A stretch of 64,000 nt of DNA from an uncultured Maribacter sp. (GTDB taxonomy: Bacteria; Bacteroidota; Bacteroidia; Flavobacteriales; Flavobacteriaceae). Shown one piece after another: positions 1-64,000 of this stretch. Numbering within the stretch: the stretch's first letter is position 1; each line of letters opens with the position of its first letter. The notes beneath the pieces are model-generated. The model made no database searches and was not told where the DNA came from. It saw only the letters and a program-made list of their open reading frames with translations. The position numbers and the translations under genes were made by a program. Location: positions 248,001 through 312,000 of the forward strand of contig CANNFY010000003.1 in NCBI GenBank assembly GCA_947504045.1, in the 5' to 3' direction.

Positions 1-188
1 TAGCCTATTGGGTTATAGGTTTTCCTATTTCATTTTATCTGGGGTTATATACAAATTTTAAGAGTACAGGTATTTGGATTGGGTTACTTACAGGTTTAAC
101 AGCTTCGGGCATTATGTTGTATCTTCGATTTAATTATTTAACTAAAAAATTAATTAATACATCCAAAAGCGTACTGCTTAATAAATAA
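1..188 (+). CDS. MATE family efflux transporter, C-terminal fragment
   Basis: An open frame enters from the left edge (first full codon at position 3) and stops with TAA at 186-188. The 61 visible residues include the hydrophobic runs AYWVIGFPISFYLGLYTN and GIWIGLLTGLTASGIMLYLR, followed by a short basic tail with LTKKLI. This matches the last transmembrane helices of NorM-type MATE Na+/H+-coupled multidrug exporters as I know them. The rest of the protein lies outside the window, so substrate and coupling ion cannot be judged. The gene is 17 bp upstream of the next CDS on the same strand. Confidence 0.75.
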   Translation, partial: AYWVIGFPISFYLGLYTNFKSTGIWIGLLTGLTASGIMLYLRFNYLTKKLINTSKSVLLNK

Positions 189-205
189 ATATAAAATACG
201 TATTC

Positions 206-433
206 ATGGAATTTCCAAAATTTTTATTAGGAGATAATACAGATTATCCTACAGCAATTTTTGTTGTACATACAGAGTATCCAAGATTTATAATAAATTT
301 GGAAGATGATGAGGTGGAGTGGTTAGAAGAATTTTCTAAAGAAGATGAAAAAGAACTAGAAGCAGAAGCAGAGTCTTTAATTGAAGAGGCTTCCGCTTTT
401 TACGATAGAGAGGTTTCTAGGTACGAAGAATAA
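206..433 (+). CDS. Conserved hypothetical acidic protein (75 aa)
   Basis: Starts at ATG 206. The N-terminal third is mixed hydrophobic (FLLGDNTDYPTAIFVVHTEY), and the C-terminal half is very acidic with runs of Glu/Asp and probable helix. There is no signal peptide or membrane segment, so it is presumably cytoplasmic. It lies between the MATE gene and the PAP2 gene, with only 5 bp before the next start, so it is probably co-transcribed with both. I recall similar short acidic proteins in other Flavobacteriaceae but know no function for them. Confidence 0.75.
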   Translation: MEFPKFLLGDNTDYPTAIFVVHTEYPRFIINLEDDEVEWLEEFSKEDEKELEAEAESLIEEASAFYDREVSRYEE

Positions 434-438
434 CGGTT

Positions 439-1008
439 ATGTTAGAGGAACTTTTAAAGTTAGATAAAACCCTTTTTTTATTCTTAAATAATTTAGGAAC
501 CCCAAAGTGGGATTTTTTTTGGTTATTTATAACTAATAAGGTTAACTCTATACCTCTATACTTATTATTACTCTTTTTGTCCTACAAACAATTAGGAGTA
601 AAAAAAACACTTGTTTTGTTGCTGAGTGTTGGTATTATGATCGGTGTTACAGATCAACTAGCAAATTTTTTTAAGTATGGTGTGCAAAGACTGCGCCCTT
701 GTCATAATACCGATGTAAATACACTTATGCGTTTGGTAAAAAGTTATTGCGGAGGTAAGTATGGTTATTTTTCTGCTCATGCAGCTAATTCTTTTGCTCT
801 AGCAATGTTTTTTACAAACCTTTTAACTTTTAAATATAAGTACATAGGACTTTTTCTACTATTTTGGGCAGCAATGGTTGCTTATAGTAGAGTATATATT
901 GGAGTGCATTTTCCTTTAGATATTTTTACAGGCGCATGTGTAGGTATGTTATTAGGTTGGTTGTTTGTAAAGTTATATATATTTGCACTTAAGAAATTTT
1001 CTTTATGA
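439..1008 (+). CDS. PAP2-superfamily membrane phosphatase (undecaprenyl-diphosphatase-like)
   Basis: A 189-residue multi-pass membrane protein with the three PAP2 phosphatase signatures: KYGVQRLRPCH (about residues 78-88), FSAHAANSF in place of the usual PSGH block (about 110-118), and SRVYIGVHFPLD (about 149-160), which holds the conserved Arg, His and Asp. Family members remove phosphate from lipid pyrophosphates such as undecaprenyl diphosphate or phosphatidylglycerol phosphate at the periplasmic face. Its stop overlaps the start of the next gene (ATGA at 1005-1008), so it is translationally coupled to a GT39 lipid-linked sugar transferase. That fits recycling of the lipid carrier or lipid A modification. 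The exact substrate is not determined. Confidence 0.88.
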   Translation: MLEELLKLDKTLFLFLNNLGTPKWDFFWLFITNKVNSIPLYLLLLFLSYKQLGVKKTLVLLLSVGIMIGVTDQLANFFKYGVQRLRPCHNTDVNTLMRLVKSYCGGKYGYFSAHAANSFALAMFFTNLLTFKYKYIGLFLLFWAAMVAYSRVYIGVHFPLDIFTGACVGMLLGWLFVKLYIFALKKFSL

Positions 1009-2663
1009 TATCTAACAAAAGATATTGGTTTTTTATGCTTCTTATTATTCTGGTATATTGTACTGGAATGTTTGTAACTCTTTTTGAGAACGATTCTGCA
1101 CAATTTGCTGTAATGGCAATGCGAATGGTACAAGAAAACGATTTTCTTAATTTATTTAAAGGGCCAAATGAGTATTTAGATAAGCCACATATGCATTATT
1201 GGTTGGCTGCTCTTTCTTTTAAAGTTTTTGGCTTGCATGAGTGGGCATATCGTATTCCAGGAATATTAGCATCTTTATTAGGAGCCTATAGTTGTTATGG
1301 TTTAGGAAAGTTGCTATATACTAAACCAATAGGAAAGTTAGCAGCATTAATATTTATGACTGCACAAACTATTTTTTTGTCTAATATAGATGTTAGGACA
1401 GATGCTGTTTTAACAGGATTTACCATTTTTGCTATTTGGAAATTAGCAGAGTATATAGAAACAAAATCTTTACTAGCAATATGTCTTGGAGCATTTGGAG
1501 CAGCTATTGCATTTTCTACAAAAGGACAAATAGCTATTCTGGTATTAGGCTTGCCGCTACTATGCCATATGGCGTACACTAAACAATGGAAAGTGCTTTT
1601 TAATTGGAAAGTACTTATTGCATTAGTAGTATTCGGAATTTTTATAGCACCTATGTTATATGCTTATTACCATCAGTTTGATTTGCATCCAGAGAAAGTA
1701 ATACGAGGTAAAGACCACAGAAGTGGAATTTTCTTTATTTTCTGGGAACAAAGTTTTGAACGTTTAAGTGGTGATGGTATTGGAAAAAATAGTAGTGATT
1801 ATTTTTTCTTTTTTCATACATTTTTGTGGGTGTTTTTACCTTGGACAGTAATTGGGTTATTAGCATATTGGAATAGCGCAAAAGAATTTATTAACACTAA
1901 ATTTAAAAGACTGCCTGGTCAAGAATTTTTAACCTTAGGCGGTATAACTATAATATTTTTAATCATAAGTTTTGCGCAATTTAAACTACCGCATTATCTT
2001 AATGTAACAATACCATTATTTGCTGTTCTTACCGCTTCTTATTTAAATAAAATATACCAAACCAATAAACATAGTACTATAAAAGTTTTATTAGGTGTGC
2101 AGTATTTTGTTTTAGCTATAGTTTTTATAGCCTCTAGTTTATTTTGTTTTTTTGTTTTTAAAAATGATTCTATATATGTTTGGTTAGGACTTTTATTTGT
2201 TGCTGTTACAGTCTTATATTTTTGTCTAAAAAGAGAGGCGTATTTTTATAGAATTATTAGTATTGCAGCTGGTAGTGCTATACTTTTAAATTTAGTATTA
2301 AATACACATTTTTACCCTAACTTATTAGATTATCAAGGCGGTTCTTCTATGGCAAAAAAAGTAAAAGAACTTAATGTGCCTGTAGATAATATTTATAAAG
2401 TATCTTCAAACTTTACCTGGTCTTTAGATTTTTATAATCAAAATCCTGTAAATATTACAAGTATAAAAGCGCTGAAAAATAAGCATGATTATTGGGTTTA
2501 TGGGAGTGATGAAGATTTAAAACAATTGCAAACTGCAGGTATAGATTGGGATAATCAAGTAACCGTTAATCAATTTAGAATAACAAGGTTACAGGCAAAA
2601 TTTTTAAACCCTACAACCCGTAAAAAAGTGCTTAGAAAAATGCACCTAATTCATGTTTACTAA
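1005..2663 (+). CDS. ArnT/PMT-like glycosyltransferase (GT39/GT83 type), integral membrane
   Basis: 552 residues with about 11-12 hydrophobic segments. The N-terminal block carries the PMT/ArnT hallmarks: an acidic pair after the first helix (NDSAQFAVMAMRM) and DKPHMHYWL, which corresponds to the DKPPLYYWL block of lipid-linked sugar transferases. These enzymes move a sugar from an undecaprenyl or dolichyl phosphate donor to lipid A or protein on the periplasmic side. The start overlaps the PAP2 stop by 4 nt. The C-terminal soluble part (about residues 440-552) has no motif I recognise. The stop overlaps the convergent flippase-like gene by 4 nt (2660-2663), leaving no room for an intergenic terminator. 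Confidence 0.85.
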   Translation: MISNKRYWFFMLLIILVYCTGMFVTLFENDSAQFAVMAMRMVQENDFLNLFKGPNEYLDKPHMHYWLAALSFKVFGLHEWAYRIPGILASLLGAYSCYGLGKLLYTKPIGKLAALIFMTAQTIFLSNIDVRTDAVLTGFTIFAIWKLAEYIETKSLLAICLGAFGAAIAFSTKGQIAILVLGLPLLCHMAYTKQWKVLFNWKVLIALVVFGIFIAPMLYAYYHQFDLHPEKVIRGKDHRSGIFFIFWEQSFERLSGDGIGKNSSDYFFFFHTFLWVFLPWTVIGLLAYWNSAKEFINTKFKRLPGQEFLTLGGITIIFLIISFAQFKLPHYLNVTIPLFAVLTASYLNKIYQTNKHSTIKVLLGVQYFVLAIVFIASSLFCFFVFKNDSIYVWLGLLFVAVTVLYFCLKREAYFYRIISIAAGSAILLNLVLNTHFYPNLLDYQGGSSMAKKVKELNVPVDNIYKVSSNFTWSLDFYNQNPVNITSIKALKNKHDYWVYGSDEDLKQLQTAGIDWDNQVTVNQFRITRLQAKFLNPTTRKKVLRKMHLIHVY

Positions 2664-3532
2664 TTTTGTTTGGGTACTAATTTTGGCTTTTTAAAATGGT
2701 AAAATATTCCAAAAAGAGAAACAAAAGCGGTTACTAAAAAAAATAACATGCTTACGCTTATAGATACTGTTTCGTTTAATTGTAAAAGAGTTGCACCGTA
2801 AAAAAAAGTAACTTCTCTACTTCCTATTCCGCCAATAGTTAGTGGAATAACGGAAACTATAGACGAAATTAAGAAGATTAATAAATATCCAATAGTATCT
2901 GTATTAACCCCAAGTGCTTTTAATAAGAATAAAATACTGGCTAATTGCGCTATTTGTACTAGAGCAGAAAAAATAAATGAAGTCCAGAAAATGGGTAAAG
3001 TATAGCTGAAGAATTTTTTAGTTAAAAACCAAAATGTAATAGTACTCAAAAATATTCCTAAAATAAATATTGATTTAAAATTCTGTAACCAATCTATTGG
3101 TATAAAAAGAGCTAAAAAACAGGTGTATATAAATAAAAGTAATAGCCCACTTAAGCGATCTAAAACTAAAACAGAAACTACTTTTTTAGTAGCAATATTA
3201 AATTTCTTTTTTATTACAAACCCTTTATAAGCATCTCCTCCAATTCCTCCGGGTAAGAATAAATTATAGAACATACCTAAAAGGTAAAGTTTTAGATTAC
3301 TTTTTTCAGATATATTTATTTTAAGTTGTTGAAAATAAAGGTTTAACCTAACAGAAGCAATAATTTTAGAAATTATAAATAGTAGTATTGCAAGTACAAC
3401 AAAAATTGGTTTTGCATCTTTTAATACATCGCCTATTTCTTTACTATCTATTTTTGTAAAAATAAAATAAACGAGAATAGCACTAATAATAATTTTTAGA
3501 GCTGTTAATAAGTGTTTAGGAGGCTTTGTCAC
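2660..3532 (-). CDS. Lysylphosphatidylglycerol synthase TM-region / UPF0104 family membrane protein
   Basis: 290 residues, about 8 transmembrane helices, with the family landmarks LFLPGGIGGDAYKGF (about residues 92-106) and IGGIGSREV (about 234-242). Proteins of this family are flippase-like and often accompany lipid glycosyltransferases. The start is GTG at 3532. An in-frame TAG lies directly upstream (3533-3535), so GTG is the earliest possible start and no ATG alternative exists before the first helix. The first 17 nt overlap the end of the GT2 gene, so the two are translationally coupled. Function in lipid or glycan translocation is inferred. Confidence 0.82.
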   Translation of the reverse strand: MTKPPKHLLTALKIIISAILVYFIFTKIDSKEIGDVLKDAKPIFVVLAILLFIISKIIASVRLNLYFQQLKINISEKSNLKLYLLGMFYNLFLPGGIGGDAYKGFVIKKKFNIATKKVVSVLVLDRLSGLLLLFIYTCFLALFIPIDWLQNFKSIFILGIFLSTITFWFLTKKFFSYTLPIFWTSFIFSALVQIAQLASILFLLKALGVNTDTIGYLLIFLISSIVSVIPLTIGGIGSREVTFFYGATLLQLNETVSISVSMLFFLVTAFVSLFGIFYHFKKPKLVPKQN

Positions 3533-4475
3533 CTACAAATATTTTTTTTATTCTATATGGGCGTTTGTTTTGAGATTCGTAATACGTACGAATAAGAAGC
3601 TCCATTACAATACCAATAGTAAATAGTTGTATACCTGCAAAAATAAACATCATGCCGGCAGTTAATAGTGGTCTGCTACCTATATCTTCACCAAAGCCGA
3701 ACTTTACTATAAGTAGGTAAGCATTAATTGCTAAACCAGCAAAAATTAAAAGTGCGCCTATAATACCAAATAAATGTATTGGTCTTTGAAAATACTTGCG
3801 TATAAAAAGTAGTAGAGCCATGTCTGCAACAACTTTAAAAACACGTTCTAGGCCATATTTAGAAACACCAGCATTTCTAGCGTGGTGTTTTACCGGTACT
3901 TGTTTAATTTGCGCGCCTTCTAAATAAGCAAGTAATGTAATAAAACGGTGCATTTCGCCATATAAATTTAGTTCTTTAGCAATATCTTTACTAAATACTT
4001 TTAAGGCACAACCATTGTCTTTTATGTCTAGTTTTGTAACTCGTCTAACTAAGAAATTAGCTATTTTTGAAGGTATTTTTTTTACTAAAGAGTCTTTTCT
4101 TTTTTGTCTTATACCTGTAATTAGGTCATATTCTCCAGAAACTGCATACGTTAACATTTGCGGTATATCACTAGGGTCGTTTTGTAAATCACCATCCATA
4201 GTAATTATATACTCACCTTCTGCATAATCTAGGCCAGCAGCAAGAGCTAAACTTTGTCCGTAGTTTTTTTTAAGTTCTATAAAATGAACCTTATCATCTT
4301 GCATGTTTTTTACAACCTTTCTTGTTTTATCGGTAGAAAAATCATCAACGTAAATAATTTGATAGGTGTAACCTACCAAACTTTCGTGTATTTTTTGTGT
4401 TAATAAAATAACGTTGTCTTCCTCATTATATAAAGGAACAACAATAGAAAGTAAAGAAGTTGTAACTGGCTCCAT
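3516..4475 (-). CDS. Family 2 glycosyltransferase (polyprenyl-phosphate sugar synthase type, DPM1/ArnC-like)
   Basis: 319 residues. The N-terminal GT-A fold begins with LSIVVPLYNEEDN and has IYVDDFSTDKT and the DXD-type site MDGDLQND (about residue 92), followed by two C-terminal membrane helices (about 230-290). This is the architecture of enzymes that load a sugar from a nucleotide donor onto polyprenyl phosphate at the inner face of the membrane. It is coupled to the downstream flippase-like gene by a 17-nt overlap. With the convergent GT39 and PAP2 genes this suggests a complete make, flip, transfer and recycle set. Sugar identity is unknown. Confidence 0.87.
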   Translation of the reverse strand: MEPVTTSLLSIVVPLYNEEDNVILLTQKIHESLVGYTYQIIYVDDFSTDKTRKVVKNMQDDKVHFIELKKNYGQSLALAAGLDYAEGEYIITMDGDLQNDPSDIPQMLTYAVSGEYDLITGIRQKRKDSLVKKIPSKIANFLVRRVTKLDIKDNGCALKVFSKDIAKELNLYGEMHRFITLLAYLEGAQIKQVPVKHHARNAGVSKYGLERVFKVVADMALLLFIRKYFQRPIHLFGIIGALLIFAGLAINAYLLIVKFGFGEDIGSRPLLTAGMMFIFAGIQLFTIGIVMELLIRTYYESQNKRPYRIKKIFVGDKAS

Positions 4476-4552
4476 TAAGTAAATTTAAACTTGGCGCAAA
4501 GTTATGTTTTTTATTGTAAGTGTGCTTAACAATCTTTAATGCTAATTTTTAT

Positions 4553-5110
4553 TTAATTAATTGGAATGTTTACTCTGGTAGTATCCCATTCTAATATTAA
4601 GGCAAGATTATTAGAATCATCAAAATCTATGGTGAATTTTTCAGTTACACTGGTAAGTTTTTCTGTAGGAACGGTAATGTTTACAACATCGTTTTCTGGG
4701 TTTCTAGTTGTTTTTTTTCCTCCACTTAAAATGGTAACACCCCATTCTGGAACTTCGCTATTAAAAATAATATTCCATTTTTCTTTATTAGGAATAGTCC
4801 ATAAGGAGTAGATACCTGCAGGTAAATTTTTGTTTAATATTTTTATATCTGTTTCGGTTATAAAGGAGGTAGGTTCGTTTGCACCAGTACGCCAAACATG
4901 GTTGTACGGTATTAATTGCCCAAAAATTACTCTTCCTTTTTTTGAAGGGCTAGAGTAAATTACTTTTAAGTCTTTATTATTTTTATGATAATTAGCGGTT
5001 TGCTCTGGGCTATGTTTTTTAGTTTGTTCTTGTAAATATGGCATTGCAATAAACTTTATAAGTAAAGCAATACCAATAAAAACTAATAAAAACCATTTTA
5101 ACTTTTTCAT
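4553..5110 (-). CDS. DUF2911 domain protein, membrane-anchored
   Basis: 185 residues from ATG 5110 (a TTG two codons further upstream is less likely). One N-terminal hydrophobic anchor (about residues 5-24) is followed by a periplasmic DUF2911 domain, recognised by YSSPSKKGRVIFGQLIPYN, VWRTGANEPT and LPAGIYSLWTIPN. The family is widespread in Bacteroidota; its function is not established to my knowledge. It lies 22 bp downstream of the aldose epimerase gene on the same strand and so may share its transcript. Confidence 0.85.
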   Translation of the reverse strand: MKKLKWFLLVFIGIALLIKFIAMPYLQEQTKKHSPEQTANYHKNNKDLKVIYSSPSKKGRVIFGQLIPYNHVWRTGANEPTSFITETDIKILNKNLPAGIYSLWTIPNKEKWNIIFNSEVPEWGVTILSGGKKTTRNPENDVVNITVPTEKLTSVTEKFTIDFDDSNNLALILEWDTTRVNIPIN

Positions 5111-5132
5111 AATCAATATCTTAAATAGGTTT

Positions 5133-6041
5133 CTAAAGTACTAAATCAAATTCGTAAATAGCAATGTTATGGTATTTTTCTCCAGGTTTTAAAACACTAT
5201 TTGGAAAATTTTTATGGTTAGGAGCATCAGGATAGTTTTGAGTTTCAAAGCATATTGCTGGAAATCCATCAGGAGTATATACCACAACAGAAGGTTGGTT
5301 GGTATACGTTTTTATACCTATTCCAGACTTTTTAGAGTACACCTCTGCAGCTTTATCACTACTTAAATCTATAGCAAAAGGCGTGTCTAACCTAGTACTA
5401 CCAATTCTACGCTGTTTAATAAAATCGTACTCACTACCTCTTACCGTTTTAATACCCCCTGTAGGTATTAGTTGGTTTGTGGTTTCTAACATTTCTGGAC
5501 AATTAAGCTGTAGTTCGTAATCGTCTATAAAATTTTCATCATCTAATTTAAAATACGAGTGGTTGGTTAAGTTAACTACAGTAGAACGGTCTGTAGTTGC
5601 TTCGTGTATAATGTGTAAAGTATTGTTAACTAGTTTATAAGTAACGGTAGCAGTAAGATTACCAGGGTATCCTTCTTCTAAATGTTTACTCTGGTATTGT
5701 AGGGTAATATAAGGATCATCTTTATAATTTACTTTAACAATTTTCCAATGTTGTTTACTAAAATTATTTAGCCCACCATGCAAGTGTACGCCATTGTTAG
5801 AATGTAGATGATAATACTCTCGGTCTAGCTCAAACCCACCATTAGAAATTCTTCCGGCATACCTGCCAACACATGCTCCTAAAAAAAACTCGTCTTTTAA
5901 ATATTTGCTAGGATAATCATAACCAACAACTACATTAGTAGACTTTCCATTTTTATCTTTAACTAATATTTTTTGTATTATAGCACCATAGTCTAATACA
6001 ATAAGGGTAATAAAACTATTATTAATAGTAACTTGTTTCAA
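5133..6041 (-). CDS. galM: Aldose 1-epimerase (mutarotase)
   Basis: 302 residues interconverting alpha and beta anomers of aldoses, with the galactose-mutarotase landmarks: VHLHGG (about 85-90), TNHSYF with the catalytic His161, YTPDGF (about 255-260) and FETQNYPDAPN with the catalytic Glu266. No signal peptide is seen, so it is cytoplasmic. The start is TTG at 6041, giving MKQVTINNSF, which aligns with the usual family N-terminus. An in-frame TAA lies just upstream and no ATG occurs in the N-terminal region. It is divergent from the ECF sigma gene across about 108 bp. Confidence 0.9.
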   Translation of the reverse strand: MKQVTINNSFITLIVLDYGAIIQKILVKDKNGKSTNVVVGYDYPSKYLKDEFFLGACVGRYAGRISNGGFELDREYYHLHSNNGVHLHGGLNNFSKQHWKIVKVNYKDDPYITLQYQSKHLEEGYPGNLTATVTYKLVNNTLHIIHEATTDRSTVVNLTNHSYFKLDDENFIDDYELQLNCPEMLETTNQLIPTGGIKTVRGSEYDFIKQRRIGSTRLDTPFAIDLSSDKAAEVYSKKSGIGIKTYTNQPSVVVYTPDGFPAICFETQNYPDAPNHKNFPNSVLKPGEKYHNIAIYEFDLVL

Positions 6042-6149
6042 AAGGATAAAATTTTAAAAATCGATATAAAAATAATTGTTTTCTGCAACATCGATATAAT
6101 TCTTTCGTCCTTACTTTATCAAAGCAACCAAAAAGACAGAAACTAGCCA

Positions 6150-6692
6150 ATGTTTCAAATTGATGTAGTAGAACAGTGTAAACAGAATAACCGTAAAGCA
6201 CAGGTAAAATTGTATAAGCAATATTGCGATGGCATGTATTGTGTAGCCATGCGTTTTGTAAAAAATGCAGATGATGCAGAAGATGTTTTACAAGAGTCTT
6301 TTATAAAGGCTTTTCAGAAAATAGATCAATTTAAAGGTGAAGTAACTTTTGGTGCTTGGTTAAAAAGAATAGTAGTAAATAAGAGTATAGATTTTTTAAA
6401 AAAGAAACAAGAAAAATTAGTGACTTTAGACGAAACCTATATGCATGTTGTAGAAGATGATAATTGGAACGTAGCACCAGAAATAAGCATGGATCAAGTG
6501 CGTTCTGCAATTGAAAAGTTGCCTGAAAATTATAAATATGTAGTATTAATGTTTTTGTTAGAAGGGTATGACCACACAGAAATATCAGAAGTATTAAATA
6601 TTACACACACAACATGCAGAACAAGACTACTTAGAGGAAAGGCGTACTTAAAAGAAATTTTAAAAGAAAAATGTAATGGAACAGGATCTTAG
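6150..6692 (+). CDS. ECF (sigma-70 family) RNA polymerase sigma factor
   Basis: 180 residues with sigma region 2 (ADDAEDVLQESFIKAF and GAWLKRIVVNKSIDFL, about 45-95) and region 4 (LPENYKYVVLMFLLEGYDHTEIS and TCRTRLLRGK, about 128-170). It directs RNA polymerase to a small regulon. Its last 17 nt overlap a gene for a single-span membrane protein, and that gene overlaps an exported protein gene by 17 nt. The three therefore form a tight operon in which the second product probably controls this sigma factor. Confidence 0.9.
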   Translation: MFQIDVVEQCKQNNRKAQVKLYKQYCDGMYCVAMRFVKNADDAEDVLQESFIKAFQKIDQFKGEVTFGAWLKRIVVNKSIDFLKKKQEKLVTLDETYMHVVEDDNWNVAPEISMDQVRSAIEKLPENYKYVVLMFLLEGYDHTEISEVLNITHTTCRTRLLRGKAYLKEILKEKCNGTGS

Positions 6693-7245
6693 AGAGCTGT
6701 TTAAAGCAGACCAAAAATATAATAAGCCCAAGTTAAAATCTGGACACGAAAAGCGTTTTTTAAAAAGGTTAGATAATGAGCGTTTTGTACGTAAAAAGAA
6801 AAGCTATACGCTATTAAAAATTGCGGCAACAGTACTAATTATAATTAGTGTTGCAGTTTTTAGTTACAAGAATAATAGTACAACAGAACCTTTAAATACT
6901 ACGGTAGTTAGTAAAGTTCCAAAAAATAATAAGGCTATAACTTTAGGAGACTTATCTCCTGATTTAAAAAAAGTTGAAGATTATTATGAGACAACTATAC
7001 ATGTTGCACTATATAATTTAGAAGTATCAGAAGAAAATAAATCGCTTGTAAATAGTTATTTGGAGCAGTTAACTACGTTAAATTCCGAATACGAAAAATT
7101 AAATTTAGAGTTAAATGAGTCGGGCCCTAATGATCAAACTATTTCGGCTTTAATTAGAAATTTACAACTAAGATTGCAATTGTTACAGAGGCTTAGAAAA
7201 AAAATTAATCAATTTAAAACAGTAAAAAATGATCAAACAATATAA
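6676..7245 (+). CDS. Putative membrane anti-sigma factor / single-pass membrane protein
   Basis: 189 residues. A basic cytoplasmic N-terminus (about 1-45, including KRFLKRLDNERFVRKKK) precedes one transmembrane helix (LLKIAATVLIIISVAVFSY, about 47-65). The periplasmic part ends in a Leu-rich helical stretch (about 110-185). Position directly behind an ECF sigma gene with a 17-nt overlap, plus topology, suggest an anti-sigma or sigma-modulating role. The classical anti-sigma zinc motif (HxxxCxxC) is absent, so this is inference from context. Confidence 0.65.
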   Translation: MEQDLRELFKADQKYNKPKLKSGHEKRFLKRLDNERFVRKKKSYTLLKIAATVLIIISVAVFSYKNNSTTEPLNTTVVSKVPKNNKAITLGDLSPDLKKVEDYYETTIHVALYNLEVSEENKSLVNSYLEQLTTLNSEYEKLNLELNESGPNDQTISALIRNLQLRLQLLQRLRKKINQFKTVKNDQTI

Positions 7246-8593
7246 AATAAAATATTTTTTATTACCCGTGCTGTTATTTGTTGCCAGTAATTCTATCGGA
7301 CAAAAACATAGTAAAACTTTTAACGAAACGTTTAAAGTAGTAGATAGTGCTATTTTAGATATAAATACTAGTTATGCAGATATAGAATTTGATACCTGGA
7401 ATAAAAACGAAGTTTTTATTGAAGCTGTAGTAGTGGTAGAAGGAGCAACGGAAGAAGAAGCAACTGCTTTTTTTAAAGACGAACCTATAGCAATTTTTGG
7501 CAACAGTAAAACTATTAGCATAAACTCTAATAATGCCGTAAGCACTTTGTTTAATGCAGTAGACTTTAGGGAAGATAACTCCAGTTTTAATTTACCCAAT
7601 AGTTATGAAATTGAAGACATTATTGTAGCTATACCAGAAATTGAGATTCCAGAATTACCAGAAATGCCACCCTTACCACCAGTACCTAATTTTAAATTTG
7701 ATTATAATGCTTATAAACAAGAAGGAGATGTTTATTTACAAAGATGGCAAAAAGAGGTTGATGCTAGTTTTGATAAAGATTATCAAGATAAAATAGAAGC
7801 TTGGAAAAAGAAAGTAGAGGCTAAAATGGAAAAAGCGGCAGAAAAAGTACAATTAGCTCAAGAAAAAAGAGAAAGAGCACATGTACAAATGGAAAAAGCC
7901 CATAAGAAAGTAGAAGAGGCACATAAAGCAGTAGAAGAAAATAAAAAGAATACTTTTTATAAATCTAATGGGGGAAAGCCAAGGAACTTTATTATTAAGA
8001 AAAAAATAAAAATTAAGTTGCCAAAATCTACAAAAATGAATTTAAATATTAGACACGGAGAGGTAAAATTAGCGCAGCAAACCTTTAATTTAAAAGCAAC
8101 TCTATTACACTCTAATTTATTAGGTAATATTATAGAAGGTAATAATACTATGGTAAATGCTTCTTATTCTCCTGTTACGATTCAAAAATGGAATTATGGA
8201 AGTTTAAAAGCAGATTATGCAGACTATGTAGATTTAGGAGAAGTTCTTTTTTTAAATTTAAATGCTACATCATCTAATGTAACTATTCATAAGCTTTTAA
8301 AAAAAGTGGTAATTAATAATAGTTTTGGACCACTTAATATTAAGTATGTAGATAGTAATTTTAAGAATATAAATATTGTAATGGACAATGCAGAGTTAGA
8401 ATGTAATTTGCCAGATTCTGCTTGTAATATTTCTGGAAATCTTTATGCTTCTGAGTTTTCTTACCCTAAAAATTTACAAATAAGAAAAGATTGTAGTTCT
8501 AATACAACTATTGTAAAAGGGTATAGTATAAACAACAACGCTAAAAATAATATTTCAATAAATACTAAGTTTAGCGAAGTTGTTTTAAAATAA
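7229..8593 (+). CDS. Exported protein with coiled coil and DUF4097/adhesin-like C-terminus
   Basis: 454 residues. The signal peptide (about 1-24, ending NSIGQ) is followed by a beta-rich domain (25-120), a Pro/Glu segment with repeated PE/PP dipeptides (about 135-152), and a charged coiled coil rich in Glu, Lys and Ala (about 175-240, with heptads such as KAHKKVEEAHKAVEE). A C-terminal region of short repeated beta strands resembles the putative-adhesin DUF4097 fold. It overlaps the preceding gene by 17 nt. It probably acts in the envelope as effector or sensor of the sigma/anti-sigma pair; molecular function is unknown. It is convergent with msrA with an 8-bp gap. Confidence 0.7.
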   Translation: MIKQYKIKYFLLPVLLFVASNSIGQKHSKTFNETFKVVDSAILDINTSYADIEFDTWNKNEVFIEAVVVVEGATEEEATAFFKDEPIAIFGNSKTISINSNNAVSTLFNAVDFREDNSSFNLPNSYEIEDIIVAIPEIEIPELPEMPPLPPVPNFKFDYNAYKQEGDVYLQRWQKEVDASFDKDYQDKIEAWKKKVEAKMEKAAEKVQLAQEKRERAHVQMEKAHKKVEEAHKAVEENKKNTFYKSNGGKPRNFIIKKKIKIKLPKSTKMNLNIRHGEVKLAQQTFNLKATLLHSNLLGNIIEGNNTMVNASYSPVTIQKWNYGSLKADYADYVDLGEVLFLNLNATSSNVTIHKLLKKVVINNSFGPLNIKYVDSNFKNINIVMDNAELECNLPDSACNISGNLYASEFSYPKNLQIRKDCSSNTTIVKGYSINNNAKNNISINTKFSEVVLK

Positions 8594-8601
8594 AGTGCGG
8601 A

Positions 8602-9288
8602 TTAATGTGCGTCTTCTTTTAAGAAGTCTCCAAAATTCTTCTTAAATCTATTTAACCTAGGAACAGATACATTTCGTATGTACGAGTTATTAGGATGTAG
8701 TTTTTCGTAATCTTGATGATAATCCTCTGCTTTATAAAATATTGTAAAAGCAGTTACTTCCGTTGTAATAGGTAAACCATCATAAACATCTTGGTCTTTC
8801 AACGCTTGTATGTAAGCAGAAATAATCTCTTTCTCTTTCTCATTTTTATAAAATGCAATAGATCGGTATTGTGTGCCTTTATCTGGTCCTTGTCTATTTA
8901 ATGTGGTTGGATCATGAGAACCAAAAAATACCTGAACCAAGGCTGTAAAAGAAATTACCTTAGGGTCATAATAAATTTCTACCGTTTCGGCATGTGTTGT
9001 TTTACCATAACCTACTTGTTCATAGGTCGGATTTTTTTCTTTTCCGCCAGAGTAACCAGAAATTACCTCTTTAACTCCTTTTACACTTTCAAAAATAGCC
9101 TCAACACACCAAAAACAACCACTAGCAAAATAAGCAGTTTCGTATTCACTTAATTCTTGTGGAGTTAATTTTATTTCTTCTGTTTGTTCTACCTCAGGAG
9201 TAACTATATTTTCTTTTTTTACTTTAGATTGGCATCCAATTGTAAAAAGAAAAGTAGCAGACAATACTAACATTTTTATATAAGCCAT
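8602..9288 (-). CDS. msrA: Peptide-methionine (S)-S-oxide reductase, lipoprotein form
   Basis: Reduces the S-epimer of methionine sulfoxide in proteins. The MsrA signature YFASGCFWCVEAIF holds the catalytic Cys (about residue 58), and GYSGG, THAETVEIYYDP and KAEDYHQDY are also present. Start chosen at ATG 9288, giving MAYIKMLVLSATFLFTIGC with a lipobox Cys at residue 19. A TTG 24 nt upstream would add a charged, non-signal-like extension. The lipidated form predicts repair of envelope proteins. No msrB fusion is seen; a free-standing msrB may be elsewhere. Confidence 0.93.
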   Translation of the reverse strand: MAYIKMLVLSATFLFTIGCQSKVKKENIVTPEVEQTEEIKLTPQELSEYETAYFASGCFWCVEAIFESVKGVKEVISGYSGGKEKNPTYEQVGYGKTTHAETVEIYYDPKVISFTALVQVFFGSHDPTTLNRQGPDKGTQYRSIAFYKNEKEKEIISAYIQALKDQDVYDGLPITTEVTAFTIFYKAEDYHQDYEKLHPNNSYIRNVSVPRLNRFKKNFGDFLKEDAH

Positions 9289-9410
9289 AGTTTTTTCTTT
9301 TTTAGTGCACAAAAGATAAAATACCTTACAATAGGGTTGGGTTAAAAAGTTGTTAATTAAAAAAAAGCCGTTCTATTTAAATACTTATTTAGTTGTAATA
9401 AGTTTACAGA

Positions 9411-10097
9411 ATGACAGATTTAGAAAAAACCTTATCTATTATTAGTAAAAAGCCAATAGCTATTATTGATGCTAAATTTTCTCTAGATATGTTTACTCCT
9501 ATAGATTTATCTGTATCAAACACAAGGCTTAAAAACTATAATATAACTTCGGCAAAAGGATGCCAAGATTATATAGATAAAGTTTTAAATGATAGTAATG
9601 CTAAAATTGCTTTTGGAGGATACTTAGAGCATAGAAGTTTATACTCTAACACACCAAGTTTTAATAGTAGTGTAGATTTTATACGCAACATTCATTTAGG
9701 ATTAGATATATGGGCACCAACAGGTACATCTATAATAACTCCTATGGATGGAAAAATACATAGTTTTAAAAATAATGCAGCTTCCGGCGATTACGGACCC
9801 ACTATAATTTTAGAACATTGTATAAATAAGATTGTTTTTTATACTCTTTACGGACATTTATCCATTTCTTCTTTAGAACAATTGTATGTTGGTAAAGAGT
9901 TTAAAAAAGGTGAAATTCTTGCTGAAATGGGGGCTCCAGAAGTTAATGTTAACTATGCTTCACATTTACATTTCCAAATTATAAAAGATTTACAAGGTAA
10001 TATTGGAGATTACCCGGGTGTGTGTTCTAAAGCAGATGTAGAATATTATTCTACAAATTGTCCTAACCCTAATTTATTACTTTCCTTAGAGGTTTAG
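9411..10097 (+). CDS. M23-family metallopeptidase (LytM-like)
   Basis: 228 residues with the complete LytM zinc site: HLGLDIW (about 95-101, His and Asp ligands), TLYGHLS (about 144-150) and HLHFQII (about 184-190). Such enzymes usually cut peptidoglycan peptide bridges. No signal peptide or membrane helix is visible at the N-terminus (MTDLEKTLSIISKKPIAIID), which is unusual for a wall-acting enzyme and leaves location and substrate open. The stop at 10095-10097 lies 3 bp before the conserved leader of small-protein copy 1. Confidence 0.85.
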   Translation: MTDLEKTLSIISKKPIAIIDAKFSLDMFTPIDLSVSNTRLKNYNITSAKGCQDYIDKVLNDSNAKIAFGGYLEHRSLYSNTPSFNSSVDFIRNIHLGLDIWAPTGTSIITPMDGKIHSFKNNAASGDYGPTIILEHCINKIVFYTLYGHLSISSLEQLYVGKEFKKGEILAEMGAPEVNVNYASHLHFQIIKDLQGNIGDYPGVCSKADVEYYSTNCPNPNLLLSLEV

Positions 10098-10100
10098 ATC

Positions 10101-10275
10101 CCGATTAAAAACACATTTTTTCGGTAAGAGGTTTTTAGGTGTGTGTACGTTTATCGAGCATTTTTTGCACTTTATCTGTATTTGTGTCAGTTACCGAAAA
10201 ATAAGGGGTTTTCAGCGTTTTGTAACCTAGCTGCATACGGCTTTGGGCGTTTTAATTATATATAAAACGCAAGTC
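10101..10275 (+). promoter_or_regulatory. Conserved 175-bp leader of small-protein copy 1
   Basis: Almost identical to 11814-11988 and 17405-17579, each exactly 175 bp before an ATG, and homologous to 18375-18528. It contains an 11-bp inverted repeat TTTTTCGGTAA (10117-10127) / TTACCGAAAAA (10191-10201). Inside that lie two 9-bp direct repeats TACGTTTAT (10146-10154) and GCACTTTAT (10167-10175), offset 21 bp. A block TTTTCAGCG follows at 10209-10217, then an 8-bp-stem hairpin GCGTTTTA (10247-10254) / TAAAACGC (10263-10270) that ends 5 nt before the start codon. The direct repeats resemble a LytTR-family operator. Whether the rest acts as DNA or as RNA leader is not known. Confidence 0.8.
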
Positions 10276-10497
10276 ATGAAAACTATCTTAACTTTAATCT
10301 TTGTTCTTTTTATCGGAGTAGCTGCACAAGCACAAAACAACACGCAAGAAGTTAAAGTGGTTACTATAGAAAAGACAATTGTAAAAGAAACTACAGTTAA
10401 GAAAACGGAAGTTGCACGTTTATATAAGCGTTCTAACGCTAGAGTTAAAAAAGCTATTAAGTTTACTACAAAAAGAGACAGAGCTAAATTGGCTTAA
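10276..10497 (+). CDS. Small secreted basic protein, repeat family copy 1 (73 aa)
   Basis: Start at ATG 10276. An in-frame TTG at 10243 would translate through the upstream hairpin and put a non-signal sequence ahead of the signal peptide, so it is rejected. Residues 1-20 (MKTILTLIFVLFIGVAAQAQ) are a clean signal peptide. The mature part of about 53 residues is Thr/Val/Lys rich and strongly basic at the end, with the family motif VARLYKRSNARVKKAI then FTTKRDRAKLA. Compared with copies 2 and 3 it is nearly identical up to RLYK and then differs at many bases. There is no cysteine and no known domain. Function unknown; a cell-surface or periplasmic role is inferred only from the signal peptide. 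Confidence 0.8.
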   Translation: MKTILTLIFVLFIGVAAQAQNNTQEVKVVTIEKTIVKETTVKKTEVARLYKRSNARVKKAIKFTTKRDRAKLA

Positions 10498-10532
10498 TCT
10501 TTACCTACTTTTGTATAATATATAAGCCTTGT

Positions 10533-11126
10533 TTAAGTAGATTGCGTTTTGCCTAAAAGTGTTTTAGCTTTTCTATTCAAGATTTTTATTCTAATCCACA
10601 TCATGGCATATATTAAAATAGCTATCCATGAAAAAGTAGTTAGTAAGCTTTTTAAGATGGTAAGTGTGCTAGATAGTAAAACAAAAGATTTAGATATTTC
10701 TACAGACTCTGTAATCATTAAGATAATGCATATATTTTCAAAATAATCAAACACCATCGCTAAGAATGGAATACATAAAAGCAATCCTATATATGTAGTA
10801 TCGTTTTTTGTTATTTTGATAAGACGAAATAAAAGACTACTTAAAAAGAGAGCCAAAAGAAAAGGATACAAAACATCTAAGAAAGTTAATTGCGGAAATA
10901 TATAAATATTTTTAGTTTGATTATCTAATCTACTTATTATTACTTCTGTTGTAGATAAAGAATAGCCTAAATTTTGAAGGTCAAATGCTTTAGTTCCAAT
11001 TTGATGGTTAATTTTTGGAAAAGTATATACCATCATTACAAGTAGAATAACGTGACTTGAAACAAATGAAATACATATTTTTTTTACAGAAGAAGTTTTT
11101 AAAAGAATAGAATTTAAAATAGACAT
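10533..11126 (-). CDS. Hypothetical four-helix membrane protein (197 aa)
   Basis: Starts at ATG 11126. Four hydrophobic segments are visible (about residues 17-37, 80-103, 110-135 and 155-178), with a basic C-terminus (RIKILNRKAKTLLGK). I recognise no family. It is 64 bp downstream of the Crp/Fnr gene on the same strand and may be its target or operon partner. Its stop lies 35 bp from the convergent small-protein copy 1. Confidence 0.7.
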   Translation of the reverse strand: MSILNSILLKTSSVKKICISFVSSHVILLVMMVYTFPKINHQIGTKAFDLQNLGYSLSTTEVIISRLDNQTKNIYIFPQLTFLDVLYPFLLALFLSSLLFRLIKITKNDTTYIGLLLCIPFLAMVFDYFENICIILMITESVEISKSFVLLSSTLTILKSLLTTFSWIAILIYAMMWIRIKILNRKAKTLLGKTQST

Positions 11127-11190
11127 ACAATTTTTTTATAAAGCAAAAATGCTCCATTAAAAAATTGTGCCCATTAACAAATGATAAGAG

Positions 11191-11760
11191 TTACGATTGT
11201 GTTCTTAGTCTGCTTAAAGAAATAGTTGTTATACCTAAATAAGAAGCAATATCTGTATGTGGTACAAGATTCTCAATATTTGGAAATTGTTTTCTAAGCC
11301 TTTCTAATCGGTCTTTACCTTTAAGAGAGGCCAATCCTATTTCTTTTTGAACTTTTGTCATTAGTTCCTTCCTTAATACAGTATTAGCAAAATGTCTTAT
11401 TTCTAGGTCTTCAATCATTAACCTTTCTAACTCGTCAGCATTAATTGTTGCAATTTCTATATCTGTTAATGCTCTTATATTTAATATAGATTTTCCTTCT
11501 AAACTTCTTGTTGTGTTTGGGGATAGGATAGAGCCAGACATAAAGAAGGAAATAGTTATATCTTCTCCTTCTGGTGTATAAAGGAAACTCTTGCAAATAC
11601 CTTTAATTAAAAAGTACTCTAAATTATTAGTTTGACCAACCTTAGCTATTGGTTCTCCTTTTTTTAGAAAACTATAAGTAACCAATTTATTTATTTTTTC
11701 TAAAGATGAAATAGGTAGGGGAGTTACAGAATTAATAATAGGAGTAATCTTGTCTTTCAT
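11191..11760 (-). CDS. Crp/Fnr-family transcriptional regulator
   Basis: 189 residues: an N-terminal cyclic-nucleotide-binding-type jelly roll (about 20-115, with FLKKGEPIAKVG and YFLIKGICKSFLYTPEGEDIT) and a C-terminal winged helix (about 145-187, LVPHTDIASYLGITTISLSRLR). It has no Fnr-type N-terminal cysteine cluster, so oxygen sensing by an Fe-S cluster is unlikely. The protein is short, as in many Bacteroidota members whose ligand is unknown. It is divergent from small-protein copy 2: its ATG is 53 bp from the start of that copy's leader. Regulation of the neighbour is possible but unproven. Confidence 0.88.
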   Translation of the reverse strand: MKDKITPIINSVTPLPISSLEKINKLVTYSFLKKGEPIAKVGQTNNLEYFLIKGICKSFLYTPEGEDITISFFMSGSILSPNTTRSLEGKSILNIRALTDIEIATINADELERLMIEDLEIRHFANTVLRKELMTKVQKEIGLASLKGKDRLERLRKQFPNIENLVPHTDIASYLGITTISLSRLRTQS

Positions 11761-11813
11761 TTTTTTAAGGTAGTAATCTTATCGTTTTTCACAAAAGAAA
11801 AGCATCTTATTTT

Positions 11814-11988
11814 CCGATTAAAAGCACTTTCTTTCGGTAAGAGGTTTTTAGGTGTGTGTACGTTTATCGAGCATTTTTTACACTTTATCTGTATTTGTGT
11901 CGATTACCGAAAAATAAGGGGTTTTCAGCGTTTTGTAACCTAGCTACATACGACTTTGGGCGTTTTAATTATATATAAAACGCAAGTC
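11814..11988 (+). promoter_or_regulatory. Conserved 175-bp leader of small-protein copy 2
   Basis: Same length and block order as the copy 1 leader. Direct repeats TACGTTTAT (11859-11867) and ACACTTTAT (11880-11888) again lie 21 bp apart. The inverted-repeat left arm is shortened by a base change (TTTCGGTAA, 11832-11840) against TTACCGAAAAA (11904-11914). The start-proximal hairpin is at 11960-11983. Differences from copies 1 and 3 are scattered single bases, none of which changes spacing. Confidence 0.8.
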
Positions 11989-12210
11989 ATGAAAACTATC
12001 TTAACTTTAATCTTTGTTCTTTTTATCGGAGTAGCTGCACAAGCACAAAACAACACGCAAGAAGTTAAAGTAGTTACTATAGAAAAGACAATTGTAAAAG
12101 AAACTACAGTTAAGAAAACGGAAGTTGCACGTTTATATAAAAGAACAAATGCTAAAGTAAAAAAGGCGTTAACTTTTACTACTAAAAGAAATAAAGCAAA
12201 ATTAGCTTAA
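11989..12210 (+). CDS. Small secreted basic protein, repeat family copy 2 (73 aa)
   Basis: ATG 11989. The protein is identical to copy 3 although their DNA differs at several synonymous positions, which points to selection on the protein. It has a signal peptide of 20 residues, then a Thr/Val/Lys segment and the basic motif VARLYKRTNAKVKKAL and FTTKRNKAKLA. The stop codon region overlaps the stop of the convergent GyrI-like gene by 9 bp (12202-12210). Function unknown. Confidence 0.8.
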   Translation: MKTILTLIFVLFIGVAAQAQNNTQEVKVVTIEKTIVKETTVKKTEVARLYKRTNAKVKKALTFTTKRNKAKLA

Positions 12211-12693
12211 AACTTTATCCTTAATAGGAATCCAAATTTCTTCTTCAGAATCATCCGAATTGTTTTTATACTTTTCTCCTAGTATTTCAAAATGTGGTCT
12301 TTGGTCTAAATTATATTTAGATTGTGGTAGCCAAGTGCCAAATATGTATTGCATGGTTTTAGGAAAGTCGCTTGTTTTTCCTTTATGAATAAAAACAGCG
12401 TACATGCCTCCTGGTAAAATAAAAGGTTCCATTGCATTTGGTATAGCATTATAATCTGTTACTTCGGCAGCAGCCCACTTAGTAAAAACTGTATGCGGAT
12501 TAAAGTTTTTAAAATCTAAAGAAGCATCATAAACCTGAATAGAATATAAAGTAGCGTTTACTACATTAGAAATCTCTTTTCTTTGTTGCATAAAACTTTT
12601 CCATAGCGTAGGGGTTTTATTATCTGCCAAAGACATTTTTAATTGTTTGCCAATTAATTTTTTGTCTTTACTAGTTTCTATTCTTGGAATCAA
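12202..12693 (-). CDS. GyrI-like / AraC effector-binding-domain protein
   Basis: 163 residues forming a stand-alone small-molecule-binding domain, recognised by the N-terminal pattern MIPRIETSKDKKLIGK, AAAEVTDYNAIP, PGGMYAVFIHKG and the C-terminal EEEIWIPIK. The start is TTG at 12693. An in-frame TAA lies 21 bp upstream, and the first ATG (codon 20) would delete the conserved first strand. The gene is 11 bp downstream of the DUF2490 gene, so it is probably the last gene of the imelysin cluster. Homologues bind hydrophobic or planar ligands; the ligand here is unknown. Confidence 0.8.
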   Translation of the reverse strand: MIPRIETSKDKKLIGKQLKMSLADNKTPTLWKSFMQQRKEISNVVNATLYSIQVYDASLDFKNFNPHTVFTKWAAAEVTDYNAIPNAMEPFILPGGMYAVFIHKGKTSDFPKTMQYIFGTWLPQSKYNLDQRPHFEILGEKYKNNSDDSEEEIWIPIKDKVLS

Positions 12694-12704
12694 ACTTACT
12701 AATC

Positions 12705-13373
12705 TTAAAAATTAACAAAGCTTATAATATTAAACTGATCGCGGCTAGTAGTTTCAAAAAACTGATTCATATAACCAGCCTCTAAACGTATGTTTTTATT
12801 TATTTTATATCCAATGCCAGTATAAACTCTATTTCTGTCAAAAATAGAAGTTTTTGTATTTAAGAAAATTTCATTGTAAGCAGAAAAATAGCATTTGTCC
12901 TTTTCTTTACTAAAAGGAATGTTTACTGCTAAAAAGTATCTAAAACGCATTTTATAATCTTCTGCAACAAAGCGTTGCTCAAACCTGTATCTATGATTTA
13001 TAGATACAATTCCGATATTCTGTTTAGATGTAAATTGTTGAAAAATACGATGCTCATTAACGGTTAGTTTTTCATCGGTATTGGCTATGTAGTTTTCAGA
13101 AGTAATATAGCCATAGCCTAATAAGATATTATTTTTGTTTTCATTAAACGAGTAGCCTAAACCTGTTCTTAGTAGTAATTGTTCTAAATCTCCTATAGCA
13201 TTATAGCTTCGTAGTTGTACTTCGTTATGAAGATTCCATTTACTATTTAATTTTTTATTTCCAATATAGATAAGCCAGTTACCAAAATTACTATCCTGAC
13301 TTTGTACATAAGCCGGGAATGCTAAGGTTATTAAAAGTAGTAATACAGGAATCTTATTCTTTATATTTTTCAT
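12705..13373 (-). CDS. DUF2490 outer-membrane beta-barrel-like protein
   Basis: 222 residues with a signal peptide (about 1-25, ending AYVQSQ) and alternating beta-strand patterning to the C-terminal NIISFVNF, which ends in an aromatic residue as outer-membrane barrels do. The DUF2490 hallmarks GNWLIYIGNKKLNSKW, WNLHNEVQLR and HRYRFEQRF are visible. The gene lies 89 bp downstream of an imelysin gene on the same strand. Context suggests a role linked to surface iron handling, but the family function is not established. Confidence 0.82.
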   Translation of the reverse strand: MKNIKNKIPVLLLLITLAFPAYVQSQDSNFGNWLIYIGNKKLNSKWNLHNEVQLRSYNAIGDLEQLLLRTGLGYSFNENKNNILLGYGYITSENYIANTDEKLTVNEHRIFQQFTSKQNIGIVSINHRYRFEQRFVAEDYKMRFRYFLAVNIPFSKEKDKCYFSAYNEIFLNTKTSIFDRNRVYTGIGYKINKNIRLEAGYMNQFFETTSRDQFNIISFVNF

Positions 13374-13462
13374 ATAAAATTAGTACTTAGGTAGTTTATT
13401 AAGTGTCTAATATAATAACATGATTTTGAAAAACAATAAACAATTAGATTTATACTAATTGT

Positions 13463-14530
13463 TTAATCCCCATCATTGTCGGTAGGTAACACGGTAACCG
13501 ATAAAGTGCTAGCAGCATCTACAGAAAAATATCTAATTAATTCTGTTAAAGAAGTGTGTAATTCTACAACATTTGGATCATTGTTTAAAATGGCACTATA
13601 AAGGCTGCTATTTATAGCATCAATATCATTATATACTTGAATAAATGCGGAGTTAATTTCATTAGAAATTTCTTCAGATTCTGCAATTTCATCTACTAAT
13701 TCAGAAAAATTAACAGTACTTGTAGAATAGGTATACTCCACCTCTTGAATACTACTTTTTATAATGTCTAAAGAGGTTTCACTTCTAAATGCTTGTAGTA
13801 TTTCTAAATCAATGTTTTCGGATGTTTCTAAGCCAGCTGGTTTGCCTAATTTAGTAACTTTAATAATATCTAAAAGGTTAATTAATTGATTAAATGCTAA
13901 GCAGCGTGCATCTACAGTACAGCTTATACTTTTAGAGTTCGCAAATTCATCTTTATAGCCATCTTCCCAAAAACTAATTAATAGGTTGGTTTGTCTTAAA
14001 ACTTCTTCAGCAACAGCTAATGCATAATTTACTCTAAAAGTATCTTCTTCTAATAATAAAAAAGCGGTAGTACTATCTTGAACATTAAAAAATAAATATT
14101 CTAAAGTACCTAAACCTTTTGTAACCGTACTTTTTGTTTCTAAATACGCTGTGTTGTAAATAGTTTGCTCCTTAATATTGTCTTCAATTAACTCTGTGTT
14201 TATAGGAAAATTAAAAATATTGGTGTCGTAAAAGCCTAATTTAACAGGGTTTATATTATAAGTGCTTGTTTTGGCAAAAGAAGTAGCACAAGAGCGCCAT
14301 TGTTCTCTTAAGTTTTCGAAATTGGCATTTGTAGGATTTGTTTTAAAATCTTCTATAGCAAGTATCTGGTTTTCTATAGATAATTTTAATGCGGTATTAG
14401 CTGGAGCTATATTTACATTGTAATAGTCTTCGTAAAAAGTATCTATTATTTCTGTAGTTTCATTGTCGTTTTTACAAGAAAAAAAATATAGTGTAGATAT
14501 TGCAATTAAAGTGTATGCTATTTTTTTCAT
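13463..14530 (-). CDS. Imelysin-family lipoprotein (second copy)
   Basis: 355 residues. A lipoprotein signal (MKKIAYTLIAISTLYFFSC, Cys at 19) is followed by an imelysin-type helical domain (about 35-350): EDFKTNPTNANFENLREQW, a central TLEYLFF segment in the position of the GxHxxE iron-binding motif of canonical members, and KPAGLETSENIDLE. The canonical GxHxxE motif is replaced by GLGTLEYL, so metal binding may differ from that of the upstream imelysin. It is 1 bp from the di-haem oxidoreductase stop, so the two are translationally linked. Related proteins are periplasmic or surface iron-regulated proteins; the biochemical role is unsettled. Confidence 0.82.
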   Translation of the reverse strand: MKKIAYTLIAISTLYFFSCKNDNETTEIIDTFYEDYYNVNIAPANTALKLSIENQILAIEDFKTNPTNANFENLREQWRSCATSFAKTSTYNINPVKLGFYDTNIFNFPINTELIEDNIKEQTIYNTAYLETKSTVTKGLGTLEYLFFNVQDSTTAFLLLEEDTFRVNYALAVAEEVLRQTNLLISFWEDGYKDEFANSKSISCTVDARCLAFNQLINLLDIIKVTKLGKPAGLETSENIDLEILQAFRSETSLDIIKSSIQEVEYTYSTSTVNFSELVDEIAESEEISNEINSAFIQVYNDIDAINSSLYSAILNNDPNVVELHTSLTELIRYFSVDAASTLSVTVLPTDNDGD

Positions 14531-14531
14531 G

Positions 14532-15938
14532 TTATAAAGAATTTAAAAAAAGTAAAAGTTGTTCCCTTTCTTCAAGGGGTAATTGCATAAAATTATTTTT
14601 AGAGGTTTCTGCTTCTCCTCCATGCCATAAAATAGCTTCTTCAATATTTCTTGCTCTTCCATCATGCAATAAGAAAGTATGCTCATTTACTAACTCAATT
14701 AATCCTAATCCCCATAGTGGTTGGGTTCTCCATTCCGAACCTGTAGCTAAAAAGTCGGCTCTATTATCGCTAAGTTCTTCTCCCATGTCGTGCAATAAAA
14801 AATCGGAATAAGGTCGTATAGTTATATTTTCTAGTTGAGGTAAAAAAGAATAAGTGCTAGTAGTAAAGTTGTTTATATGGCAACTTACACAAGCAAGATC
14901 GTTAAACAGTTTTTTTCCTTTTAAGACATCTATATCTGTAAAGTCTCTACGAACGGGTACGGATATAGCAGCTTGGTAGGTCATTAATCGACTAAATTGA
15001 GTGTCTGGTACTTCAACATTATCTCCATCATTTATACCATTAAACAGTTCTGTACAATCTACACCGTCCGGACAGTTTTCTTCCGGAAAAATAGAGGAGG
15101 TAAGTCCCATGTCTCCATTAAGAGCTGCAGCAACTTGTTGCTCAAGTGTTGGCTGGTTTGCTTTCCAACCAAATTTACCTATAGTAGATTTGTTTTCTTT
15201 TACATTCCATACATAGTTGGCTTTTCCGGATATTCCGTCGCCATTAGCGTCATTTTCGTCTGCATTAGCAAGAATACTAGCTTCGCTTAGTGCATCAATA
15301 AAACCAAGACCAATTACTTGTTGTCCAATTCTTGGAGATTGTTCTGCTGCAAGACCGCCATAATTTTCATTTACAATAGTATATGTAGGTTTTCTAAGTT
15401 CGTAAGGTGTTCCATCTGGATAAGTGCCTGTAATACTTTCGAACGATACATTTATTTCTGCTTCTGGTTCTATACCTAAATTAGAATCGTCTTGTAATTG
15501 ATCCCCATAAATAGGGTTACTTATTGGCCCTGTAATTAAATCGTTTCCATTACTTAATCGTAATAAGAAACCTTCTGATCCTGCACCGTTTTCTAATAAC
15601 GGTTCGCCTCTACCATCTCTTAAATGGCATGCGCTACATGCTCTAGCATTAAAAATAGGACCTAAACCATCTCTTGATGTTGTAGTTGCTGGTGCAGACA
15701 CCCAACTTTGGTCAAAAATGGCGTTTCCGACACCAAAAAAAGAAAGTTCTAGTTCTGATAGTTCTGGTATTGCTCTACCAAAAGCTTTATCTGCGGTAAA
15801 TGCCTCTATGGATAAATGGGATACTAAATTTTCTTCACCTTCTTCATATGTAATTGCAATATATTCTTCTTCCGATATATCATCTGTACTACATGATGTA
15901 ATAAATAAAAGAAATAAAAAGTAGTAGGTATATTTCAT
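14532..15938 (-). CDS. Di-haem thiol-oxidoreductase family lipoprotein (DUF1111)
   Basis: 468 residues from ATG 15938, giving MKYTYYFLFLLFITSC with the lipobox Cys at residue 16. A longer reading from ATG 16010 runs through a transcription terminator and buries the lipoprotein signal, so it is rejected. Two c-type haem sites are visible: CSACH (in ARACSACHLRDGRG) and CVSCH (in LACVSCHINNF). The family resembles cytochrome c peroxidases and is regularly found beside imelysins in Bacteroidota and Proteobacteria. An electron-transfer role in periplasmic iron redox chemistry is inferred from this pairing. Confidence 0.9.
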   Translation of the reverse strand: MKYTYYFLFLLFITSCSTDDISEEEYIAITYEEGEENLVSHLSIEAFTADKAFGRAIPELSELELSFFGVGNAIFDQSWVSAPATTTSRDGLGPIFNARACSACHLRDGRGEPLLENGAGSEGFLLRLSNGNDLITGPISNPIYGDQLQDDSNLGIEPEAEINVSFESITGTYPDGTPYELRKPTYTIVNENYGGLAAEQSPRIGQQVIGLGFIDALSEASILANADENDANGDGISGKANYVWNVKENKSTIGKFGWKANQPTLEQQVAAALNGDMGLTSSIFPEENCPDGVDCTELFNGINDGDNVEVPDTQFSRLMTYQAAISVPVRRDFTDIDVLKGKKLFNDLACVSCHINNFTTSTYSFLPQLENITIRPYSDFLLHDMGEELSDNRADFLATGSEWRTQPLWGLGLIELVNEHTFLLHDGRARNIEEAILWHGGEAETSKNNFMQLPLEEREQLLLFLNSL

Positions 15939-15969
15939 ATATTTTATAAAAGAGGCAAAATTAAAAAGA

Positions 15970-16002
15970 AAAACTGAAGCCGCAATTAAGGACTTCAGTT
16001 TT
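15970..16002 (-). terminator. Rho-independent terminator between first imelysin and di-haem gene
   Basis: A perfect 10-bp stem AAAACTGAAG (15970-15979) / CTTCAGTTTT (15993-16002) with a 13-nt loop. On the minus strand it is followed by a T-rich run. It sits 31 bp after the stop of the first imelysin and 32 bp before the chosen start of the oxidoreductase. It probably reduces expression of the downstream genes relative to the first imelysin. Confidence 0.8.
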
Positions 16003-16032
16003 ATAAACATAATAAGATGTTTAACTAGTAAA

Positions 16033-17247
16033 CTAGTTAATTGTAATAGCTATTCCTAAGGCTGCTGCTGCGTCTGAAATAGCTGTACCTTGTGTTTTTA
16101 GAGCAGAAGATAATTGTCCTGCAGGGCCGTTAGAACCTAAAGTTTCTTCGCTAATAATTTCATCAAAAGTTTTTCCTAAACCTAATAATGTACTTAATTT
16201 AGATAAGGTATCTGCTGCTTTGTCTTCTAAGTCTGATGCAGTTTCTGCACTTTCCTCATTAACTAAATCAATTAAAGAAGTACCAGTTACAGTAGAACCA
16301 GACGAAGTAGTGTAGCTACCAACAATAATATTGTTTATACCATGTACATTTGCCCACATATCTTGGTTTGTATTATCTGAAAAACAAGAGTGCTCGTTTT
16401 CTTGCCCTTCATCAATAGCAGGATCTATTCTTTCTAAAGCAACTTCACCATTAGAAATAAAACCAATGCCATTTAATATGTTAGTTAAAGCCTCTTCTTC
16501 ATCTAAAGCTTCAAAAGTAGTTCTGTACGAACCTCCTTCTGCCCAAGTATCGTTTAAATCACTTAGATCATTAATTAATAAATCGGTTACAATTTCTAAA
16601 TATGCTATTCTTCTTGACGCAAATTCTTCACTAGTGTAATCTGTAAATGGTCTGTTACCAGATTCTGAATAGTTATCGTAAGTATCTGTTTCTGCATTGT
16701 AGTTTAAATCTTGTCCCCAAAGTAAAAACTCAATTGCATGCCATCCTGTAGAAATATTATCATCTTTACCTTCTTCGTTTTTTGCAATAATGTTTGCTTC
16801 TGTTAACTCAAAAGTAGTATCTCCAATTAACCCATTTTGGACTGTGCCTCCAGTTCCGTCAGCTACATAATCTATATAGCCTTCATCTAATGGCCAAGCA
16901 TTTATTTGGCCTTCTGTACCCAGTAAATCTTCATTGTCAATTGGGCCATTAGCTTCTCTGTAAGCTTCTGTTTGTCCGTAAAAATCTCTTGCGTATAACC
17001 ATGCATCTTGAGCGGCTTCTAAAGTAGCATCGCTAGGGGATGCGATAAAAGCATTTATTGCTTCTTGCATTGTAACAGCTGAGGTATATGCATCATTATA
17101 ATTTGCCGATGCAATAGTTGCATAGGTTGCTATAAAATCTGAATTAGTTACAGCATTTTCTTGTGTAGTACCATTATCATCATCGGAACAAGATGCCAAA
17201 GAGATTATAATGCTTAGTGTAAAAATTTTTAATAGGTTAATTTTCAT
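16033..17247 (-). CDS. Imelysin-family lipoprotein (first copy, canonical motif)
   Basis: 404 residues. The lipoprotein signal MKINLLKIFTLSIIISLASC is followed by SDDDNG. Ser-Asp-Asp-Asp after the lipid Cys matches the flavobacterial lipoprotein export signal for surface display. The helical imelysin domain contains the iron-binding-type motif GWHAIEFLLWG (about residue 185, GxHxxE) and the N-terminal AWLYARDFYGQTEAYR and INAWPLDEGYIDY blocks. This is the first gene of the cluster, directly downstream of tandem repeats that may be an iron operator. Proteins of this family (IrpA, ICMP and EfeO relatives) are iron-regulated; the exact activity is debated. Confidence 0.9.
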   Translation of the reverse strand: MKINLLKIFTLSIIISLASCSDDDNGTTQENAVTNSDFIATYATIASANYNDAYTSAVTMQEAINAFIASPSDATLEAAQDAWLYARDFYGQTEAYREANGPIDNEDLLGTEGQINAWPLDEGYIDYVADGTGGTVQNGLIGDTTFELTEANIIAKNEEGKDDNISTGWHAIEFLLWGQDLNYNAETDTYDNYSESGNRPFTDYTSEEFASRRIAYLEIVTDLLINDLSDLNDTWAEGGSYRTTFEALDEEEALTNILNGIGFISNGEVALERIDPAIDEGQENEHSCFSDNTNQDMWANVHGINNIIVGSYTTSSGSTVTGTSLIDLVNEESAETASDLEDKAADTLSKLSTLLGLGKTFDEIISEETLGSNGPAGQLSSALKTQGTAISDAAAALGIAITIN

Positions 17248-17255
17248 TTTTTTTA

Positions 17256-17339
17256 TTTATTTAGATTTATTAAAAATAAAGCGCAAATATAAAATTGAAA
17301 CTTTAAACCTACAAGTTTATTTAGATTTATTAAAAATAA
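17256..17339 (-). promoter_or_regulatory. Tandem 24-bp direct repeats upstream of imelysin (candidate metal-regulator operator)
   Basis: The same 24 bp, TTTATTTAGATT followed by TATTAAAAATAA, occurs at 17256-17279 and 17316-17339, exactly 60 bp apart. Each unit is an imperfect palindrome (TTATTT at one end, AAATAA at the other). The first unit lies 8 bp before the imelysin start codon and the second about where a promoter would be. Position, pairing and the iron-linked genes behind it suggest a Fur- or DtxR-type operator. This is inference, since the region is AT-rich. Confidence 0.5.
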
Positions 17340-17404
17340 TATTTTGTAGTATATGATATGTTTTGTGTTTTTAATTTGTATAGTAGGGTATAGGTGTTTT
17401 TTTT

Positions 17405-17579
17405 CCGATTAAAAACACATTTTTTCGGTAAGAGGTTTTTGGGTGTGTGTACGTTTATCGAGCATTTTTTGCACTTTATCTGTAATTGTGTCGATTACCG
17501 AAAAATAAGGGGTTTTCAGCGTTTTGTAACCTAGCTACATACGGCTTTGGGCGTTTTAATTATATATAAAACGCAAGTC
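17405..17579 (+). promoter_or_regulatory. Conserved 175-bp leader of small-protein copy 3
   Basis: Third near-identical leader. The inverted repeat TTTTTCGGTAA (17421-17431) / TTACCGAAAAA (17495-17505) brackets the direct repeats TACGTTTAT (17450-17458) and GCACTTTAT (17471-17479). The start-proximal hairpin is at 17551-17574. It lies in the 332-bp gap between the imelysin start and the small-protein ATG; the left part of that gap holds the tandem 24-bp repeats and about 65 bp with nothing recognisable. Confidence 0.8.
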
Positions 17580-17801
17580 ATGAAAACTATCTTAACTTTA
17601 ATTTTTGTTCTTTTTATCGGAGTAGCTGCACAAGCACAAAACAACACACAAGAAGTTAAAGTGGTTACTATAGAAAAGACAATTGTAAAAGAAACTACAG
17701 TTAAGAAAACGGAAGTTGCACGTTTATATAAAAGAACAAATGCTAAAGTAAAAAAAGCATTAACTTTTACTACTAAAAGAAATAAAGCAAAATTGGCTTA
17801 G
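17580..17801 (+). CDS. Small secreted basic protein, repeat family copy 3 (73 aa)
   Basis: ATG 17580. The product is identical to copy 2. The DNA differences between the two (for example near the end, where copy 2 stops with TAA and this copy with TAG) are synonymous or in the stop codon. The 20-residue signal peptide, Lys/Thr/Val segment and C-terminal TKRNKAKLA are as in copy 2. Its stop overlaps that of the convergent GNAT gene (17798-17801). Function unknown. Confidence 0.8.
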   Translation: MKTILTLIFVLFIGVAAQAQNNTQEVKVVTIEKTIVKETTVKKTEVARLYKRTNAKVKKALTFTTKRNKAKLA

Positions 17802-18253
17802 TTTAAATCTTTTTTAAAGCAAACACTATTATGAGCCTTAACGTATTCTCCAAAATTTGGCGTTAATTTATATCCGTTTTTTTTGTAAAAAGCTATAGCA
17901 TATGGTTTTTCTTTAAGTGTTTCTAATATGCATTTTTTATATTCTAGTTTTTTGCTCCATGTTTCTAACTCGTTTAATATTATAGAGGCTATTCCTTTTC
18001 CTCTATAAGCTTTTGAAACAAACATTCTTTTTATTTCAACTTCGTCTTTAGAATATTCTTTAATACATCCGCATCCTACAGCAATAGTGTTATCTACATA
18101 TGCAATAACAACATGTTTTATCTTATTTATGTTATTAAGTTTCTCATAAAAGGATTCTTCTTCTTTGTAATAGACACCTAGATCAATATCTAATTCGCGA
18201 ACCAAGTTTTTAAAATCTAAGTTTTCAGAATCGGTCTTTTTAACAGTAATCAT
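17798..18253 (-). CDS. GNAT-family N-acetyltransferase
   Basis: 151 residues with the GNAT acetyl-CoA-binding block RMFVSKAYRGKGIASIIL (about 91-108, RGKGIA loop) and the C-terminal strand and helix ETLKEKPYAIAFYKKNGYK. It transfers acetyl groups to an amine; the substrate is unknown. No signal peptide is present, so it is cytoplasmic. It is convergent with small-protein copy 3 with overlapping stops and divergent from the copy 4 leader. Confidence 0.88.
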   Translation of the reverse strand: MITVKKTDSENLDFKNLVRELDIDLGVYYKEEESFYEKLNNINKIKHVVIAYVDNTIAVGCGCIKEYSKDEVEIKRMFVSKAYRGKGIASIILNELETWSKKLEYKKCILETLKEKPYAIAFYKKNGYKLTPNFGEYVKAHNSVCFKKDLN

Positions 18254-18374
18254 AAACTAGATTGTTTTGTAATAAATAGTAGAATGTAAAGCTAAAATAT
18301 TTTTACATACTAGATGTTATTTTTGGTTTTTATGTTTTTTTAAGACTTAAAAGTATAGTTAAAATACCTAAAAA

Positions 18375-18528
18375 TAAGACGAGTTTATTTTAGGCTGTTT
18401 ACGTTTATCGATACAATTTATTACTTCATCTTATATAGGTTTAAGTAACCGAAAATACCTGTTTTTCAGCGGTTTTATGTTCTCTTGGCTTTTGTTCACT
18501 TTAGCTTTGAGTAAACAAAATACTTGTT
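18375..18528 (+). promoter_or_regulatory. Diverged leader of small-protein copy 4
   Basis: Overall sequence differs from copies 1-3, but the blocks and spacing are kept. TAAGA and TTTTAGG come first. TACGTTTAT (18400-18408, followed by CGA) has a second element TTACTTCAT (18421-18429) again 21 bp on. TAACCGAAAATA is at 18446-18457, 46 bp after the first repeat (45 in the others), and TTTTCAGCG is at 18463-18471, 63 bp after it as in the others. The outer inverted repeat and the start-proximal hairpin are not kept. The retained blocks are therefore the best guess at the functional sites. Confidence 0.65.
18502..18509 (+). promoter_or_regulatory. Candidate Bacteroidota -7 promoter box of copy 4
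   Basis: TAGCTTTG matches the TAnnTTTG -7 consensus of Bacteroidota promoters, 19 bp before the ATG. Copies 1-3 have GGCTTTG or GACTTTG at the corresponding place, which lacks the TA. No convincing -33 TTG at the usual spacing was found, so the call is tentative. If correct, the 21-bp direct repeats would lie roughly 80-115 bp upstream of the transcript start, where an activator could bind. Confidence 0.35.
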
Positions 18529-18780
18529 ATGAAAACAGTTGTTACATTATTATTAGTAGTTTTTATGGGTGTAGTTGGCTTAGCAAAAAACCAACCTGCA
18601 TTAGAAAAAGTTAGTACCTTAAAAAAAGGGGTAATATTAGAAAATACAACATTAATATCTTTTAAAAATTTAGATTTTAATACAAACAAACAAATAACAC
18701 GTTTATATATGTATAAAAATTCTAGAGTTTTAAGAGAGCTTTCTTTTAGAACAAAAAGGAATAAAACTAGACAAGCATAA
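18529..18780 (+). CDS. Small secreted basic protein, repeat family copy 4 (diverged, 83 aa)
   Basis: ATG 18529. The signal peptide MKTVVTLLLVVFMGVVGLA aligns with that of copies 1-3. The middle is different and longer. The C-terminus keeps the family pattern: TRLYMYKNSRVLRELSF then RTKRNKTRQA, against ARLYKRTNAKVKKALTF and TTKRNKAKLA. The shared pattern is RLY, three residues, N, two, V, three, L, one, F, one, TKRN. This shows the C-terminal half is the conserved functional part of an older family, of which copies 1-3 are a recent expansion. Confidence 0.75.
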   Translation: MKTVVTLLLVVFMGVVGLAKNQPALEKVSTLKKGVILENTTLISFKNLDFNTNKQITRLYMYKNSRVLRELSFRTKRNKTRQA

Positions 18781-18793
18781 GAGTTTTAACAGT

Positions 18794-18823
18794 TAGCATA
18801 TGATAGGTTTTTAAAATATGCTA
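18794..18823 (+). terminator. Weak hairpin after small-protein copy 4
   Basis: TAGCATAT (18794-18801) / ATATGCTA (18816-18823) form an 8-bp stem with a 14-nt loop, starting 13 bp after the copy 4 stop. The following run GTTTAAT is only modestly T-rich, so termination efficiency is doubtful. Confidence 0.4.
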
Positions 18824-19008
18824 GTTTAATCTATAATATTTGTAATTCAGCGATATACTAAGGGTATATTATTTATAGTAGTTACCTTTAAAAAGTTGTA
18901 TTTATTTAAAGCAATAAAATTTATAAATAGGTTTTATTTATAAAATGGCATAATAATTGAATGTAAGTTTATAACTACTGTTTAATGGTAGTAAAAAAAT
19001 AAAAAATA

Positions 19009-19125
19009 ATGATAGCACTTCTTGTAATAATCTCGATAGTATTTATTGGTTCAATGGTTTTTAAATACCAAAAGGAAAAAGCGGCTTTACGTCCTATTAA
19101 AGTACCAACAAAAAAAAGAAATTAA
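19009..19125 (+). CDS. Putative 38-aa single-pass membrane microprotein
   Basis: ATG 19009 to TAA 19123-19125. The product begins MIALLVIISIVFIGSMVFKY, a clean hydrophobic helix, then has a basic tail (QKEKAALRPIKVPTKKRN). The Lys/Arg-rich tail after one N-terminal helix is the usual design of small membrane proteins. The stop is 14 bp from the stop of the convergent sensor kinase. The frame is short and could be chance, but composition (helix then basic tail, no rare codons) argues for a gene. No function can be assigned. Confidence 0.5.
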   Translation: MIALLVIISIVFIGSMVFKYQKEKAALRPIKVPTKKRN

Positions 19126-19139
19126 TAGAAATTTACGCC

Positions 19140-20033
19140 TTATACAACCGGGTGTAATTGTTGCCCTATTTCTTGAAATTTAATAATATAGTTTGTTCCT
19201 TTTTTAGAAACATCTCTTATAACAGAGCCTTTTAATTGCCTTGTAAGATTATATATTAATTTTAACCCTAAAGATTTTGTGTTTTTGTGGTTTATAGTTT
19301 CAGGAAAACCAACACCGTTATCTCCTATAGTTAGTACATATTCTTTATTAAGCTCTTTTTTTATAGCAATATGTATTTCTCCTTCAGAATCGTCTACAAT
19401 ACCATATTTTAAAGCATTTGTAATAGTTTCATTAATTAATAGTCCTAAAGGTATAGCAGTATCAATACCTAATTTAATGTCTGTAATATCTATAGTAAGT
19501 TTTACTTTGTTTTCTATTCCTTTTATTGACTTTATTAGATATTGACTTAATTCTTCTACGTAGGTTTTATATTCTATTTTAGAAAGGTCATTGCGCATAT
19601 ACAACATTTCATGTATCATAGCCATAGATATAACACGGTCTTTGGTTGCTTGTAATAATACTTTTACAACATCTTCTTCTGTATTTCTACTTTGTAGACT
19701 TAATAGACTTGAAACGGTTTGAAGATTGTTTTTTACTCTATGGTGAATTTCTTTAAGTAGTGTTTCTTTTTCTAGTAATTTTTTGGCTAATAGGGTATTG
19801 TTTAGAGATAGATTATTATTGGAAATTGTTACACTTTTTTTTAATAGAATTGAGTTGATAAAAATTAGAATTCCAAAAATTAAAAATAATACAGGAACAA
19901 TTAAATCTACTTTAAAGACAAAAAAGCTTAAGCCCGAAAATAGAATAGCTACTAATGATAAAATATAATTAAGCTTTAAAAAAGAGTTGGTTTTTTTTAA
20001 TTGCTTTTTATTATCTAGCATTGATTTTTGCAT
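19140..20033 (-). CDS. Membrane sensor histidine kinase, HisKA_2 type
   Basis: 297 residues. Two closely spaced transmembrane helices (about 22-42 and 45-66) are followed by a HisKA_2 phosphoacceptor block (LLKEIHHRVKNNLQTVSSLLSLQSR, quoted here in two parts: LLKEIHHRVKNN and LQTVSSLLSLQSR; about residues 92-116). The HATPase domain has NETITNALKYG, IGDNGVGFP and SLGLKLIYNL. There is no PAS, GAF or periplasmic sensing domain. No response regulator is adjacent, so it is an orphan. It sits next to small-protein copy 4, whose leader carries LytTR-like repeats; a link is speculative. Confidence 0.88.
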   Translation of the reverse strand: MQKSMLDNKKQLKKTNSFLKLNYILSLVAILFSGLSFFVFKVDLIVPVLFLIFGILIFINSILLKKSVTISNNNLSLNNTLLAKKLLEKETLLKEIHHRVKNNLQTVSSLLSLQSRNTEEDVVKVLLQATKDRVISMAMIHEMLYMRNDLSKIEYKTYVEELSQYLIKSIKGIENKVKLTIDITDIKLGIDTAIPLGLLINETITNALKYGIVDDSEGEIHIAIKKELNKEYVLTIGDNGVGFPETINHKNTKSLGLKLIYNLTRQLKGSVIRDVSKKGTNYIIKFQEIGQQLHPVV

Positions 20034-20167
20034 ACATTGGATTTTATAGCTTGGTTAGAGTAATTATCCAATGTAAATCTAGTTATGTTTTTGGATTAAT
20101 ACCAACAAGTTTTAAGAAATATGTAAATTTTAAACAATAATTTCTCTTTTTACTTCTTATTTGGCAA

Positions 20168-20203
20168 AAAAAAAGACAACCTTTTTAAAGATTGTCTTTT
20201 TTT
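20168..20203 (-). terminator. Strong terminator downstream of secA
   Basis: AAAAAAAGACAA (20168-20179) and TTGTCTTTTTTT (20192-20203) form a 12-bp stem with a 12-nt loop and T-runs on both strands. It begins 16 bp after the secA stop on the minus strand and separates secA from the sensor kinase. Confidence 0.88.
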
Positions 20204-20219
20204 TTAATTAAGATATAAA

Positions 20220-23200
20220 TTACTCATTAATTAAAACCCACTCACCTTTAGTAATTAAAGGCTCTGCTTGTTTGTATTTAACAGTTTTACTTTCTCCAGA
20301 CATAACGTTTTTTATGGTAACCCTATCGTTTCTACCAATTTTAGGTCTTTCTCTAGTAATTGTTTCTGTTACAGAAGGTCTTTCTCTTTGTGTTTGTCCT
20401 GCTGCTCTATTTTGTGCAGCCAACTCATCACTATTAGGAATTTCTTCTTTAGTAGTTTGTAAATTTTCTTTTGGTCTGCGTACAGTTGCAGCTTCTTGTA
20501 TATTAGAGCCTTCTGAAGGTAGCTCTCCTTTAAATAAGAAGGATACTATTTCTTTATTTACTTTATCAATCATGCCCTTGAAAAGTTCAAAAGCTTCAAA
20601 TTTATAAATTAATAAAGGGTCTTTTTGTTCGTGAACAGCAAGTTGAACAGATTGTTTAAGCTCATCCATTTTGCGTAAATGAGTTTTCCAAGTATCATCA
20701 ATAATTGCTAATGATATGTTTTTTTCAAAATCGTTAACCAATTGTTTTCCGTTGCTATCATAAGCCTCTTGTAAATTAGTTACTACATTTAAACTTTTGA
20801 TGCCATCTGTAAAAGGAACAACAATTCTTTCAAATTTGTTGGCTTGGTCTTCATAAACTTGTTTAATTACAGGAAAAGCAGTAGTAGCATTACGTTCCAT
20901 TTTTTCTGTATAATACTGGTAAGCCTCTTTGTAAATTATATTAGCTATTTCTTGTACACCTAGTTTTTCAAAATCTTTTTCAGAAACAGGTGAGGTTATA
21001 GAAAAGTATTTAATAAGTTCAAACTCAAAGTTTTTATAATCATTTGCGCCTTTATTAGTGTCTGTAATAACTTCGCAAGTGTCATAAATCATGTTTGCAA
21101 TATCAAGTTTTAACCTTTCACCTTGTATTGCGTGTCTTCTACGTTTATATACTACTTCTCTTTGCGCATTCATAACATCATCATACTCTAACAGACGCTT
21201 ACGAACACCAAAGTTGTTTTCTTCTACTTTTTTCTGTGCTCTTTCAATAGATTTGGTCATCATACCATGCTGTATAACCTCGCCATCTTCTAAGCCCATT
21301 TTATCCATCATTTTTGCAACTCTGTCGGATCCAAATAAACGCATAAGGTTATCTTCTAAAGAAACGTAGAATTGAGAGCTTCCTGGGTCTCCTTGACGAC
21401 CAGAACGACCTCTTAATTGTCTGTCTACCCTTCTAGAATCATGTCTTTCTGTTCCAACAATGGCTAAACCTCCAGAAGCTTTTACAGCGTCTGATAATTT
21501 AATGTCGGTACCACGACCAGCCATGTTTGTTGCTATTGTTACAACACCAGGGTTACCAGCTTCTGCAACAACATCGGCTTCTTTTTTATGCAATTTTGCA
21601 TTTAATACATTGTGCGGTACTTTTCTAATTGCTAACATACGTGATAATAATTCGGATATTTCTACGGATGTTGTACCAATTAATACAGGTCTGCCAGATT
21701 GCGAAAGTTTGGTAACTTCATCAATAATAGCATTGTATTTTTCTCTTTTAGTTTTGTAAATTAAATCGTTACGATCGTCACGAGCAATTGGTCTGTTAGT
21801 TGGTATTTCCATAACATCCAATTTGTATATTTCCCAAAATTCTCCAGCTTCAGTTATAGCAGTACCTGTCATACCAGAAAGTTTGCTATACATTCTAAAG
21901 TAGTTTTGTAAAGTTACCGTAGCAAAGGTTTGGGTTAATGCTTCAATTTTTACATTTTCTTTAGCTTCAATTGCTTGGTGTAAACCGTCTGAGTACCTAC
22001 GGCCGTCCATTATACGACCAGTTTGCTCATCTACAATCATTACTTTATTGTCCATTACTACATATTCTACATCTTTCTCAAAAAGAGTATAGGCTTTTAG
22101 TAATTGGCTCATGGTATGTATACGCTCACTTTTTACAGTAAAGTCTTTAAATAACTCCTCTTTAAGTTCCGCTTCTTTTTCAATATCTAGATTTTGGTTT
22201 TCAATTTTTGCAATTTCGCCACCAATATCTGGCATTATAAAAAAGTCTTTATCTTGATCTCCTGAGATGTATTCAACCCCCTTGTCAGTAAGTTCTATTT
22301 GGTTGTTTTTTTCATCAATTACAAACAATAGTTCTTCATCTACCTTAGGCATTTCTCTATTGTTATCTTGCATATAAAAGTTTTCTGTTTTTTGAAGTAG
22401 TTGTTTTATTCCTTCTTCACTTAAAAACTTAATTAATGCTTTGTTTTTTGGTAAACCTCTATGTACTCTTAATAAAAGAAAACCTCCTTCTTTTGTATCG
22501 CCTTCTGCAATGTGTTTTTTAGCTTCTGCAAATACTCCAGTAAGGTATTGTTTTTGTTTTTGTACAATTTCAGATACTCTTGGTTTAAGTTCGTTAAACT
22601 CGTGGCGGTCTCCTTCTGGTACTGGTCCAGATATAATTAGCGGGGTACGAGCATCATCAATTAATACAGAATCTACTTCATCTACAATAGAAAAGTTATG
22701 TGGACGCTGAACTAAATCTTTTGGAGAATGCGCCATATTATCTCTTAAATAATCAAAACCAAACTCGTTATTTGTTCCATAGGTAATATCTGCATTATAA
22801 GCAGCTCTACGACCTTCAGAATTTGGTTTGTGGTAATCTATACAGTCTACAGAAAGACCATGAAATTGAAAAATAGGTGCCATCCATGCACTATCTCTTT
22901 TTGCTAAATAGTCATTTACAGTTACTAAGTGCGCTCCATTACCAGTTAAAGCGTTTAGGTAAAGAGGTAGAGTTGCTACTAGAGTTTTTCCTTCTCCTGT
23001 TTGCATTTCTGCAATTTTACCTTGGTGTAATGCTATACCTCCTATTAATTGCACATCATAATGTATCATGTCCCAGGTAACTTCTTTACCTGCAGCGTTC
23101 CAAGAGTTTTGCCAAATAGCATTATCTTGTTCTAGAGTAACATATTCTTTTTCTCCGGATAACTCTCTATCATATTCAGATGCAGTAACAGTTATGGTTG

Positions 23201-23579
23201 AGTTATTAGCAAAACGCTTAGCAGTTTCTTTAACTACAGCAAATGCTTCGGGTAAAATATCATTTAAAGTATTTTCTGAAATTTTATACGCTTCTTCTTT
23301 AAGCTTGTCAATTTCAGCATATATATCTTCGTTTTTGTCTATATCTGTAGAGGTATTAACTTCTTCTGTTAAGGCGTTAATTTTATTAGTAATTTCAGAA
23401 CAATTGTCTTTTAATTGCTTTTTAAATGCTATAGTTTTTGCTCTAAGTTCATCATGACTAAGATTTTCTATAGCACTTTCAAAAGATTTTATTTGCTTAA
23501 TTAAAGGCTGAAGACTTTTTACATCTTTTTCTGATTTGTCTCCTACAAAAACCTTTAGTATTGAATTTATGAAACTCAT
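20220..23579 (-). CDS. secA: Preprotein translocase ATPase SecA
   Basis: 1119 residues, the ATPase motor of Sec export at the inner membrane. Visible motifs include Walker A MQTGEGKTLV (GEGKT about 195-199), the DEVD box after HNFSIV, YVVMDNKVMIVDEQTGR, TNMAGRGTDIKL and RQLRGRSGRQGDPGSSQFY. Bacteroidota SecA proteins are about 1100 residues because of insertions in the N-terminal and nucleotide-binding regions; the Lys/Glu-rich segment at about 55-105 and the region at about 330-470 account for the extra length here. The C-terminal zinc-binding Cys motif of E. coli SecA is absent; the protein ends GEWVLINE. It is a single-gene unit followed by a strong terminator. Confidence 0.98.
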   Translation of the reverse strand: MSFINSILKVFVGDKSEKDVKSLQPLIKQIKSFESAIENLSHDELRAKTIAFKKQLKDNCSEITNKINALTEEVNTSTDIDKNEDIYAEIDKLKEEAYKISENTLNDILPEAFAVVKETAKRFANNSTITVTASEYDRELSGEKEYVTLEQDNAIWQNSWNAAGKEVTWDMIHYDVQLIGGIALHQGKIAEMQTGEGKTLVATLPLYLNALTGNGAHLVTVNDYLAKRDSAWMAPIFQFHGLSVDCIDYHKPNSEGRRAAYNADITYGTNNEFGFDYLRDNMAHSPKDLVQRPHNFSIVDEVDSVLIDDARTPLIISGPVPEGDRHEFNELKPRVSEIVQKQKQYLTGVFAEAKKHIAEGDTKEGGFLLLRVHRGLPKNKALIKFLSEEGIKQLLQKTENFYMQDNNREMPKVDEELLFVIDEKNNQIELTDKGVEYISGDQDKDFFIMPDIGGEIAKIENQNLDIEKEAELKEELFKDFTVKSERIHTMSQLLKAYTLFEKDVEYVVMDNKVMIVDEQTGRIMDGRRYSDGLHQAIEAKENVKIEALTQTFATVTLQNYFRMYSKLSGMTGTAITEAGEFWEIYKLDVMEIPTNRPIARDDRNDLIYKTKREKYNAIIDEVTKLSQSGRPVLIGTTSVEISELLSRMLAIRKVPHNVLNAKLHKKEADVVAEAGNPGVVTIATNMAGRGTDIKLSDAVKASGGLAIVGTERHDSRRVDRQLRGRSGRQGDPGSSQFYVSLEDNLMRLFGSDRVAKMMDKMGLEDGEVIQHGMMTKSIERAQKKVEENNFGVRKRLLEYDDVMNAQREVVYKRRRHAIQGERLKLDIANMIYDTCEVITDTNKGANDYKNFEFELIKYFSITSPVSEKDFEKLGVQEIANIIYKEAYQYYTEKMERNATTAFPVIKQVYEDQANKFERIVVPFTDGIKSLNVVTNLQEAYDSNGKQLVNDFEKNISLAIIDDTWKTHLRKMDELKQSVQLAVHEQKDPLLIYKFEAFELFKGMIDKVNKEIVSFLFKGELPSEGSNIQEAATVRRPKENLQTTKEEIPNSDELAAQNRAAGQTQRERPSVTETITRERPKIGRNDRVTIKNVMSGESKTVKYKQAEPLITKGEWVLINE

Positions 23580-23759
23580 AATTTTTTTCTATGTTTTATT
23601 TTGAAAGCCTTAAAGCACTAATGTATAGTTGTTTGTTGGCTTTTTTTATGTTTTTAGTATGTGTTGTACTTTTTTGTACACTGTATAAAACTAAGCAAAA
23701 GTTATTCCAGTTTAAATATTTACAAAGATACTACTACACGGCTGACAAAATTACATAAA

Positions 23760-23785
23760 AAAAAAGCCTCGAAGGAGACTTTTTT
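23760..23785 (-). terminator. Terminator downstream of DUF2795 gene
   Basis: AAAAAAGCCTC (23760-23770), loop GAAG, GAGACTTTTTT (23775-23785): a stem with one mismatch capped by a stable tetraloop and followed by A/T runs. It lies 23 bp beyond the stop of the minus-strand DUF2795 gene. Confidence 0.75.
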
Positions 23786-23808
23786 ATAGCAATTGTTATA
23801 ATATTTTA

Positions 23809-24033
23809 TTAATATTCATCCTCATTCCAGAGGTAATCTTCTTCGGTAGGATAATCTGGCCATATTTCTTCTATGGACTCGTAAATTTCTCCGCCTTCTT
23901 CTTCCATGGATTGTAAATTTTCTACAACCTCTAAAGGTGCTCCGGTTCTAATAGAGTAATCTATTAATTCATCTTTGGTAGCAGGCCATGGTGCATCACT
24001 TAAATAAGATGCTAGTTCTAATGTCCAATACAT
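23809..24033 (-). CDS. DUF2795 domain protein (74 aa)
   Basis: A small acidic protein with the DUF2795 pattern LELASYLSDAPWPATKDELIDY followed by IRTGAPLEVVENLQ (first part quoted as LELASYLSDAPW and PATKDELIDY), then an acidic tail ending DYLWNEDEY. Short DUF2795 proteins are common in Bacteroidota, often as single-gene units. Function is not established; the fold is predicted helical and cytoplasmic. It has its own terminator. Confidence 0.88.
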   Translation of the reverse strand: MYWTLELASYLSDAPWPATKDELIDYSIRTGAPLEVVENLQSMEEEGGEIYESIEEIWPDYPTEEDYLWNEDEY

Positions 24034-24168
24034 ATTAAAAGTATGTTTTAATTTTTTGCAAAAATAATTTTTAAATATAAATAGCCAAGTTTTTTTGCTA
24101 GTAATTCTTTTATTTTATTAACAAAAATCTTTCACTAATATTTTGATAACGAAGAAATAACAAAATTA

Positions 24169-24744
24169 TTAGCCTTTTTTTTCAGGTATCCATTTTATTT
24201 CTTCTGCTTTAAGGTCAAACGACAATTTTCGTGCCAATACAAATAGGTAGTCGGATAATCTATTAATAAATGACAAAACATTTTCATCTACAGGTTCATT
24301 TTCATTTAAAAAAGAAATCATTCTTTCTGCTCTTCTGCAAATGGTGCGTGTTATATGACAGTATGACACGGTTGTGTGGCCACCGGGTAAAATAAAATGA
24401 GTCATTTGTGGTAACTGTTTTTCCATATCGTCTATATTATTTTCTAGTAAAGTAATATCTGTATTAGAAATTCTAGAAATAGAAAGACGTTCTTTTCCAT
24501 TTTTTAAAATAGCTTTTTCTGGAGCTGTAGCTAAAATAGCTCCTACAGTAAAAAGTTTATTTTGTATGGTTAGTAGTGTGTTTTTTGATGGGTTATCTAT
24601 TTTTTGATCTCGGATAAGACCAATCCATGAGTTTAACTCATCAATAGTACCATACGCATCTAGTCTAATATGATGCTTGGGTACTCTTGTTCCACCATAT
24701 AGTGCAGAGGTGCCTTTGTCTCCAGTTTTAGTATAAATTTTCAT
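24169..24744 (-). CDS. PduO-type corrinoid adenosyltransferase
   Basis: 191 residues, cob(I)yrinic acid a,c-diamide adenosyltransferase, which makes the adenosylated form of B12 from cob(I)alamin and ATP. Visible signatures are the N-terminal ATP-binding block KIYTKTGDKGTSALYGG, the DAYGTIDELNSWIG helix, and the C-terminal RTICRRAERMI with FINRLSDYLFVLAR. Cytoplasmic. The gene is 35 bp downstream of a 46-residue membrane microprotein gene on the same strand. Confidence 0.93.
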   Translation of the reverse strand: MKIYTKTGDKGTSALYGGTRVPKHHIRLDAYGTIDELNSWIGLIRDQKIDNPSKNTLLTIQNKLFTVGAILATAPEKAILKNGKERLSISRISNTDITLLENNIDDMEKQLPQMTHFILPGGHTTVSYCHITRTICRRAERMISFLNENEPVDENVLSFINRLSDYLFVLARKLSFDLKAEEIKWIPEKKG

Positions 24745-24779
24745 GAGTTTTTTATTTAAAATAAAAGAAGGAAATAGGA

Positions 24780-24920
24780 TTATTTTTTATCCTTCCTAGA
24801 ATAATTACTCATAAATTTTCTGGTTTTTCTGTTCTTAGATTTTTGACGGTTTCTAATAGAAACAATTAAATATAACATTACAACACCGCCTAATATATAA
24901 AACATTGTATTCCCTTCCAT
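24780..24920 (-). CDS. 46-aa single-pass membrane microprotein
   Basis: ATG 24918-24920 to TAA 24780-24782. The translation opens MEGNTMFYILGGVVMLYLIV, one transmembrane helix (about 6-22). A strongly basic tail follows (SIRNRQKSKNRKTRKF, then MSNYSRKDKK). The gene fits neatly between the 164-aa gene and the adenosyltransferase, all on the same strand with gaps of 30 and 35 bp. I believe proteins of this design occur in other flavobacteria, but no function is known to me. Confidence 0.65.
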   Translation of the reverse strand: MEGNTMFYILGGVVMLYLIVSIRNRQKSKNRKTRKFMSNYSRKDKK

Positions 24921-24950
24921 AATATACTAATTTGCTTTAAAATTACATTT

Positions 24951-25445
24951 TTAGCATCTAATTTTAAAATGTTCTTTTTCTTGTTCTTTTCTAAAAAAGA
25001 TAAGACCACAATAAAACAGATCTATACTTACTGTTATCTCTTTTTGTGTTTTTATTTGTTCCCATAAAGAATTTTCTTCTTTATTTTTATGTATGTTATT
25101 AATAAAAACCCAAGAGGTATTTTTAATTTCTTCTTCTAAAATAATGTTGTCCCAATCTTTACAACTTTCTATATATAAAGCATCATACGGTAAAGAATTA
25201 ATTTTTATGTTGGCAAAGTCTTTTTTAATATAATTTAAATAGACCTCATTTTTAGAGTCAATTTTTAAAGTTTTACTGTTGAAATAGGATATACTCTTTA
25301 GAAAAATGTTTATAGCTTTTTTGTCTGCAAATTTGCCTTTAGAATATAGGCATTTGGTTACGTAGGCGTACACAAAAGGGGAGTGCACCCCATGTTGGTT
25401 GGTTGCTGAAAATAAAAATTTGATGTATGAAAAAAAGGAGTACAT
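24951..25445 (-). CDS. Methyltransferase-like protein lacking the SAM-binding core (164 aa)
   Basis: The N-terminus (KFLFSATNQHGVHSPFVYAY then VTKCLY) and C-terminus (SIDLFYCGLIFFRKEQEKEHFKIR) match, from memory, a flavobacterial family of about 230-residue class I SAM-dependent methyltransferases. Between them only about 85 residues remain, with no glycine-rich ELGTSLG-type loop and no acidic motif after strand 2. The SAM site thus appears deleted or eroded while both flanks persist. It lies 7 bp downstream of the ABC-F gene. It may be a decaying gene or a remnant with a binding or scaffolding role. Confidence 0.6.
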   Translation of the reverse strand: MYSFFSYIKFLFSATNQHGVHSPFVYAYVTKCLYSKGKFADKKAINIFLKSISYFNSKTLKIDSKNEVYLNYIKKDFANIKINSLPYDALYIESCKDWDNIILEEEIKNTSWVFINNIHKNKEENSLWEQIKTQKEITVSIDLFYCGLIFFRKEQEKEHFKIRC

Positions 25446-25452
25446 AATAAAA

Positions 25453-27327
25453 TTAGCTTTCTAAAATAGCAGAAAGTGTAAACCATCGTTCTGTTTTTAT
25501 TTCAATTTCATTGTTTATTTCTTGTAATTTTTTAGAAAGTATTGCAATGTCATCTCCAGATAATTCTGGATTAGTAAATTCATTTTGTGTTTTCGTTTTT
25601 CGGTTTTCTAATTTTTGTATTTCTCTTTCTATCTGATTGTACTCCTTTTGTTCTGCATAAGATAATTTAGCGGAAGTATTTTCTTTTTTCCAAGAGTTTT
25701 TAGAACTAGAGTTGGTATTTTCTTTTTGGTCTCTTTTTTCTTGTATTTGACTATCTTCATATGCTCTATAGTCAGAATAGTTTCCTGGAAAATTTTCTAT
25801 TTCAGCATTACCTCTAAAAACAAATAAATGGTCTACAATTTTGTCCATAAAGTATCTGTCATGAGAAACTACCATTAGACATCCTGGAAAATCTAGCAAG
25901 AAACTTTCTAATACATTTAGGGTTACAATATCTAGGTCGTTTGTAGGTTCATCAAGAATTAAAAAATTAGGATTTTGTATTAGTACAGTACATAAGTAAA
26001 GTCTTTTACGTTCTCCACCACTTAATTTGTCTACAAAGTCATATTGTTTTTTTCTATCAAAAAGAAACCGTTCTAAAAGCTGTTGGGCAGATATTTGTCT
26101 GCCTTTACTAAGCGGTATGTAATCTCCAAAATCGCGGATAACGTCTATTACTTTTTGCCCTTCTTTTATAGCAATTCCTTTTTGGGTGTAGTATCCAAAT
26201 TTAATAGTATCGCCAATAATTACTTTTCCGCTGTCTGGTTCTCCTTTTCCGGCAATAATATTTAAAAAGGTAGATTTTCCTGTTCCATTTTTTCCAATAA
26301 TACCAACGCGTTCTCCTTTAGTAAAATTATAATCAAATTGATTTAAGATAGGTTTGTCAGGAAAGGATTTAGATATTTTATGAAGCTCAATAATTTTGCT
26401 TCCCATACGGGTCATGTTAATTTCTAACTGTACCTGGTGTTCTTTACGCCTTGTATTGGCTTTTTCTTTTATGGCATGAAAATCGTCTATTCTAGATTTA
26501 GATTTAGTGGTTCTTGCCTTTGGCTGTCTACGCATCCAATCTAATTCTTTTTTAAATAGTAATTTAGATTTATGGTGTTCTACAGCTTCTTGTTCTTGCC
26601 TTGCTTCTTTTTTTTCTAAGTAATACGAGTAGTTTCCTTTATATGGGTAAAGTTTTCCACCATCTAACTCTATAATTTCATTACACACACGTTCTAAAAA
26701 ATAGCGATCGTGTGTTACCATAAAAAGTGTCATGTTTTCTTTAGCAAAATAATTTTCTAACCATTCTATCATTTCCAAATCTAGATGGTTGGTTGGCTCA
26801 TCTAAAATTAGTAAATCGGGTTTGTTAATTAGTGCATCAGCAAGGGCTAGTCTCTTTTTTTGTCCACCTGAAAGTAAGCCTACTTTTAAATTTAGATCTT
26901 CTAGTTTAAGCTTAAATAAAATTTGTTTGTATTGGGTTTCAAAATCCCATGCGTTAAAGCGATCCATGGCTTCAAAAGCTTTTTGGTAAGCTTCTGCATC
27001 TTCCGGATTATTTAGTGCTTTTTCATAAGCTCTAATTATTTTTAGGACTTCATTATCCGAAGCAAAAATGGTTTCCTTAATCGTAAGGTTAGGGTCCATG
27101 TCTGGTTCTTGTTCTAAAAAAGATACTCGTGTTCCTTTACGATAATTTACTTGTCCATTATCTGGGCTATCTGCACCAGATAAAATATTTAAAATAGAAG
27201 TTTTTCCGCTACCGTTTTTAGCTATTAAAGCAATTTTTTGATCTTTGTTAATTCCGAAAGACAGATTGTCAAAAAGAACAAGTTCGCCAAAGGATTTTGA
27301 AATATTTTCTACTGTAAGTAAATTCAT
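25453..27327 (-). CDS. ABC-F family ATPase (Uup-like)
   Basis: 624 residues with two ABC domains and no membrane part. The first has Walker A IAKNGSGKTS, signature LSGGQKKRLALADAL and LLILDEPTNHLD. The second has Walker A IGKNGTGKST, signature LSGGERKRLYLC and FLILDEPTNDLD. The linker contains basic RRQPKARTTKSKSRID (about 265-280). A C-terminal Lys/Glu coiled coil (about 550-624) is typical of the Uup branch. ABC-F proteins act on ribosomes or nucleic acid rather than in transport. Cytoplasmic; the precise role is unassigned. Confidence 0.93.
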   Translation of the reverse strand: MNLLTVENISKSFGELVLFDNLSFGINKDQKIALIAKNGSGKTSILNILSGADSPDNGQVNYRKGTRVSFLEQEPDMDPNLTIKETIFASDNEVLKIIRAYEKALNNPEDAEAYQKAFEAMDRFNAWDFETQYKQILFKLKLEDLNLKVGLLSGGQKKRLALADALINKPDLLILDEPTNHLDLEMIEWLENYFAKENMTLFMVTHDRYFLERVCNEIIELDGGKLYPYKGNYSYYLEKKEARQEQEAVEHHKSKLLFKKELDWMRRQPKARTTKSKSRIDDFHAIKEKANTRRKEHQVQLEINMTRMGSKIIELHKISKSFPDKPILNQFDYNFTKGERVGIIGKNGTGKSTFLNIIAGKGEPDSGKVIIGDTIKFGYYTQKGIAIKEGQKVIDVIRDFGDYIPLSKGRQISAQQLLERFLFDRKKQYDFVDKLSGGERKRLYLCTVLIQNPNFLILDEPTNDLDIVTLNVLESFLLDFPGCLMVVSHDRYFMDKIVDHLFVFRGNAEIENFPGNYSDYRAYEDSQIQEKRDQKENTNSSSKNSWKKENTSAKLSYAEQKEYNQIEREIQKLENRKTKTQNEFTNPELSGDDIAILSKKLQEINNEIEIKTERWFTLSAILES

Positions 27328-27337
27328 GTTTTAAAAA

Positions 27338-28525
27338 CTAGTATTTAGTGCTAGAGCGCTTTAAATAAAAAAGTATATAAAGGTATCTTATTGTTAGTGA
27401 AAGTTGTATAAAAATTAGAATAGGAGAGAATACCTGTATTTTGGCAACCCAAAGAAATAAACTACTTAAAATTAATGATAAAAGAACAATAAGGTAAATT
27501 TTAATACTATCTGGAACCTTATTTTTTCGTAATATAAAAGCAATATATATGTTTATTGGAAAAGCCCATAGAATATTAAAATTCCATGCAGTTGCAGTAT
27601 GGTCTGTTCCTAACCACAAAAAAAGAAGTAATAATCCAGAAATACCTGTTAAAAAGAAAAGGGCAAAATCTATCCATTTTGTTCTTTTTTTTCTGTTGTA
27701 GTCTTTAATAGTAATTGTTGTTACTACTATAAGCAGAATGCCAAACCAAAAAGCGGGTGTTAATAAAAATAGGTTTTTTTTATTTTCCTTTTTTGATTTT
27801 AATATCATTTCTGTTTTAGAAACTAGTGGCGTTTTATCTTTTTTTGTGGTTTGTTCTAATTGATGATATACATAAATTGGTAAAAATTGATGTTCTAAAG
27901 GAGTGGCTTTTTTGTCTATAACAGAACCTAAAGCTAAATCTATACCAAATGTAGACCACTCATTTGCTTTTAAAGATTCGTGAATTAAATCTCTAAATGT
28001 TTTTTCTTTTTTTAAATGTGGAAAATTAAATACAAGATCGTTGGTAGTTATTTTGTTTAATACTTCAGGAATTTTAGTAGCACAATTATCAAACAAAAAA
28101 TCGTATTTATAGTATTTGTTTTCAGGAAGTAAATTGGTTTCTAAAAAATGTAATAAGTTATTACGCTCTTGTAGGTTTAAATTAAGGGTTTGTTCTTTTA
28201 CCCATTTATTTTCTACTTTATAGGTGTATATGAAGTTAGTAAATTTGTGCCTTCCAATACTGTAAGGTAGTTTACCTGTTGTAAATTTAAAATAGAAATA
28301 GGGATCACTAAAATTAAACATACCGTAGTTGTAGGTAACATCTATACCAAGAGTTGGGTCTTGTATTCTAAAAGCGCTATGTCCAAATTTAGAGCTAAGT
28401 TCTTCTTGAGGGCCTATAGTTAAAAGACTAACTTTAGATAAGGAAGATAATTCTATTTTATTTTGGGCAAGGCAAAAAGTACTATAAAAAAGAATAAAAC
28501 AAAATAGTATTTTTTTAAAATGCAT
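27338..28525 (-). CDS. DUF4105 membrane protein
   Basis: 395 residues from ATG 28525, giving the signal peptide MHFKKILFCFILFYSTFCLA. A TTG 30 nt upstream is rejected. The DUF4105 domain is seen in SLLTIGPQEELSSKFGHSAF, YNYGMFNF, and YKYDFLFDNCATKIPEVL, with conserved His, Asn and Cys suggestive of a papain-like/NlpC-type fold. The C-terminal third holds about five membrane helices (about 255-385). The gene is 10 bp upstream of the ABC-F gene. Function is not established; an envelope hydrolase is possible. Confidence 0.82.
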   Translation of the reverse strand: MHFKKILFCFILFYSTFCLAQNKIELSSLSKVSLLTIGPQEELSSKFGHSAFRIQDPTLGIDVTYNYGMFNFSDPYFYFKFTTGKLPYSIGRHKFTNFIYTYKVENKWVKEQTLNLNLQERNNLLHFLETNLLPENKYYKYDFLFDNCATKIPEVLNKITTNDLVFNFPHLKKEKTFRDLIHESLKANEWSTFGIDLALGSVIDKKATPLEHQFLPIYVYHQLEQTTKKDKTPLVSKTEMILKSKKENKKNLFLLTPAFWFGILLIVVTTITIKDYNRKKRTKWIDFALFFLTGISGLLLLFLWLGTDHTATAWNFNILWAFPINIYIAFILRKNKVPDSIKIYLIVLLSLILSSLFLWVAKIQVFSPILIFIQLSLTIRYLYILFYLKRSSTKY

Positions 28526-28627
28526 ATTACAAGAGAAATAGTTAGTGTGTTGCAAATATCCGAATAATTTAGCAACAAATCTTATTCCTGAAAAAATGTA
28601 TTATTTTTACATAAAACCAATAAAAAC

Positions 28628-29386
28628 ATGAAAAGACATATTCCTAATTTAATAACCTTAGGTAATTTATTTTGTGGTTGTGTGGCTGTAGTTTTTGCAG
28701 TTTTAAACCAGTTAGAGCTGGCGGCATTATTTGTTTTTTTAGGTATATTTTTTGATTTTTTTGATGGTTTTGCTGCACGTTTATTAAAAGCACAAAGCCC
28801 TTTGGGGTTACAGTTAGATTCTCTTGCAGATATGGTTACTAGTGGTTTGGTTCCGGGAATAGTAATGTTTCAGTTGTTAGGAATGTCTATGACAGGTGGG
28901 TGGAATGTTGATTTATCTTCTCAGGCTACTAATAATACTTTTTGGGTAGGCTTAAAGGTATCTCCATTACCTTTTTTAGGTTTTTTAGTTACGTTAGCTT
29001 CGGGTTATAGGTTGGCTAAATTTAATATAGATGAAAATCAACAATCTTCTTTTGTTGGGTTGCCAACACCAGCAAATGCACTTTTAATATTGTCATTACC
29101 ACTTATACTTCTATACCATAACAATAATGTGTTGAACTCTATAATTTTAAATCAATGGTTTTTAATTAGCATTACATTGCTTAGTGCTTATTTGTTAAAT
29201 GCCAGAATTTCTCTTTTTGCTTTAAAGTTTAAAAATTGGACTTTTAAAGACAATACTTTGCGATATATATTTATAATAGTTAGTCTTGTGCTTATAATAA
29301 CCATGAAATTTATGGCAATACCATTTGTTATTGCTTTTTATATTATAAGCTCTGTAATTGCTAATATAAATACGAAGGAATTATGA
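28628..29386 (+). CDS. pssA: CDP-diacylglycerol--serine O-phosphatidyltransferase
   Basis: 252 residues with about 7 membrane helices. It carries the CDP-alcohol phosphotransferase signature: DFFDGFAAR (about 39-47), then GLQLDSLADMVTSGLVPG, giving the DGxxAR...GxxxDxxxD metal site. It joins serine to CDP-diacylglycerol to make phosphatidylserine, the precursor of phosphatidylethanolamine. Its stop overlaps the next start (ATGA at 29383-29386). It is divergent from the DUF4105 gene. Confidence 0.93.
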   Translation: MKRHIPNLITLGNLFCGCVAVVFAVLNQLELAALFVFLGIFFDFFDGFAARLLKAQSPLGLQLDSLADMVTSGLVPGIVMFQLLGMSMTGGWNVDLSSQATNNTFWVGLKVSPLPFLGFLVTLASGYRLAKFNIDENQQSSFVGLPTPANALLILSLPLILLYHNNNVLNSIILNQWFLISITLLSAYLLNARISLFALKFKNWTFKDNTLRYIFIIVSLVLIITMKFMAIPFVIAFYIISSVIANINTKEL

Positions 29387-30372
29387 GTTTAATAGAGTTT
29401 AGCAATATTCTAGATGCAAAAAAAAGAATTTCCCCTTTTGTAAACCAAACACCAGTATATAGCTCATCTATTTTAAATAACTGGTTAGGGCATCATATTT
29501 ATTTTAAGGCAGAAGGTTTTCAAAAAATAGGCGCTTTTAAAGCTAGAGGAGCGTGTAATACTATAGCGTGGTTAATTGAGAATAATAAAAAACCAAAACA
29601 TATTGTTGCAAATAGTTCTGGCAACCATTCGCAGGCTGTAGCATGGGCTGCAAAAAAGTTTGGTATTCCTGCAACTATTTATATGCCTACATACGCATCT
29701 AAAATAAAAATACAAGCAACAAAATCTTACGGAGCAAAAGTTGTCTTATGTTCCAGTAGAGACATTGCAGATGCTGAAGTTGCTAAAATATCTAAAGAAG
29801 AAGGCGTGTATTGGATACCGCCTTATAACCATGAACAAGTAATTTCTGGTCAAGGAACAGCAGTTTATGAAGCATTACAAGAAATAGGAGAGGTAGATGC
29901 TGTATTTGCGCCATGTGGTGGTGGTGGGCTTTTATCAGGTTCTTTAATTGCCGCAAAAGGTATGTTTTCTAATTGTAAAGTAATAGGTGCAGAGCCTAAG
30001 AATGCTAATGATGCTTTTTTGTCTTTACAAAACAATAAAATAGAGCGTTTAAAAGAAAAGCCAAACACTCTTGCAGATGGAGCCATGACAATGTCTGTTG
30101 GCGATATTACGTTTAAGCATTTAAAAAAATTAGATGCTTTTTATGAAATTACAGAAGAGCAAATGTTATATTGGACACAGTGGTTAACTCATATTTTAAA
30201 ATTGAGAATAGAACCTACTAGTGCTCTTGGTATGCAGGCGGCAAAATTATGGTTAAAAGAGCAAAATAGTAAAAAGAAGGTTTTAATAGTCTTGTCTGGT
30301 GCAAATATTGATCAAGAAACGACCTTAAAAGTTTGGGAGAATGATTATTTACAACAAAATCCAAGCTTGTAA
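29383..30372 (+). CDS. PLP-dependent threonine/serine dehydratase or serine racemase-like enzyme
   Basis: 329 residues of fold-type II PLP enzyme. The Schiff-base Lys is in FQKIGAFKARGACN (about 47-60), the PLP-phosphate loop is CGGGGLLSG (about 185-193), and SSGNHSQAVAWAAKKFG is the substrate loop. There is no C-terminal ACT regulatory domain, so it is the catabolic or racemase type rather than biosynthetic IlvA. The start overlaps pssA by 4 nt; a shared interest in serine is tempting but unproven. Confidence 0.9.
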   Translation: MSLIEFSNILDAKKRISPFVNQTPVYSSSILNNWLGHHIYFKAEGFQKIGAFKARGACNTIAWLIENNKKPKHIVANSSGNHSQAVAWAAKKFGIPATIYMPTYASKIKIQATKSYGAKVVLCSSRDIADAEVAKISKEEGVYWIPPYNHEQVISGQGTAVYEALQEIGEVDAVFAPCGGGGLLSGSLIAAKGMFSNCKVIGAEPKNANDAFLSLQNNKIERLKEKPNTLADGAMTMSVGDITFKHLKKLDAFYEITEEQMLYWTQWLTHILKLRIEPTSALGMQAAKLWLKEQNSKKKVLIVLSGANIDQETTLKVWENDYLQQNPSL

Positions 30373-30388
30373 TTTTATAAAATAACTA

Positions 30389-31363
30389 ATGGGAGGAAAG
30401 AAGAGAGAACATGCAAAAGAAAAAACAAAATTACACCCAAGAAGCAAACATAGAAGCAGATATGATTTTACAGCCTTAATTTCTTCGTGCCCAGATTTAA
30501 AGCCTTTTGTTCATTTAAATAAATATAAAGATTTATCAATTAATTTTTTTGATGCTAAAGCGGTAAAAATGCTAAATACAGCTTTGTTATTGCATCATTA
30601 TAATTTAGAGTTTTGGGATATTCCTTCCGATTATTTATGTCCTCCTATTCCAGGTAGAGCTGATTATATTCATAATGTTGCAGATGTTTTATATAGGGAT
30701 AAGCCAGAAATGTTGGTAGGTGGTATAGTAAAAAACAATAAAATTACTTGTTTAGATATTGGTGTTGGGGCTAACTGTATTTATCCAATTATAGGTACAA
30801 CGGAATATGGTTGGAAATTTGTTGGTTCTGATATTGATAAAAATGCTATTACTGCGGCAACTAAAATTATTTCAGAAAACAGTAGTTTAAAAACTAATGT
30901 AGAGATAAGATTGCAGCCAAGCTCTAGAGACTTTTTTAAGGGAATTATAAAAGAAGGAGAGTTTTTTGATTTAACTATTTGTAACCCTCCATTTCATGGT
31001 TCTTTAGAAGAGGCGGAAAGAGGAACAAAACGGAAACTAAAAAACTTAAAAGGAGAAAATAAAATAAAGCCAGAACTTAATTTTGGTGGTAAATCTAACG
31101 AGTTATGGTATGAAGGTGGGGAAATTAAATTTGTAAAAGACATGATCTACCAAAGTAGACAATACAAAGAGTCCTGTATGTGGTTTTCTACTTTAGTTTC
31201 CAAAGAATCAAACCTAGAAATTATTCATAAACTATTAGAGAGAATAGAAGCAAAAGAAGTTGGTACTTTACCAATGGGGCAAGGTAATAAAGTTAGCAGA
31301 GTTGTAATATGGACTTTTTTATCCAAAGAAAAACAAAAAGCCTGGCAAGAAAAAAAATGGTAA
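30389..31363 (+). CDS. rlmF: 23S rRNA (adenine(1618)-N(6))-methyltransferase
   Basis: 324 residues of the RlmF/YbiN family, which methylates A1618 of 23S rRNA. Recognised by the N-terminal KLHPRSKHRSRYDF and DLKPFV, the SAM loop LDIGVGANCIYPIIG (about 125-139), the catalytic NPPFHGS (about 202-208) and NELWYEGGE. Cytoplasmic. It is convergent with lptB with a gap of only 2 bp, so no dedicated terminator fits between them. Confidence 0.95.
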   Translation: MGGKKREHAKEKTKLHPRSKHRSRYDFTALISSCPDLKPFVHLNKYKDLSINFFDAKAVKMLNTALLLHHYNLEFWDIPSDYLCPPIPGRADYIHNVADVLYRDKPEMLVGGIVKNNKITCLDIGVGANCIYPIIGTTEYGWKFVGSDIDKNAITAATKIISENSSLKTNVEIRLQPSSRDFFKGIIKEGEFFDLTICNPPFHGSLEEAERGTKRKLKNLKGENKIKPELNFGGKSNELWYEGGEIKFVKDMIYQSRQYKESCMWFSTLVSKESNLEIIHKLLERIEAKEVGTLPMGQGNKVSRVVIWTFLSKEKQKAWQEKKW

Positions 31364-31365
31364 AA

Positions 31366-32106
31366 TTAAAAGTCTAGTTTCTTTTTACGTAACTCAAAAT
31401 TTTGTCCTAAATATACTTTTCTAACCATTTCATCTGCGGCTAAATCTTCAGGTATGCCAGATTTTAAAATTCCTCCTTCAAACATTAAGTAGGAACGTTC
31501 TGTAATTGCTAGCGTTTCTTGTACGTTATGATCGGTTATTAAAATACCAATGTTTTTTTCTTTTAGGTGCGCTACAATACGTTGTATGTCTTCTACAGCA
31601 ACAGGGTCTACGCCTGCAAAAGGTTCGTCTAATAAAATAAATTTAGGGTCGGTAGCTAGTGCTCTAGCAATTTCGGTACGTCTACGTTCTCCTCCAGAAA
31701 GTAAATCCCCCCTGTTTTTACGAATATGGCCTAAACTAAACTCTTCAATTAGCGACTCCATTTTCATAAGTTGCTCTTTTTTACTTAGTTTAGTTAGTTG
31801 TAGTACACTAAGAATATTTTTTTCAATACTTAATTTTCTAAAAACAGAAGCTTCTTGTGCTAAATATCCAATACCATTTTGTGCTCTTTTGTACATTGGA
31901 AAATTAGTAATTTCCATGTTGTCTAAATAAATGTTACCGCCATTTGGTTTTACTAAACCAACAATCATATAAAAAGAAGTGGTTTTTCCAGCTCCATTTG
32001 GGCCAAGAAGACCAACAATTTCACCCTGATTTACTTCTAGTGATATTCCTTTAACAACTTGGCGTCCACGATAGGACTTCATTATATTGTCTGCTCTAAG
32101 CTTCAT
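31366..32106 (-). CDS. lptB: LPS export ABC transporter ATP-binding protein
   Basis: 246 residues. Walker [15 protein letters not shown] (about 33-46), Q-loop [13 protein letters not shown], signature [16 protein letters not shown], and Walker [14 protein letters not shown] are all visible; the spacing and the EASVFR Q-loop are characteristic of LptB. It powers LptFG to extract lipopolysaccharide and pass it to the periplasmic Lpt bridge. Downstream of tatC and the kpsF-type gene on the same strand; the latter is also an LPS (Kdo) gene. Confidence 0.95.
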
Positions 32107-32181
32107 ATTTTCAAATCTAATTCTATTTGGTTAGCAACAAAAGAATTTATGTAATTTTTAACCAATTAGTTTTTAGTAAGA

Positions 32182-33021
32182 TTAATTAGTTTTTAATTTT
32201 CTTGCCTTTTTTGCTTCTTTTTTTAACACGTAAGAAGATATGTAAATACTTACTTGGTATAGTATTAATACAGGTACAGCAACTATTATTTGGCTAGCAA
32301 CATCTGGCGGAGTAATAATAGCAGAAAGTATTAGTACAATTACTAAAGCAATTTTGCGATATTTTCGCATAATTACTGGGGTTACAATTCCTATTTTAGT
32401 TAAAAAGTAAATAATAATTGGTAGCTCAAATAAAATACCACAGGCTATAACAGAAGACCGTACAGTAGCAATAAAGGAGCTTAAATCAAATTCATTTAAA
32501 ACCTCTTCACTAACCTGGTAGGTTCCTAAAAAGTTAATAGATAAAGGAGCAACAATATAGTATCCGAATAAAACTCCAAGAAAAAATAAAAACGAAGCTA
32601 TAAGTATAAAACCTTTGGAGTTTCTTCGTTCTTTTTCGTAAAGTCCTGGACTAATAAATTTCCACAATTCGTATAAAATGTATGGAAACCCAACAATAAA
32701 ACCAGCCCAAATAGAGGTCCAAATGTGGGCAGAAAATTGCCCAGACATTAGTCTACTCTGTATGGTAAAAGGGAGTTTTTCGGCACAAAAATCAGAATCA
32801 AAACCTAAATAAGTAGCAACTTCACAAAAAAGTCTGTACGTAGGAAAATCCATTTTTTTGGGGCCAAAAATAACAGTGTCAAAAACAAAACCTCTAAATA
32901 AAAATGCTAAAGATGCTATTATTACCACGGCTATTGTACTACGTATAAGGTGCCAACGTAGCTCTTCTAAATGGTCTAAGAAAGACATTTCTGCAGAATT
33001 GTCTATACTATTTTTGTTCAT
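32182..33021 (-). CDS. tatC: Sec-independent protein translocase subunit TatC
   Basis: 279 residues with six membrane helices. TatC landmarks are MSFLDHLEELRWHLIRS at the N-terminus (the twin-arginine signal recognition region), FISPGLYEKERR with the conserved Pro and Glu, and FELPIIIYFL. It recognises twin-arginine signals of folded exported proteins. The ATG overlaps the stop of the SIS/CBS gene by 1 nt (TAATG at 33019-33023), so the two are translationally coupled. No tatA is adjacent. Confidence 0.96.
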   Translation of the reverse strand: MNKNSIDNSAEMSFLDHLEELRWHLIRSTIAVVIIASLAFLFRGFVFDTVIFGPKKMDFPTYRLFCEVATYLGFDSDFCAEKLPFTIQSRLMSGQFSAHIWTSIWAGFIVGFPYILYELWKFISPGLYEKERRNSKGFILIASFLFFLGVLFGYYIVAPLSINFLGTYQVSEEVLNEFDLSSFIATVRSSVIACGILFELPIIIYFLTKIGIVTPVIMRKYRKIALVIVLILSAIITPPDVASQIIVAVPVLILYQVSIYISSYVLKKEAKKARKLKTN

Positions 33022-33998
33022 TATAATATACCTTCGTTTATTAAATTATGTAAATGTACAACTCCTTCATAAGTGCCTTCTTTTGTTGCTAGTAGTTGCG
33101 ATATGCCGTTGTTTTGCATAACCTCTAGAGCTTTAATAGCAAGAACATTAGAGTCTATTGTTTTTGGAGAAGTTGTCATTATATCTTTTGCTGTAAGCCC
33201 TTTAATAGAATCATACTTATTAAGCATTCTTCTTATATCTCCGTCGGTAACAACACCAACAACTTTATTTTCTTTTAAAACTGCAGTTACCCCAAGCATA
33301 TTTTTAGAAATTTCTACAATCACCTCTTTAATATCACTATCAACAGCAACTTGTGGTTTCATGTTGTTACTTGCAATATCAGCAACACGTAAATACAGTT
33401 TTTTGCCTAAAGCACCTCCTGGGTGGTATTTGGCAAAATCAGTACTAGTAAATCCTTTTAACTCTAAAAGGCAAATGGCTATAGCGTCTCCCATTACTAG
33501 TTGGGTAGTAGTGCTAGTAGTTGGAGCTAAATTATTAGGGCAAGCTTCTTTTTCTACAAAAGTATTAAGTACAAAGTCTGCTTGTTTTGCTAAAAAAGAA
33601 TCTGTTCCTCCTGTAATACCAATAAGTTTGTTACCGCCTCTTTTTATTAAAGGAACAAGAACTTTTATTTCAGGCGTATTACCACTTTTAGAAATGCAAA
33701 TTACCACATCATTATCTTGTACTGTGCCTAAATCGCCATGAATGGCATCTGCGGCATGCATAAATATAGCGGGAGTTCCGGTAGAATTAAATGTAGCTAC
33801 AATTTTACTAGCTATAATAGCACTTTTTCCTATTCCAGTTACAATAACTCTGCCCTTAGCTTCTATAATTGCGTTAACAGCATTGGCAAAATTAGCATCT
33901 AATAGAGAGGCAATATTCTGTATTGCTTTACTCTGGAGATCTATTGTTTTTTTTGCTAAATCTAATATAGCTTTTGTATTGTTCAATGTAATGTGCAA
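33021..33998 (-). CDS. KpsF/GutQ-type arabinose-5-phosphate isomerase (SIS + two CBS)
   Basis: 325 residues: a SIS sugar-isomerase domain (about 30-180; GRVIVTGIGKSAIIA, HAADAIHGDLG, VICISKSGNTPE) and a CBS pair (about 205-325; VVGVVTDGDIRR). It converts ribulose 5-phosphate to arabinose 5-phosphate, first step to Kdo for LPS. There is no ATG before residue 82. An in-frame TAA precedes TTG 33998 directly, so initiation is at that TTG or at TTG 33986, which would give MNNTKAILDLAKK, closer to the usual family N-terminus. Confidence 0.92.
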   Translation of the reverse strand: MHITLNNTKAILDLAKKTIDLQSKAIQNIASLLDANFANAVNAIIEAKGRVIVTGIGKSAIIASKIVATFNSTGTPAIFMHAADAIHGDLGTVQDNDVVICISKSGNTPEIKVLVPLIKRGGNKLIGITGGTDSFLAKQADFVLNTFVEKEACPNNLAPTTSTTTQLVMGDAIAICLLELKGFTSTDFAKYHPGGALGKKLYLRVADIASNNMKPQVAVDSDIKEVIVEISKNMLGVTAVLKENKVVGVVTDGDIRRMLNKYDSIKGLTAKDIMTTSPKTIDSNVLAIKALEVMQNNGISQLLATKEGTYEGVVHLHNLINEGIL

Positions 33999-34192
33999 TT
34001 AAAAGGATTGGATTCCTAAAAGAATGTATTATCTTTAAGAACTGCAAAATTAAGCAAACTTAATTTTATACAATATTTCTAAAATAGAAATTAAATTTGT
34101 TTAAATAAGTAAATAGGATTTAAAAGTATAATTTATTAAATTCATGTGATGTATTTTTATCATGAATTATATAAAAAATTACAATAGATAAT

Positions 34193-36391
34193 ATGAATCG
34201 TAATTTCGATGATTTGCATGCTGCGCTAAAAAAGCATTTTGGTTTTAATAACTTTAAAGGCCTGCAAGAAGAGGTGATTAGAAAAATTCTTGATGGTAAA
34301 AATGCTTTTGTAATTATGCCAACAGGTGGAGGTAAATCTTTATGTTACCAATTACCAGCATTAATGAAAGAAGGTACGGCCATTGTGGTTTCTCCTTTAA
34401 TTGCTTTAATGAAAAACCAAGTAGATGCCATTAGAGGTGTTTCTTCTGAACATGGTATAGCGCATGTTTTAAATTCTTCTTTAAACAAAACAGAAATAAA
34501 GCAAGTAAAAGAAGATGTTACAAATGGTGTTACAAAATTGTTATACGTTGCACCAGAATCTTTAACTAAAGAAGAGTATGTAGAGTTTCTTAATTCGGTA
34601 ACTATTTCATTTGTTGCTGTAGATGAGGCTCATTGTATATCTGAATGGGGGCACGATTTTAGACCCGAGTATAGAAATTTAAGAACTATTGTTAGTAGAC
34701 TAGGAGATAATATTCCTATTGTTGGGCTTACGGCAACAGCAACTCCAAAGGTACAAGAAGATATTATAAAAAATTTAGGTATTACAGATGCGCAATTATT
34801 TAAAGCGTCATTTAATAGGCCAAATTTGTTTTATGAAGTGCGTACTAAAACAGAGAATATTGATGCAGATATTATTCGTTTTGTAAAACAAAATGCTGGA
34901 AAATCTGGAGTAATTTATTGTTTAAGTAGAAAGCGAGTAGAGGCTTTAGCACAAGTATTACAAGTAAATGGTATAAGTGCAGTTCCTTATCATGCTGGTT
35001 TTGATGCTAAAACAAGGTCTAAATACCAAGATATGTTTCTTATGGAAGATGTAGATGTTGTGGTAGCAACAATTGCATTTGGTATGGGAATAGATAAGCC
35101 AGATGTTCGTTTTGTTATACATAACGATATTCCAAAAAGTATAGAAAGTTATTACCAAGAAACAGGACGTGCAGGAAGAGATGGTGGAGAAGGGCATTGC
35201 CTTGCTTTTTATTCTTACAAAGATGTAGAAAAGTTAGAAAAATTTATGTCTGGAAAACCTGTGGCGGAACAAGAAATTGGAAACGCACTTTTACAAGAAG
35301 TTGTTGCTTATGCAGAAACCTCTATGTCTAGACGTAAATTTATGCTGCATTATTTTGGGGAGTCTTATGATGAGGTAAATGGTGAAGGGGCAGATATGGA
35401 CGATAATGCTCGTAACCCAAAAGATAAAAAAGAAGCTAAAGACAATGTAGTAAAGCTTCTTAGTGTAGTTCAGGGTACAAGTGAAAAGTTTAAGGCCAAA
35501 GAAATTGTAAAAACTATAATTGGTGAGGTAAATGCCTTAATATCTTCACACAAGACTAATGAGAAACCTTTTTTTGGAATAGGTAAAGATAAAGATACAA
35601 GCTACTGGATGGCATTAGTGCGTCAAGTACTAGTTGCAGGCTATCTAAAAAAAGAAATAGAACAGTATGGTGTTTTAAGAGTAACTGCAAAAGGAAAAGA
35701 ATTTTTAGAAAATCCGCAGTCTTTTATGATGACTATGGATCATGTGTATAATGAGGAGAGCGATGCTGCAATTGTTAATGCCTCTAAAACAGCAGGAGTT
35801 GCAGATGAAAAGTTACTTAAACAGCTAAAAGATTTACGTAAAGCGCAAGCAGATAAGTTAAACGTTCCGCCTTTTGTAGTATTTCAGGATCCTTCTTTAG
35901 CAGATATGGCATTAAAATACCCTATTTCTATGGAAGAAATGCTTAATATACATGGCGTAGGAGAAGGAAAAGCTAAGAAGTACGGAAAGCCATTTTTAGA
36001 TTTAATAGTAGGCTATGTAGAAGAAAACGATATTATTAGACCAGATGATTTAGTGGTAAAAAGTACCGGTGCAAATTCTGCTCTAAAACTTTATATTATA
36101 CAAAATGTAGACCGCAAGTTGTCTTTAGATGATATTGCTTCTGCTAAAGGTTTGGAGCTTCCAGATTTAATTAAAGAGATGGAGCAAATTGTATATAGTG
36201 GAACTAAATTAAATTTAGGATATTGGATTGATGAAATTTTAGACGAAGATCAACAAGAGGAAATACACGATTATTTTTTAGAAGCAGAATCGGATAATTT
36301 AGATGAAGCTAGTAAAGAGTTTGATGGCGATTATGAAGATGAAGAACTTCGTTTATACAGGTTAAAATTTATTAGCGAAGTAGCTAATTAA
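34193..36391 (+). CDS. recQ: ATP-dependent DNA helicase RecQ
   Basis: 732 residues. Helicase motifs: MPTGGGKSLCYQLPAL (Walker A, about 41-56), VDEAHCISEWGHDFRPEY (DEAH box and aromatic loop), GLTATATPK, VIYCLSRKR and QETGRAGRDG. The RQC zinc site with its usual four Cys is not visible after the helicase core, where RRKFMLHYFGE follows directly. HRDC comes next (LRKAQADKLNVPPFVVFQD, about 545-563), then an acidic C-terminal helical region. It works in recombination and fork repair. It stands alone, convergent with the CarboxypepD_reg-like gene. Confidence 0.95.
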   Translation: MNRNFDDLHAALKKHFGFNNFKGLQEEVIRKILDGKNAFVIMPTGGGKSLCYQLPALMKEGTAIVVSPLIALMKNQVDAIRGVSSEHGIAHVLNSSLNKTEIKQVKEDVTNGVTKLLYVAPESLTKEEYVEFLNSVTISFVAVDEAHCISEWGHDFRPEYRNLRTIVSRLGDNIPIVGLTATATPKVQEDIIKNLGITDAQLFKASFNRPNLFYEVRTKTENIDADIIRFVKQNAGKSGVIYCLSRKRVEALAQVLQVNGISAVPYHAGFDAKTRSKYQDMFLMEDVDVVVATIAFGMGIDKPDVRFVIHNDIPKSIESYYQETGRAGRDGGEGHCLAFYSYKDVEKLEKFMSGKPVAEQEIGNALLQEVVAYAETSMSRRKFMLHYFGESYDEVNGEGADMDDNARNPKDKKEAKDNVVKLLSVVQGTSEKFKAKEIVKTIIGEVNALISSHKTNEKPFFGIGKDKDTSYWMALVRQVLVAGYLKKEIEQYGVLRVTAKGKEFLENPQSFMMTMDHVYNEESDAAIVNASKTAGVADEKLLKQLKDLRKAQADKLNVPPFVVFQDPSLADMALKYPISMEEMLNIHGVGEGKAKKYGKPFLDLIVGYVEENDIIRPDDLVVKSTGANSALKLYIIQNVDRKLSLDDIASAKGLELPDLIKEMEQIVYSGTKLNLGYWIDEILDEDQQEEIHDYFLEAESDNLDEASKEFDGDYEDEELRLYRLKFISEVAN

Positions 36392-36405
36392 ATATAGGAT
36401 TATTT

Positions 36406-36445
36406 AACTCTAAAGATGGTTTTATTAAATATCATCTTTAGAGTT
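36406..36445. terminator. Bidirectional hairpin between recQ and the convergent gene
   Basis: AACTCTAAAGATG (36406-36418) / CATCTTTAGAGTT (36433-36445), a 13-bp stem with a 14-nt loop. It begins 14 bp after the recQ stop. The right arm lies inside the last codons of the minus-strand gene ending at 36425, so that gene's stop sits in the loop. It could serve both convergent transcripts. Confidence 0.65.
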
Positions 36446-37723
36446 TATGCGTTTTAGCTGTCGTTTAATTTTTTTAATAGCAGATTCAATAGATTTTTCT
36501 GGTTCTATAATATTGTACGCTCCCCAGAAATCTGGATCCGAAAATCCTACTGCAGCTTCACTTAAAATTATAGAAGTTTTTATACGTTCTTTAGTTTTTG
36601 GAATTTCATTTTTATTTTTTTTCCAATCTGTAACCGCCATTTCGCAGGTCATGCTATAGATAGAGTTAAATAATTTTTTGTCCCAATTAATTTTAAATTC
36701 TAAAAAAACGTTGCTGTAACCATAATACCACTTTCCGTTTTTTTCTCTATAATCAACTCTGTAAGCTACTTCCGTTGGCCATACTTTTGCGTTTTTTGGT
36801 TTTTTACGAACAAACATTTTAGAAACAGCATCTCTATTGGTTACATTTAAAGAGTATGTAGCATTGGTTAAAATTTTGTTTTCTACATCAATAAATAATT
36901 TTCCTTTGTAAAGCGGAACATTTATGTTGGGTTTTTGCTTAAAATTAATAACATAAATAAGTTTATCATTTATTCTAGTAGAGCTGCCAAAACTATATTG
37001 GTAATTACCTATAGATTCGTCAGTAAAAATATATTCAGGATATTTAATAATATCAATATAAAGCGCATTAAAAGGTCCTCCTTGTAATTTTAAAGCTACG
37101 GTGTCTAGTTTACTATAATCGGTGCTTTTTCTGGTTTTGTATAGTTTTACAATATCATTTTTGGTAGAAGTATAAGGGGTTTTGTATATGTTTACAACTG
37201 CTTCAGATAAAGAGACATTTTTTTTTCTTTTTTTTATAGTTTCTCTATAAAAGGCTGTCATTAAAGTAGGGTGGTTAAAATAATTTTCTCCTTTCCTTTT
37301 TAAAGTCTCTCTAACTAAATTTTCTGCGTTTTTTGGGATGCTTAAATTTACTTCGGCTAATTCTGTTACAGAAATTGTTAAATAAATTTTAGAGTTATTT
37401 TCTTTTAATTCGGTCAACGGAATAATTTCTGTTTTATAACCTAAAAAAGAAACAATTATATTTTTAGAAGTATTAGATTCCGGAATTTTTAACAAAAACT
37501 CTCCCTCGGTATTTGTTACGGTAGAAATATTAGATTCTTTTGTGGTAAGCGTAGCAAAAACTAAAGGTTTTTTAGAAGAGGCGTCTAAAACTTTTCCTTT
37601 ATATTCTATGTAATTAATTTGTTGCTTTTGAAAAGCAAAACTAGAGGTGCTGAAGAAGCTAAATAGCACCATTAATAGGTATAAGAAAAAAGAACTCTTT
37701 TTGTTTAAAAAATTAGCTTCCAT
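36425..37723 (-). CDS. Exported CarboxypepD_reg-like / DUF5686-related protein
   Basis: 432 residues. A signal peptide (about 1-32, ending SSFAFQ) is followed by a carboxypeptidase-regulatory-like beta-sandwich (about 38-125; YKGKVLDASSKKPLVFATL, TNTEGEFLLKIP, VSFLGYKTEI). The rest is beta-rich and similar to DUF5686-type proteins (AFYRETIKKRKK, ATYSLNVTNRDA) without the large C-terminal barrel. Such domains in Bacteroidota are usually linked to outer-membrane proteins. Function unknown. It has its own divergent upstream gap from the pseudouridine synthase. Confidence 0.75.
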   Translation of the reverse strand: MEANFLNKKSSFFLYLLMVLFSFFSTSSFAFQKQQINYIEYKGKVLDASSKKPLVFATLTTKESNISTVTNTEGEFLLKIPESNTSKNIIVSFLGYKTEIIPLTELKENNSKIYLTISVTELAEVNLSIPKNAENLVRETLKRKGENYFNHPTLMTAFYRETIKKRKKNVSLSEAVVNIYKTPYTSTKNDIVKLYKTRKSTDYSKLDTVALKLQGGPFNALYIDIIKYPEYIFTDESIGNYQYSFGSSTRINDKLIYVINFKQKPNINVPLYKGKLFIDVENKILTNATYSLNVTNRDAVSKMFVRKKPKNAKVWPTEVAYRVDYREKNGKWYYGYSNVFLEFKINWDKKLFNSIYSMTCEMAVTDWKKNKNEIPKTKERIKTSIILSEAAVGFSDPDFWGAYNIIEPEKSIESAIKKIKRQLKRINSKDDI

Positions 37724-37824
37724 AATAGTTGGTGTTAATTGTGTTTGTCTTTTGTAAAAAGAAGATAATGAGTTCTTTACAAGGTACTAATTTTTAAGAA
37801 TATATAATTATTTTGTGTTAGGTT

Positions 37825-38565
37825 TTAAAAATTGGTGTCGTGTGTTTTAGAAGAAGAAGAAACAAGTTTGTTTATTTCAGCAAGTTCTTTTTCTGTAATA
37901 TAACGCCATTTTCCTATTGGAATATCTAAAGATATGTTCATTATACGAATCCTTTTTAATTTTTTAACGTCGTAGCTTAGATACTCGCACATACGTCTAA
38001 TTTGCCTATTTAATCCTTGTGTTAATGTTATTTTAAATTGGTATTTGCTTATTTCTTCTACTTTACATTTGCGAGTTACGGTATCTAGAATAGGAATTCC
38101 ATTTCGCATTTGATGTAAAAAATCTGAGGTAATAGGTTTATCTACAGTAACAATATATTCTTTTTCATGATGGTTTCTTGCGCGTAAAATTTTGTTAACT
38201 ATATCCCCGTCGTTAGTTAAAAAAATAAGTCCTTCACTTGGTTTATCTAGTCTTCCTATTGGAAAAATTCTTTTCGGGTAATTTATATAGTCTATAATAT
38301 TGTTTTTTTCTACTCTAGTGTCTGTAGTGCAAACAATTCCAATAGGCTTGTTAAAAGCAATATAAACGGATTTTTCTTCTTGTTTACTAACTAACTCGCC
38401 ATCTACCTTTACAATGTCGCCTTCAACAATTTTTGTTCCCATTTCAGGAACTTTATCATTAATAGTAACTCTACCTTGTTCAATAAGTTTGTCAGCAGCT
38501 CTTCTAGAGCAAAAACCTACCTCACTAAGATATTTATTAATTCGTGTTTTTTTAAGTTCTGTCAT
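37825..38565 (-). CDS. rluF: 23S rRNA pseudouridine synthase, RluF-like
   Basis: 246 residues: an N-terminal S4 RNA-binding domain (about 5-60; [20 protein letters not shown]) and an RsuA/RluB/E/F catalytic domain with the active-site Asp in [20 protein letters not shown] (GRLD) and [16 protein letters not shown]. The RluF assignment (U2604) rests on the overall pattern, including [15 protein letters not shown]; RluB is the main alternative. Cytoplasmic. It lies 26 bp downstream of an 83-aa hypothetical gene on the same strand. Confidence 0.82.
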
Positions 38566-38591
38566 TAAATACGTTGTATAAAATAGCGGTT

Positions 38592-38843
38592 TTATTTAGA
38601 GTTTTCTTGGTAAATTTCTCCTCTGTGTGGTTTTAAAGCGTCTCTAACGGCAATCATATTAGACTCTTCTACAACCATGTACGCAACACTATGCATATCA
38701 TTAAGTTTAGAAAAACCAGTAATGTTTAAAGAGATTTTTTCTAAAGTTATATATTCTTTTAGGTGAATTTCATGATGCTCTGCAGTTTTATATGCTGCGG
38801 GTCCACGAAAATCCCAAAGTAATTTTATTTTCTTATTATCCAT
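38592..38843 (-). CDS. Conserved hypothetical protein (83 aa)
   Basis: ATG 38843. Small soluble protein without signal or membrane helix; contains [40 protein letters not shown] and [12 protein letters not shown]. The well-conserved look of WDFRGPAA and two His residues (AEHHEIH) may indicate metal or ligand binding. I recall homologues in Bacteroidota but no function. Upstream of the pseudouridine synthase in what looks like a two-gene unit. Confidence 0.75.
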
Positions 38844-38967
38844 AACTAAATAATCGAATACTATTTATAAGGCATCTAAAGTAATAATTCTATATAATAT
38901 GCTGTGTAATTATTATTAGGAATAACATAAATTATTGCTAAACCTTATCTTTTACTATTTTTGCAAA

Positions 38968-39867
38968 ATGGGCTTATTTACAAATAATACGAGGTTAGAA
39001 ATTAAAATACAATTTATTTTGTGTTTGATAGCAATTTTTGGAGTTTTTTCATGTAGTTCATTTATTAAAAAAGAAGAAGAGGTAAAACCCTTGGCAAGAG
39101 TAGGAGAATCTTATTTGTATATGAATGAAGTAGCTCCTTTTTTAAGACAGGGTATTTCTGCAAATGATAGTGCGGTAATAATTTCAAACTATATAAATAA
39201 CTGGGCTTCTAAGCAGTTGTTGTTGTCTAAGGCTAAAATTAATCTACCAGAAGAAAAATTAGCAAATTTTGATGCTTTGGTAGCTAACTATAAGACCGAT
39301 CTGTATACAAAGGCATATAAAGATGCACTGGTGCAGCAGGGGAGCGATTCTATAGTAACTAATACGCAGTTAAATACTTTTTATGAACGCGAAAAGGAAA
39401 ATTTTAAACTAAAAGAGAAGATTGTTAAGTTGCGTTTTGTAGAGTTGCCTAAACAGTTTTTAAATAAAGATCAGGTAATAAAAAGGCTTAAAAGTTTTAA
39501 GAAAGAAGATTTAAAGTTTTTAGACTCTATAGGGGTTCAATTTAAAAAACTCAATTTTAACGATTCTATCTGGGTGTCTTCATCTAGACTTATACAAGAA
39601 ATTCCTCCACTAACTATTGATAATCAGGATAAGTACTTAAAAAAATCACAATTTTTTGAATTGGAGGATGCATTAGGGGTATATTTGGGAAAAATTATTG
39701 AAGTAAAAGAAGTAAATGATGTAGCACCATTATCTTTTGTTAAGCCAAATATAAAACAAGTATTACTTAGTAGAAGAAAATTGGAGTTTGTTAGAAAATT
39801 GGAAACGGAAATAATTGACGAGGCTGTTAAAGAAAAAGAATTTGAAGTTTATGTTAAAAATGAATAA
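38968..39867 (+). CDS. SurA-operon periplasmic lipoprotein (PPIase/SurA N-domain-like)
   Basis: 299 residues from ATG 38968; a TTG 33 nt upstream is rejected because it only lengthens the N-region. The lipoprotein signal ends IFGVFSC (Cys at residue 30). The body is helical with SurA/PpiD N-domain character (YLYMNEVAPFLRQG, TQLNTFYEREKENFKL, KEKIVKLRFVELPKQF) but no clear parvulin active-site domain. It overlaps the start region of the downstream SurA-type gene. A chaperone for outer-membrane protein delivery is inferred from this pairing. Confidence 0.72.
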   Translation: MGLFTNNTRLEIKIQFILCLIAIFGVFSCSSFIKKEEEVKPLARVGESYLYMNEVAPFLRQGISANDSAVIISNYINNWASKQLLLSKAKINLPEEKLANFDALVANYKTDLYTKAYKDALVQQGSDSIVTNTQLNTFYEREKENFKLKEKIVKLRFVELPKQFLNKDQVIKRLKSFKKEDLKFLDSIGVQFKKLNFNDSIWVSSSRLIQEIPPLTIDNQDKYLKKSQFFELEDALGVYLGKIIEVKEVNDVAPLSFVKPNIKQVLLSRRKLEFVRKLETEIIDEAVKEKEFEVYVKNE

Positions 39868-41308
39868 AGTAAAAGCATTTTTTATAGGTAGTATTTTATC
39901 TGGTGTAGCTTTTGCGCAAGAAGTAGAACAAGAAGTGCCAGACACGCAAGTAGAAACAGAAGATGTGGTTTTAGAAGAGGCAGCTATAGAGCCGGTAAAA
40001 GATACTGTTGTTACATTTAAAAGAATAAAATTAGATGGTATTTCTGCAGTAGTAGGAGATTATGTTATTTTAGAGTCAGATATAGAAAAAACATTAATAG
40101 ATTTAAAAAGCCAAGGAGCATCTACAGAAGATATTACCCGTTGTGGTCTTTTAGGAAAGTTAATGGAAGATCGTTTGTATGCACACCAAGCGGTTCAAGA
40201 TAGTATATTAGTTTCCGATGATGAGGTAAATGCAACAGGAGACAGACAATTACAAACGTTAGTACAACAAATAGGATCTATGCCTAAAGTGCTTAAGTAT
40301 TACAAAAAAGAAGATGAAGCTTCTTTTAGAGAAGAGCTTTTTAAAATTAATAAGCTACGTATGTTATCGGAAAGAATGCAGAATAACATAATATCCGAAA
40401 TAGAAATTACACCAGAAGAAGTAAGGCAATTTTTTAATAAAATACCTGAAGATGAAAGACCTGTGTTTGGCGCAGAAATGGAAATAGCTCAAATTGTTAA
40501 ATCACCAAAACCATCAGAAAAAGAAATACAAAAAGTAATTGATAGACTTAACGAAATTAAGGCAGATGTAGATGATAATGACGCTAGCTTTAGTGTAAAA
40601 GCAATTTTATACTCTCAAGATCCAGGTTCTAAATCTAAAGGAGGATTTTATAGTATTACTAAAGAAACAGGTTTTGATAAAACTTTTAAAGACGTAGCGT
40701 TTAGTTTACAAGAAGGAGAAGTTTCAGAGCCTTTTGAAACACAATTTGGGTATCATATTATTTTTATTGAAAAAATTAGAGGACAAGAGTTAGATTTAAG
40801 ACACATTTTAATTCAACCAGAAATATCGGAAGATGCATTGGCAGAAGCAAAAGCAGAATTAGATAGTATACGTACAAAAATTAACGAAGGTAAATTTACA
40901 TTTGCTGAAGCGGCTCTGAATTTTTCAGACGAAAAAGAAACAAAATTTGATGGTGGATTGTTACGTAATCCTACAAATTTTGACTCTAGGTTTGAGTTAA
41001 CCAAAATGGATCCGTCTTTATATAACCAAGTGCGTAACTTAAAAGATAATGAAATATCTTATCCTATTTTAGAAGAAGACCCAAGAGGAGGGGCTCCAAA
41101 ATACAAATTATTAAAAGTAACAAATAGGTATGATGAGCATGTTGCTGATTTTTCTAAAGACTATATTAAAATTCAGAAATTAGCACTTACAGAAAAGCAG
41201 TTAGAGACTATAAAAGAGTGGATGAATGATCATATTAAAGACACTTACATAAGTGTAAACGATTCTAAAAAAGATTGCGATTTTGCCAATAACTGGGTAA
41301 AAGATTAA
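39851..41308 (+). CDS. surA: SurA-type periplasmic chaperone / peptidyl-prolyl isomerase
   Basis: 485 residues from ATG 39851 (ATG 39860 is equally possible; both precede the signal peptide NKVKAFFIGSILSGVAFAQ). The SurA N-domain (about 55-185) is followed by two parvulin domains: one at about 205-310 (EMEIAQIVKSP, GGFYSITKETGFDKTF, ETQFGYHIIFI) and one at about 315-430 (LRHILIQPE, GGLLRNP, ISYPI). It helps fold outer-membrane proteins. Its start overlaps the stop of the preceding lipoprotein gene, and the MoxR gene begins 5 bp after its stop. Start uncertain by three codons. Confidence 0.9.
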   Translation: MLKMNKVKAFFIGSILSGVAFAQEVEQEVPDTQVETEDVVLEEAAIEPVKDTVVTFKRIKLDGISAVVGDYVILESDIEKTLIDLKSQGASTEDITRCGLLGKLMEDRLYAHQAVQDSILVSDDEVNATGDRQLQTLVQQIGSMPKVLKYYKKEDEASFREELFKINKLRMLSERMQNNIISEIEITPEEVRQFFNKIPEDERPVFGAEMEIAQIVKSPKPSEKEIQKVIDRLNEIKADVDDNDASFSVKAILYSQDPGSKSKGGFYSITKETGFDKTFKDVAFSLQEGEVSEPFETQFGYHIIFIEKIRGQELDLRHILIQPEISEDALAEAKAELDSIRTKINEGKFTFAEAALNFSDEKETKFDGGLLRNPTNFDSRFELTKMDPSLYNQVRNLKDNEISYPILEEDPRGGAPKYKLLKVTNRYDEHVADFSKDYIKIQKLALTEKQLETIKEWMNDHIKDTYISVNDSKKDCDFANNWVKD

Positions 41309-41312
41309 ATAC

Positions 41313-42266
41313 ATGTCAGACGTTATTGCAATAGAAAATCTGGTTAAAAAACATAAGAGTTTAAAGCAAGAAATTGCTAAAATTATTGTTGGACAAGATC
41401 AGGTTATAAACCATATATTACTTTCTATATACACAGGAGGGCATTCTTTACTAGTTGGTGTTCCTGGTTTAGCAAAAACATTAATGGTAAATACTATTGC
41501 ACAAACACTAGGACTAGATTTTAAACGAATACAATTTACACCAGACCTAATGCCGAGTGATATATTAGGTAGCGAGGTTTTGGATCAGAATAGGAACTTT
41601 AAATTTATAAAAGGCCCTATATTTTCTAATATTATTTTGGCAGACGAAATAAATAGAACGCCACCTAAAACTCAGGCAGCACTCTTAGAAGCAATGCAAG
41701 AAAGAGCTGTAACTATTTCAGGGGTACAACATAAGTTAGAACTGCCTTATTTTGTTTTAGCAACTCAAAATCCTATAGAGCAAGAAGGTACTTACCCTTT
41801 ACCAGAAGCACAATTGGATCGTTTTATGTTTGCAATAGAATTAAAATATCCAACAATAGAAGAGGAAATACAGGTGGTTAAAAATACTACCTCAGATACA
41901 AAAGTTAGCATAAACACTTTGTTTAATGCTAATGAAATAATAGAAGTTCAAAAATTAATTAGAAGAATTCCTGTTCCAGATAATGTTGTGGAATATGCTG
42001 TTAGGCTTGTAAATAAAACTAGGCCTAATTTAGATACTGCTGATAATTTTGTAAAACAGTATATAGATTGGGGTGCTGGACCAAGAGCATCTCAAAATCT
42101 AATTTTGGCATCAAAAGCACATGCGGCAATTAATGGTAAATTTTCTCCTGATATAGAAGATGTACAAGCAGTTTCTCTAGGAATTTTAAGGCATAGAATA
42201 ATAAAAAACTACAAAGCAGAGGCAGAAAATATCTCTGAAGAACAAATTATCAAACAATTATGGTAA
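41313..42266 (+). CDS. MoxR-family AAA+ ATPase
   Basis: 317 residues: Walker A LLVGVPGLAKTLMVN (about 51-65), Walker B IILADEINRTPPKTQAALLEAM, sensor ATQNPIEQEGTYPLPEAQLDRF, and a C-terminal lid domain (WGAGPRASQNLILASKAHA). MoxR ATPases remodel or activate partner proteins, usually with VWA-domain partners; none is adjacent here. It starts 5 bp after surA, so it is probably in the same transcript. Confidence 0.92.
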   Translation: MSDVIAIENLVKKHKSLKQEIAKIIVGQDQVINHILLSIYTGGHSLLVGVPGLAKTLMVNTIAQTLGLDFKRIQFTPDLMPSDILGSEVLDQNRNFKFIKGPIFSNIILADEINRTPPKTQAALLEAMQERAVTISGVQHKLELPYFVLATQNPIEQEGTYPLPEAQLDRFMFAIELKYPTIEEEIQVVKNTTSDTKVSINTLFNANEIIEVQKLIRRIPVPDNVVEYAVRLVNKTRPNLDTADNFVKQYIDWGAGPRASQNLILASKAHAAINGKFSPDIEDVQAVSLGILRHRIIKNYKAEAENISEEQIIKQLW

Positions 42267-42552
42267 TTTGTAGAAGCTAAATCAAACGATTTCGCAGTAT
42301 TTTTTTTCGTAAAATGGATTAAAAAATATAAGATTCGTTTTTTAATACTCATTTTTCAAGATTTTCCCTAAAAGAACACTATTACAGTAATATTTTTTTT
42401 CTAAAGCTTATAGATTTCACTAATTTTACGAAATTGCAATAACCTAAAATAAATACTAGAAAGTGGCGTTTAATACTGATTTTTTATAGTGATTATACCA
42501 AACATTATTTAAAATCGTTTTTTTAAATGCAACTATAAAAACTACTTCCTTA
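42267..42552 (+). promoter_or_regulatory. 286-bp upstream region of acnB with distant inverted repeat
   Basis: No coding frame is evident. The only structure I see is an 11-bp inverted repeat, TTTCGTAAAAT (42305-42315) / ATTTTACGAAA (42423-42433), 107 nt apart, with AT-rich sequence between. It probably holds the promoter of the aconitase gene. No riboswitch or IRE-like element was recognised. Confidence 0.35.
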
Positions 42553-45327
42553 ATGAATATTTACAAAGATTACATAGCTGAGATAGAAGAAAGAAAAGGA
42601 CAAGGACTTCATCCAAAACCTATTGATGGTGCAGATTTACTAAAAGCAATTATTGAACAAATTAAAGATGTAGATAATGAGTATAGAGAAGACTCTCTTA
42701 ACTTTTTCATCTATAATGTTTTACCAGGAACAACAAGTGCTGCAGTGGTAAAAGCAGCTTTTCTAAAAGAAATTATTTTAGGAGAAACTGTACTTAAAGA
42801 AATAACACCAGCTTTTGCATTTGAGCAATTATCTCATATGAAAGGAGGACCTTCTGTAAAGGCTTTGTTAGACCTTACGTTAGGAGAAGATAAAGATATA
42901 GCATTAGAGGCTGCTAAAGTTTTAAAAACGCAAGTGTTTTTATATGAAGCAGACACAGACCGTTTAGAAGAAGCTTATAAAAACGGTAACGAAATAGCAA
43001 AAGATATAATTGAAAGTTACGCACAAGCCGAATTTTTTACAAAACTTCCAGAAATAGAAGAAGAAATTGAGGTGGTAACATATATTGCAGGTGTTGGAGA
43101 TATTTCTACAGATTTACTTTCTCCTGGTGGTGATGCACACTCACGTTCTGATCGTGAACTACATGGACAATGTATTTTTGAGCATAACAAAGAAATGCAA
43201 AAAGAAGTTTTAGCATTAAAAGAAAAACACCCAGATAAACGTGTAATGTTAATTGCAGAAAAAGGAACTATGGGAGTTGGTTCTTCTAGAATGTCTGGTG
43301 TTAATAACGTAGCATTATGGACCGGTATTTCCTCTAGTCCTTATGTTCCTTTTATAAACATTGCTCCAGTAATTGCTGGTACAAATGGTATTGCTCCAAT
43401 TTTCTTAACAACTGTAGGTGTAACTGGTGGTATTGGTTTAGATCTTAAGAACTGGGTACAACAAAAAGATGAAAATGGAAACACTATAGTTGATAAAGAT
43501 GGTGAACCTGTATTAAAACAAATGTACTCTGTAGCAACAGGTACAGTATTAACAATTAATACAAAAGAGAAAAAATTATATAGCGGAAATGTAGAACTAA
43601 AAGATATATCTGCAGCTTTTACTCCTCAAAAAATGGAGTTTATGAAAGCAGGAGGTTCTTATGCTGTAGTTTTTGGTAAAAAATTACAAACTTTTGCTTG
43701 TAAAGTTTTAGGTATAGATGTACCTCAAGTTTACGCACCTTCAAAAGAAGTTTCTATAGAAGGGCAAGGGTTAACTGCCGTGGAGAAAATATTTAATAAA
43801 AATGCAGTTGGTACTTCAGGAGCTACACTTCATGCAGGTTCATATGTGCGTGCAGAAGTAAATATTGTAGGTTCTCAAGATACAACTGGTTTAATGACCT
43901 CTCAAGAATTAGAAATGATGGCTGCAACAGTTATCTCTCCAATTGTTGATGGTGCATACCAATCTGGTTGCCATACCGCATCTGTTTGGGATGACAAGTC
44001 AAAGGCTAACATCCCAAGATTAATGAAATTTATGAACGACTTTGGTTTAATTACTGGTCGTGATCCAAAAGGCGTATATTTTCCAATGACAGATGTTATC
44101 CACAAAGTATTAAATGATATTACAGTAGGAGACTGGGATATTATTATTGGTGGAGATTCACACACACGTATGTCTAAAGGAGTTGCATTTGGTGCAGATT
44201 CAGGAACAGTAGCCTTAGCATTAGCAACAGGTGAGGCTTCTATGCCAATTCCAGAATCTGTTAAAGTAACTTTTAAAGGAGAAATGAAATCGTATATGGA
44301 TTTCCGTGATGTTGTACATGCTACGCAACAACAAATGCTTAAGCAATTTGGTGGCGAAAATGTTTTTCAAGGTCGTGTTATAGAAGTGCATATAGGAACA
44401 TTAACAGCGGATCAAGCCTTTACTTTTACAGATTGGACGGCAGAAATGAAAGCAAAAGCATCTATCTGTATTTCCGAAGATGAAACTTTAATAGAATCTT
44501 TAGAAATTGCTAAAGGTCGTATCCAAATCATGATTGATAAGGGTATGGATAATACAAAACAAGTACTAAAAGGTCTTGTTGAAAAAGCAGAAAATAGAAT
44601 TACGGAACTTAAAACAGGTATTAAACCATCTTTAAGACCGGATGCTAATGCTAAATACCACGCAGAAGTACTTATTGATCTAGATGAGATTGCGGAACCA
44701 ATGATAGCTGATCCAGATGTAAATAACGAAGATGTTTCTAAGCGTTATACACACGATACTATTAGACCGTTATCTTACTACGGTGGAACTAAAAAAGTAG
44801 ATTTAGGTTTTGTGGGATCTTGTATGGTTCATAAAGGAGATATGAAGATTTTAGCGCAAATGCTTAAAAACATTGAAGCACAAAAAGGTGAAGTTGTATT
44901 TAACGCACCATTGGTAGTAGCGCCTCCAACATATAATATTGTTGATGAATTAAAAGAAGAAGGAGATTGGGAAGTGCTTCAAAAATATTCAGGTTTTGAA
45001 TTTGATGATAGCGCTCCTAAAGGATTAGCACGTACTAAATATGAAAATATGTTATACTTAGAGCGTCCGGGTTGTAACCTTTGTATGGGTAACCAAGAAA
45101 AAGCAGAACCAGGTGATACGGTAATGGCAACATCTACACGTTTATTCCAGGGTAGAGTAGTAAAAGATTCTGGAGAGAAAAAAGGAGAATCATTACTATC
45201 TTCAACTCCTGTAGTTGTACTATCTACAATTTTAGGAAGAACACCAACAATGGCAGAATACGAAGCAGCTGTAGATGGTATTGTTTTAACTAAGTTTAAG
45301 CCATCTACAAAACAATTAGTTAGGTAA
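42553..45327 (+). CDS. acnB: Aconitate hydratase B / 2-methylisocitrate dehydratase
   Basis: 924 residues, with the AcnB order of an N-terminal HEAT-like region (about 1-160) and swivel domain (about 165-400) ahead of the catalytic core. Cluster and active-site blocks include GVGSSRMSGVNN, GGDSHTRMSKGVAFGADSG, GFVGSCMVHKGDM and RPGCNLCMGNQE, the last two holding the 4Fe-4S cysteines. It interconverts citrate and isocitrate in the TCA cycle and can act on 2-methylisocitrate. A terminator follows at 45350-45384. Confidence 0.97.
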   Translation: MNIYKDYIAEIEERKGQGLHPKPIDGADLLKAIIEQIKDVDNEYREDSLNFFIYNVLPGTTSAAVVKAAFLKEIILGETVLKEITPAFAFEQLSHMKGGPSVKALLDLTLGEDKDIALEAAKVLKTQVFLYEADTDRLEEAYKNGNEIAKDIIESYAQAEFFTKLPEIEEEIEVVTYIAGVGDISTDLLSPGGDAHSRSDRELHGQCIFEHNKEMQKEVLALKEKHPDKRVMLIAEKGTMGVGSSRMSGVNNVALWTGISSSPYVPFINIAPVIAGTNGIAPIFLTTVGVTGGIGLDLKNWVQQKDENGNTIVDKDGEPVLKQMYSVATGTVLTINTKEKKLYSGNVELKDISAAFTPQKMEFMKAGGSYAVVFGKKLQTFACKVLGIDVPQVYAPSKEVSIEGQGLTAVEKIFNKNAVGTSGATLHAGSYVRAEVNIVGSQDTTGLMTSQELEMMAATVISPIVDGAYQSGCHTASVWDDKSKANIPRLMKFMNDFGLITGRDPKGVYFPMTDVIHKVLNDITVGDWDIIIGGDSHTRMSKGVAFGADSGTVALALATGEASMPIPESVKVTFKGEMKSYMDFRDVVHATQQQMLKQFGGENVFQGRVIEVHIGTLTADQAFTFTDWTAEMKAKASICISEDETLIESLEIAKGRIQIMIDKGMDNTKQVLKGLVEKAENRITELKTGIKPSLRPDANAKYHAEVLIDLDEIAEPMIADPDVNNEDVSKRYTHDTIRPLSYYGGTKKVDLGFVGSCMVHKGDMKILAQMLKNIEAQKGEVVFNAPLVVAPPTYNIVDELKEEGDWEVLQKYSGFEFDDSAPKGLARTKYENMLYLERPGCNLCMGNQEKAEPGDTVMATSTRLFQGRVVKDSGEKKGESLLSSTPVVVLSTILGRTPTMAEYEAAVDGIVLTKFKPSTKQLVR

Positions 45328-45349
45328 GAATCAATATTTTCAAATAATA

Positions 45350-45384
45350 AAAAAAATCCCGGGTCTAAGTCTCGGGATTTTTTT
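45350..45384 (+). terminator. Terminator between acnB and acnA
   Basis: AAAAAAATCCCG (45350-45361) / CGGGATTTTTTT (45373-45384), a 12-bp stem with an 11-nt loop and flanking A and T runs. It starts 23 bp after the acnB stop and shows the two aconitases are separately terminated. Confidence 0.9.
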
Positions 45385-45470
45385 TGTGCCTATAATCTAC
45401 AATACCTTTCTAAAAAATCATCTTTATTTTTTGTATCTTAGAGTACTTTAAACTGATAAAAAGAAATCTT

Positions 45471-47744
45471 ATGGCATTTGATATTGATATGATTAAAAAT
45501 GTTTACTCTCATATGGCAGAACGAGTAGATGCTGCAAAAAAAGTAGTGGGTAAACCTTTAACTTTATCTGAGAAAATTTTATACTCTCATTTATGGGATG
45601 GTAATGCTAATAAGCCATTTGTTAGAGGTAAAGATTATGTAGACTTTGCACCAGATCGTATTGCATGTCAAGATGCAACAGCACAAATGGCACTATTGCA
45701 ATTTATGCAAGCGGGTAAATCTAAAGTTGCAGTACCAACAACTGTGCATTGTGATCATTTAATACAAGCAAAAGAAGGAGCGGCTAAAGATCTAAAATTT
45801 GCAAATAAGACAAGTGCAGAAGTATTTGATTTTTTGTCTTCTGTATCTAATAAATATGGTATTGGTTTTTGGAAACCAGGAGCAGGTATTATTCATCAAG
45901 TAGTATTAGAAAACTATGCTTTTCCTGGAGGAATGATGATTGGAACAGATTCTCATACTGTAAATGCAGGTGGCTTAGGAATGGTAGCTATTGGTGTTGG
46001 TGGTGCAGATGCTGTAGATGTTATGGCAGGAATGCCTTGGGAACTTAAATTTCCTAAACTAATTGGAGTTAAATTAACTGGTAAATTATCGGGTTGGTCT
46101 GCTCCTAAAGATGTTATATTAAAAGTAGCAGGTATATTAACTGTTAAAGGCGGTACCGGCGCTATTGTAGAATATTTTGGCGAAGGGGCAAAATCTATGT
46201 CTTGTACAGGAAAAGGAACTATCTGTAATATGGGGGCAGAAATAGGTGCAACAACATCAACTTTTGGTTATGATGCTTCTATGGAACGTTATTTAAGAGC
46301 TACAGATCGTAACGATGTTGCTGATGCGGCAAATACAGTAAAAGACTATTTAACAGGAGACGATGAAGTTTACGAAAATCCAGAAATGTATTTTGACCAA
46401 GTAATAGAAATTAATTTAGATGAATTAAAACCACATGTAAACGGACCTTTTTCTCCAGACTTGGCAACAGTTGCAGGGGCAGATGTTACCAAAAAAGCAA
46501 CAGAAAATGATTGGCCTTTGCAAGTAGAGTGGGGGTTAATAGGCTCTTGTACCAATTCATCTTATGAAGATCTATCTAGAGCGGCATCAATAGCAAAACA
46601 AGCTGTGGATAAAGGAATAGAAACTAAAGCAGAATTTGGAATTAATCCAGGATCAGAGCAAGTACGTTATACCGCAGATAGAGATGGCCTTTTAGGTACT
46701 TTTGAAGATTTGGGCGCTAAAATATTTACAAATGCTTGTGGACCATGTATTGGACAATGGGCGCGTTATTCGGACCCTAAAAATGCTCCAAAAAACTCTA
46801 TAATTCATTCTTTTAATAGAAACTTTGCAAAACGTGCAGATGGTAACCCAAATACACATGCATTTGTAGCTTCACCTGAGTTGGTAGCTGCAATTACTAT
46901 TTCTGGCCGATTAGATTTTGATCCTACTAAGGATACGTTACTAAATAAGAATGGTGAAGAAGTAATGTTTGATGAACCTACTGGAGACGAATTACCAAAT
47001 AAAGGTTTTGCTGTAGAAGATGCAGGTTTTGTTGCTCCTATGGAAGATGGTTCTGGTGTAACGGTTAGTGTTTCAGAAACTTCGGAAAGATTACAATTAT
47101 TAACTCCTTTTGTTCCATTAGGATCAGAAATAAAAAATGCGAAATTATTAATTAAAGCTTTTGGTAAATGTACCACAGATCATATTTCTATGGCAGGGCC
47201 CTGGTTGCGTTTTCGTGGACATTTAGACAATATATCAAACAATTGTTTAATAGGAGCTGTTAATGCATTTAATAAAAAAACAGATACAGTTAAAAACCAA
47301 TTAACGGGTGAGTATGGCCCGGTACCTGCTACTGCAAGAGCGTATAAAGCTGCAGGCGTATTATCTATTGTGGTTGGTGATCATAATTATGGTGAGGGAT
47401 CTTCACGGGAGCATGCAGCAATGGAACCTCGTCATTTAGGAGTTGCAGCTGTAATTGTAAAATCTTTTGCACGTATACATGAGACCAACCTTAAGAAGCA
47501 AGGAATGTTAGGGTTAACTTTTGATAATGAAGCAGATTATGATTTAATACAAGAAGACGATACATTTACTTTTTCGGACCTAGCAGATTTTGCACCAGGA
47601 AAACAATTAACCCTTGAGGTTTCTCATGCAGATGGTACTTCAGATGTTATTAAATTAAACCATACCTACAATCAACCTCAAATTGAATGGTATAATGAGG
47701 GTTCTGCATTAAACTTAATAAAAAAGGAAAATGCAGCTATTTAA
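45471..47744 (+). CDS. Aconitate hydratase (mitochondrial/AcnA-type)
   Basis: 757 residues without the AcnB HEAT-like domain. Active-site blocks: [34 protein letters not shown] and [15 protein letters not shown] (4Fe-4S cysteines), plus the C-terminal swivel with [12 protein letters not shown] and [16 protein letters not shown]. It catalyses citrate to isocitrate. The length and the FDPTKDTL pattern resemble the eukaryotic mitochondrial aconitase branch. Tandem with acnB but in its own transcription unit, so the two may be used under different oxygen or iron conditions. Confidence 0.95.
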
Positions 47745-47765
47745 TAGCTAGAGCTAAATAATTAT

Positions 47766-47797
47766 AAAAAACTCCTGATATTCCTCAGGAGTTTTTT
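47766..47797 (+). terminator. Terminator after the second aconitase gene
   Basis: AAAAAACTCCTGA (47766-47778) / TCAGGAGTTTTTT (47785-47797): a perfect 13-bp stem with a 6-nt loop. It starts 22 bp after the aconitase stop and 27 bp before the next start. Confidence 0.92.
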
Positions 47798-47823
47798 AGT
47801 TTTGAATCACTTTTTTAAATTTT

Positions 47824-48378
47824 ATGACAAAAAAAACAGTACTAAATATTTTACTAATAGCTCTTGTAGCATCATTTTTTATTACGCCTTTAGGTTATTA
47901 TGGTAAAGTATGGTTAAATAGATTGTTTGCAGGAACCCCTGCTATTATACAGCCTGATAATAGAGTGCAAATTAAAGACTATGACTGGGAGCTAAAAAAT
48001 GCTACATGGGAGCGTTTTAGCTTTAATAAATCAAAAGGAAAAGTAGTTTTTATAAATTTTTGGGCTTCATGGAGATTGCCATGTGCTGCGGAATTACAAG
48101 AAATTCAAGAAGTGTATAATACATATAATAAAGACGTAGATTTTTATATAATTACAAATGAAGAAAGAGCTCCTGTAGAAGAGTTTATGAAGGAAAATAA
48201 ATTTACATTTCCTGTTACCTATTTAATTATTGGAGGAAAATCTCCTTTAGATATTTTAGAACCACCAGCATCTTATATATTAAATAAAAAAGGAGAAATT
48301 GTGGTTAAAGAGTTAGACATTGCAGATTGGGACAATACTACTATATCTGCCTTACTGGATAATCTAATTAAAGAATAA
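47824..48378 (+). CDS. TlpA-like thioredoxin-fold protein with degenerate CxxC
   Basis: 184 residues: N-terminal membrane anchor (about 6-24) and a periplasmic thioredoxin fold (about 50-184). The redox site is INFWASWRLPCAAEL: the first Cys of the usual WCxPC is Arg, leaving a single Cys. It therefore cannot form the normal disulfide. The cis-Pro region (ILEPPASYILNKKGEI) is kept. The paralogue 1 bp downstream has an intact site. It may act as a single-Cys partner, a chaperone or a decaying copy. Confidence 0.85.
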   Translation: MTKKTVLNILLIALVASFFITPLGYYGKVWLNRLFAGTPAIIQPDNRVQIKDYDWELKNATWERFSFNKSKGKVVFINFWASWRLPCAAELQEIQEVYNTYNKDVDFYIITNEERAPVEEFMKENKFTFPVTYLIIGGKSPLDILEPPASYILNKKGEIVVKELDIADWDNTTISALLDNLIKE

Positions 48379-48379
48379 A

Positions 48380-48937
48380 ATGCAATTAAATAAGAAACGG
48401 ATAAGTAACTTACTACTTGTTCTTTTTTTAGGTATTTTATTTTTTACTCCTATAGGTTTTCCAATAAAAGTTTTTGTAAATAAATTAATTTCTTTTAGTC
48501 CAACTATAAGAAGTAAAGAGCAGCAAAATAAATTAGTAAATTACGATTGGCAATTACAAAGTTCTAATGGTATTAAGCTTAATTTGAGTTCTGTAAAAGG
48601 AAAAGTTGTTTTTATTAATACCTGGGCAACTTGGTGTCCTCCTTGTGTTGCTGAAATGCCAAGTATTCAAGAATTATATTCTTTATACAACGAAGAAGTT
48701 GTTTTTTTAAGTATAGCGCAAGACAATTCTAACAGAGTAAATGCGTATATGAAAGAAAATAATTTTACATTTCCTGTTTATTACCAAGTTTCTAAAATTC
48801 CTAAAGAACTAGATTTTAATAAAATACCAACAAGTTTTATCTTAGATAAAGAAGGTAATATTGTGGTAGAAAAGACTGGCGCAGCAGATTGGAATAGTAA
48901 TAAAACAAAAGAAATATTAAATAAATTAGTACAATAA
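48380..48937 (+). CDS. TlpA-like thioredoxin-family protein, intact CxxC
   Basis: 185 residues. N-terminal anchor (about 9-27), then a thioredoxin fold with INTWATWCPPCVAEMPSIQ (WCPPC active site) and FNKIPTSFILDKEGNIVV (cis-Pro loop). Such membrane-tethered thioredoxins reduce or isomerise disulfides in the periplasm, often for cytochrome c maturation. It begins 1 bp after the upstream paralogue and is similar to it along its length (both end the anchor with GKVWLNRLF- or IKVFVNKLI-like segments), so the pair is a tandem duplication. Confidence 0.88.
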   Translation: MQLNKKRISNLLLVLFLGILFFTPIGFPIKVFVNKLISFSPTIRSKEQQNKLVNYDWQLQSSNGIKLNLSSVKGKVVFINTWATWCPPCVAEMPSIQELYSLYNEEVVFLSIAQDNSNRVNAYMKENNFTFPVYYQVSKIPKELDFNKIPTSFILDKEGNIVVEKTGAADWNSNKTKEILNKLVQ

Positions 48938-48982
48938 AAAGGGCATTAAATATTGTAAAATTCTAATTATTTATAATTAAAG

Positions 48983-49066
48983 TGCCCACGACTGGAGTCG
49001 AACCAGCACGTCCATAAGAACACTACCCCCTCAAGGTAGCACGTCTACCAATTCCGCCACGTGGGC
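48983..49066 (-). tRNA. tRNA-Leu (GAG anticodon)
   Basis: 84 nt on the minus strand. The acceptor stem is GCCCACG pairing with CGTGGGC, with an A discriminator at 48983. The D-loop has GGTAGAC, the anticodon loop is TTGAGGG (anticodon GAG, reading CUC/CUU), there is a long class II variable arm, and the T-arm contains GGTTCGACTCC. CCA is not encoded. It stands alone between the thioredoxin pair and the LacI gene. Confidence 0.95.
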
Positions 49067-49157
49067 TTAATTATAATGCGCAAAGATAAAAAGCTAACTT
49101 GTATCATAAGCTAATTATTCTATATATTTTAAAGTTTATAGAAAGTGCTTTGTTTTG

Positions 49158-50189
49158 TTACGAAGTAGTTAGGTTTTCTTTTATGATTATTTCAATTGGA
49201 ATATTTTGATTTAGATTGGTGTTATCTTCTTTTACAATGCGATTAAAAATTTTTTTCACTGCTAAATACCCTTGTAATTCTGGTTTTTGATTAATTAGAA
49301 AATTAATTTCACCACTTTTAAGATAGGCTATGTTTTCTTTGTTCAAATCAAAACCAACAATAAAAACATTCTTAATTTGATGTTTTTTTAATTCATTTAT
49401 CACAATGTGAGATTTAGAATTTGTAATAAATATACCTTTTGGTTTGGGGCTTTTAAACCACTCTAATAAATTATCAGGAATTGTAAAACTCGTATCTAAA
49501 AAGAAAGAGTTAGAGTTAATTTGCCCTTTATATTTTGTTTCTTTTATAAACGTTATAAAGCCAGTTTCTCTTTGTAAATTATTAACATGAACCCCTTGGT
49601 CGTTTCTTTTGTTGATTATTAAATAATTAGCCGTATTTCCTAGTAAACCATGTAATAATTTGCCAGCAACCTTGCCAGCTTGTTCCGAATTTTGTCTAAT
49701 AAAAAAAGCATTTTTATCTAAAGAAATTTCAGTGTCTAGAAAAATAATAGGAAGTTCTCTTTTTGAAGCCTTAGATAAAAGATTATTACTTTCTTCTTTA
49801 AAAAAAGCAACGGTTATTATAGCGTTGTAATCTAATTTAAATATTTCTTCAGATTTTGATTTAAAGGTGTTAGAATCAGAAAAATCAAAGTAATCTGCAA
49901 GCACCCCTAATTCTTTTAACTCTAGTAAAGCTTTTGTAATTCCTTCTTTAGGAAGCTTCCAATAATTCCACCGGTCTTTAGTTTTTGGTAATAAAACAGC
50001 AATTTTTATTTTTTTACTAGAAGCTAGTTTTAATCTACTAGCAGTAGTGTTTTTAGTATAGCCAACTTCTTTTATAATTTTAAGAACTTTTATTTCTGTT
50101 TTTTTAGAAACTCCGGGGCGTTTGTGTATAACTCTATCTACAGTTCCGATAGATACATTGGCTAGTTCTGCAATCTGTTTTATCCCCAT
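49158..50189 (-). CDS. LacI-family transcriptional regulator
   Basis: 343 residues: N-terminal LacI helix-turn-helix (KQIAELANVSIGTVDRVIH, about 4-22, with hinge TASRLKLASSKK) and a periplasmic-binding-protein-like sensor domain (about 60-335; IAVLLPKTKDRWNY, IFLDTEISLDKNAF, VFIVGFDLNKENIAYL). It binds a sugar or sugar acid and releases an operator. It is divergent from fucP across about 140 bp, so it most likely controls uptake of the sugar used by the neighbouring catabolic genes. Confidence 0.9.
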   Translation of the reverse strand: MGIKQIAELANVSIGTVDRVIHKRPGVSKKTEIKVLKIIKEVGYTKNTTASRLKLASSKKIKIAVLLPKTKDRWNYWKLPKEGITKALLELKELGVLADYFDFSDSNTFKSKSEEIFKLDYNAIITVAFFKEESNNLLSKASKRELPIIFLDTEISLDKNAFFIRQNSEQAGKVAGKLLHGLLGNTANYLIINKRNDQGVHVNNLQRETGFITFIKETKYKGQINSNSFFLDTSFTIPDNLLEWFKSPKPKGIFITNSKSHIVINELKKHQIKNVFIVGFDLNKENIAYLKSGEINFLINQKPELQGYLAVKKIFNRIVKEDNTNLNQNIPIEIIIKENLTTS

Positions 50190-50329
50190 TATTTTGTTTA
50201 AAAATTAAGAAAATAGGTTTGTAAAAATAGTATAAAAAAGTTTTCGTAAATAAATGAATTAATTAAAAGTAATAACTTAAATCTATTAAATTAATAATTA
50301 TATTACGTGGAATTTATGAATTTAAAAAT

Positions 50330-51682
50330 ATGGAAAAGACTAATAAACCAAAAGTTGTATCTAAACAATTTTTAATACCTTTTATTTTAATCACTTCTTT
50401 GTTTGCATTGTGGGGGTTTGCTAACGCTGTTACCGATCCAATGGTTAATGCTTTTAAAAAAGTTTTAGAGCTTTCTAATACAAAAGCATCATTAGTACAA
50501 ATGGCATTTTATGGTGGTTATTTTTGTATGGCACTGCCAGCAGCAATGTTTATGAGAAAGTATTCTTATAAAGTAGGTATATTAATTGGTTTAGCATTAT
50601 TTGCAACAGGAGCTTTGTTATTTTATCCTGCAGCAATTACAGAACAGTTTGGTTTCTTTTGTCTAGGATTATATATACTTACTTTTGGTTTAGCTTTTTT
50701 AGAAACAGCCGCAAACCCTTATGCTTTAGCAATGGGAGCAAAAGAAACAGCTACCCAAAGATTAAATTTGGCACAAGCATTTAATCCAGTGGGTTTAATA
50801 GCGGGTATTGTTATTGCAAAAGTTTTTGTTGCAGAAAAATTACAATCCGATAATATTACAGATTTTGCGGCTTTAGATAGTGTAAAACGAGCTGCAATAA
50901 GAGCTGCAGATTTAGCAGTAATACGTGATCCATATGTAATTTTGGGATTGGTTTTAATTGGTTTTTTTGTGTTGTTTTTAGTTAGTAAAATGCCACAAAA
51001 CTCTACAGAAGGAGACATGCCGAGTATTAATGAAACCTTTAAAATATTATTTGAAAATAAAAAATATGCCTTTGGTGTACTTGCACAAATTTTATATGTA
51101 GGAGCTCAAATTATGTGTTGGACCTATATTTACCAATATGTTGAAGGGTTAGAAGGCTTAGGGGTATTTACAGAAAGTTCAGTTACTATATTTGGTTACG
51201 AAACCGTTAAAGATGGTTTTTATTATCAAATTATTGCATTTATATTATTTGTGGTTGGTAGAGCTATTGGTACTGCTATGCTTAGGTATTTTAGCCCTGG
51301 TAAATTATTAAAAGGATTTGCTTTATTAGCGCTTACTTTTGTTTTAGGAACTATTTTTATTCAAAGTATGTTTGGGTTATATTGTTTGGTTGCAGTGTCA
51401 TTTTGTATGTCTTTAATGTTTCCTACAATTTATGGTATTGCCTTAGGAGATTTAACCGAAGAGCAATCTAAAGTAGGATCTGCAGGTTTAATTATGGCAA
51501 TTGTTGGAGGGGCGCTAATGCCGCCTTTACAAGGTATGATTATTGATGCTGGAGGTAATGCGGTAAACGATGTAACTATTTTAGGGGTGCCAGAAGTTAA
51601 CTTTTCTTTTATATTACCTCTCTTATGTTTTCTTTATATAGCCTTTTACGGTTGGCGAGTACATACTAAATTAACAACATAA
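50330..51682 (+). CDS. fucP: L-fucose:H+ symporter-type MFS permease
   Basis: 450 residues, 12 membrane helices, FucP family. Landmarks are LFALWGFANAVTDPMVNAF (about 19-37), FYGGYFCMALPAAMFMRKYS, FGLAFLETAANPYALAMG (about 121-138) and SLMFPTIYGIALGDL. It imports L-fucose, or in related proteins glucose or galactose, with protons. Genes for a complete lower oxidative fucose route lie just downstream on the other strand, which supports fucose as substrate. The start codon at 50330 is followed by a hydrophilic cytoplasmic leader of about 14 residues. Confidence 0.9.
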   Translation: MEKTNKPKVVSKQFLIPFILITSLFALWGFANAVTDPMVNAFKKVLELSNTKASLVQMAFYGGYFCMALPAAMFMRKYSYKVGILIGLALFATGALLFYPAAITEQFGFFCLGLYILTFGLAFLETAANPYALAMGAKETATQRLNLAQAFNPVGLIAGIVIAKVFVAEKLQSDNITDFAALDSVKRAAIRAADLAVIRDPYVILGLVLIGFFVLFLVSKMPQNSTEGDMPSINETFKILFENKKYAFGVLAQILYVGAQIMCWTYIYQYVEGLEGLGVFTESSVTIFGYETVKDGFYYQIIAFILFVVGRAIGTAMLRYFSPGKLLKGFALLALTFVLGTIFIQSMFGLYCLVAVSFCMSLMFPTIYGIALGDLTEEQSKVGSAGLIMAIVGGALMPPLQGMIIDAGGNAVNDVTILGVPEVNFSFILPLLCFLYIAFYGWRVHTKLTT

Positions 51683-51700
51683 AGTTAGCGCTTATAGTAA

Positions 51701-51735
51701 CTAAAAAACCACCATTTAAAATGGTGGTTTTTTAG
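51701..51735. terminator. Bidirectional terminator between fucP and the lactate dehydrogenase gene
   Basis: A perfect 17-bp inverted repeat around position 51718: the left arm starts CTAAAAAACCACCAT and the right arm ends ATGGTGGTTTTTTAG. Both strands end in T-runs, so it can stop both convergent transcripts. Confidence 0.92.
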
Positions 51736-51754
51736 TTTTTAAAAGGGATTAGTT

Positions 51755-52906
51755 TTACTTTATAATTTTATGCTTTGGTAAATCGGCAACACTTTCGCAA
51801 CATAATTGTTCCATAACCTGTTGTAGTTGCTTTCTAAGAATAGATATTGTGTGATTTCCGCCTTCTTTTCCTAATGCAGCAACACCATACATAAATGATC
51901 TTCCTAAAAAAGAAAATTCTGATCCAGAAGCTAAAGAACATGCAATATCTGACCCATTACGAATACCGCTATCCATCATAATAGAAATTTGGTCTTTGTA
52001 TTTTTTAGCTATTTGTTCTAGTGGTTTAATTGTAGATTCTCCGGAGTCTAATTGTCTACCACCATGATTAGATACAATAATACCATCTAAACCTAAATTA
52101 ATTGCTTTTTGTGTATCCTCTTCACTTGCTATGCCTTTAATTACAAGTTTTCCTTTCCATTTATCTCTTATAGGCTTAATTCTTTCTTCATTAAGTCTGC
52201 CACTAAATGTTTTATCCATGAACATTCCTAAATGTTTAAGATTTAAGTTTTTAGGCATGTATGGTTTTAGGGTTTTAAATTCTGGTTGACCCGCAAAAAG
52301 TGTTTCTAAAGCCCACCTAGGTTTAGACATTATTTGTAACATATTCTGTACGGTCATTTTTGGAGGCATAGATAAACCATTTATAATCTCTTTAGATCTA
52401 TAGCCAAATGTAGGAACATCTGATAAAATAACTAAAACAGGATATTCTGCGTCTGCAGCTCTTTGTATTAAACTATCTCTTAATTCTGGTTCTCTAGGGT
52501 GGTAAAGTTGAAACCATGCGTTACCTTGAGCAATATCTCCAATGGTTTCTATATCTGCAGTTGCAACAGTACTTAGTATATATGGTATATTATAGTCATA
52601 AGCTGCTTTGGCTAAAATTTCGGAAGCTTTTGGCCACATTAAACCTTGTAAACCAATAGGAGATATACCAAAAGGAGCATTGTATTCTTTTCCAAATAAA
52701 TTGGTTTTCATAGATATACCTTTGTAATCTCTTAAGTAATAAGGTTTAAGTTGAACATCTCTTATCTCCTTTGTATTTCTGTGTAAGTTTATTTCTGCGT
52801 TGCATCCACCATCTAAATATTCAAAAGCAAATTTTGGAATTCTTTTTTTTGCTTTATCTCTTAAATAAGGGATATCTGGATATTTAGAATTAATTTTTTC
52901 TTCCAT
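51755..52906 (-). CDS. FMN-dependent alpha-hydroxy-acid dehydrogenase (L-lactate dehydrogenase type)
   Basis: 383 residues of TIM-barrel flavoprotein. Landmarks: APFGISPIGLQGLMWPKASE (FMN pocket), YILSTVATADIETIG, WFQLYHP, VIKGIASEEDTQKAINLG with the catalytic Lys, and VSNHGGRQLDSGE with the catalytic His and Arg. It oxidises L-2-hydroxy acids, most likely L-lactate to pyruvate. In this cluster L-lactate is the expected product of fucose breakdown by the FAH hydrolase upstream. A terminator precedes it, so it is its own unit. Confidence 0.88.
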   Translation of the reverse strand: MEEKINSKYPDIPYLRDKAKKRIPKFAFEYLDGGCNAEINLHRNTKEIRDVQLKPYYLRDYKGISMKTNLFGKEYNAPFGISPIGLQGLMWPKASEILAKAAYDYNIPYILSTVATADIETIGDIAQGNAWFQLYHPREPELRDSLIQRAADAEYPVLVILSDVPTFGYRSKEIINGLSMPPKMTVQNMLQIMSKPRWALETLFAGQPEFKTLKPYMPKNLNLKHLGMFMDKTFSGRLNEERIKPIRDKWKGKLVIKGIASEEDTQKAINLGLDGIIVSNHGGRQLDSGESTIKPLEQIAKKYKDQISIMMDSGIRNGSDIACSLASGSEFSFLGRSFMYGVAALGKEGGNHTISILRKQLQQVMEQLCCESVADLPKHKIIK

Positions 52907-53084
52907 GGTTTACATTGTATTTATTCGTTATTAGAATAAGAGTAGATATTATCTTAAAGATGATGTTTCAAATGTATTTTAAAAAGATACTTAGGTCTTC
53001 CTAAAATTTGATTATAAATGATGCTTATTTTGCTTTAATTAGATGTTTGGGTCTTTTGTTAGCAATTATTAAATTACAAAAATA

Positions 53085-53120
53085 AAAGCGAAGGCTTATT
53101 TAGTTATAAACCTCCGCTTT
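53085..53120 (-). terminator. Terminator downstream of the FAH-family gene
   Basis: AAAGCGAAGG (53085-53094) / CCTCCGCTTT (53111-53120), a 10-bp stem with one G-T pair on the minus-strand RNA, 16-nt loop, followed on the minus strand by TTTTATTTTTG. It ends the UxaA-SDR-FAH unit. The remaining gap to the lactate dehydrogenase gene (52907-53084) shows only AT-rich sequence. Confidence 0.75.
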
Positions 53121-53132
53121 AGTTGTTGGCAA

Positions 53133-53990
53133 TTATTTTTTATATGCAATAACATTTTGTTTTGATACGCCTAGACCTTCTATACCTAACTCCATAACGT
53201 CTCCTTCTTTTAAATAAGTAGGAGGTGTTAATCCTAAACCAACACCAAATGGTGTTCCTGTAGAGATAATGTCTCCTGGTAAAAGAGTCATAAATTGACT
53301 AATGTGGCTAACCACATGTTCTACATTAAATATAAAATCGGAAGTAGAACTATTTTGCATAATTTCTCCATTTAATTTTAACCATAGGTTTAAATTATTT
53401 GGGTCTTTAATTTCATCTTTAGTGGCAATAAATGGTCCGATAGGAGCAAAGGTATCGCAACCTTTACCTTTACACCATTGACCAGATTTTTCTATTTGAA
53501 AAGCACGTTCACTAACATCGTTATGTAAAACATAACCTGCAATATGATCATAGGCATCTGCTTCTTCAACATAAGACGCTTTTTTTCCTATAACAATTGC
53601 TAGTTCTACTTCCCAATCAGATTTTTCACTGTTTTTAGGAATAATAACATCATCATTTGGACCAACTAAAGCTGTTGTAGATTTAAAAAATAGAACAGGT
53701 TCTTTTGGTATATCCATACCGGCTTCTTCTGCATGCTGTGCATAATTTAATCCAACACATACAATTTTAGATGGGCGAGTTAATGGAGCTCCTAAGCGAA
53801 CTTCATCTCCAATTTCTGGGCAAGATTTTTCATTAGAAGCTAACCATGTTGTTAGTTTTTCTATACCATTATTTCCAAAAAAGTCTTCGTTATAATCTGA
53901 ACCAAAAGCAGATACATCTATTTTAGTTCCGTTAGCTAATTGTACTCCAGGTTTTTCTTCTCCTTCGTTTCCAAATCTTATTAATTTCAT
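53133..53990 (-). CDS. FAH-family hydrolase, probable 2,4-diketo-3-deoxy-L-fuconate hydrolase
   Basis: 285 residues of fumarylacetoacetate-hydrolase fold: KIVCVGLNYAQHAEEAGM, PVLFFKSTTALVGPNDDVI, metal-site DWEVELAIVIGKKAS (EVE plus downstream Asp), and STGTPFGVGLGLTPPTYL. In oxidative L-fucose catabolism this family splits 2,4-diketo-3-deoxy-L-fuconate into pyruvate and L-lactate. The neighbours (SDR, UxaA dehydratase, FMN lactate dehydrogenase, FucP) fit that assignment. Alternative substrates of the family (other 2,4-diketo acids) cannot be excluded from sequence. Confidence 0.85.
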   Translation of the reverse strand: MKLIRFGNEGEEKPGVQLANGTKIDVSAFGSDYNEDFFGNNGIEKLTTWLASNEKSCPEIGDEVRLGAPLTRPSKIVCVGLNYAQHAEEAGMDIPKEPVLFFKSTTALVGPNDDVIIPKNSEKSDWEVELAIVIGKKASYVEEADAYDHIAGYVLHNDVSERAFQIEKSGQWCKGKGCDTFAPIGPFIATKDEIKDPNNLNLWLKLNGEIMQNSSTSDFIFNVEHVVSHISQFMTLLPGDIISTGTPFGVGLGLTPPTYLKEGDVMELGIEGLGVSKQNVIAYKK

Positions 53991-54019
53991 AAATTTATTT
54001 TTTATATAGTATTATTTTA

Positions 54020-54796
54020 TTATCCATTTAATGTTATAAACCCACCATCTATTGGGTAATTTGTTCCTGTAATAAAGGAAGCTTCTTCGGAACAAAGAAA
54101 TAATGATAGGTCTGCAATTTCTTGTGTGCTTCCCATTCTTCCTATTGGTTGTGTTTTAGAAAGTTTGTCAAACATTTCCTCTTCTTTTCCTGGGTAGTTT
54201 TTCTTAATAAAACCATCAACAAAAGGCGTGTGTACTCTTCCAGGGGCAATACAATTACATCGTATGCCATCTGTTATATAATCTTTAGCAATGGAGTATG
54301 TCATTGTTAATACAGCTCCTTTTGTCATAGAATATGCAAAACGGTCTGTTATACCAACTACAGATGCTATAGATGCTAAATTTAAAATAACTCCACCACC
54401 ATTTTTTAAAGATGGAATAGCTGCTTTTATACAATTGTAAACCCCTTTAATATTAACTTGGTAAAGTTTGTCTAAATCATTTTCTTCTACAGCTTCAATA
54501 TTACCTACGTGTGCAATTCCAGCGTTGTTAACTAGAATATCAATTTTTTCTTCTTTGGTAATATTTTCGATTATATTCTGTACATTTTTGGTATCACTTA
54601 CATCGCATTTATGTGCAGCTGCAAGATTTCCTTTTTCTTTAATTTCAGTAACAATTTCTTGTGCGGCGTCAATATTAAAATCTAATATATGTACTTTAGC
54701 ACCTTGTTCCGCAAAGGTTAAAGAAATTGCTTTTCCAATTCCGCTACCTCCACCAGTAACTATTGCTACTTTGTTTTTTAAACTAAATTTTGTCAT
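54020..54796 (-). CDS. SDR-family oxidoreductase, probable 2-keto-3-deoxy-L-fuconate dehydrogenase
   Basis: 258 residues, classical short-chain dehydrogenase: NAD(P)-binding VTGGGSGIGKAISL (about 13-26), the acidic end of strand 2 (HILDFN, favouring NAD), NNAGIAHVG, and the catalytic YSMTKGAV (Tyr and Lys), with PIDGGFITLNG at the C-terminus. The position between the FAH hydrolase and UxaA dehydratase supports oxidation of 2-keto-3-deoxy-L-fuconate to the diketo acid. It could instead be an L-fucose dehydrogenase, since members of both steps are SDRs. Confidence 0.85.
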   Translation of the reverse strand: MTKFSLKNKVAIVTGGGSGIGKAISLTFAEQGAKVHILDFNIDAAQEIVTEIKEKGNLAAAHKCDVSDTKNVQNIIENITKEEKIDILVNNAGIAHVGNIEAVEENDLDKLYQVNIKGVYNCIKAAIPSLKNGGGVILNLASIASVVGITDRFAYSMTKGAVLTMTYSIAKDYITDGIRCNCIAPGRVHTPFVDGFIKKNYPGKEEEMFDKLSKTQPIGRMGSTQEIADLSLFLCSEEASFITGTNYPIDGGFITLNG

Positions 54797-54829
54797 TACT
54801 ATTTAGATATAAATTTTAATTGATTTTTA

Positions 54830-56491
54830 TTACAGAGACATACCTCGTTTCCATGGTATAAAATCGTCTTGTCTTAATTGTTTTGCTTTTGTTAATTTAC
54901 CACTAGCTACTTCTATAACATGTTCTAAAAGAGCTTCTCCAGTTTCTTCTATAGTTGTAATACCTTCAATAATAGTACCTGCATTAAAGTCTATAATGTC
55001 TGGCATTTTCTTATATAAGGTAGTGTTTGTTGCTACTTTTATTACAGGTGTAATTGGGTTTCCGGTTGGGGTGCCTAAACCTGTGGTAAATAATATAATA
55101 TTAGAACCTGAACCAGCTAAACCGGTTGTAGATTCAACATCATTCCCCGGTGTACAAAGTAAATTTAAACCGGGTTTTTCTACTTGCTCTGTATAATCTA
55201 AAACATCTTCTACAGGAGAAGTTCCTCCTTTTTTTGCAGCTCCAGCAGATTTTATGGCGTCTGTAATTAAGCCATCTTTAATATTTCCGGGAGAAGGGTT
55301 GGCATAAAAACCAGAGCCTAAAGCATCTGCTTTTTCATTGTAAGTAGACATGATAGTAGAAAATTTTGTAGCCTTTTCTTTACTAGTACATCTATTAATT
55401 AATTCTTGCTCAACACCATTTAATTCTGGAAATTCTGAAAGTACTGTTGCCCCTCCTAAACCAACAATTAAATCGGATACATAACCTAGTGTAGGGTTTG
55501 CAGAAATACCTGAAAATCCGTCTGAACCACCACATTCTAAGCCTATAACTAACTTACTTAGTGGTGCAGGCTTACGTTCTATTTTATTAGCTTCAATTAA
55601 TCCAACAAATGTTTTTTTAACTGCATCTGCAAGTAATTCCTGCTCAGAAACACTTTGTTGTTGTTCTAAAATATAAACAGGTTTTTTATTATTTGGAGCC
55701 ATTTTAGCAAGTGCTTTTTCTAAAATACTAGCTTGTGCATGTTGGCAACCTAAACTTAAAACAGTTGCACCTGCTACATTAGGGTTATTTATGTAACCTG
55801 CTAACAAATGGCATAGTGCAACAGAGTCTGATGTTGCTCCACCACAGCCACCGTCATGAGTTAAAAAATGAATGCCATCTACATTCGGAAATAAAGGATT
55901 TTTGTATTTTTTTTCGGTCTCTTTTAAAATATTTCTTTCTAAAATAGTTTCAGAAGATGCACCATTTGTATAGTCGTTAATTAAAGCATCTACATCTAAA
56001 CCTAAATGTTGTTGTTTACCAAAACCTAATTTTTCTACTAAAGCTTGTTGTAATACTTCTACATTTCTATTTTGACAAAATACTAAAGGAATTATTAACC
56101 AATTATTTTCAGTTCCTACTTTACCGTCAGATCTATGGTAGCCATTAAATGTTTTGTGTATAAATTTAGATAGGTCTGGTGCTTGCCATTTTTCTTGTTT
56201 TTCAGAGTCTTTTACAGCGTATTTTTCGGTATCATGTACTAAGTTAGTTGTACTAATAAGAGCACCTTTAAGAATTTCTTTTTTAGCTCTACCAACTAAA
56301 ACACCATACATATATACGGGATCTTCCTTTTGTAAATTTTCTGTAGCAAATTTATGTTTAGAAGCAATTGTATCTTGTATAATATATTCTTGCGAATTAA
56401 AGATGACTTTTTCTCCTTTTTCTAAATTGGTTAATGCTACTAAAACATTATCCTTTGGATGAATTTGTAAAATTTTTTTCTGATTACTCAT
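54830..56491 (-). CDS. UxaA-family sugar-acid dehydratase (altronate/fuconate dehydratase type)
   Basis: 553 residues from ATG 56491; a TTG two codons earlier is rejected. The N-terminal SAF-like domain (about 1-85; HPKDNVLVALTNLEKGEK) is followed by the UxaA core (about 115-540): FNGYHRSDGKVGTENNWLII, FLTHDGGCGGATSD, LGCQHAQASILEKAL, GLECGGSDGFSGISANP and CTPGNDVESTTGLAG, with several Cys for metal or Fe-S binding. Family members dehydrate altronate or galactarate. Here the neighbours point to L-fuconate or a similar 6-deoxy sugar acid, which is inference. Confidence 0.85.
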   Translation of the reverse strand: MSNQKKILQIHPKDNVLVALTNLEKGEKVIFNSQEYIIQDTIASKHKFATENLQKEDPVYMYGVLVGRAKKEILKGALISTTNLVHDTEKYAVKDSEKQEKWQAPDLSKFIHKTFNGYHRSDGKVGTENNWLIIPLVFCQNRNVEVLQQALVEKLGFGKQQHLGLDVDALINDYTNGASSETILERNILKETEKKYKNPLFPNVDGIHFLTHDGGCGGATSDSVALCHLLAGYINNPNVAGATVLSLGCQHAQASILEKALAKMAPNNKKPVYILEQQQSVSEQELLADAVKKTFVGLIEANKIERKPAPLSKLVIGLECGGSDGFSGISANPTLGYVSDLIVGLGGATVLSEFPELNGVEQELINRCTSKEKATKFSTIMSTYNEKADALGSGFYANPSPGNIKDGLITDAIKSAGAAKKGGTSPVEDVLDYTEQVEKPGLNLLCTPGNDVESTTGLAGSGSNIILFTTGLGTPTGNPITPVIKVATNTTLYKKMPDIIDFNAGTIIEGITTIEETGEALLEHVIEVASGKLTKAKQLRQDDFIPWKRGMSL

Positions 56492-56635
56492 GTACAATTA
56501 AATCTTAGTATTTTAATGTTACAATAGTAAGTACAATAAAAAAGCGTGTGTTGTGATAATTTGGCTAATTATAATACTAATATTGCTTTAAGATAAGATT
56601 TTAATTGCAGTAATGTAAAATAGAATGTATTTTAA

Positions 56636-57514
56636 TTAAATAATAGAGGTGTTTACTTTGTATTTTTTTAGGTATTGTGATGGGGTGCATTTCATTACAA
56701 TTTTAAATTGTCTATTAAAATTTGAAATGTTTTTAAAACCAGATTCATACGAAATAGCAGCTATATTAAATTTGTTTTCTATAAGTAATTTACAAGCATA
56801 GCCAATGCGTATTTCTGTAACATATTGCGAAAAAGTTTTACGATTTACACGTTTAAAATATCTACTAAAGGCAGAAGTATTCATATGCGCAATATTAGCA
56901 GCTGTTTCTAAACTAATTTCTTTATTAAAATTTTTAAAAATATAAGCTTGTACTTTGTCTTGGGTATCGCTTTTAGTAGATTTATAGGAATTAATATACC
57001 CTTGACTAGCTAATCGTTTTGTTTTAGTGTGTTTTGCTAGTTTATTTAATATAATTAAAAAAGCTACCGTTTTATCAAAACCTTTTAGTTCTACCATGTC
57101 TTGAATTTCGGTGATTAATTTTTTGCCAATATTCAAAAACTTTAATCCATATTTTGCTCTCTCAAAAAGTTCTAAAATGTGAATCATTTCTGGTGTTTCA
57201 AAAAAGGCTTTACCTAAATAATCTTGTTTAAAATGCACCGCTATAGCTTTAGCTGGTTGGGTAGAGTTTTGAGCAAAATACCCTTCATCATTAAGCCACA
57301 TATGTGGTAAATCTTTTCCAATTAAAACCACATCACCTACCTTAAATTTTTCTATACCATCTCCTACAAAAAAAGTTCCTTCACTTTTTAAAATTATTAC
57401 AAGTTCTAATTCTGGATGATAGTGCCATATTTTTAAAAAATAAGGATACTCATTCACCTTTGTAGTAAATGAGCTATTGGTAATGCTACTTCGGTCTAAT
57501 AAATGAAGCTTCAT
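56636..57514 (-). CDS. AraC-family transcriptional regulator with cupin sensor domain
   Basis: 292 residues: an N-terminal cupin/AraC-binding domain (about 15-110; YHPELELVIILKSEGTFFVG and GDVVLIGKDLPHMW) and a C-terminal double helix-turn-helix (about 190-290; VQAYIFKNFNKEISLETAAN, MNTSAFSRYFKRVN, FKNISNFNRQFK). It is divergent from the large hybrid sensor gene and upstream of the fucose-type operon on the same strand, so it probably activates that operon in response to a sugar. Confidence 0.9.
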   Translation of the reverse strand: MKLHLLDRSSITNSSFTTKVNEYPYFLKIWHYHPELELVIILKSEGTFFVGDGIEKFKVGDVVLIGKDLPHMWLNDEGYFAQNSTQPAKAIAVHFKQDYLGKAFFETPEMIHILELFERAKYGLKFLNIGKKLITEIQDMVELKGFDKTVAFLIILNKLAKHTKTKRLASQGYINSYKSTKSDTQDKVQAYIFKNFNKEISLETAANIAHMNTSAFSRYFKRVNRKTFSQYVTEIRIGYACKLLIENKFNIAAISYESGFKNISNFNRQFKIVMKCTPSQYLKKYKVNTSII

Positions 57515-57793
57515 GGGCTTTTGTATAATACTTTTTTGTTTAAAAATACATATATATTATTTTAATAGGCAAAATTACTATCAATAGTTAAGTAGATATT
57601 TCTTTGGATTATGTTTTTTAAATTTATTATATTGATAATAAAAAAGCGGTATTGGCAAATAAAATTATGTTTTGTTACGAAAATTTTATTATTTATTTAA
57701 AAACTAATAGGCGAAAATTATTATATATTAAATAATAAAGTTTTATTTGTTATTACATAACCACACAATTAGTTCCTAAATTTTAGATTTAAA

Positions 57794-60700
57794 ATGCATT
57801 TAAAAAAATACTTTCTACTTCTTTTAATTTTATTTTCTACAATTGTTTTTGGGCAATATAATAATCTAAGGTTTGAAAACTTAGATACGTTTAATGGTTT
57901 GTCTAGTAGTACATGTTTAGAAATTTTTGAAGATAAAGAGGGGTTTTTATGGTTCGGAACTATTGACGGTTTAAACAAGTATAACGGTTATGAGTTTGAA
58001 ATTTTTAGATCTGCTTTAAACAATAAAAACTCTATAAGTAATAACAGAATTAGTGCTATTGAGGAAGACGCCAAAGGCTATTTATGGATAGGAACTAATA
58101 ATGGCCTTAACTTATTTAATAAAGAAACTAATTGTTTTACAAGAATAAACCTTTACAGCCAATTATCTCTTTCTAATAATTTACAAAAAATTATTAATGA
58201 TTTATTGTACGATGCCAGTACAAACACCTTGTGGGTTGCAACAAATATTGGTGTTATAAAAATTGATTTAAATGCGTATGATATTGATAAAGAAAATTTT
58301 GAGTTTTCATACTATATAAACGATCCTTCCAACTTTAATTCTATAGATAATAATAGAGTAAATGTTATTGTAAAAGATGAACATAATAGTATTTGGATTA
58401 GTACTAATGGCGATAATTTAAATAGATATAATCCTGAAAAAGATAATTTTGATAGAGTTTATATAGAAAAACAAGAGCCTTACGAGTTAGATCATATACC
58501 AAAGAAAGTTTTTATAGATGTTGATGGCGATTTTTGGATTGGTAACGATTTTTCTAATTTAATTTTATGGAATAGAAAGAAAAATGAATTTAAACATGTG
58601 TCTTTTGTAAATAATACAACTCCAATTTTTGATATATATCAAGATAAGAATAAAACATTTTGGGTGTCTACAGACGTACACGGAATGTTCCTATTTAAGA
58701 AAGGAGAAAGTACTATAGAAAAACATATTACTAATAATTTTTCGGACTCTTTTTCTTTACCCAATAATAAACCAACAAAAATATATGAAGACAGTAATGG
58801 CATTTTATGGTTTGGTAGTCATGATAAAGGTGTTAGTAAATTAAACCCAACTAACTACTCGTTTCAACATTATTATTACCAGCCAAATAATCCTAATGGT
58901 TTAAATGAAAAAACAGTGCAGTCTGTTTTAGAAGATTCTAAAGAAAGAATTTGGATTAGTGCTTATAATGGTGGGTTAAATTCTTTTGACGAAGAAACTC
59001 AGACATTTAAAAATTATACCAATTCTTTAAGTTCTACTAAAATTATGTACACTTTTGAGTGTCATGATGGATCTATATGGGTTTGTACACTAGATGGTGG
59101 TGTAAATAAATTTAATCCAGATACAGGTGTTTTTGAAACTTTTTTGCATGATAATAAAAACATAAATTCTATAGGGCAAAATTCTGTTTGGACAGGTGTT
59201 GAAGATTATAAAGATAGAATATGGTTTGGTTTAAGAACAGAAGGTATTAGTGTTTATAATCCAAAAACTAAAAAATTTAAAAACTATAAAAGTATATATG
59301 GTAAAGAAAATAATTTAGTTAGCAACTCGGTTATTTGCACATTTATAGACTCTAAAAACAGATTGTTTATTGGTACCTCTTTAGGTTTAAATGTTGTAGA
59401 CTTAAATACGTTAAAAGGTTTTATACCTAAAGACATAGAGTTTAGGCATGTAAAAGAAAAAGGTATAGAAGGTGGTGGTGTAAATTATGTAACAGAAGAT
59501 CACTTAGGTAACATTTGGTTAGGTTCCGATAGTGGCGTATATAAATTGGACGCTAATTTAAATCTAGTAAAATCGTACTCCTCTCAAAACGGATTGCCAA
59601 ATAATCTTGTAGTAGGAGTTAAAGAAGATGATAATTATAATATTTGGATTACTACAAAAGGAGGATTGTCTTTACTTAATCCACAAACACATCAATTCAA
59701 AAATTTTAATGAACATGACGGCTTACAGGGTATTGAATTTCAAAGTAAATCTATAGAAAAAACCAAAAACGGGCGCATAATTATTGGCGGCATTAATGGG
59801 TTTAATATTTTTCAGCCTAATGATATTAAAATATCTAATTCTACTACTATAATACCTCAAATAACAAAGTTTAAGTTAAACAATAAAAATGTTGTTGCAG
59901 GAGATTCTATAAACGGAAGAGTTTTAATAAACAAAGGCATTTCTCAAATAAAAGACTTACAATTAAAATATGATGAAAATTATATTTCTTTTGAATTTGT
60001 AGCACTAAATTTTGATAATACAGAGCAAGTACAATATGCATATAGAATGCAAGGGCTAGATAATGAGTTTATTCCTATAGGAAACACAAGGGTAGTAAAT
60101 CTTTCTAATTTAGAATATGGCGATTATACTTTTGAGGTAAAAGCATCTGCCAATGGCCAATGGGAAAATGCAAAACCAAAATTTATAAACATAAAAATAA
60201 CACCACCAATTTGGAAAACCTGGTGGGCTTATTTAGCATACTTTATTCTTGGGTTATTATTGTTTTGGGTTATTACTTATTACTATACCATAAAAGTACA
60301 AGAAGAACAACAGCATGAGCTGGATCAGATGAAATTAAAGTTTTTTGTTAATGTTTCTCATGAATTTAGAACACCATTAACACTAATTCTTAATCCAGTA
60401 GATAAGATTTTATCCAATTTTAATAACGACCCCGAAATAACAAAAAAATCTGCAATATCTATACAACGTAGTGCAAGAAGGCTTTTACACCTTGTAAATC
60501 AATTATTAGATTACAGAAAAATGGATGTGGGTATGTTTCCGCTACAGTTAGAAAAAGGAGATATTGTAAGTTTTAGTAAAGACATTTTTTCACTATTTAC
60601 AGGCCTAGCAAATAAAAAACAAATTAACTATAAATTTAAAGCAACTTCCGAGAGTATAAAGTGCCTTTTCGACTTTGATAAAGTTGAAAAAATTATCACA

Positions 60701-61966
60701 AATTTAGTATCTAATGCAATTAAATTTACAGATAATGGGGGCTCTATAACTGTTTTAGTTAGTAAGGTTAAGGGACAAGAAAAAAAATCTAACATCCCAT
60801 TTTTGAAAAAGAAAAAACTAACCAACTATATAAAAATAGAAATAAAAGATACCGGTGTTGGTTTAGACAAAGAAGAGCAAAAAAATATTTTTTCTAGATT
60901 TTATAATGTAGACGTAACCAAAACCGGTACAGGTATTGGGCTTAACTTTACAAAAGGTTTAGTAGAAATACATGGCGGAGAAATTCACGTAGAAAGTAAG
61001 CATAAAGTAGGAACAACTTTTACCGTAAAATTACCATTAGATGTAAATTCGGAGCCTAAAAAAGTAGAAAATGTTAAAAATGAGTTTTTAATTAATTCTA
61101 TGAAAGCTGTAGAATATGATATGTTTATATCTAACAATACACTAATAACAGAAACGGACCAAAAAGAACCGGAAGATCCTAACCGAAGATTGCCAACTAT
61201 TCTTGTCGTAGAAGATAATAAAGAGTTACGTGTGCATTTGACTAATGATTTAAAAGAATCTTATATAGTTAAAGAAGCAGTAAATGGAGCAGAAGGTTTA
61301 AAAATGGTAAAAAAACATTTTCCAGATATAATTGTGAGCGATGTAATGATGCCTAAAATGGATGGGTTTGAAATGTGTAAAGCAATAAAAACAGACCTAG
61401 AAATTTGTCATATACCTATAATATTACTTACAGCAAGAACCCTAGAAGAAGATAGGATAGAAGGGTATGAAAATGGTGCAGATGGTTATTTATCCAAACC
61501 ATTTATTACAACGGTTTTAAAAGCTAGAATAAATAACTTGTTAGAAGCAAAAAACAGGTTGCAAAAAAGGTTTTCAGAAATTGGAGGAGTTTTACCTGCA
61601 AAAGAAGTAACAACAAATAACTTAGATGAAGCTTTTATAGATAAAGCAACTAGAGTAATTATAAAGAATGTGGGTAACATGGATTTTAAGCAAGACGATT
61701 TGCTTAAAGAAATGAATATTGGGCGGTCGCAATTTTATAGAAAAATAAATTCTATAACAGGTAATAATCCTAGTTATTTTATACGTACGGTACGTTTGCG
61801 CTATGCATCAGAATTACTATTAAAAAGTAATCATACCATAAAGGAAATTACTTATATGTCCGGTTTTAATTCTACTGCTTATTTTAGTAAAACTTTCCGA
61901 GAATTATTTAAGGTAACACCAAGCCAGTATATAGAAAAAAATAAAAAAGATACGCAAGACTTGTAG
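57794..61966 (+). CDS. Hybrid two-component system sensor/regulator (HTCS)
   Basis: 1390 residues in one chain. Order: signal peptide (1-20), a periplasmic double beta-propeller sensor made of reg_prop-type repeats (about 25-690; recurring patterns such as GFLWFGTIDGLNKYN, GYLWIGTNNGLNLF, NIWLGSDSGVYKL), a Y_Y_Y domain (about 700-800), one transmembrane helix (about 812-832), HisKA with FFVNVSHEFRTPL (phosphoacceptor His856), HATPase (LVSNAIKFTDNGG, IKDTGVGLD, GTGIGLNFTKGLVE), a receiver (ILVVEDNKELR, phosphoacceptor Asp1183 in DIIVSDVMMPKMDG) and a C-terminal AraC helix-turn-helix (about 1290-1385). HTCS proteins sense oligosaccharides in the periplasm and switch on polysaccharide-utilisation genes. 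The likely targets are the downstream genes. Confidence 0.96.
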   Translation: MHLKKYFLLLLILFSTIVFGQYNNLRFENLDTFNGLSSSTCLEIFEDKEGFLWFGTIDGLNKYNGYEFEIFRSALNNKNSISNNRISAIEEDAKGYLWIGTNNGLNLFNKETNCFTRINLYSQLSLSNNLQKIINDLLYDASTNTLWVATNIGVIKIDLNAYDIDKENFEFSYYINDPSNFNSIDNNRVNVIVKDEHNSIWISTNGDNLNRYNPEKDNFDRVYIEKQEPYELDHIPKKVFIDVDGDFWIGNDFSNLILWNRKKNEFKHVSFVNNTTPIFDIYQDKNKTFWVSTDVHGMFLFKKGESTIEKHITNNFSDSFSLPNNKPTKIYEDSNGILWFGSHDKGVSKLNPTNYSFQHYYYQPNNPNGLNEKTVQSVLEDSKERIWISAYNGGLNSFDEETQTFKNYTNSLSSTKIMYTFECHDGSIWVCTLDGGVNKFNPDTGVFETFLHDNKNINSIGQNSVWTGVEDYKDRIWFGLRTEGISVYNPKTKKFKNYKSIYGKENNLVSNSVICTFIDSKNRLFIGTSLGLNVVDLNTLKGFIPKDIEFRHVKEKGIEGGGVNYVTEDHLGNIWLGSDSGVYKLDANLNLVKSYSSQNGLPNNLVVGVKEDDNYNIWITTKGGLSLLNPQTHQFKNFNEHDGLQGIEFQSKSIEKTKNGRIIIGGINGFNIFQPNDIKISNSTTIIPQITKFKLNNKNVVAGDSINGRVLINKGISQIKDLQLKYDENYISFEFVALNFDNTEQVQYAYRMQGLDNEFIPIGNTRVVNLSNLEYGDYTFEVKASANGQWENAKPKFINIKITPPIWKTWWAYLAYFILGLLLFWVITYYYTIKVQEEQQHELDQMKLKFFVNVSHEFRTPLTLILNPVDKILSNFNNDPEITKKSAISIQRSARRLLHLVNQLLDYRKMDVGMFPLQLEKGDIVSFSKDIFSLFTGLANKKQINYKFKATSESIKCLFDFDKVEKIITNLVSNAIKFTDNGGSITVLVSKVKGQEKKSNIPFLKKKKLTNYIKIEIKDTGVGLDKEEQKNIFSRFYNVDVTKTGTGIGLNFTKGLVEIHGGEIHVESKHKVGTTFTVKLPLDVNSEPKKVENVKNEFLINSMKAVEYDMFISNNTLITETDQKEPEDPNRRLPTILVVEDNKELRVHLTNDLKESYIVKEAVNGAEGLKMVKKHFPDIIVSDVMMPKMDGFEMCKAIKTDLEICHIPIILLTARTLEEDRIEGYENGADGYLSKPFITTVLKARINNLLEAKNRLQKRFSEIGGVLPAKEVTTNNLDEAFIDKATRVIIKNVGNMDFKQDDLLKEMNIGRSQFYRKINSITGNNPSYFIRTVRLRYASELLLKSNHTIKEITYMSGFNSTAYFSKTFRELFKVTPSQYIEKNKKDTQDL

Positions 61967-62126
61967 TGTGTACAAAATGCATCTTTTGTCTATTAAATAC
62001 TTAATTGTTGTTTGCTGTAAGTAAGATAGTACAGTTCCTATTAATTATACAGGAACATGAGCACTATTTTATATGTAAAGAATCATGATTTATACTTCTC
62101 TAGACCTATAATTTTTACTATTGTAT

Positions 62127-62160
62127 TTTATAGAATAAAAGGGCTTTGCTTTATAGAATA
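62127..62160 (+). promoter_or_regulatory. Direct repeats upstream of the glycosidase-like gene
   Basis: TTTATAGAATA occurs at 62127-62137 and 62150-62160, 23 bp apart, about 90-120 bp before the ATG at 62247. An upstream 6-bp inverted repeat GTTCCT/AGGAAC (62034-62056) also lies in this 280-bp gap. The spacing of about two helical turns suits a dimeric regulator such as the AraC domain of the adjacent HTCS. Tentative. Confidence 0.35.
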
Positions 62161-62246
62161 GTACTATAACAAACATTGTTAGTGTAACTTTTAGGCAATT
62201 AATATCCTATCAACTTTAAAAAAATAACAGTAAAACCAATACAATA

Positions 62247-63332
62247 ATGAAATTGCTTTTTTTACTTTTTTTAGGAGCTATAAGCGTTTGTAACGCTCAA
62301 AATTTTATTATAGATAATTTAAAGCAGGCTCCAGTAAATGGAGGTTTGCAAATGGAAGAATATTGGGTTTGGGGAAGTTCTGTAATAAAAGGAGAAGATG
62401 ATAAATACCATATGTATGCTTCTAGATGGCCAAAAATGTTACCATTTCATCCGGGTTGGATGGTGGCTTCAGAAATTGTACATGCAGTGTCAGATACACC
62501 AGAAGGGCCATATAAATTTAAAGATGTTGCATTAGGAGCAAGAGGCGCTCAATATTGGGACGGTAAGTCTTGTCATAACCCTAAAATAGTAAAATACAAA
62601 GACACCTATATTATGTACTATATGGGCTCTACACATCCTTTTGAAGAAGTAACAAAAGAAAATGTAGCAAATTTTAATTTAAAAAGTAAATGGTGTATTG
62701 CTGGCCGTTGGGGTAAACGCGTTGGTATGGCAACATCTAAAAGCCCTAACGGGCCTTGGAAACGTTTAGATAGTCCTATTTTAGAGGTAAAACCTAATTC
62801 GTATTATAGTTATTTAACCTCAAATCCTTCACCATTAATAAAAGAAGACGGTTCTGTAATATTACTTTTTAAAGGAAGAAGTTATAAAAAAGATGCCATT
62901 ACCCATAGCGATATGGCTATAGGAGTAGCTACAGCAAAATCTTTTGATAGTCACTATACTGTAGTAGGAGACAAGCCATTGTTTTCTATGGAGCATTTTG
63001 GAGAAATAGAAGACCCACATTTGTGGAGTGATGCTACTGGGTTTCATATGATAGCCAAAGACCAAAGAGGTTTGTTAACCGGAGGGCACGGCGATGGTGT
63101 TTTAGCACATTCTGAAGACGGAATCAATTGGGTGGTAGATAAAAATCCAAAAGCGTATACAAAAACTGTTAAATGGGATAATGGTAAAACCATAAAACAA
63201 GGACAGTTAGAACGTCCTTTTGTACTTGTAGAAAATAAAGAGCCTACGCATATCTTTTTTGCTACAATGGATGGTAGTGGCGGATTTGCTAACGGAACAA
63301 AAACATGGAATATGGTAATTCCTTTAAAGTAA
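62247..63332 (+). CDS. Secreted five-bladed beta-propeller glycoside-hydrolase-like protein
   Basis: 361 residues: signal peptide (1-17, MKLLFLLFLGAISVCNA) and a propeller resembling the GH43/GH117/GH130 group. Blade motifs include VWGSSVIKGEDDKYHMYASR, CHNPKIVKYKDTYIMYYMGS, RVGMATSKSPNGPWKRLDSP, HFGEIEDPHLWSD and QLERPFVL. Acidic residues in GEIEDPHLW and near the other blade starts are candidate catalytic groups. I cannot place it in one CAZy family with certainty. It lies directly after the HTCS and before a sugar transporter, so it probably releases the sugar that the transporter imports. Confidence 0.72.
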   Translation: MKLLFLLFLGAISVCNAQNFIIDNLKQAPVNGGLQMEEYWVWGSSVIKGEDDKYHMYASRWPKMLPFHPGWMVASEIVHAVSDTPEGPYKFKDVALGARGAQYWDGKSCHNPKIVKYKDTYIMYYMGSTHPFEEVTKENVANFNLKSKWCIAGRWGKRVGMATSKSPNGPWKRLDSPILEVKPNSYYSYLTSNPSPLIKEDGSVILLFKGRSYKKDAITHSDMAIGVATAKSFDSHYTVVGDKPLFSMEHFGEIEDPHLWSDATGFHMIAKDQRGLLTGGHGDGVLAHSEDGINWVVDKNPKAYTKTVKWDNGKTIKQGQLERPFVLVENKEPTHIFFATMDGSGGFANGTKTWNMVIPLK

Positions 63333-63358
63333 GTAGAACAAACTAATATATAGGTAAA

Positions 63359-64000
63359 ATGAACAAAAAAATAGTATTATGGTCGATTACCGCTGCATTA
63401 GCAGGGTTTTTATTTGGTTTTGACGTTGTTGTTATTTCTGGCGCAGATAAAAAATTACAAACAATTTGGGAATCTTCAGATTCTTTTCATGGTTGGGTAG
63501 TAATGGGAGCTGCTCTCTGGGGAACAGTATTAGGTGCTATATTCGGAGGTTTTCCTACCAATAAATATGGACGAAAAAATACTTTAATTGTTATAGGTAT
63601 TTTATTTGCAGTATCTGCTGTAGGTTCTGCGTTATCTGACAATCCATATATTTTTGCTTTTGCTAGGTTTATTGGAGGTATAGGTGTGGGAGCTTCTACT
63701 ATTGCTGCACCTGCTTATATTTCAGAAATTGCTCCTGCAAAAGATAGGGGGCGTTTGGTAGCCATGTATCAATTTAATATTGTTTTTGGTATAATGATCG
63801 CTTTTCTATCCAATTACTTATTAAGTGGTATTGGAGAAAATGCATGGCGATGGATGCTTGGAGTAGAAGCTATTCCGGCTATTCTATATATATTATTTGC
63901 ACTTGGTGTTCCTAAAAGCCCAAGGTGGTTAGCATCTAAAGGTAAAATTGCAGAAGCAAAAAAAGTATTAAAAATAATAAACCCAGATGCAGATGTAGAA
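63359..64000 (+). CDS. Sugar-porter MFS transporter, N-terminal fragment
   Basis: ATG 63359, open to the right edge (214 codons visible). The opening MNKKIVLWSITAALAGFLFG then FDVVVISGADK, the GGFPTNKYGRKNTL loop, RFIGGIGVGASTIAAPAYIS and SEIAPAKDRGRL blocks, and PKSPRWLASKGK are the sugar-porter signatures of MFS transporters such as XylE and glucose permeases. It is 26 bp after the glycosidase-like gene, so probably co-transcribed. Substrate inferred only as a monosaccharide. Confidence 0.9.
   Translation, partial: MNKKIVLWSITAALAGFLFGFDVVVISGADKKLQTIWESSDSFHGWVVMGAALWGTVLGAIFGGFPTNKYGRKNTLIVIGILFAVSAVGSALSDNPYIFAFARFIGGIGVGASTIAAPAYISEIAPAKDRGRLVAMYQFNIVFGIMIAFLSNYLLSGIGENAWRWMLGVEAIPAILYILFALGVPKSPRWLASKGKIAEAKKVLKIINPDADVE

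What the first reader, a model, noticed from the sequence alone, without database searches (positions are those of the whole stretch)
10101..18780. Four-copy family of small secreted basic proteins, each behind a homologous leader
Within 8.7 kb there are four genes for 73-83 residue exported proteins with a conserved basic C-terminus (RLY...N..V...L.F.TKRN). Leaders of 154-175 bp share block order and near-exact spacing in all four. Three copies are near-identical, with the ATG exactly 175 bp from the leader start. No transposase or terminal repeats accompany them, so they are not an insertion sequence. A non-coding leader conserved as strongly as the coding part suggests the leader is part of the function. 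The family has no domain I know. The four genes are separated by unrelated genes, which argues against simple tandem duplication.
Basis: partly seen in the sequence, partly recalled or inferred. Interest (0 to 1): 0.85.

Follow-up and report, generated by a model that had tools for sequence, protein, structure and literature searches.

The report
Multi-copy exported basic proteins, shared promoter
A group of marine bacteria keeps several near-identical copies of a tiny exported basic protein, each behind the same elaborate DNA control region, and viruses of such bacteria carry versions of the protein; its job is unknown but its conservation suggests it matters.

Summary
Four genes (ATG at 10276, 11989, 17580, 18529) encode 73-83 aa proteins with an export-signal-like start and a cationic C-terminus (family median +9 over 28 residues), each behind a ~175-bp leader. 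The family (E<1e-10) is in 56 of 299 sampled family genomes (40 genera). Named relatives include Maribacter, Zobellia, Arenibacter and Cellulophaga. The frame is under purifying selection (median dN/dS 0.19). Most of the leader shows no RNA structure: boxes A-F lie at near-fixed spacing without conserved pairing. It contains a 9-N12-9 direct repeat 8 bp upstream of a TTGTCA-like hexamer, the layout of LytTR response-regulator operators. Only the last ~50 nt hold a covarying inverted repeat. In 23 genomes, 36 of 37 strong leader matches lie at a family gene, one at a contig end. A HisKA_2 kinase beside the array is in 55 of the 56 genomes, but these look like one clade, and the exception lacks it in an intact locus. 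Unexpected: Maribacter and Cellulophaga phages encode homologues. Best reading: a dosage-amplified, LytTR-type-controlled exported cationic effector. Regulator and target are inferred.

The parts
10101..10275 (+). Leader (regulatory region) of copy 1, boxes A-F plus proximal inverted repeat
10146..10154 (+). Box C, TACGTTTAT, first 9-mer of the 9-N12-9 direct repeat
10167..10175 (+). Box D, GCACTTTAT, second 9-mer, 21 bp after box C
10184..10189 (+). GTGTCA, -35-like hexamer (family consensus TTGTCA) 8 bp after box D
10193..10202 (+). Box E, ACCGAAAAAT
10211..10217 (+). Box F, TTCAGCG
10247..10270 (+). Inverted repeat GCGTTTTA-N8-TAAAACGC ending 5 nt before the ATG; arms covary across genera
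10276..10497 (+). Copy 1: 73-aa exported basic protein
11814..11988 (+). Leader of copy 2
11989..12210 (+). Copy 2: 73-aa exported basic protein
17405..17579 (+). Leader of copy 3
17580..17801 (+). Copy 3: 73-aa exported basic protein, same protein sequence as copy 2
18355..18528 (+). Leader of copy 4 (divergent; C-D box at 18400)
18529..18780 (+). Copy 4: 83-aa divergent exported member
19140..20033 (-). HisKA_2/HATPase sensor kinase beside the array; only a candidate partner. 297 aa and about 2 TM (by eye) here; many relatives have about 405 aa and about 6 TM (by eye)

Best explanation
Each unit is a promoter/operator plus a small effector gene. A LytTR-type response regulator binds the 9-N12-9 repeat (boxes C-D), other proteins bind A-B and E-F, and all copies are switched on together from a promoter whose -35-like TTGTCA lies 8 bp downstream of box D. 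The transcript has a short 5' UTR ending in an AU-rich hairpin next to the start codon. The product is exported by Sec; its acidic linker (median -2) and cationic C-terminal module (median +9, RLYK..N..VKKaLsF.TKRNkaKlA) then act at the cell envelope on a conserved partner. Several near-identical copies give dose rather than variety. Shown: coding constraint, a hydrophobic signal-like N-terminus in 146 of 146 members, near-fixed box spacing, leader-gene linkage, phage homologues. Inferred: LytTR as the regulator class, which regulator and sensor, induction, start site, envelope site, partner.
For: Median dN/dS 0.19 in 433 of 488 pairs, all <1. Hydrophobic N-terminus in 146 of 146 and median +9 in the last 28 residues (the start was taken as the first MK of each ORF). 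Near-fixed spacings: C-D 21 bp in 44 of 50, A-B 19 in 42 of 57, B-C 26 in 34 of 41, D-E 25 in 40 of 44, E-F 18 in 32 of 54. Box C fits the AgrA-type consensus (recalled) at 8 or more of 9 positions in 85 of 132 leaders, random 9-mers 1.0%; box D at 7 or more in 102 of 132, random 6.5%. TTGTCA at exactly +8 after D: 5 or more of 6 letters in 40 of 132 and 4 or more in 78 of 132; shuffled segments 0.85 and 6.5 per 132. Published LytTR operons: 9-bp repeats, mostly 12 bp apart, 4-11 bp before the -35 (PMC6193735, passages). No conserved RNA pairing over the whole leader. 36 of 37 strong leader hits at a family gene, one at a contig end; none in 8 genomes without the family. The genome's next-best match to the kinase sits close to a LytTR gene (C2:129751 and C2:127940). 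Copies cluster by species in two of five genus members, as gene conversion would give.
Against: No expression or binding data. Box D usually lacks the G of the consensus, and I chose the 9-mer register. No clear -7 element TAnnTTTG was seen (by eye). None of the 14 LytTR genes of the genome lies on the window's contig. Kinase and regulator RR-A co-occur with the family in what looks like one clade, so shared ancestry can explain it; G178 has the family next to SecA with only 0.2 kb between and no kinase there or elsewhere at E<1e-70. The genus tree is only partly concerted. Several phage homologues and one host paralogue lack a signal peptide, so the C-terminal module may have a cytoplasmic role. 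AlphaFold is confident only for the signal helix (mean pLDDT 68).
Confidence: 0.42

Rival explanations
1. Peptide signalling loop: the processed C-terminus is a pheromone sensed by the neighbouring kinase, which through a LytTR regulator activates the peptide genes (works like ComCDE or Agr, with a Sec-exported precursor).
For: LytTR-like operator found only at the peptide genes among strong hits; kinase of about 6 TM (by eye) beside the array in many relatives and in 55 of 56 genomes with the family; phages of such hosts carry homologues.
Against: Peptide and receptor usually diversify; here the motif is conserved across 40 genera and copies stay alike. Co-occurrence is clade-confounded. The window's kinase has lost about four TM segments. 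Non-secreted phage forms fit poorly.
Confidence: 0.15
2. Cationic antimicrobial or competition peptide, many copies giving output.
For: Median net +9 C-terminus and export signal; variable genes between copies.
Against: Purifying selection and strong motif conservation; no one gene cluster, and so no shared immunity or transporter gene, beside the family in all 61 loci (most frequent: MsrA in 42); present in all 56 genomes whose RR-A is at least 90% identical, unlike patchy bacteriocins.
Confidence: 0.12
3. The conserved boxes bind a regulator of another class (not LytTR); everything else as in the best explanation.
For: Boxes A and B (CGATAAA, TCGGTAAG) resemble reverse complements of C and D (CGATAAACGT, GGATAAAGTGC) (by eye), which would also fit an inverted-repeat binder; no regulator identified.
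Against: The 9-N12-9 spacing, the AgrA-consensus fit and the 8-bp distance to TTGTCA come together.
Confidence: 0.25
4. The leader is a structured RNA regulator (riboswitch-like).
For: Inverted repeat before the ATG: perfect stems of 7 or more in 35% of 124 leaders against 2% of single-base shuffles, with covarying arms.
Against: RNAalifold 0 pairs on 55 leaders; z near 0 between -150 and -40; no Rfam match here at gathering threshold; near-fixed spacing without helices.
Confidence: 0.03

Closest known systems
LytTR-controlled peptide systems (ComE/Blp, Agr, HdrRM/BrsRM; names partly recalled, layout from PMC6193735 passages)
   Same: Works like: direct repeats 9 bp long, 12 bp apart, 8 bp upstream of a -35-like hexamer; small exported products
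   Different: Gram-negative Bacteroidota; Sec-type signal instead of double-glycine leader or AgrD processing; HisKA_2 kinase; no LytTR gene on the same contig here; extra boxes A, B, E, F
phrog_26162 (phage family, 59 aa, unknown function)
   Same: Shares the C-terminal module: E=5.9e-7 with a relative's family protein, 4e-4 with the host paralogue at C1:590681
   Different: Window copy 1 does not reach E=1 against it; in the own genome copy 4 reaches only 0.25, and at E<=1 the model also rings in 7 of 14 control genomes
Enterobacterial multi-copy small periplasmic stress proteins (YhcN/BhsA family, Asr; recalled, not compared)
   Same: Works like: small, exported, several paralogues, inducible; Asr is basic
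   Different: No sequence relation tested; different regulators and phylum

Membership tests
LytTR-type operator (leader) | Two 9-bp direct repeats 11-13 bp apart | tested here: met
   C-D start distance 21 bp in 44 of 50 leaders scoring for both; register chosen by me
LytTR-type operator (leader) | 9-mers fit [TA][AC][CA]GTTN[AG][TG] (recalled) | tested here: inconclusive
   Box C 8 or more of 9 in 85 of 132; box D 8 or more in only 50 of 132
LytTR-type operator (leader) | Repeats 4-11 bp upstream of a -35 element | tested here: inconclusive
   TTGTCA-like hexamer (4 or more of 6) at +8 in 78 of 132, 6.5 expected; promoter activity unknown, no -7 element seen by eye
LytTR-type operator (leader) | Bound by a LytTR regulator | not testable with these tools
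   14 LytTR genes in the genome, none on the window's contig
Peptide pheromone two-component system | Kinase, regulator and peptide encoded together | tested here: not met
   Kinase adjacent; no LytTR gene on this contig and no response regulator seen between 8.6 and 25.4 kb of the window (by eye); relatives' loci not fully annotated; kinase absent in G178
Insertion sequence or MITE | Terminal inverted repeats, transposase, or copies dispersed without the gene | tested here: not met
   36 of 37 strong leader hits at the gene, one at a contig end (150 candidates scored per genome); no transposase seen by eye among the listed window ORFs; no terminal repeats
Riboswitch or structured leader | Covarying conserved helices across the element | tested here: not met
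   0 pairs on 55 leaders; only the proximal inverted repeat covaries
Known Pfam or NCBIfam protein family | Score above curated cut-off | tested here: not met
   Best for copies 1 and 4: DUF3316 16.8 bits, cut-off 24.4; GLPGLI 14.4, cut-off 50

The most novel reading that the evidence does not exclude
A Bacteroidota counterpart of Gram-positive LytTR peptide circuits: a clade-wide, multi-copy exported peptide with its own operator, sensed in most members by the adjacent membrane kinase, and captured by phages of several lineages as exported and cytoplasmic mimics that manipulate host behaviour or exclude rival phages.
Probability: 0.13. Interest if true: 0.88.

Novelty: new variant of a known kind. 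Interest (0 to 1): 0.6.

Why it matters
A gene unit present in all 56 sampled genomes with the closest RR-A (1-9 matches each, 40 genera), with a ~115-bp multi-box control region found strongly only at this family, has no Pfam or NCBIfam name. If the LytTR reading holds, it gives Maribacter, Zobellia and Cellulophaga a tractable regulated export circuit. Phage homologues in three named phage genera, with exported and non-exported forms, make it a possible new point of phage-host conflict, testable in existing laboratory phage-host pairs.

Tried and rejected
RNA element: Rfam, RNAalifold and windowed folding give no structure upstream; only the proximal hairpin stays. Mobile element: no transposase or terminal repeats seen; tblastn of copy 1 gave no match at E<=1e-3 in 72,556 plasmid records nor in 50,697 phage records; the phage homologues came up only with a relative's protein and profiles. 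Regulator by co-occurrence: LytTR L070 does not track the family (143 of 299 genomes at E<=1e-45); RR-A (L071) at 90% identity or more is in exactly the 56 genomes with the family, but it is present in 243 of 299 at E<=1e-60 and the step looks like a clade boundary, so it proves nothing. In the nine-genome LytTR comparison only 8 of 21 regulators of G080 and 4 of 27 of G030 were fetched, so absences there are not evidence. Phage promoter: Colly/Molly show CCGTTTAAC-N12-CCGTTTAAC before their homologue, which first looked like the host operator; with the host matrix it scores 1.4 (2.4 on the other strand; a second such site 4.4) against host median 35.5 and a window background of up to 5.5, and the second site precedes another phage gene, so I reject shared regulation. 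Regulon: a C-D-like site at C7:6455 has no other box that I could see and no family gene; over all hits up to 3 mismatches the pattern is no commoner than its control (19 and 19). Weak leader hits between 1e-8 and 0.05, among them G080:C19:337332 at 3.4e-5, were not examined one by one. Weak family hits outside the 56 (41 genomes, E 1e-7 to 1e-3): of 12 such genomes re-examined, all but G058 show hits mostly confined to the N-terminal signal part or within long ORFs; G058 has real distant copies with rearranged boxes. Structure: AlphaFold confident only for the signal helix, so no fold search was run. Literature: six searches listed nothing that I recognised as this family; supplements were not open.

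Rows dropped before counts: leaders scoring under 16 of 24 (10 of 142); dN/dS pairs with saturated or very small dS (55 of 488); leader alignments A4 and A6 use 55 and 42 diverse leaders, window copies included, picked from the 91 non-redundant ones; family members longer than 95 or shorter than 65 aa were left out.
Full report
OBSERVATION. The window is G000:C3:248001-312000 of a 3.46-Mb genome. Four small genes lie at 10276-10497, 11989-12210, 17580-17801 and 18529-18780. Copies 1 and 3 each match copy 2 at 96% over 300 nt of leader and gene; copy 4 is divergent. In the own genome a DNA search with copy 1 finds copies 2 and 3, part of copy 4's leader and one short stretch at C1:590764, which lies in an unsecreted paralogue.

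FAMILY. All 8 of 8 genus genomes carry it. A profile of 12 members matched 97 of 299 genomes of the family at E<=0.001; 56 of them, in 40 genera, have E<1e-10, with 1-9 matches each. Of the other 41 genomes I re-examined 12: all but one show hits mostly confined to the signal part or inside long ORFs; G058 has distant true copies. A scan of public genomes found 192 relatives, 78 loci kept, with names such as Maribacter, Zobellia, Arenibacter, Cellulophaga, Kriegella, Eudoraea, Ulvibacterium and Muriicola. Copies 1 and 4 score below every cut-off in Pfam and NCBIfam. By sequence the profile's best solved-structure match is a kinesin light chain entry at E=0.001 with no stretch passing on its own, which I take as chance.

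PROTEIN. I took the first MK of each ORF as start. In 146 members of 69-88 aa all have a hydrophobic stretch after it; the last 28 residues carry a median net charge of +9 (range 4 to 11), the linker -2. M1, K2, R48, Y50, F63 and T65 of copy 1 are invariant in 55 diverse members. Of 488 same-length pairs (not independent), 433 gave usable dN/dS with median 0.19, all below 1. AlphaFold was confident only for the signal helix.

LEADER. From 144 distinct leaders and an ungapped alignment of 132 of 142 the consensus is: A CGATnAAA, B TCGGTAAG, C taCGTTnATCGA, D CACTTTATCC, E ACCGAAAAAT, F CAGCGA. Spacings are near-fixed among leaders that score for both boxes: A-B 19 bp in 42 of 57, B-C 26 in 34 of 41, C-D 21 in 44 of 50, D-E 25 in 40 of 44, E-F 18 in 32 of 54. 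C and D are 9-mers separated by 12 bp. Box C fits the AgrA-type LytTR consensus (recalled) at 8 or more of 9 positions in 85 of 132 leaders; random 9-mers from the same leaders do so in 1.0%. Box D reaches 7 or more in 102 of 132 (random 6.5%). At exactly +8 after D, TTGTCA is matched at 5 or more of 6 letters in 40 of 132 and at 4 or more in 78 of 132; shuffled segments give 0.85 and 6.5 per 132, and the next best offsets have 5 and 26. In the passages I read of PMC6193735, LytTR regulatory operons have 9-bp repeats, mostly 12 bp apart, 4-11 bp upstream of the -35; AgrA repeats lie just upstream of its promoters (PMC4227749, passages). Caveats: the register is my choice, D usually lacks the consensus G, and I saw no clear -7 element.

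NOT RNA, EXCEPT THE END. RNAalifold gives 0 pairs for 55 leaders. Folding z-scores average -0.68 for -180..-120, -0.21 for -150..-90, -0.14 for -120..-60 and -0.16 for -100..-40, but -1.53 for -75..-1 and -1.91 for -50..-1 (130 leaders). In the last 45 nt, perfect stems of 7 or more occur in 35% of 124 leaders against 2% of single-base shuffles and 2.5% of two control regions, with arms that change together (GCGTTTTA/TAAAACGC, GGGTTA/TAACCC, GTTAT/ATAAC, GGTTTTAT/ATAAAACC). RNAalifold did not pick it up, perhaps because it is poorly aligned. This fits a start site below box E and a hairpin next to the start codon; the start site is inferred.

LEADER AND GENE GO TOGETHER. A sequence-only model of the boxes was run on 23 genomes: 14 with strong family members, G058 and 8 without (150 candidates scored per genome). 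There were 37 matches at E<1e-8, all in the 14; 36 lie just upstream of a family match listed or 26 and one at a contig end. The 8 genomes without the family had no match below 7e-4. Weaker hits in the 14 were not examined one by one, apart from those that fall at known members. So in these genomes the full control region was found strongly only at this family.

SURROUNDINGS. I fetched 60 stretches around matches, plus the window. Of the 61, MsrA lies in 42, the HisKA_2 kinase in 34, M23 peptidase in 31 and SecA in 30; 10 have none of six context genes and hold copies elsewhere in the genome, some in tandem. Variable genes lie between copies. The kinase has orthologues at E<1e-70 in 55 of the 56 genomes; two further genomes with weaker matches (G196, G226) lack the family; matches at E<=1e-30 occur in 146 of 299. 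The exception, G178, has SecA 0.2 kb from two family genes and no kinase between, so the kinase is not indispensable. RR-A, a LytTR regulator elsewhere in the genome, is 90-100% identical in exactly those 56 genomes, 85% in G058, about 75% and 63% beyond. This looks like a clade boundary, so it is not independent evidence. A second LytTR regulator does not track the family. The genome's next-best match to the kinase (C2:129751) lies close to a LytTR gene (C2:127940).

PHAGES. Copy 1 itself finds nothing in 50,697 phage records at E<=1e-3. A relative's protein matched 31 records at E<=10; the 19 with E<1 are all Maribacter (8) or Cellulophaga (11) phages, some listed twice under two accessions; the Maribacter hits are at 2e-7 and span signal peptide and C-terminus, the Cellulophaga ones are weak one by one (0.06-0.9). 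With the 55-member host profile Colly/Molly score 58 bits, two IMG/VR proteins 41-42, phi38:1 and phi40:1 33, phi18:1, phi17:1 and phi12:1 25. phrog_26162 matches a relative's protein at 5.9e-7. Molly/Colly and phi18:1-type proteins have a signal-like N-terminus; phi38:1-type and the other IMG/VR ones do not (by eye). The two hosts, M. forsetii and C. baltica, were not themselves searched; Maribacter and two Cellulophaga genomes carry the family. Phage copies do not carry the host operator. In the passages I saw, PMC8776804 describes Molly and Colly on M. forsetii without this gene, and PMC11946311 likewise for phi18:1.

READING. Coding constraint, likeness of copies and breadth of conservation favour a dosed effector with one old partner over a diversifying toxin or pheromone. 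Its presence in Maribacter and Cellulophaga phages suggests that the partner matters in infection; the non-exported phage forms leave a cytoplasmic partner open. In a genus tree copies cluster by species in G004 and G007 but by position in G003/G006, so conversion is at most partial.

Noticed in passing
L321:2122-2319, L322:2501-2698 (Maribacter phages Colly_1, Molly_1): 65-aa exported homologue of the window family in Maribacter phages, annotated hypothetical.
   Followed up: partly
L328:3944-4123, L331:3974-4126, L318, L320, L336, L339: Cellulophaga and uncultivated phages encode short proteins with the C-terminal module, several without signal peptide.
   Followed up: partly
L035:1477-1638 (G000 C1:590681): Unsecreted small host paralogue of the C-terminal module, no leader; weak matches (E 0.0025-0.008) in five other genus genomes were not inspected.
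   Followed up: partly
9411-20033: The MsrA/M23 to kinase/SecA interval is a hotspot: different species hold different genes between the family copies.
   Followed up: partly
13463-17247: Imelysin - di-haem oxidoreductase - imelysin cluster lies between copies 2 and 3.
   Followed up: no
19140-20033: The window's kinase is 297 aa with about 2 TM (by eye), many relatives have about 405 aa and about 6 TM; part of the sensor seems lost.
   Followed up: no
L121:8128-8343 (G178): SecA and two family genes are neighbours without the kinase that usually lies between.
   Followed up: partly
L321:2013-2044 and 3298-3329: Phage Colly repeats TCCGTTTAACG-like units at a 21-bp period before two genes; not significantly like the host operator.
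   Followed up: yes
L298 and L310 (G058): Distant copies whose leader has D, A/B-like, E and F boxes in a different order.
   Followed up: partly
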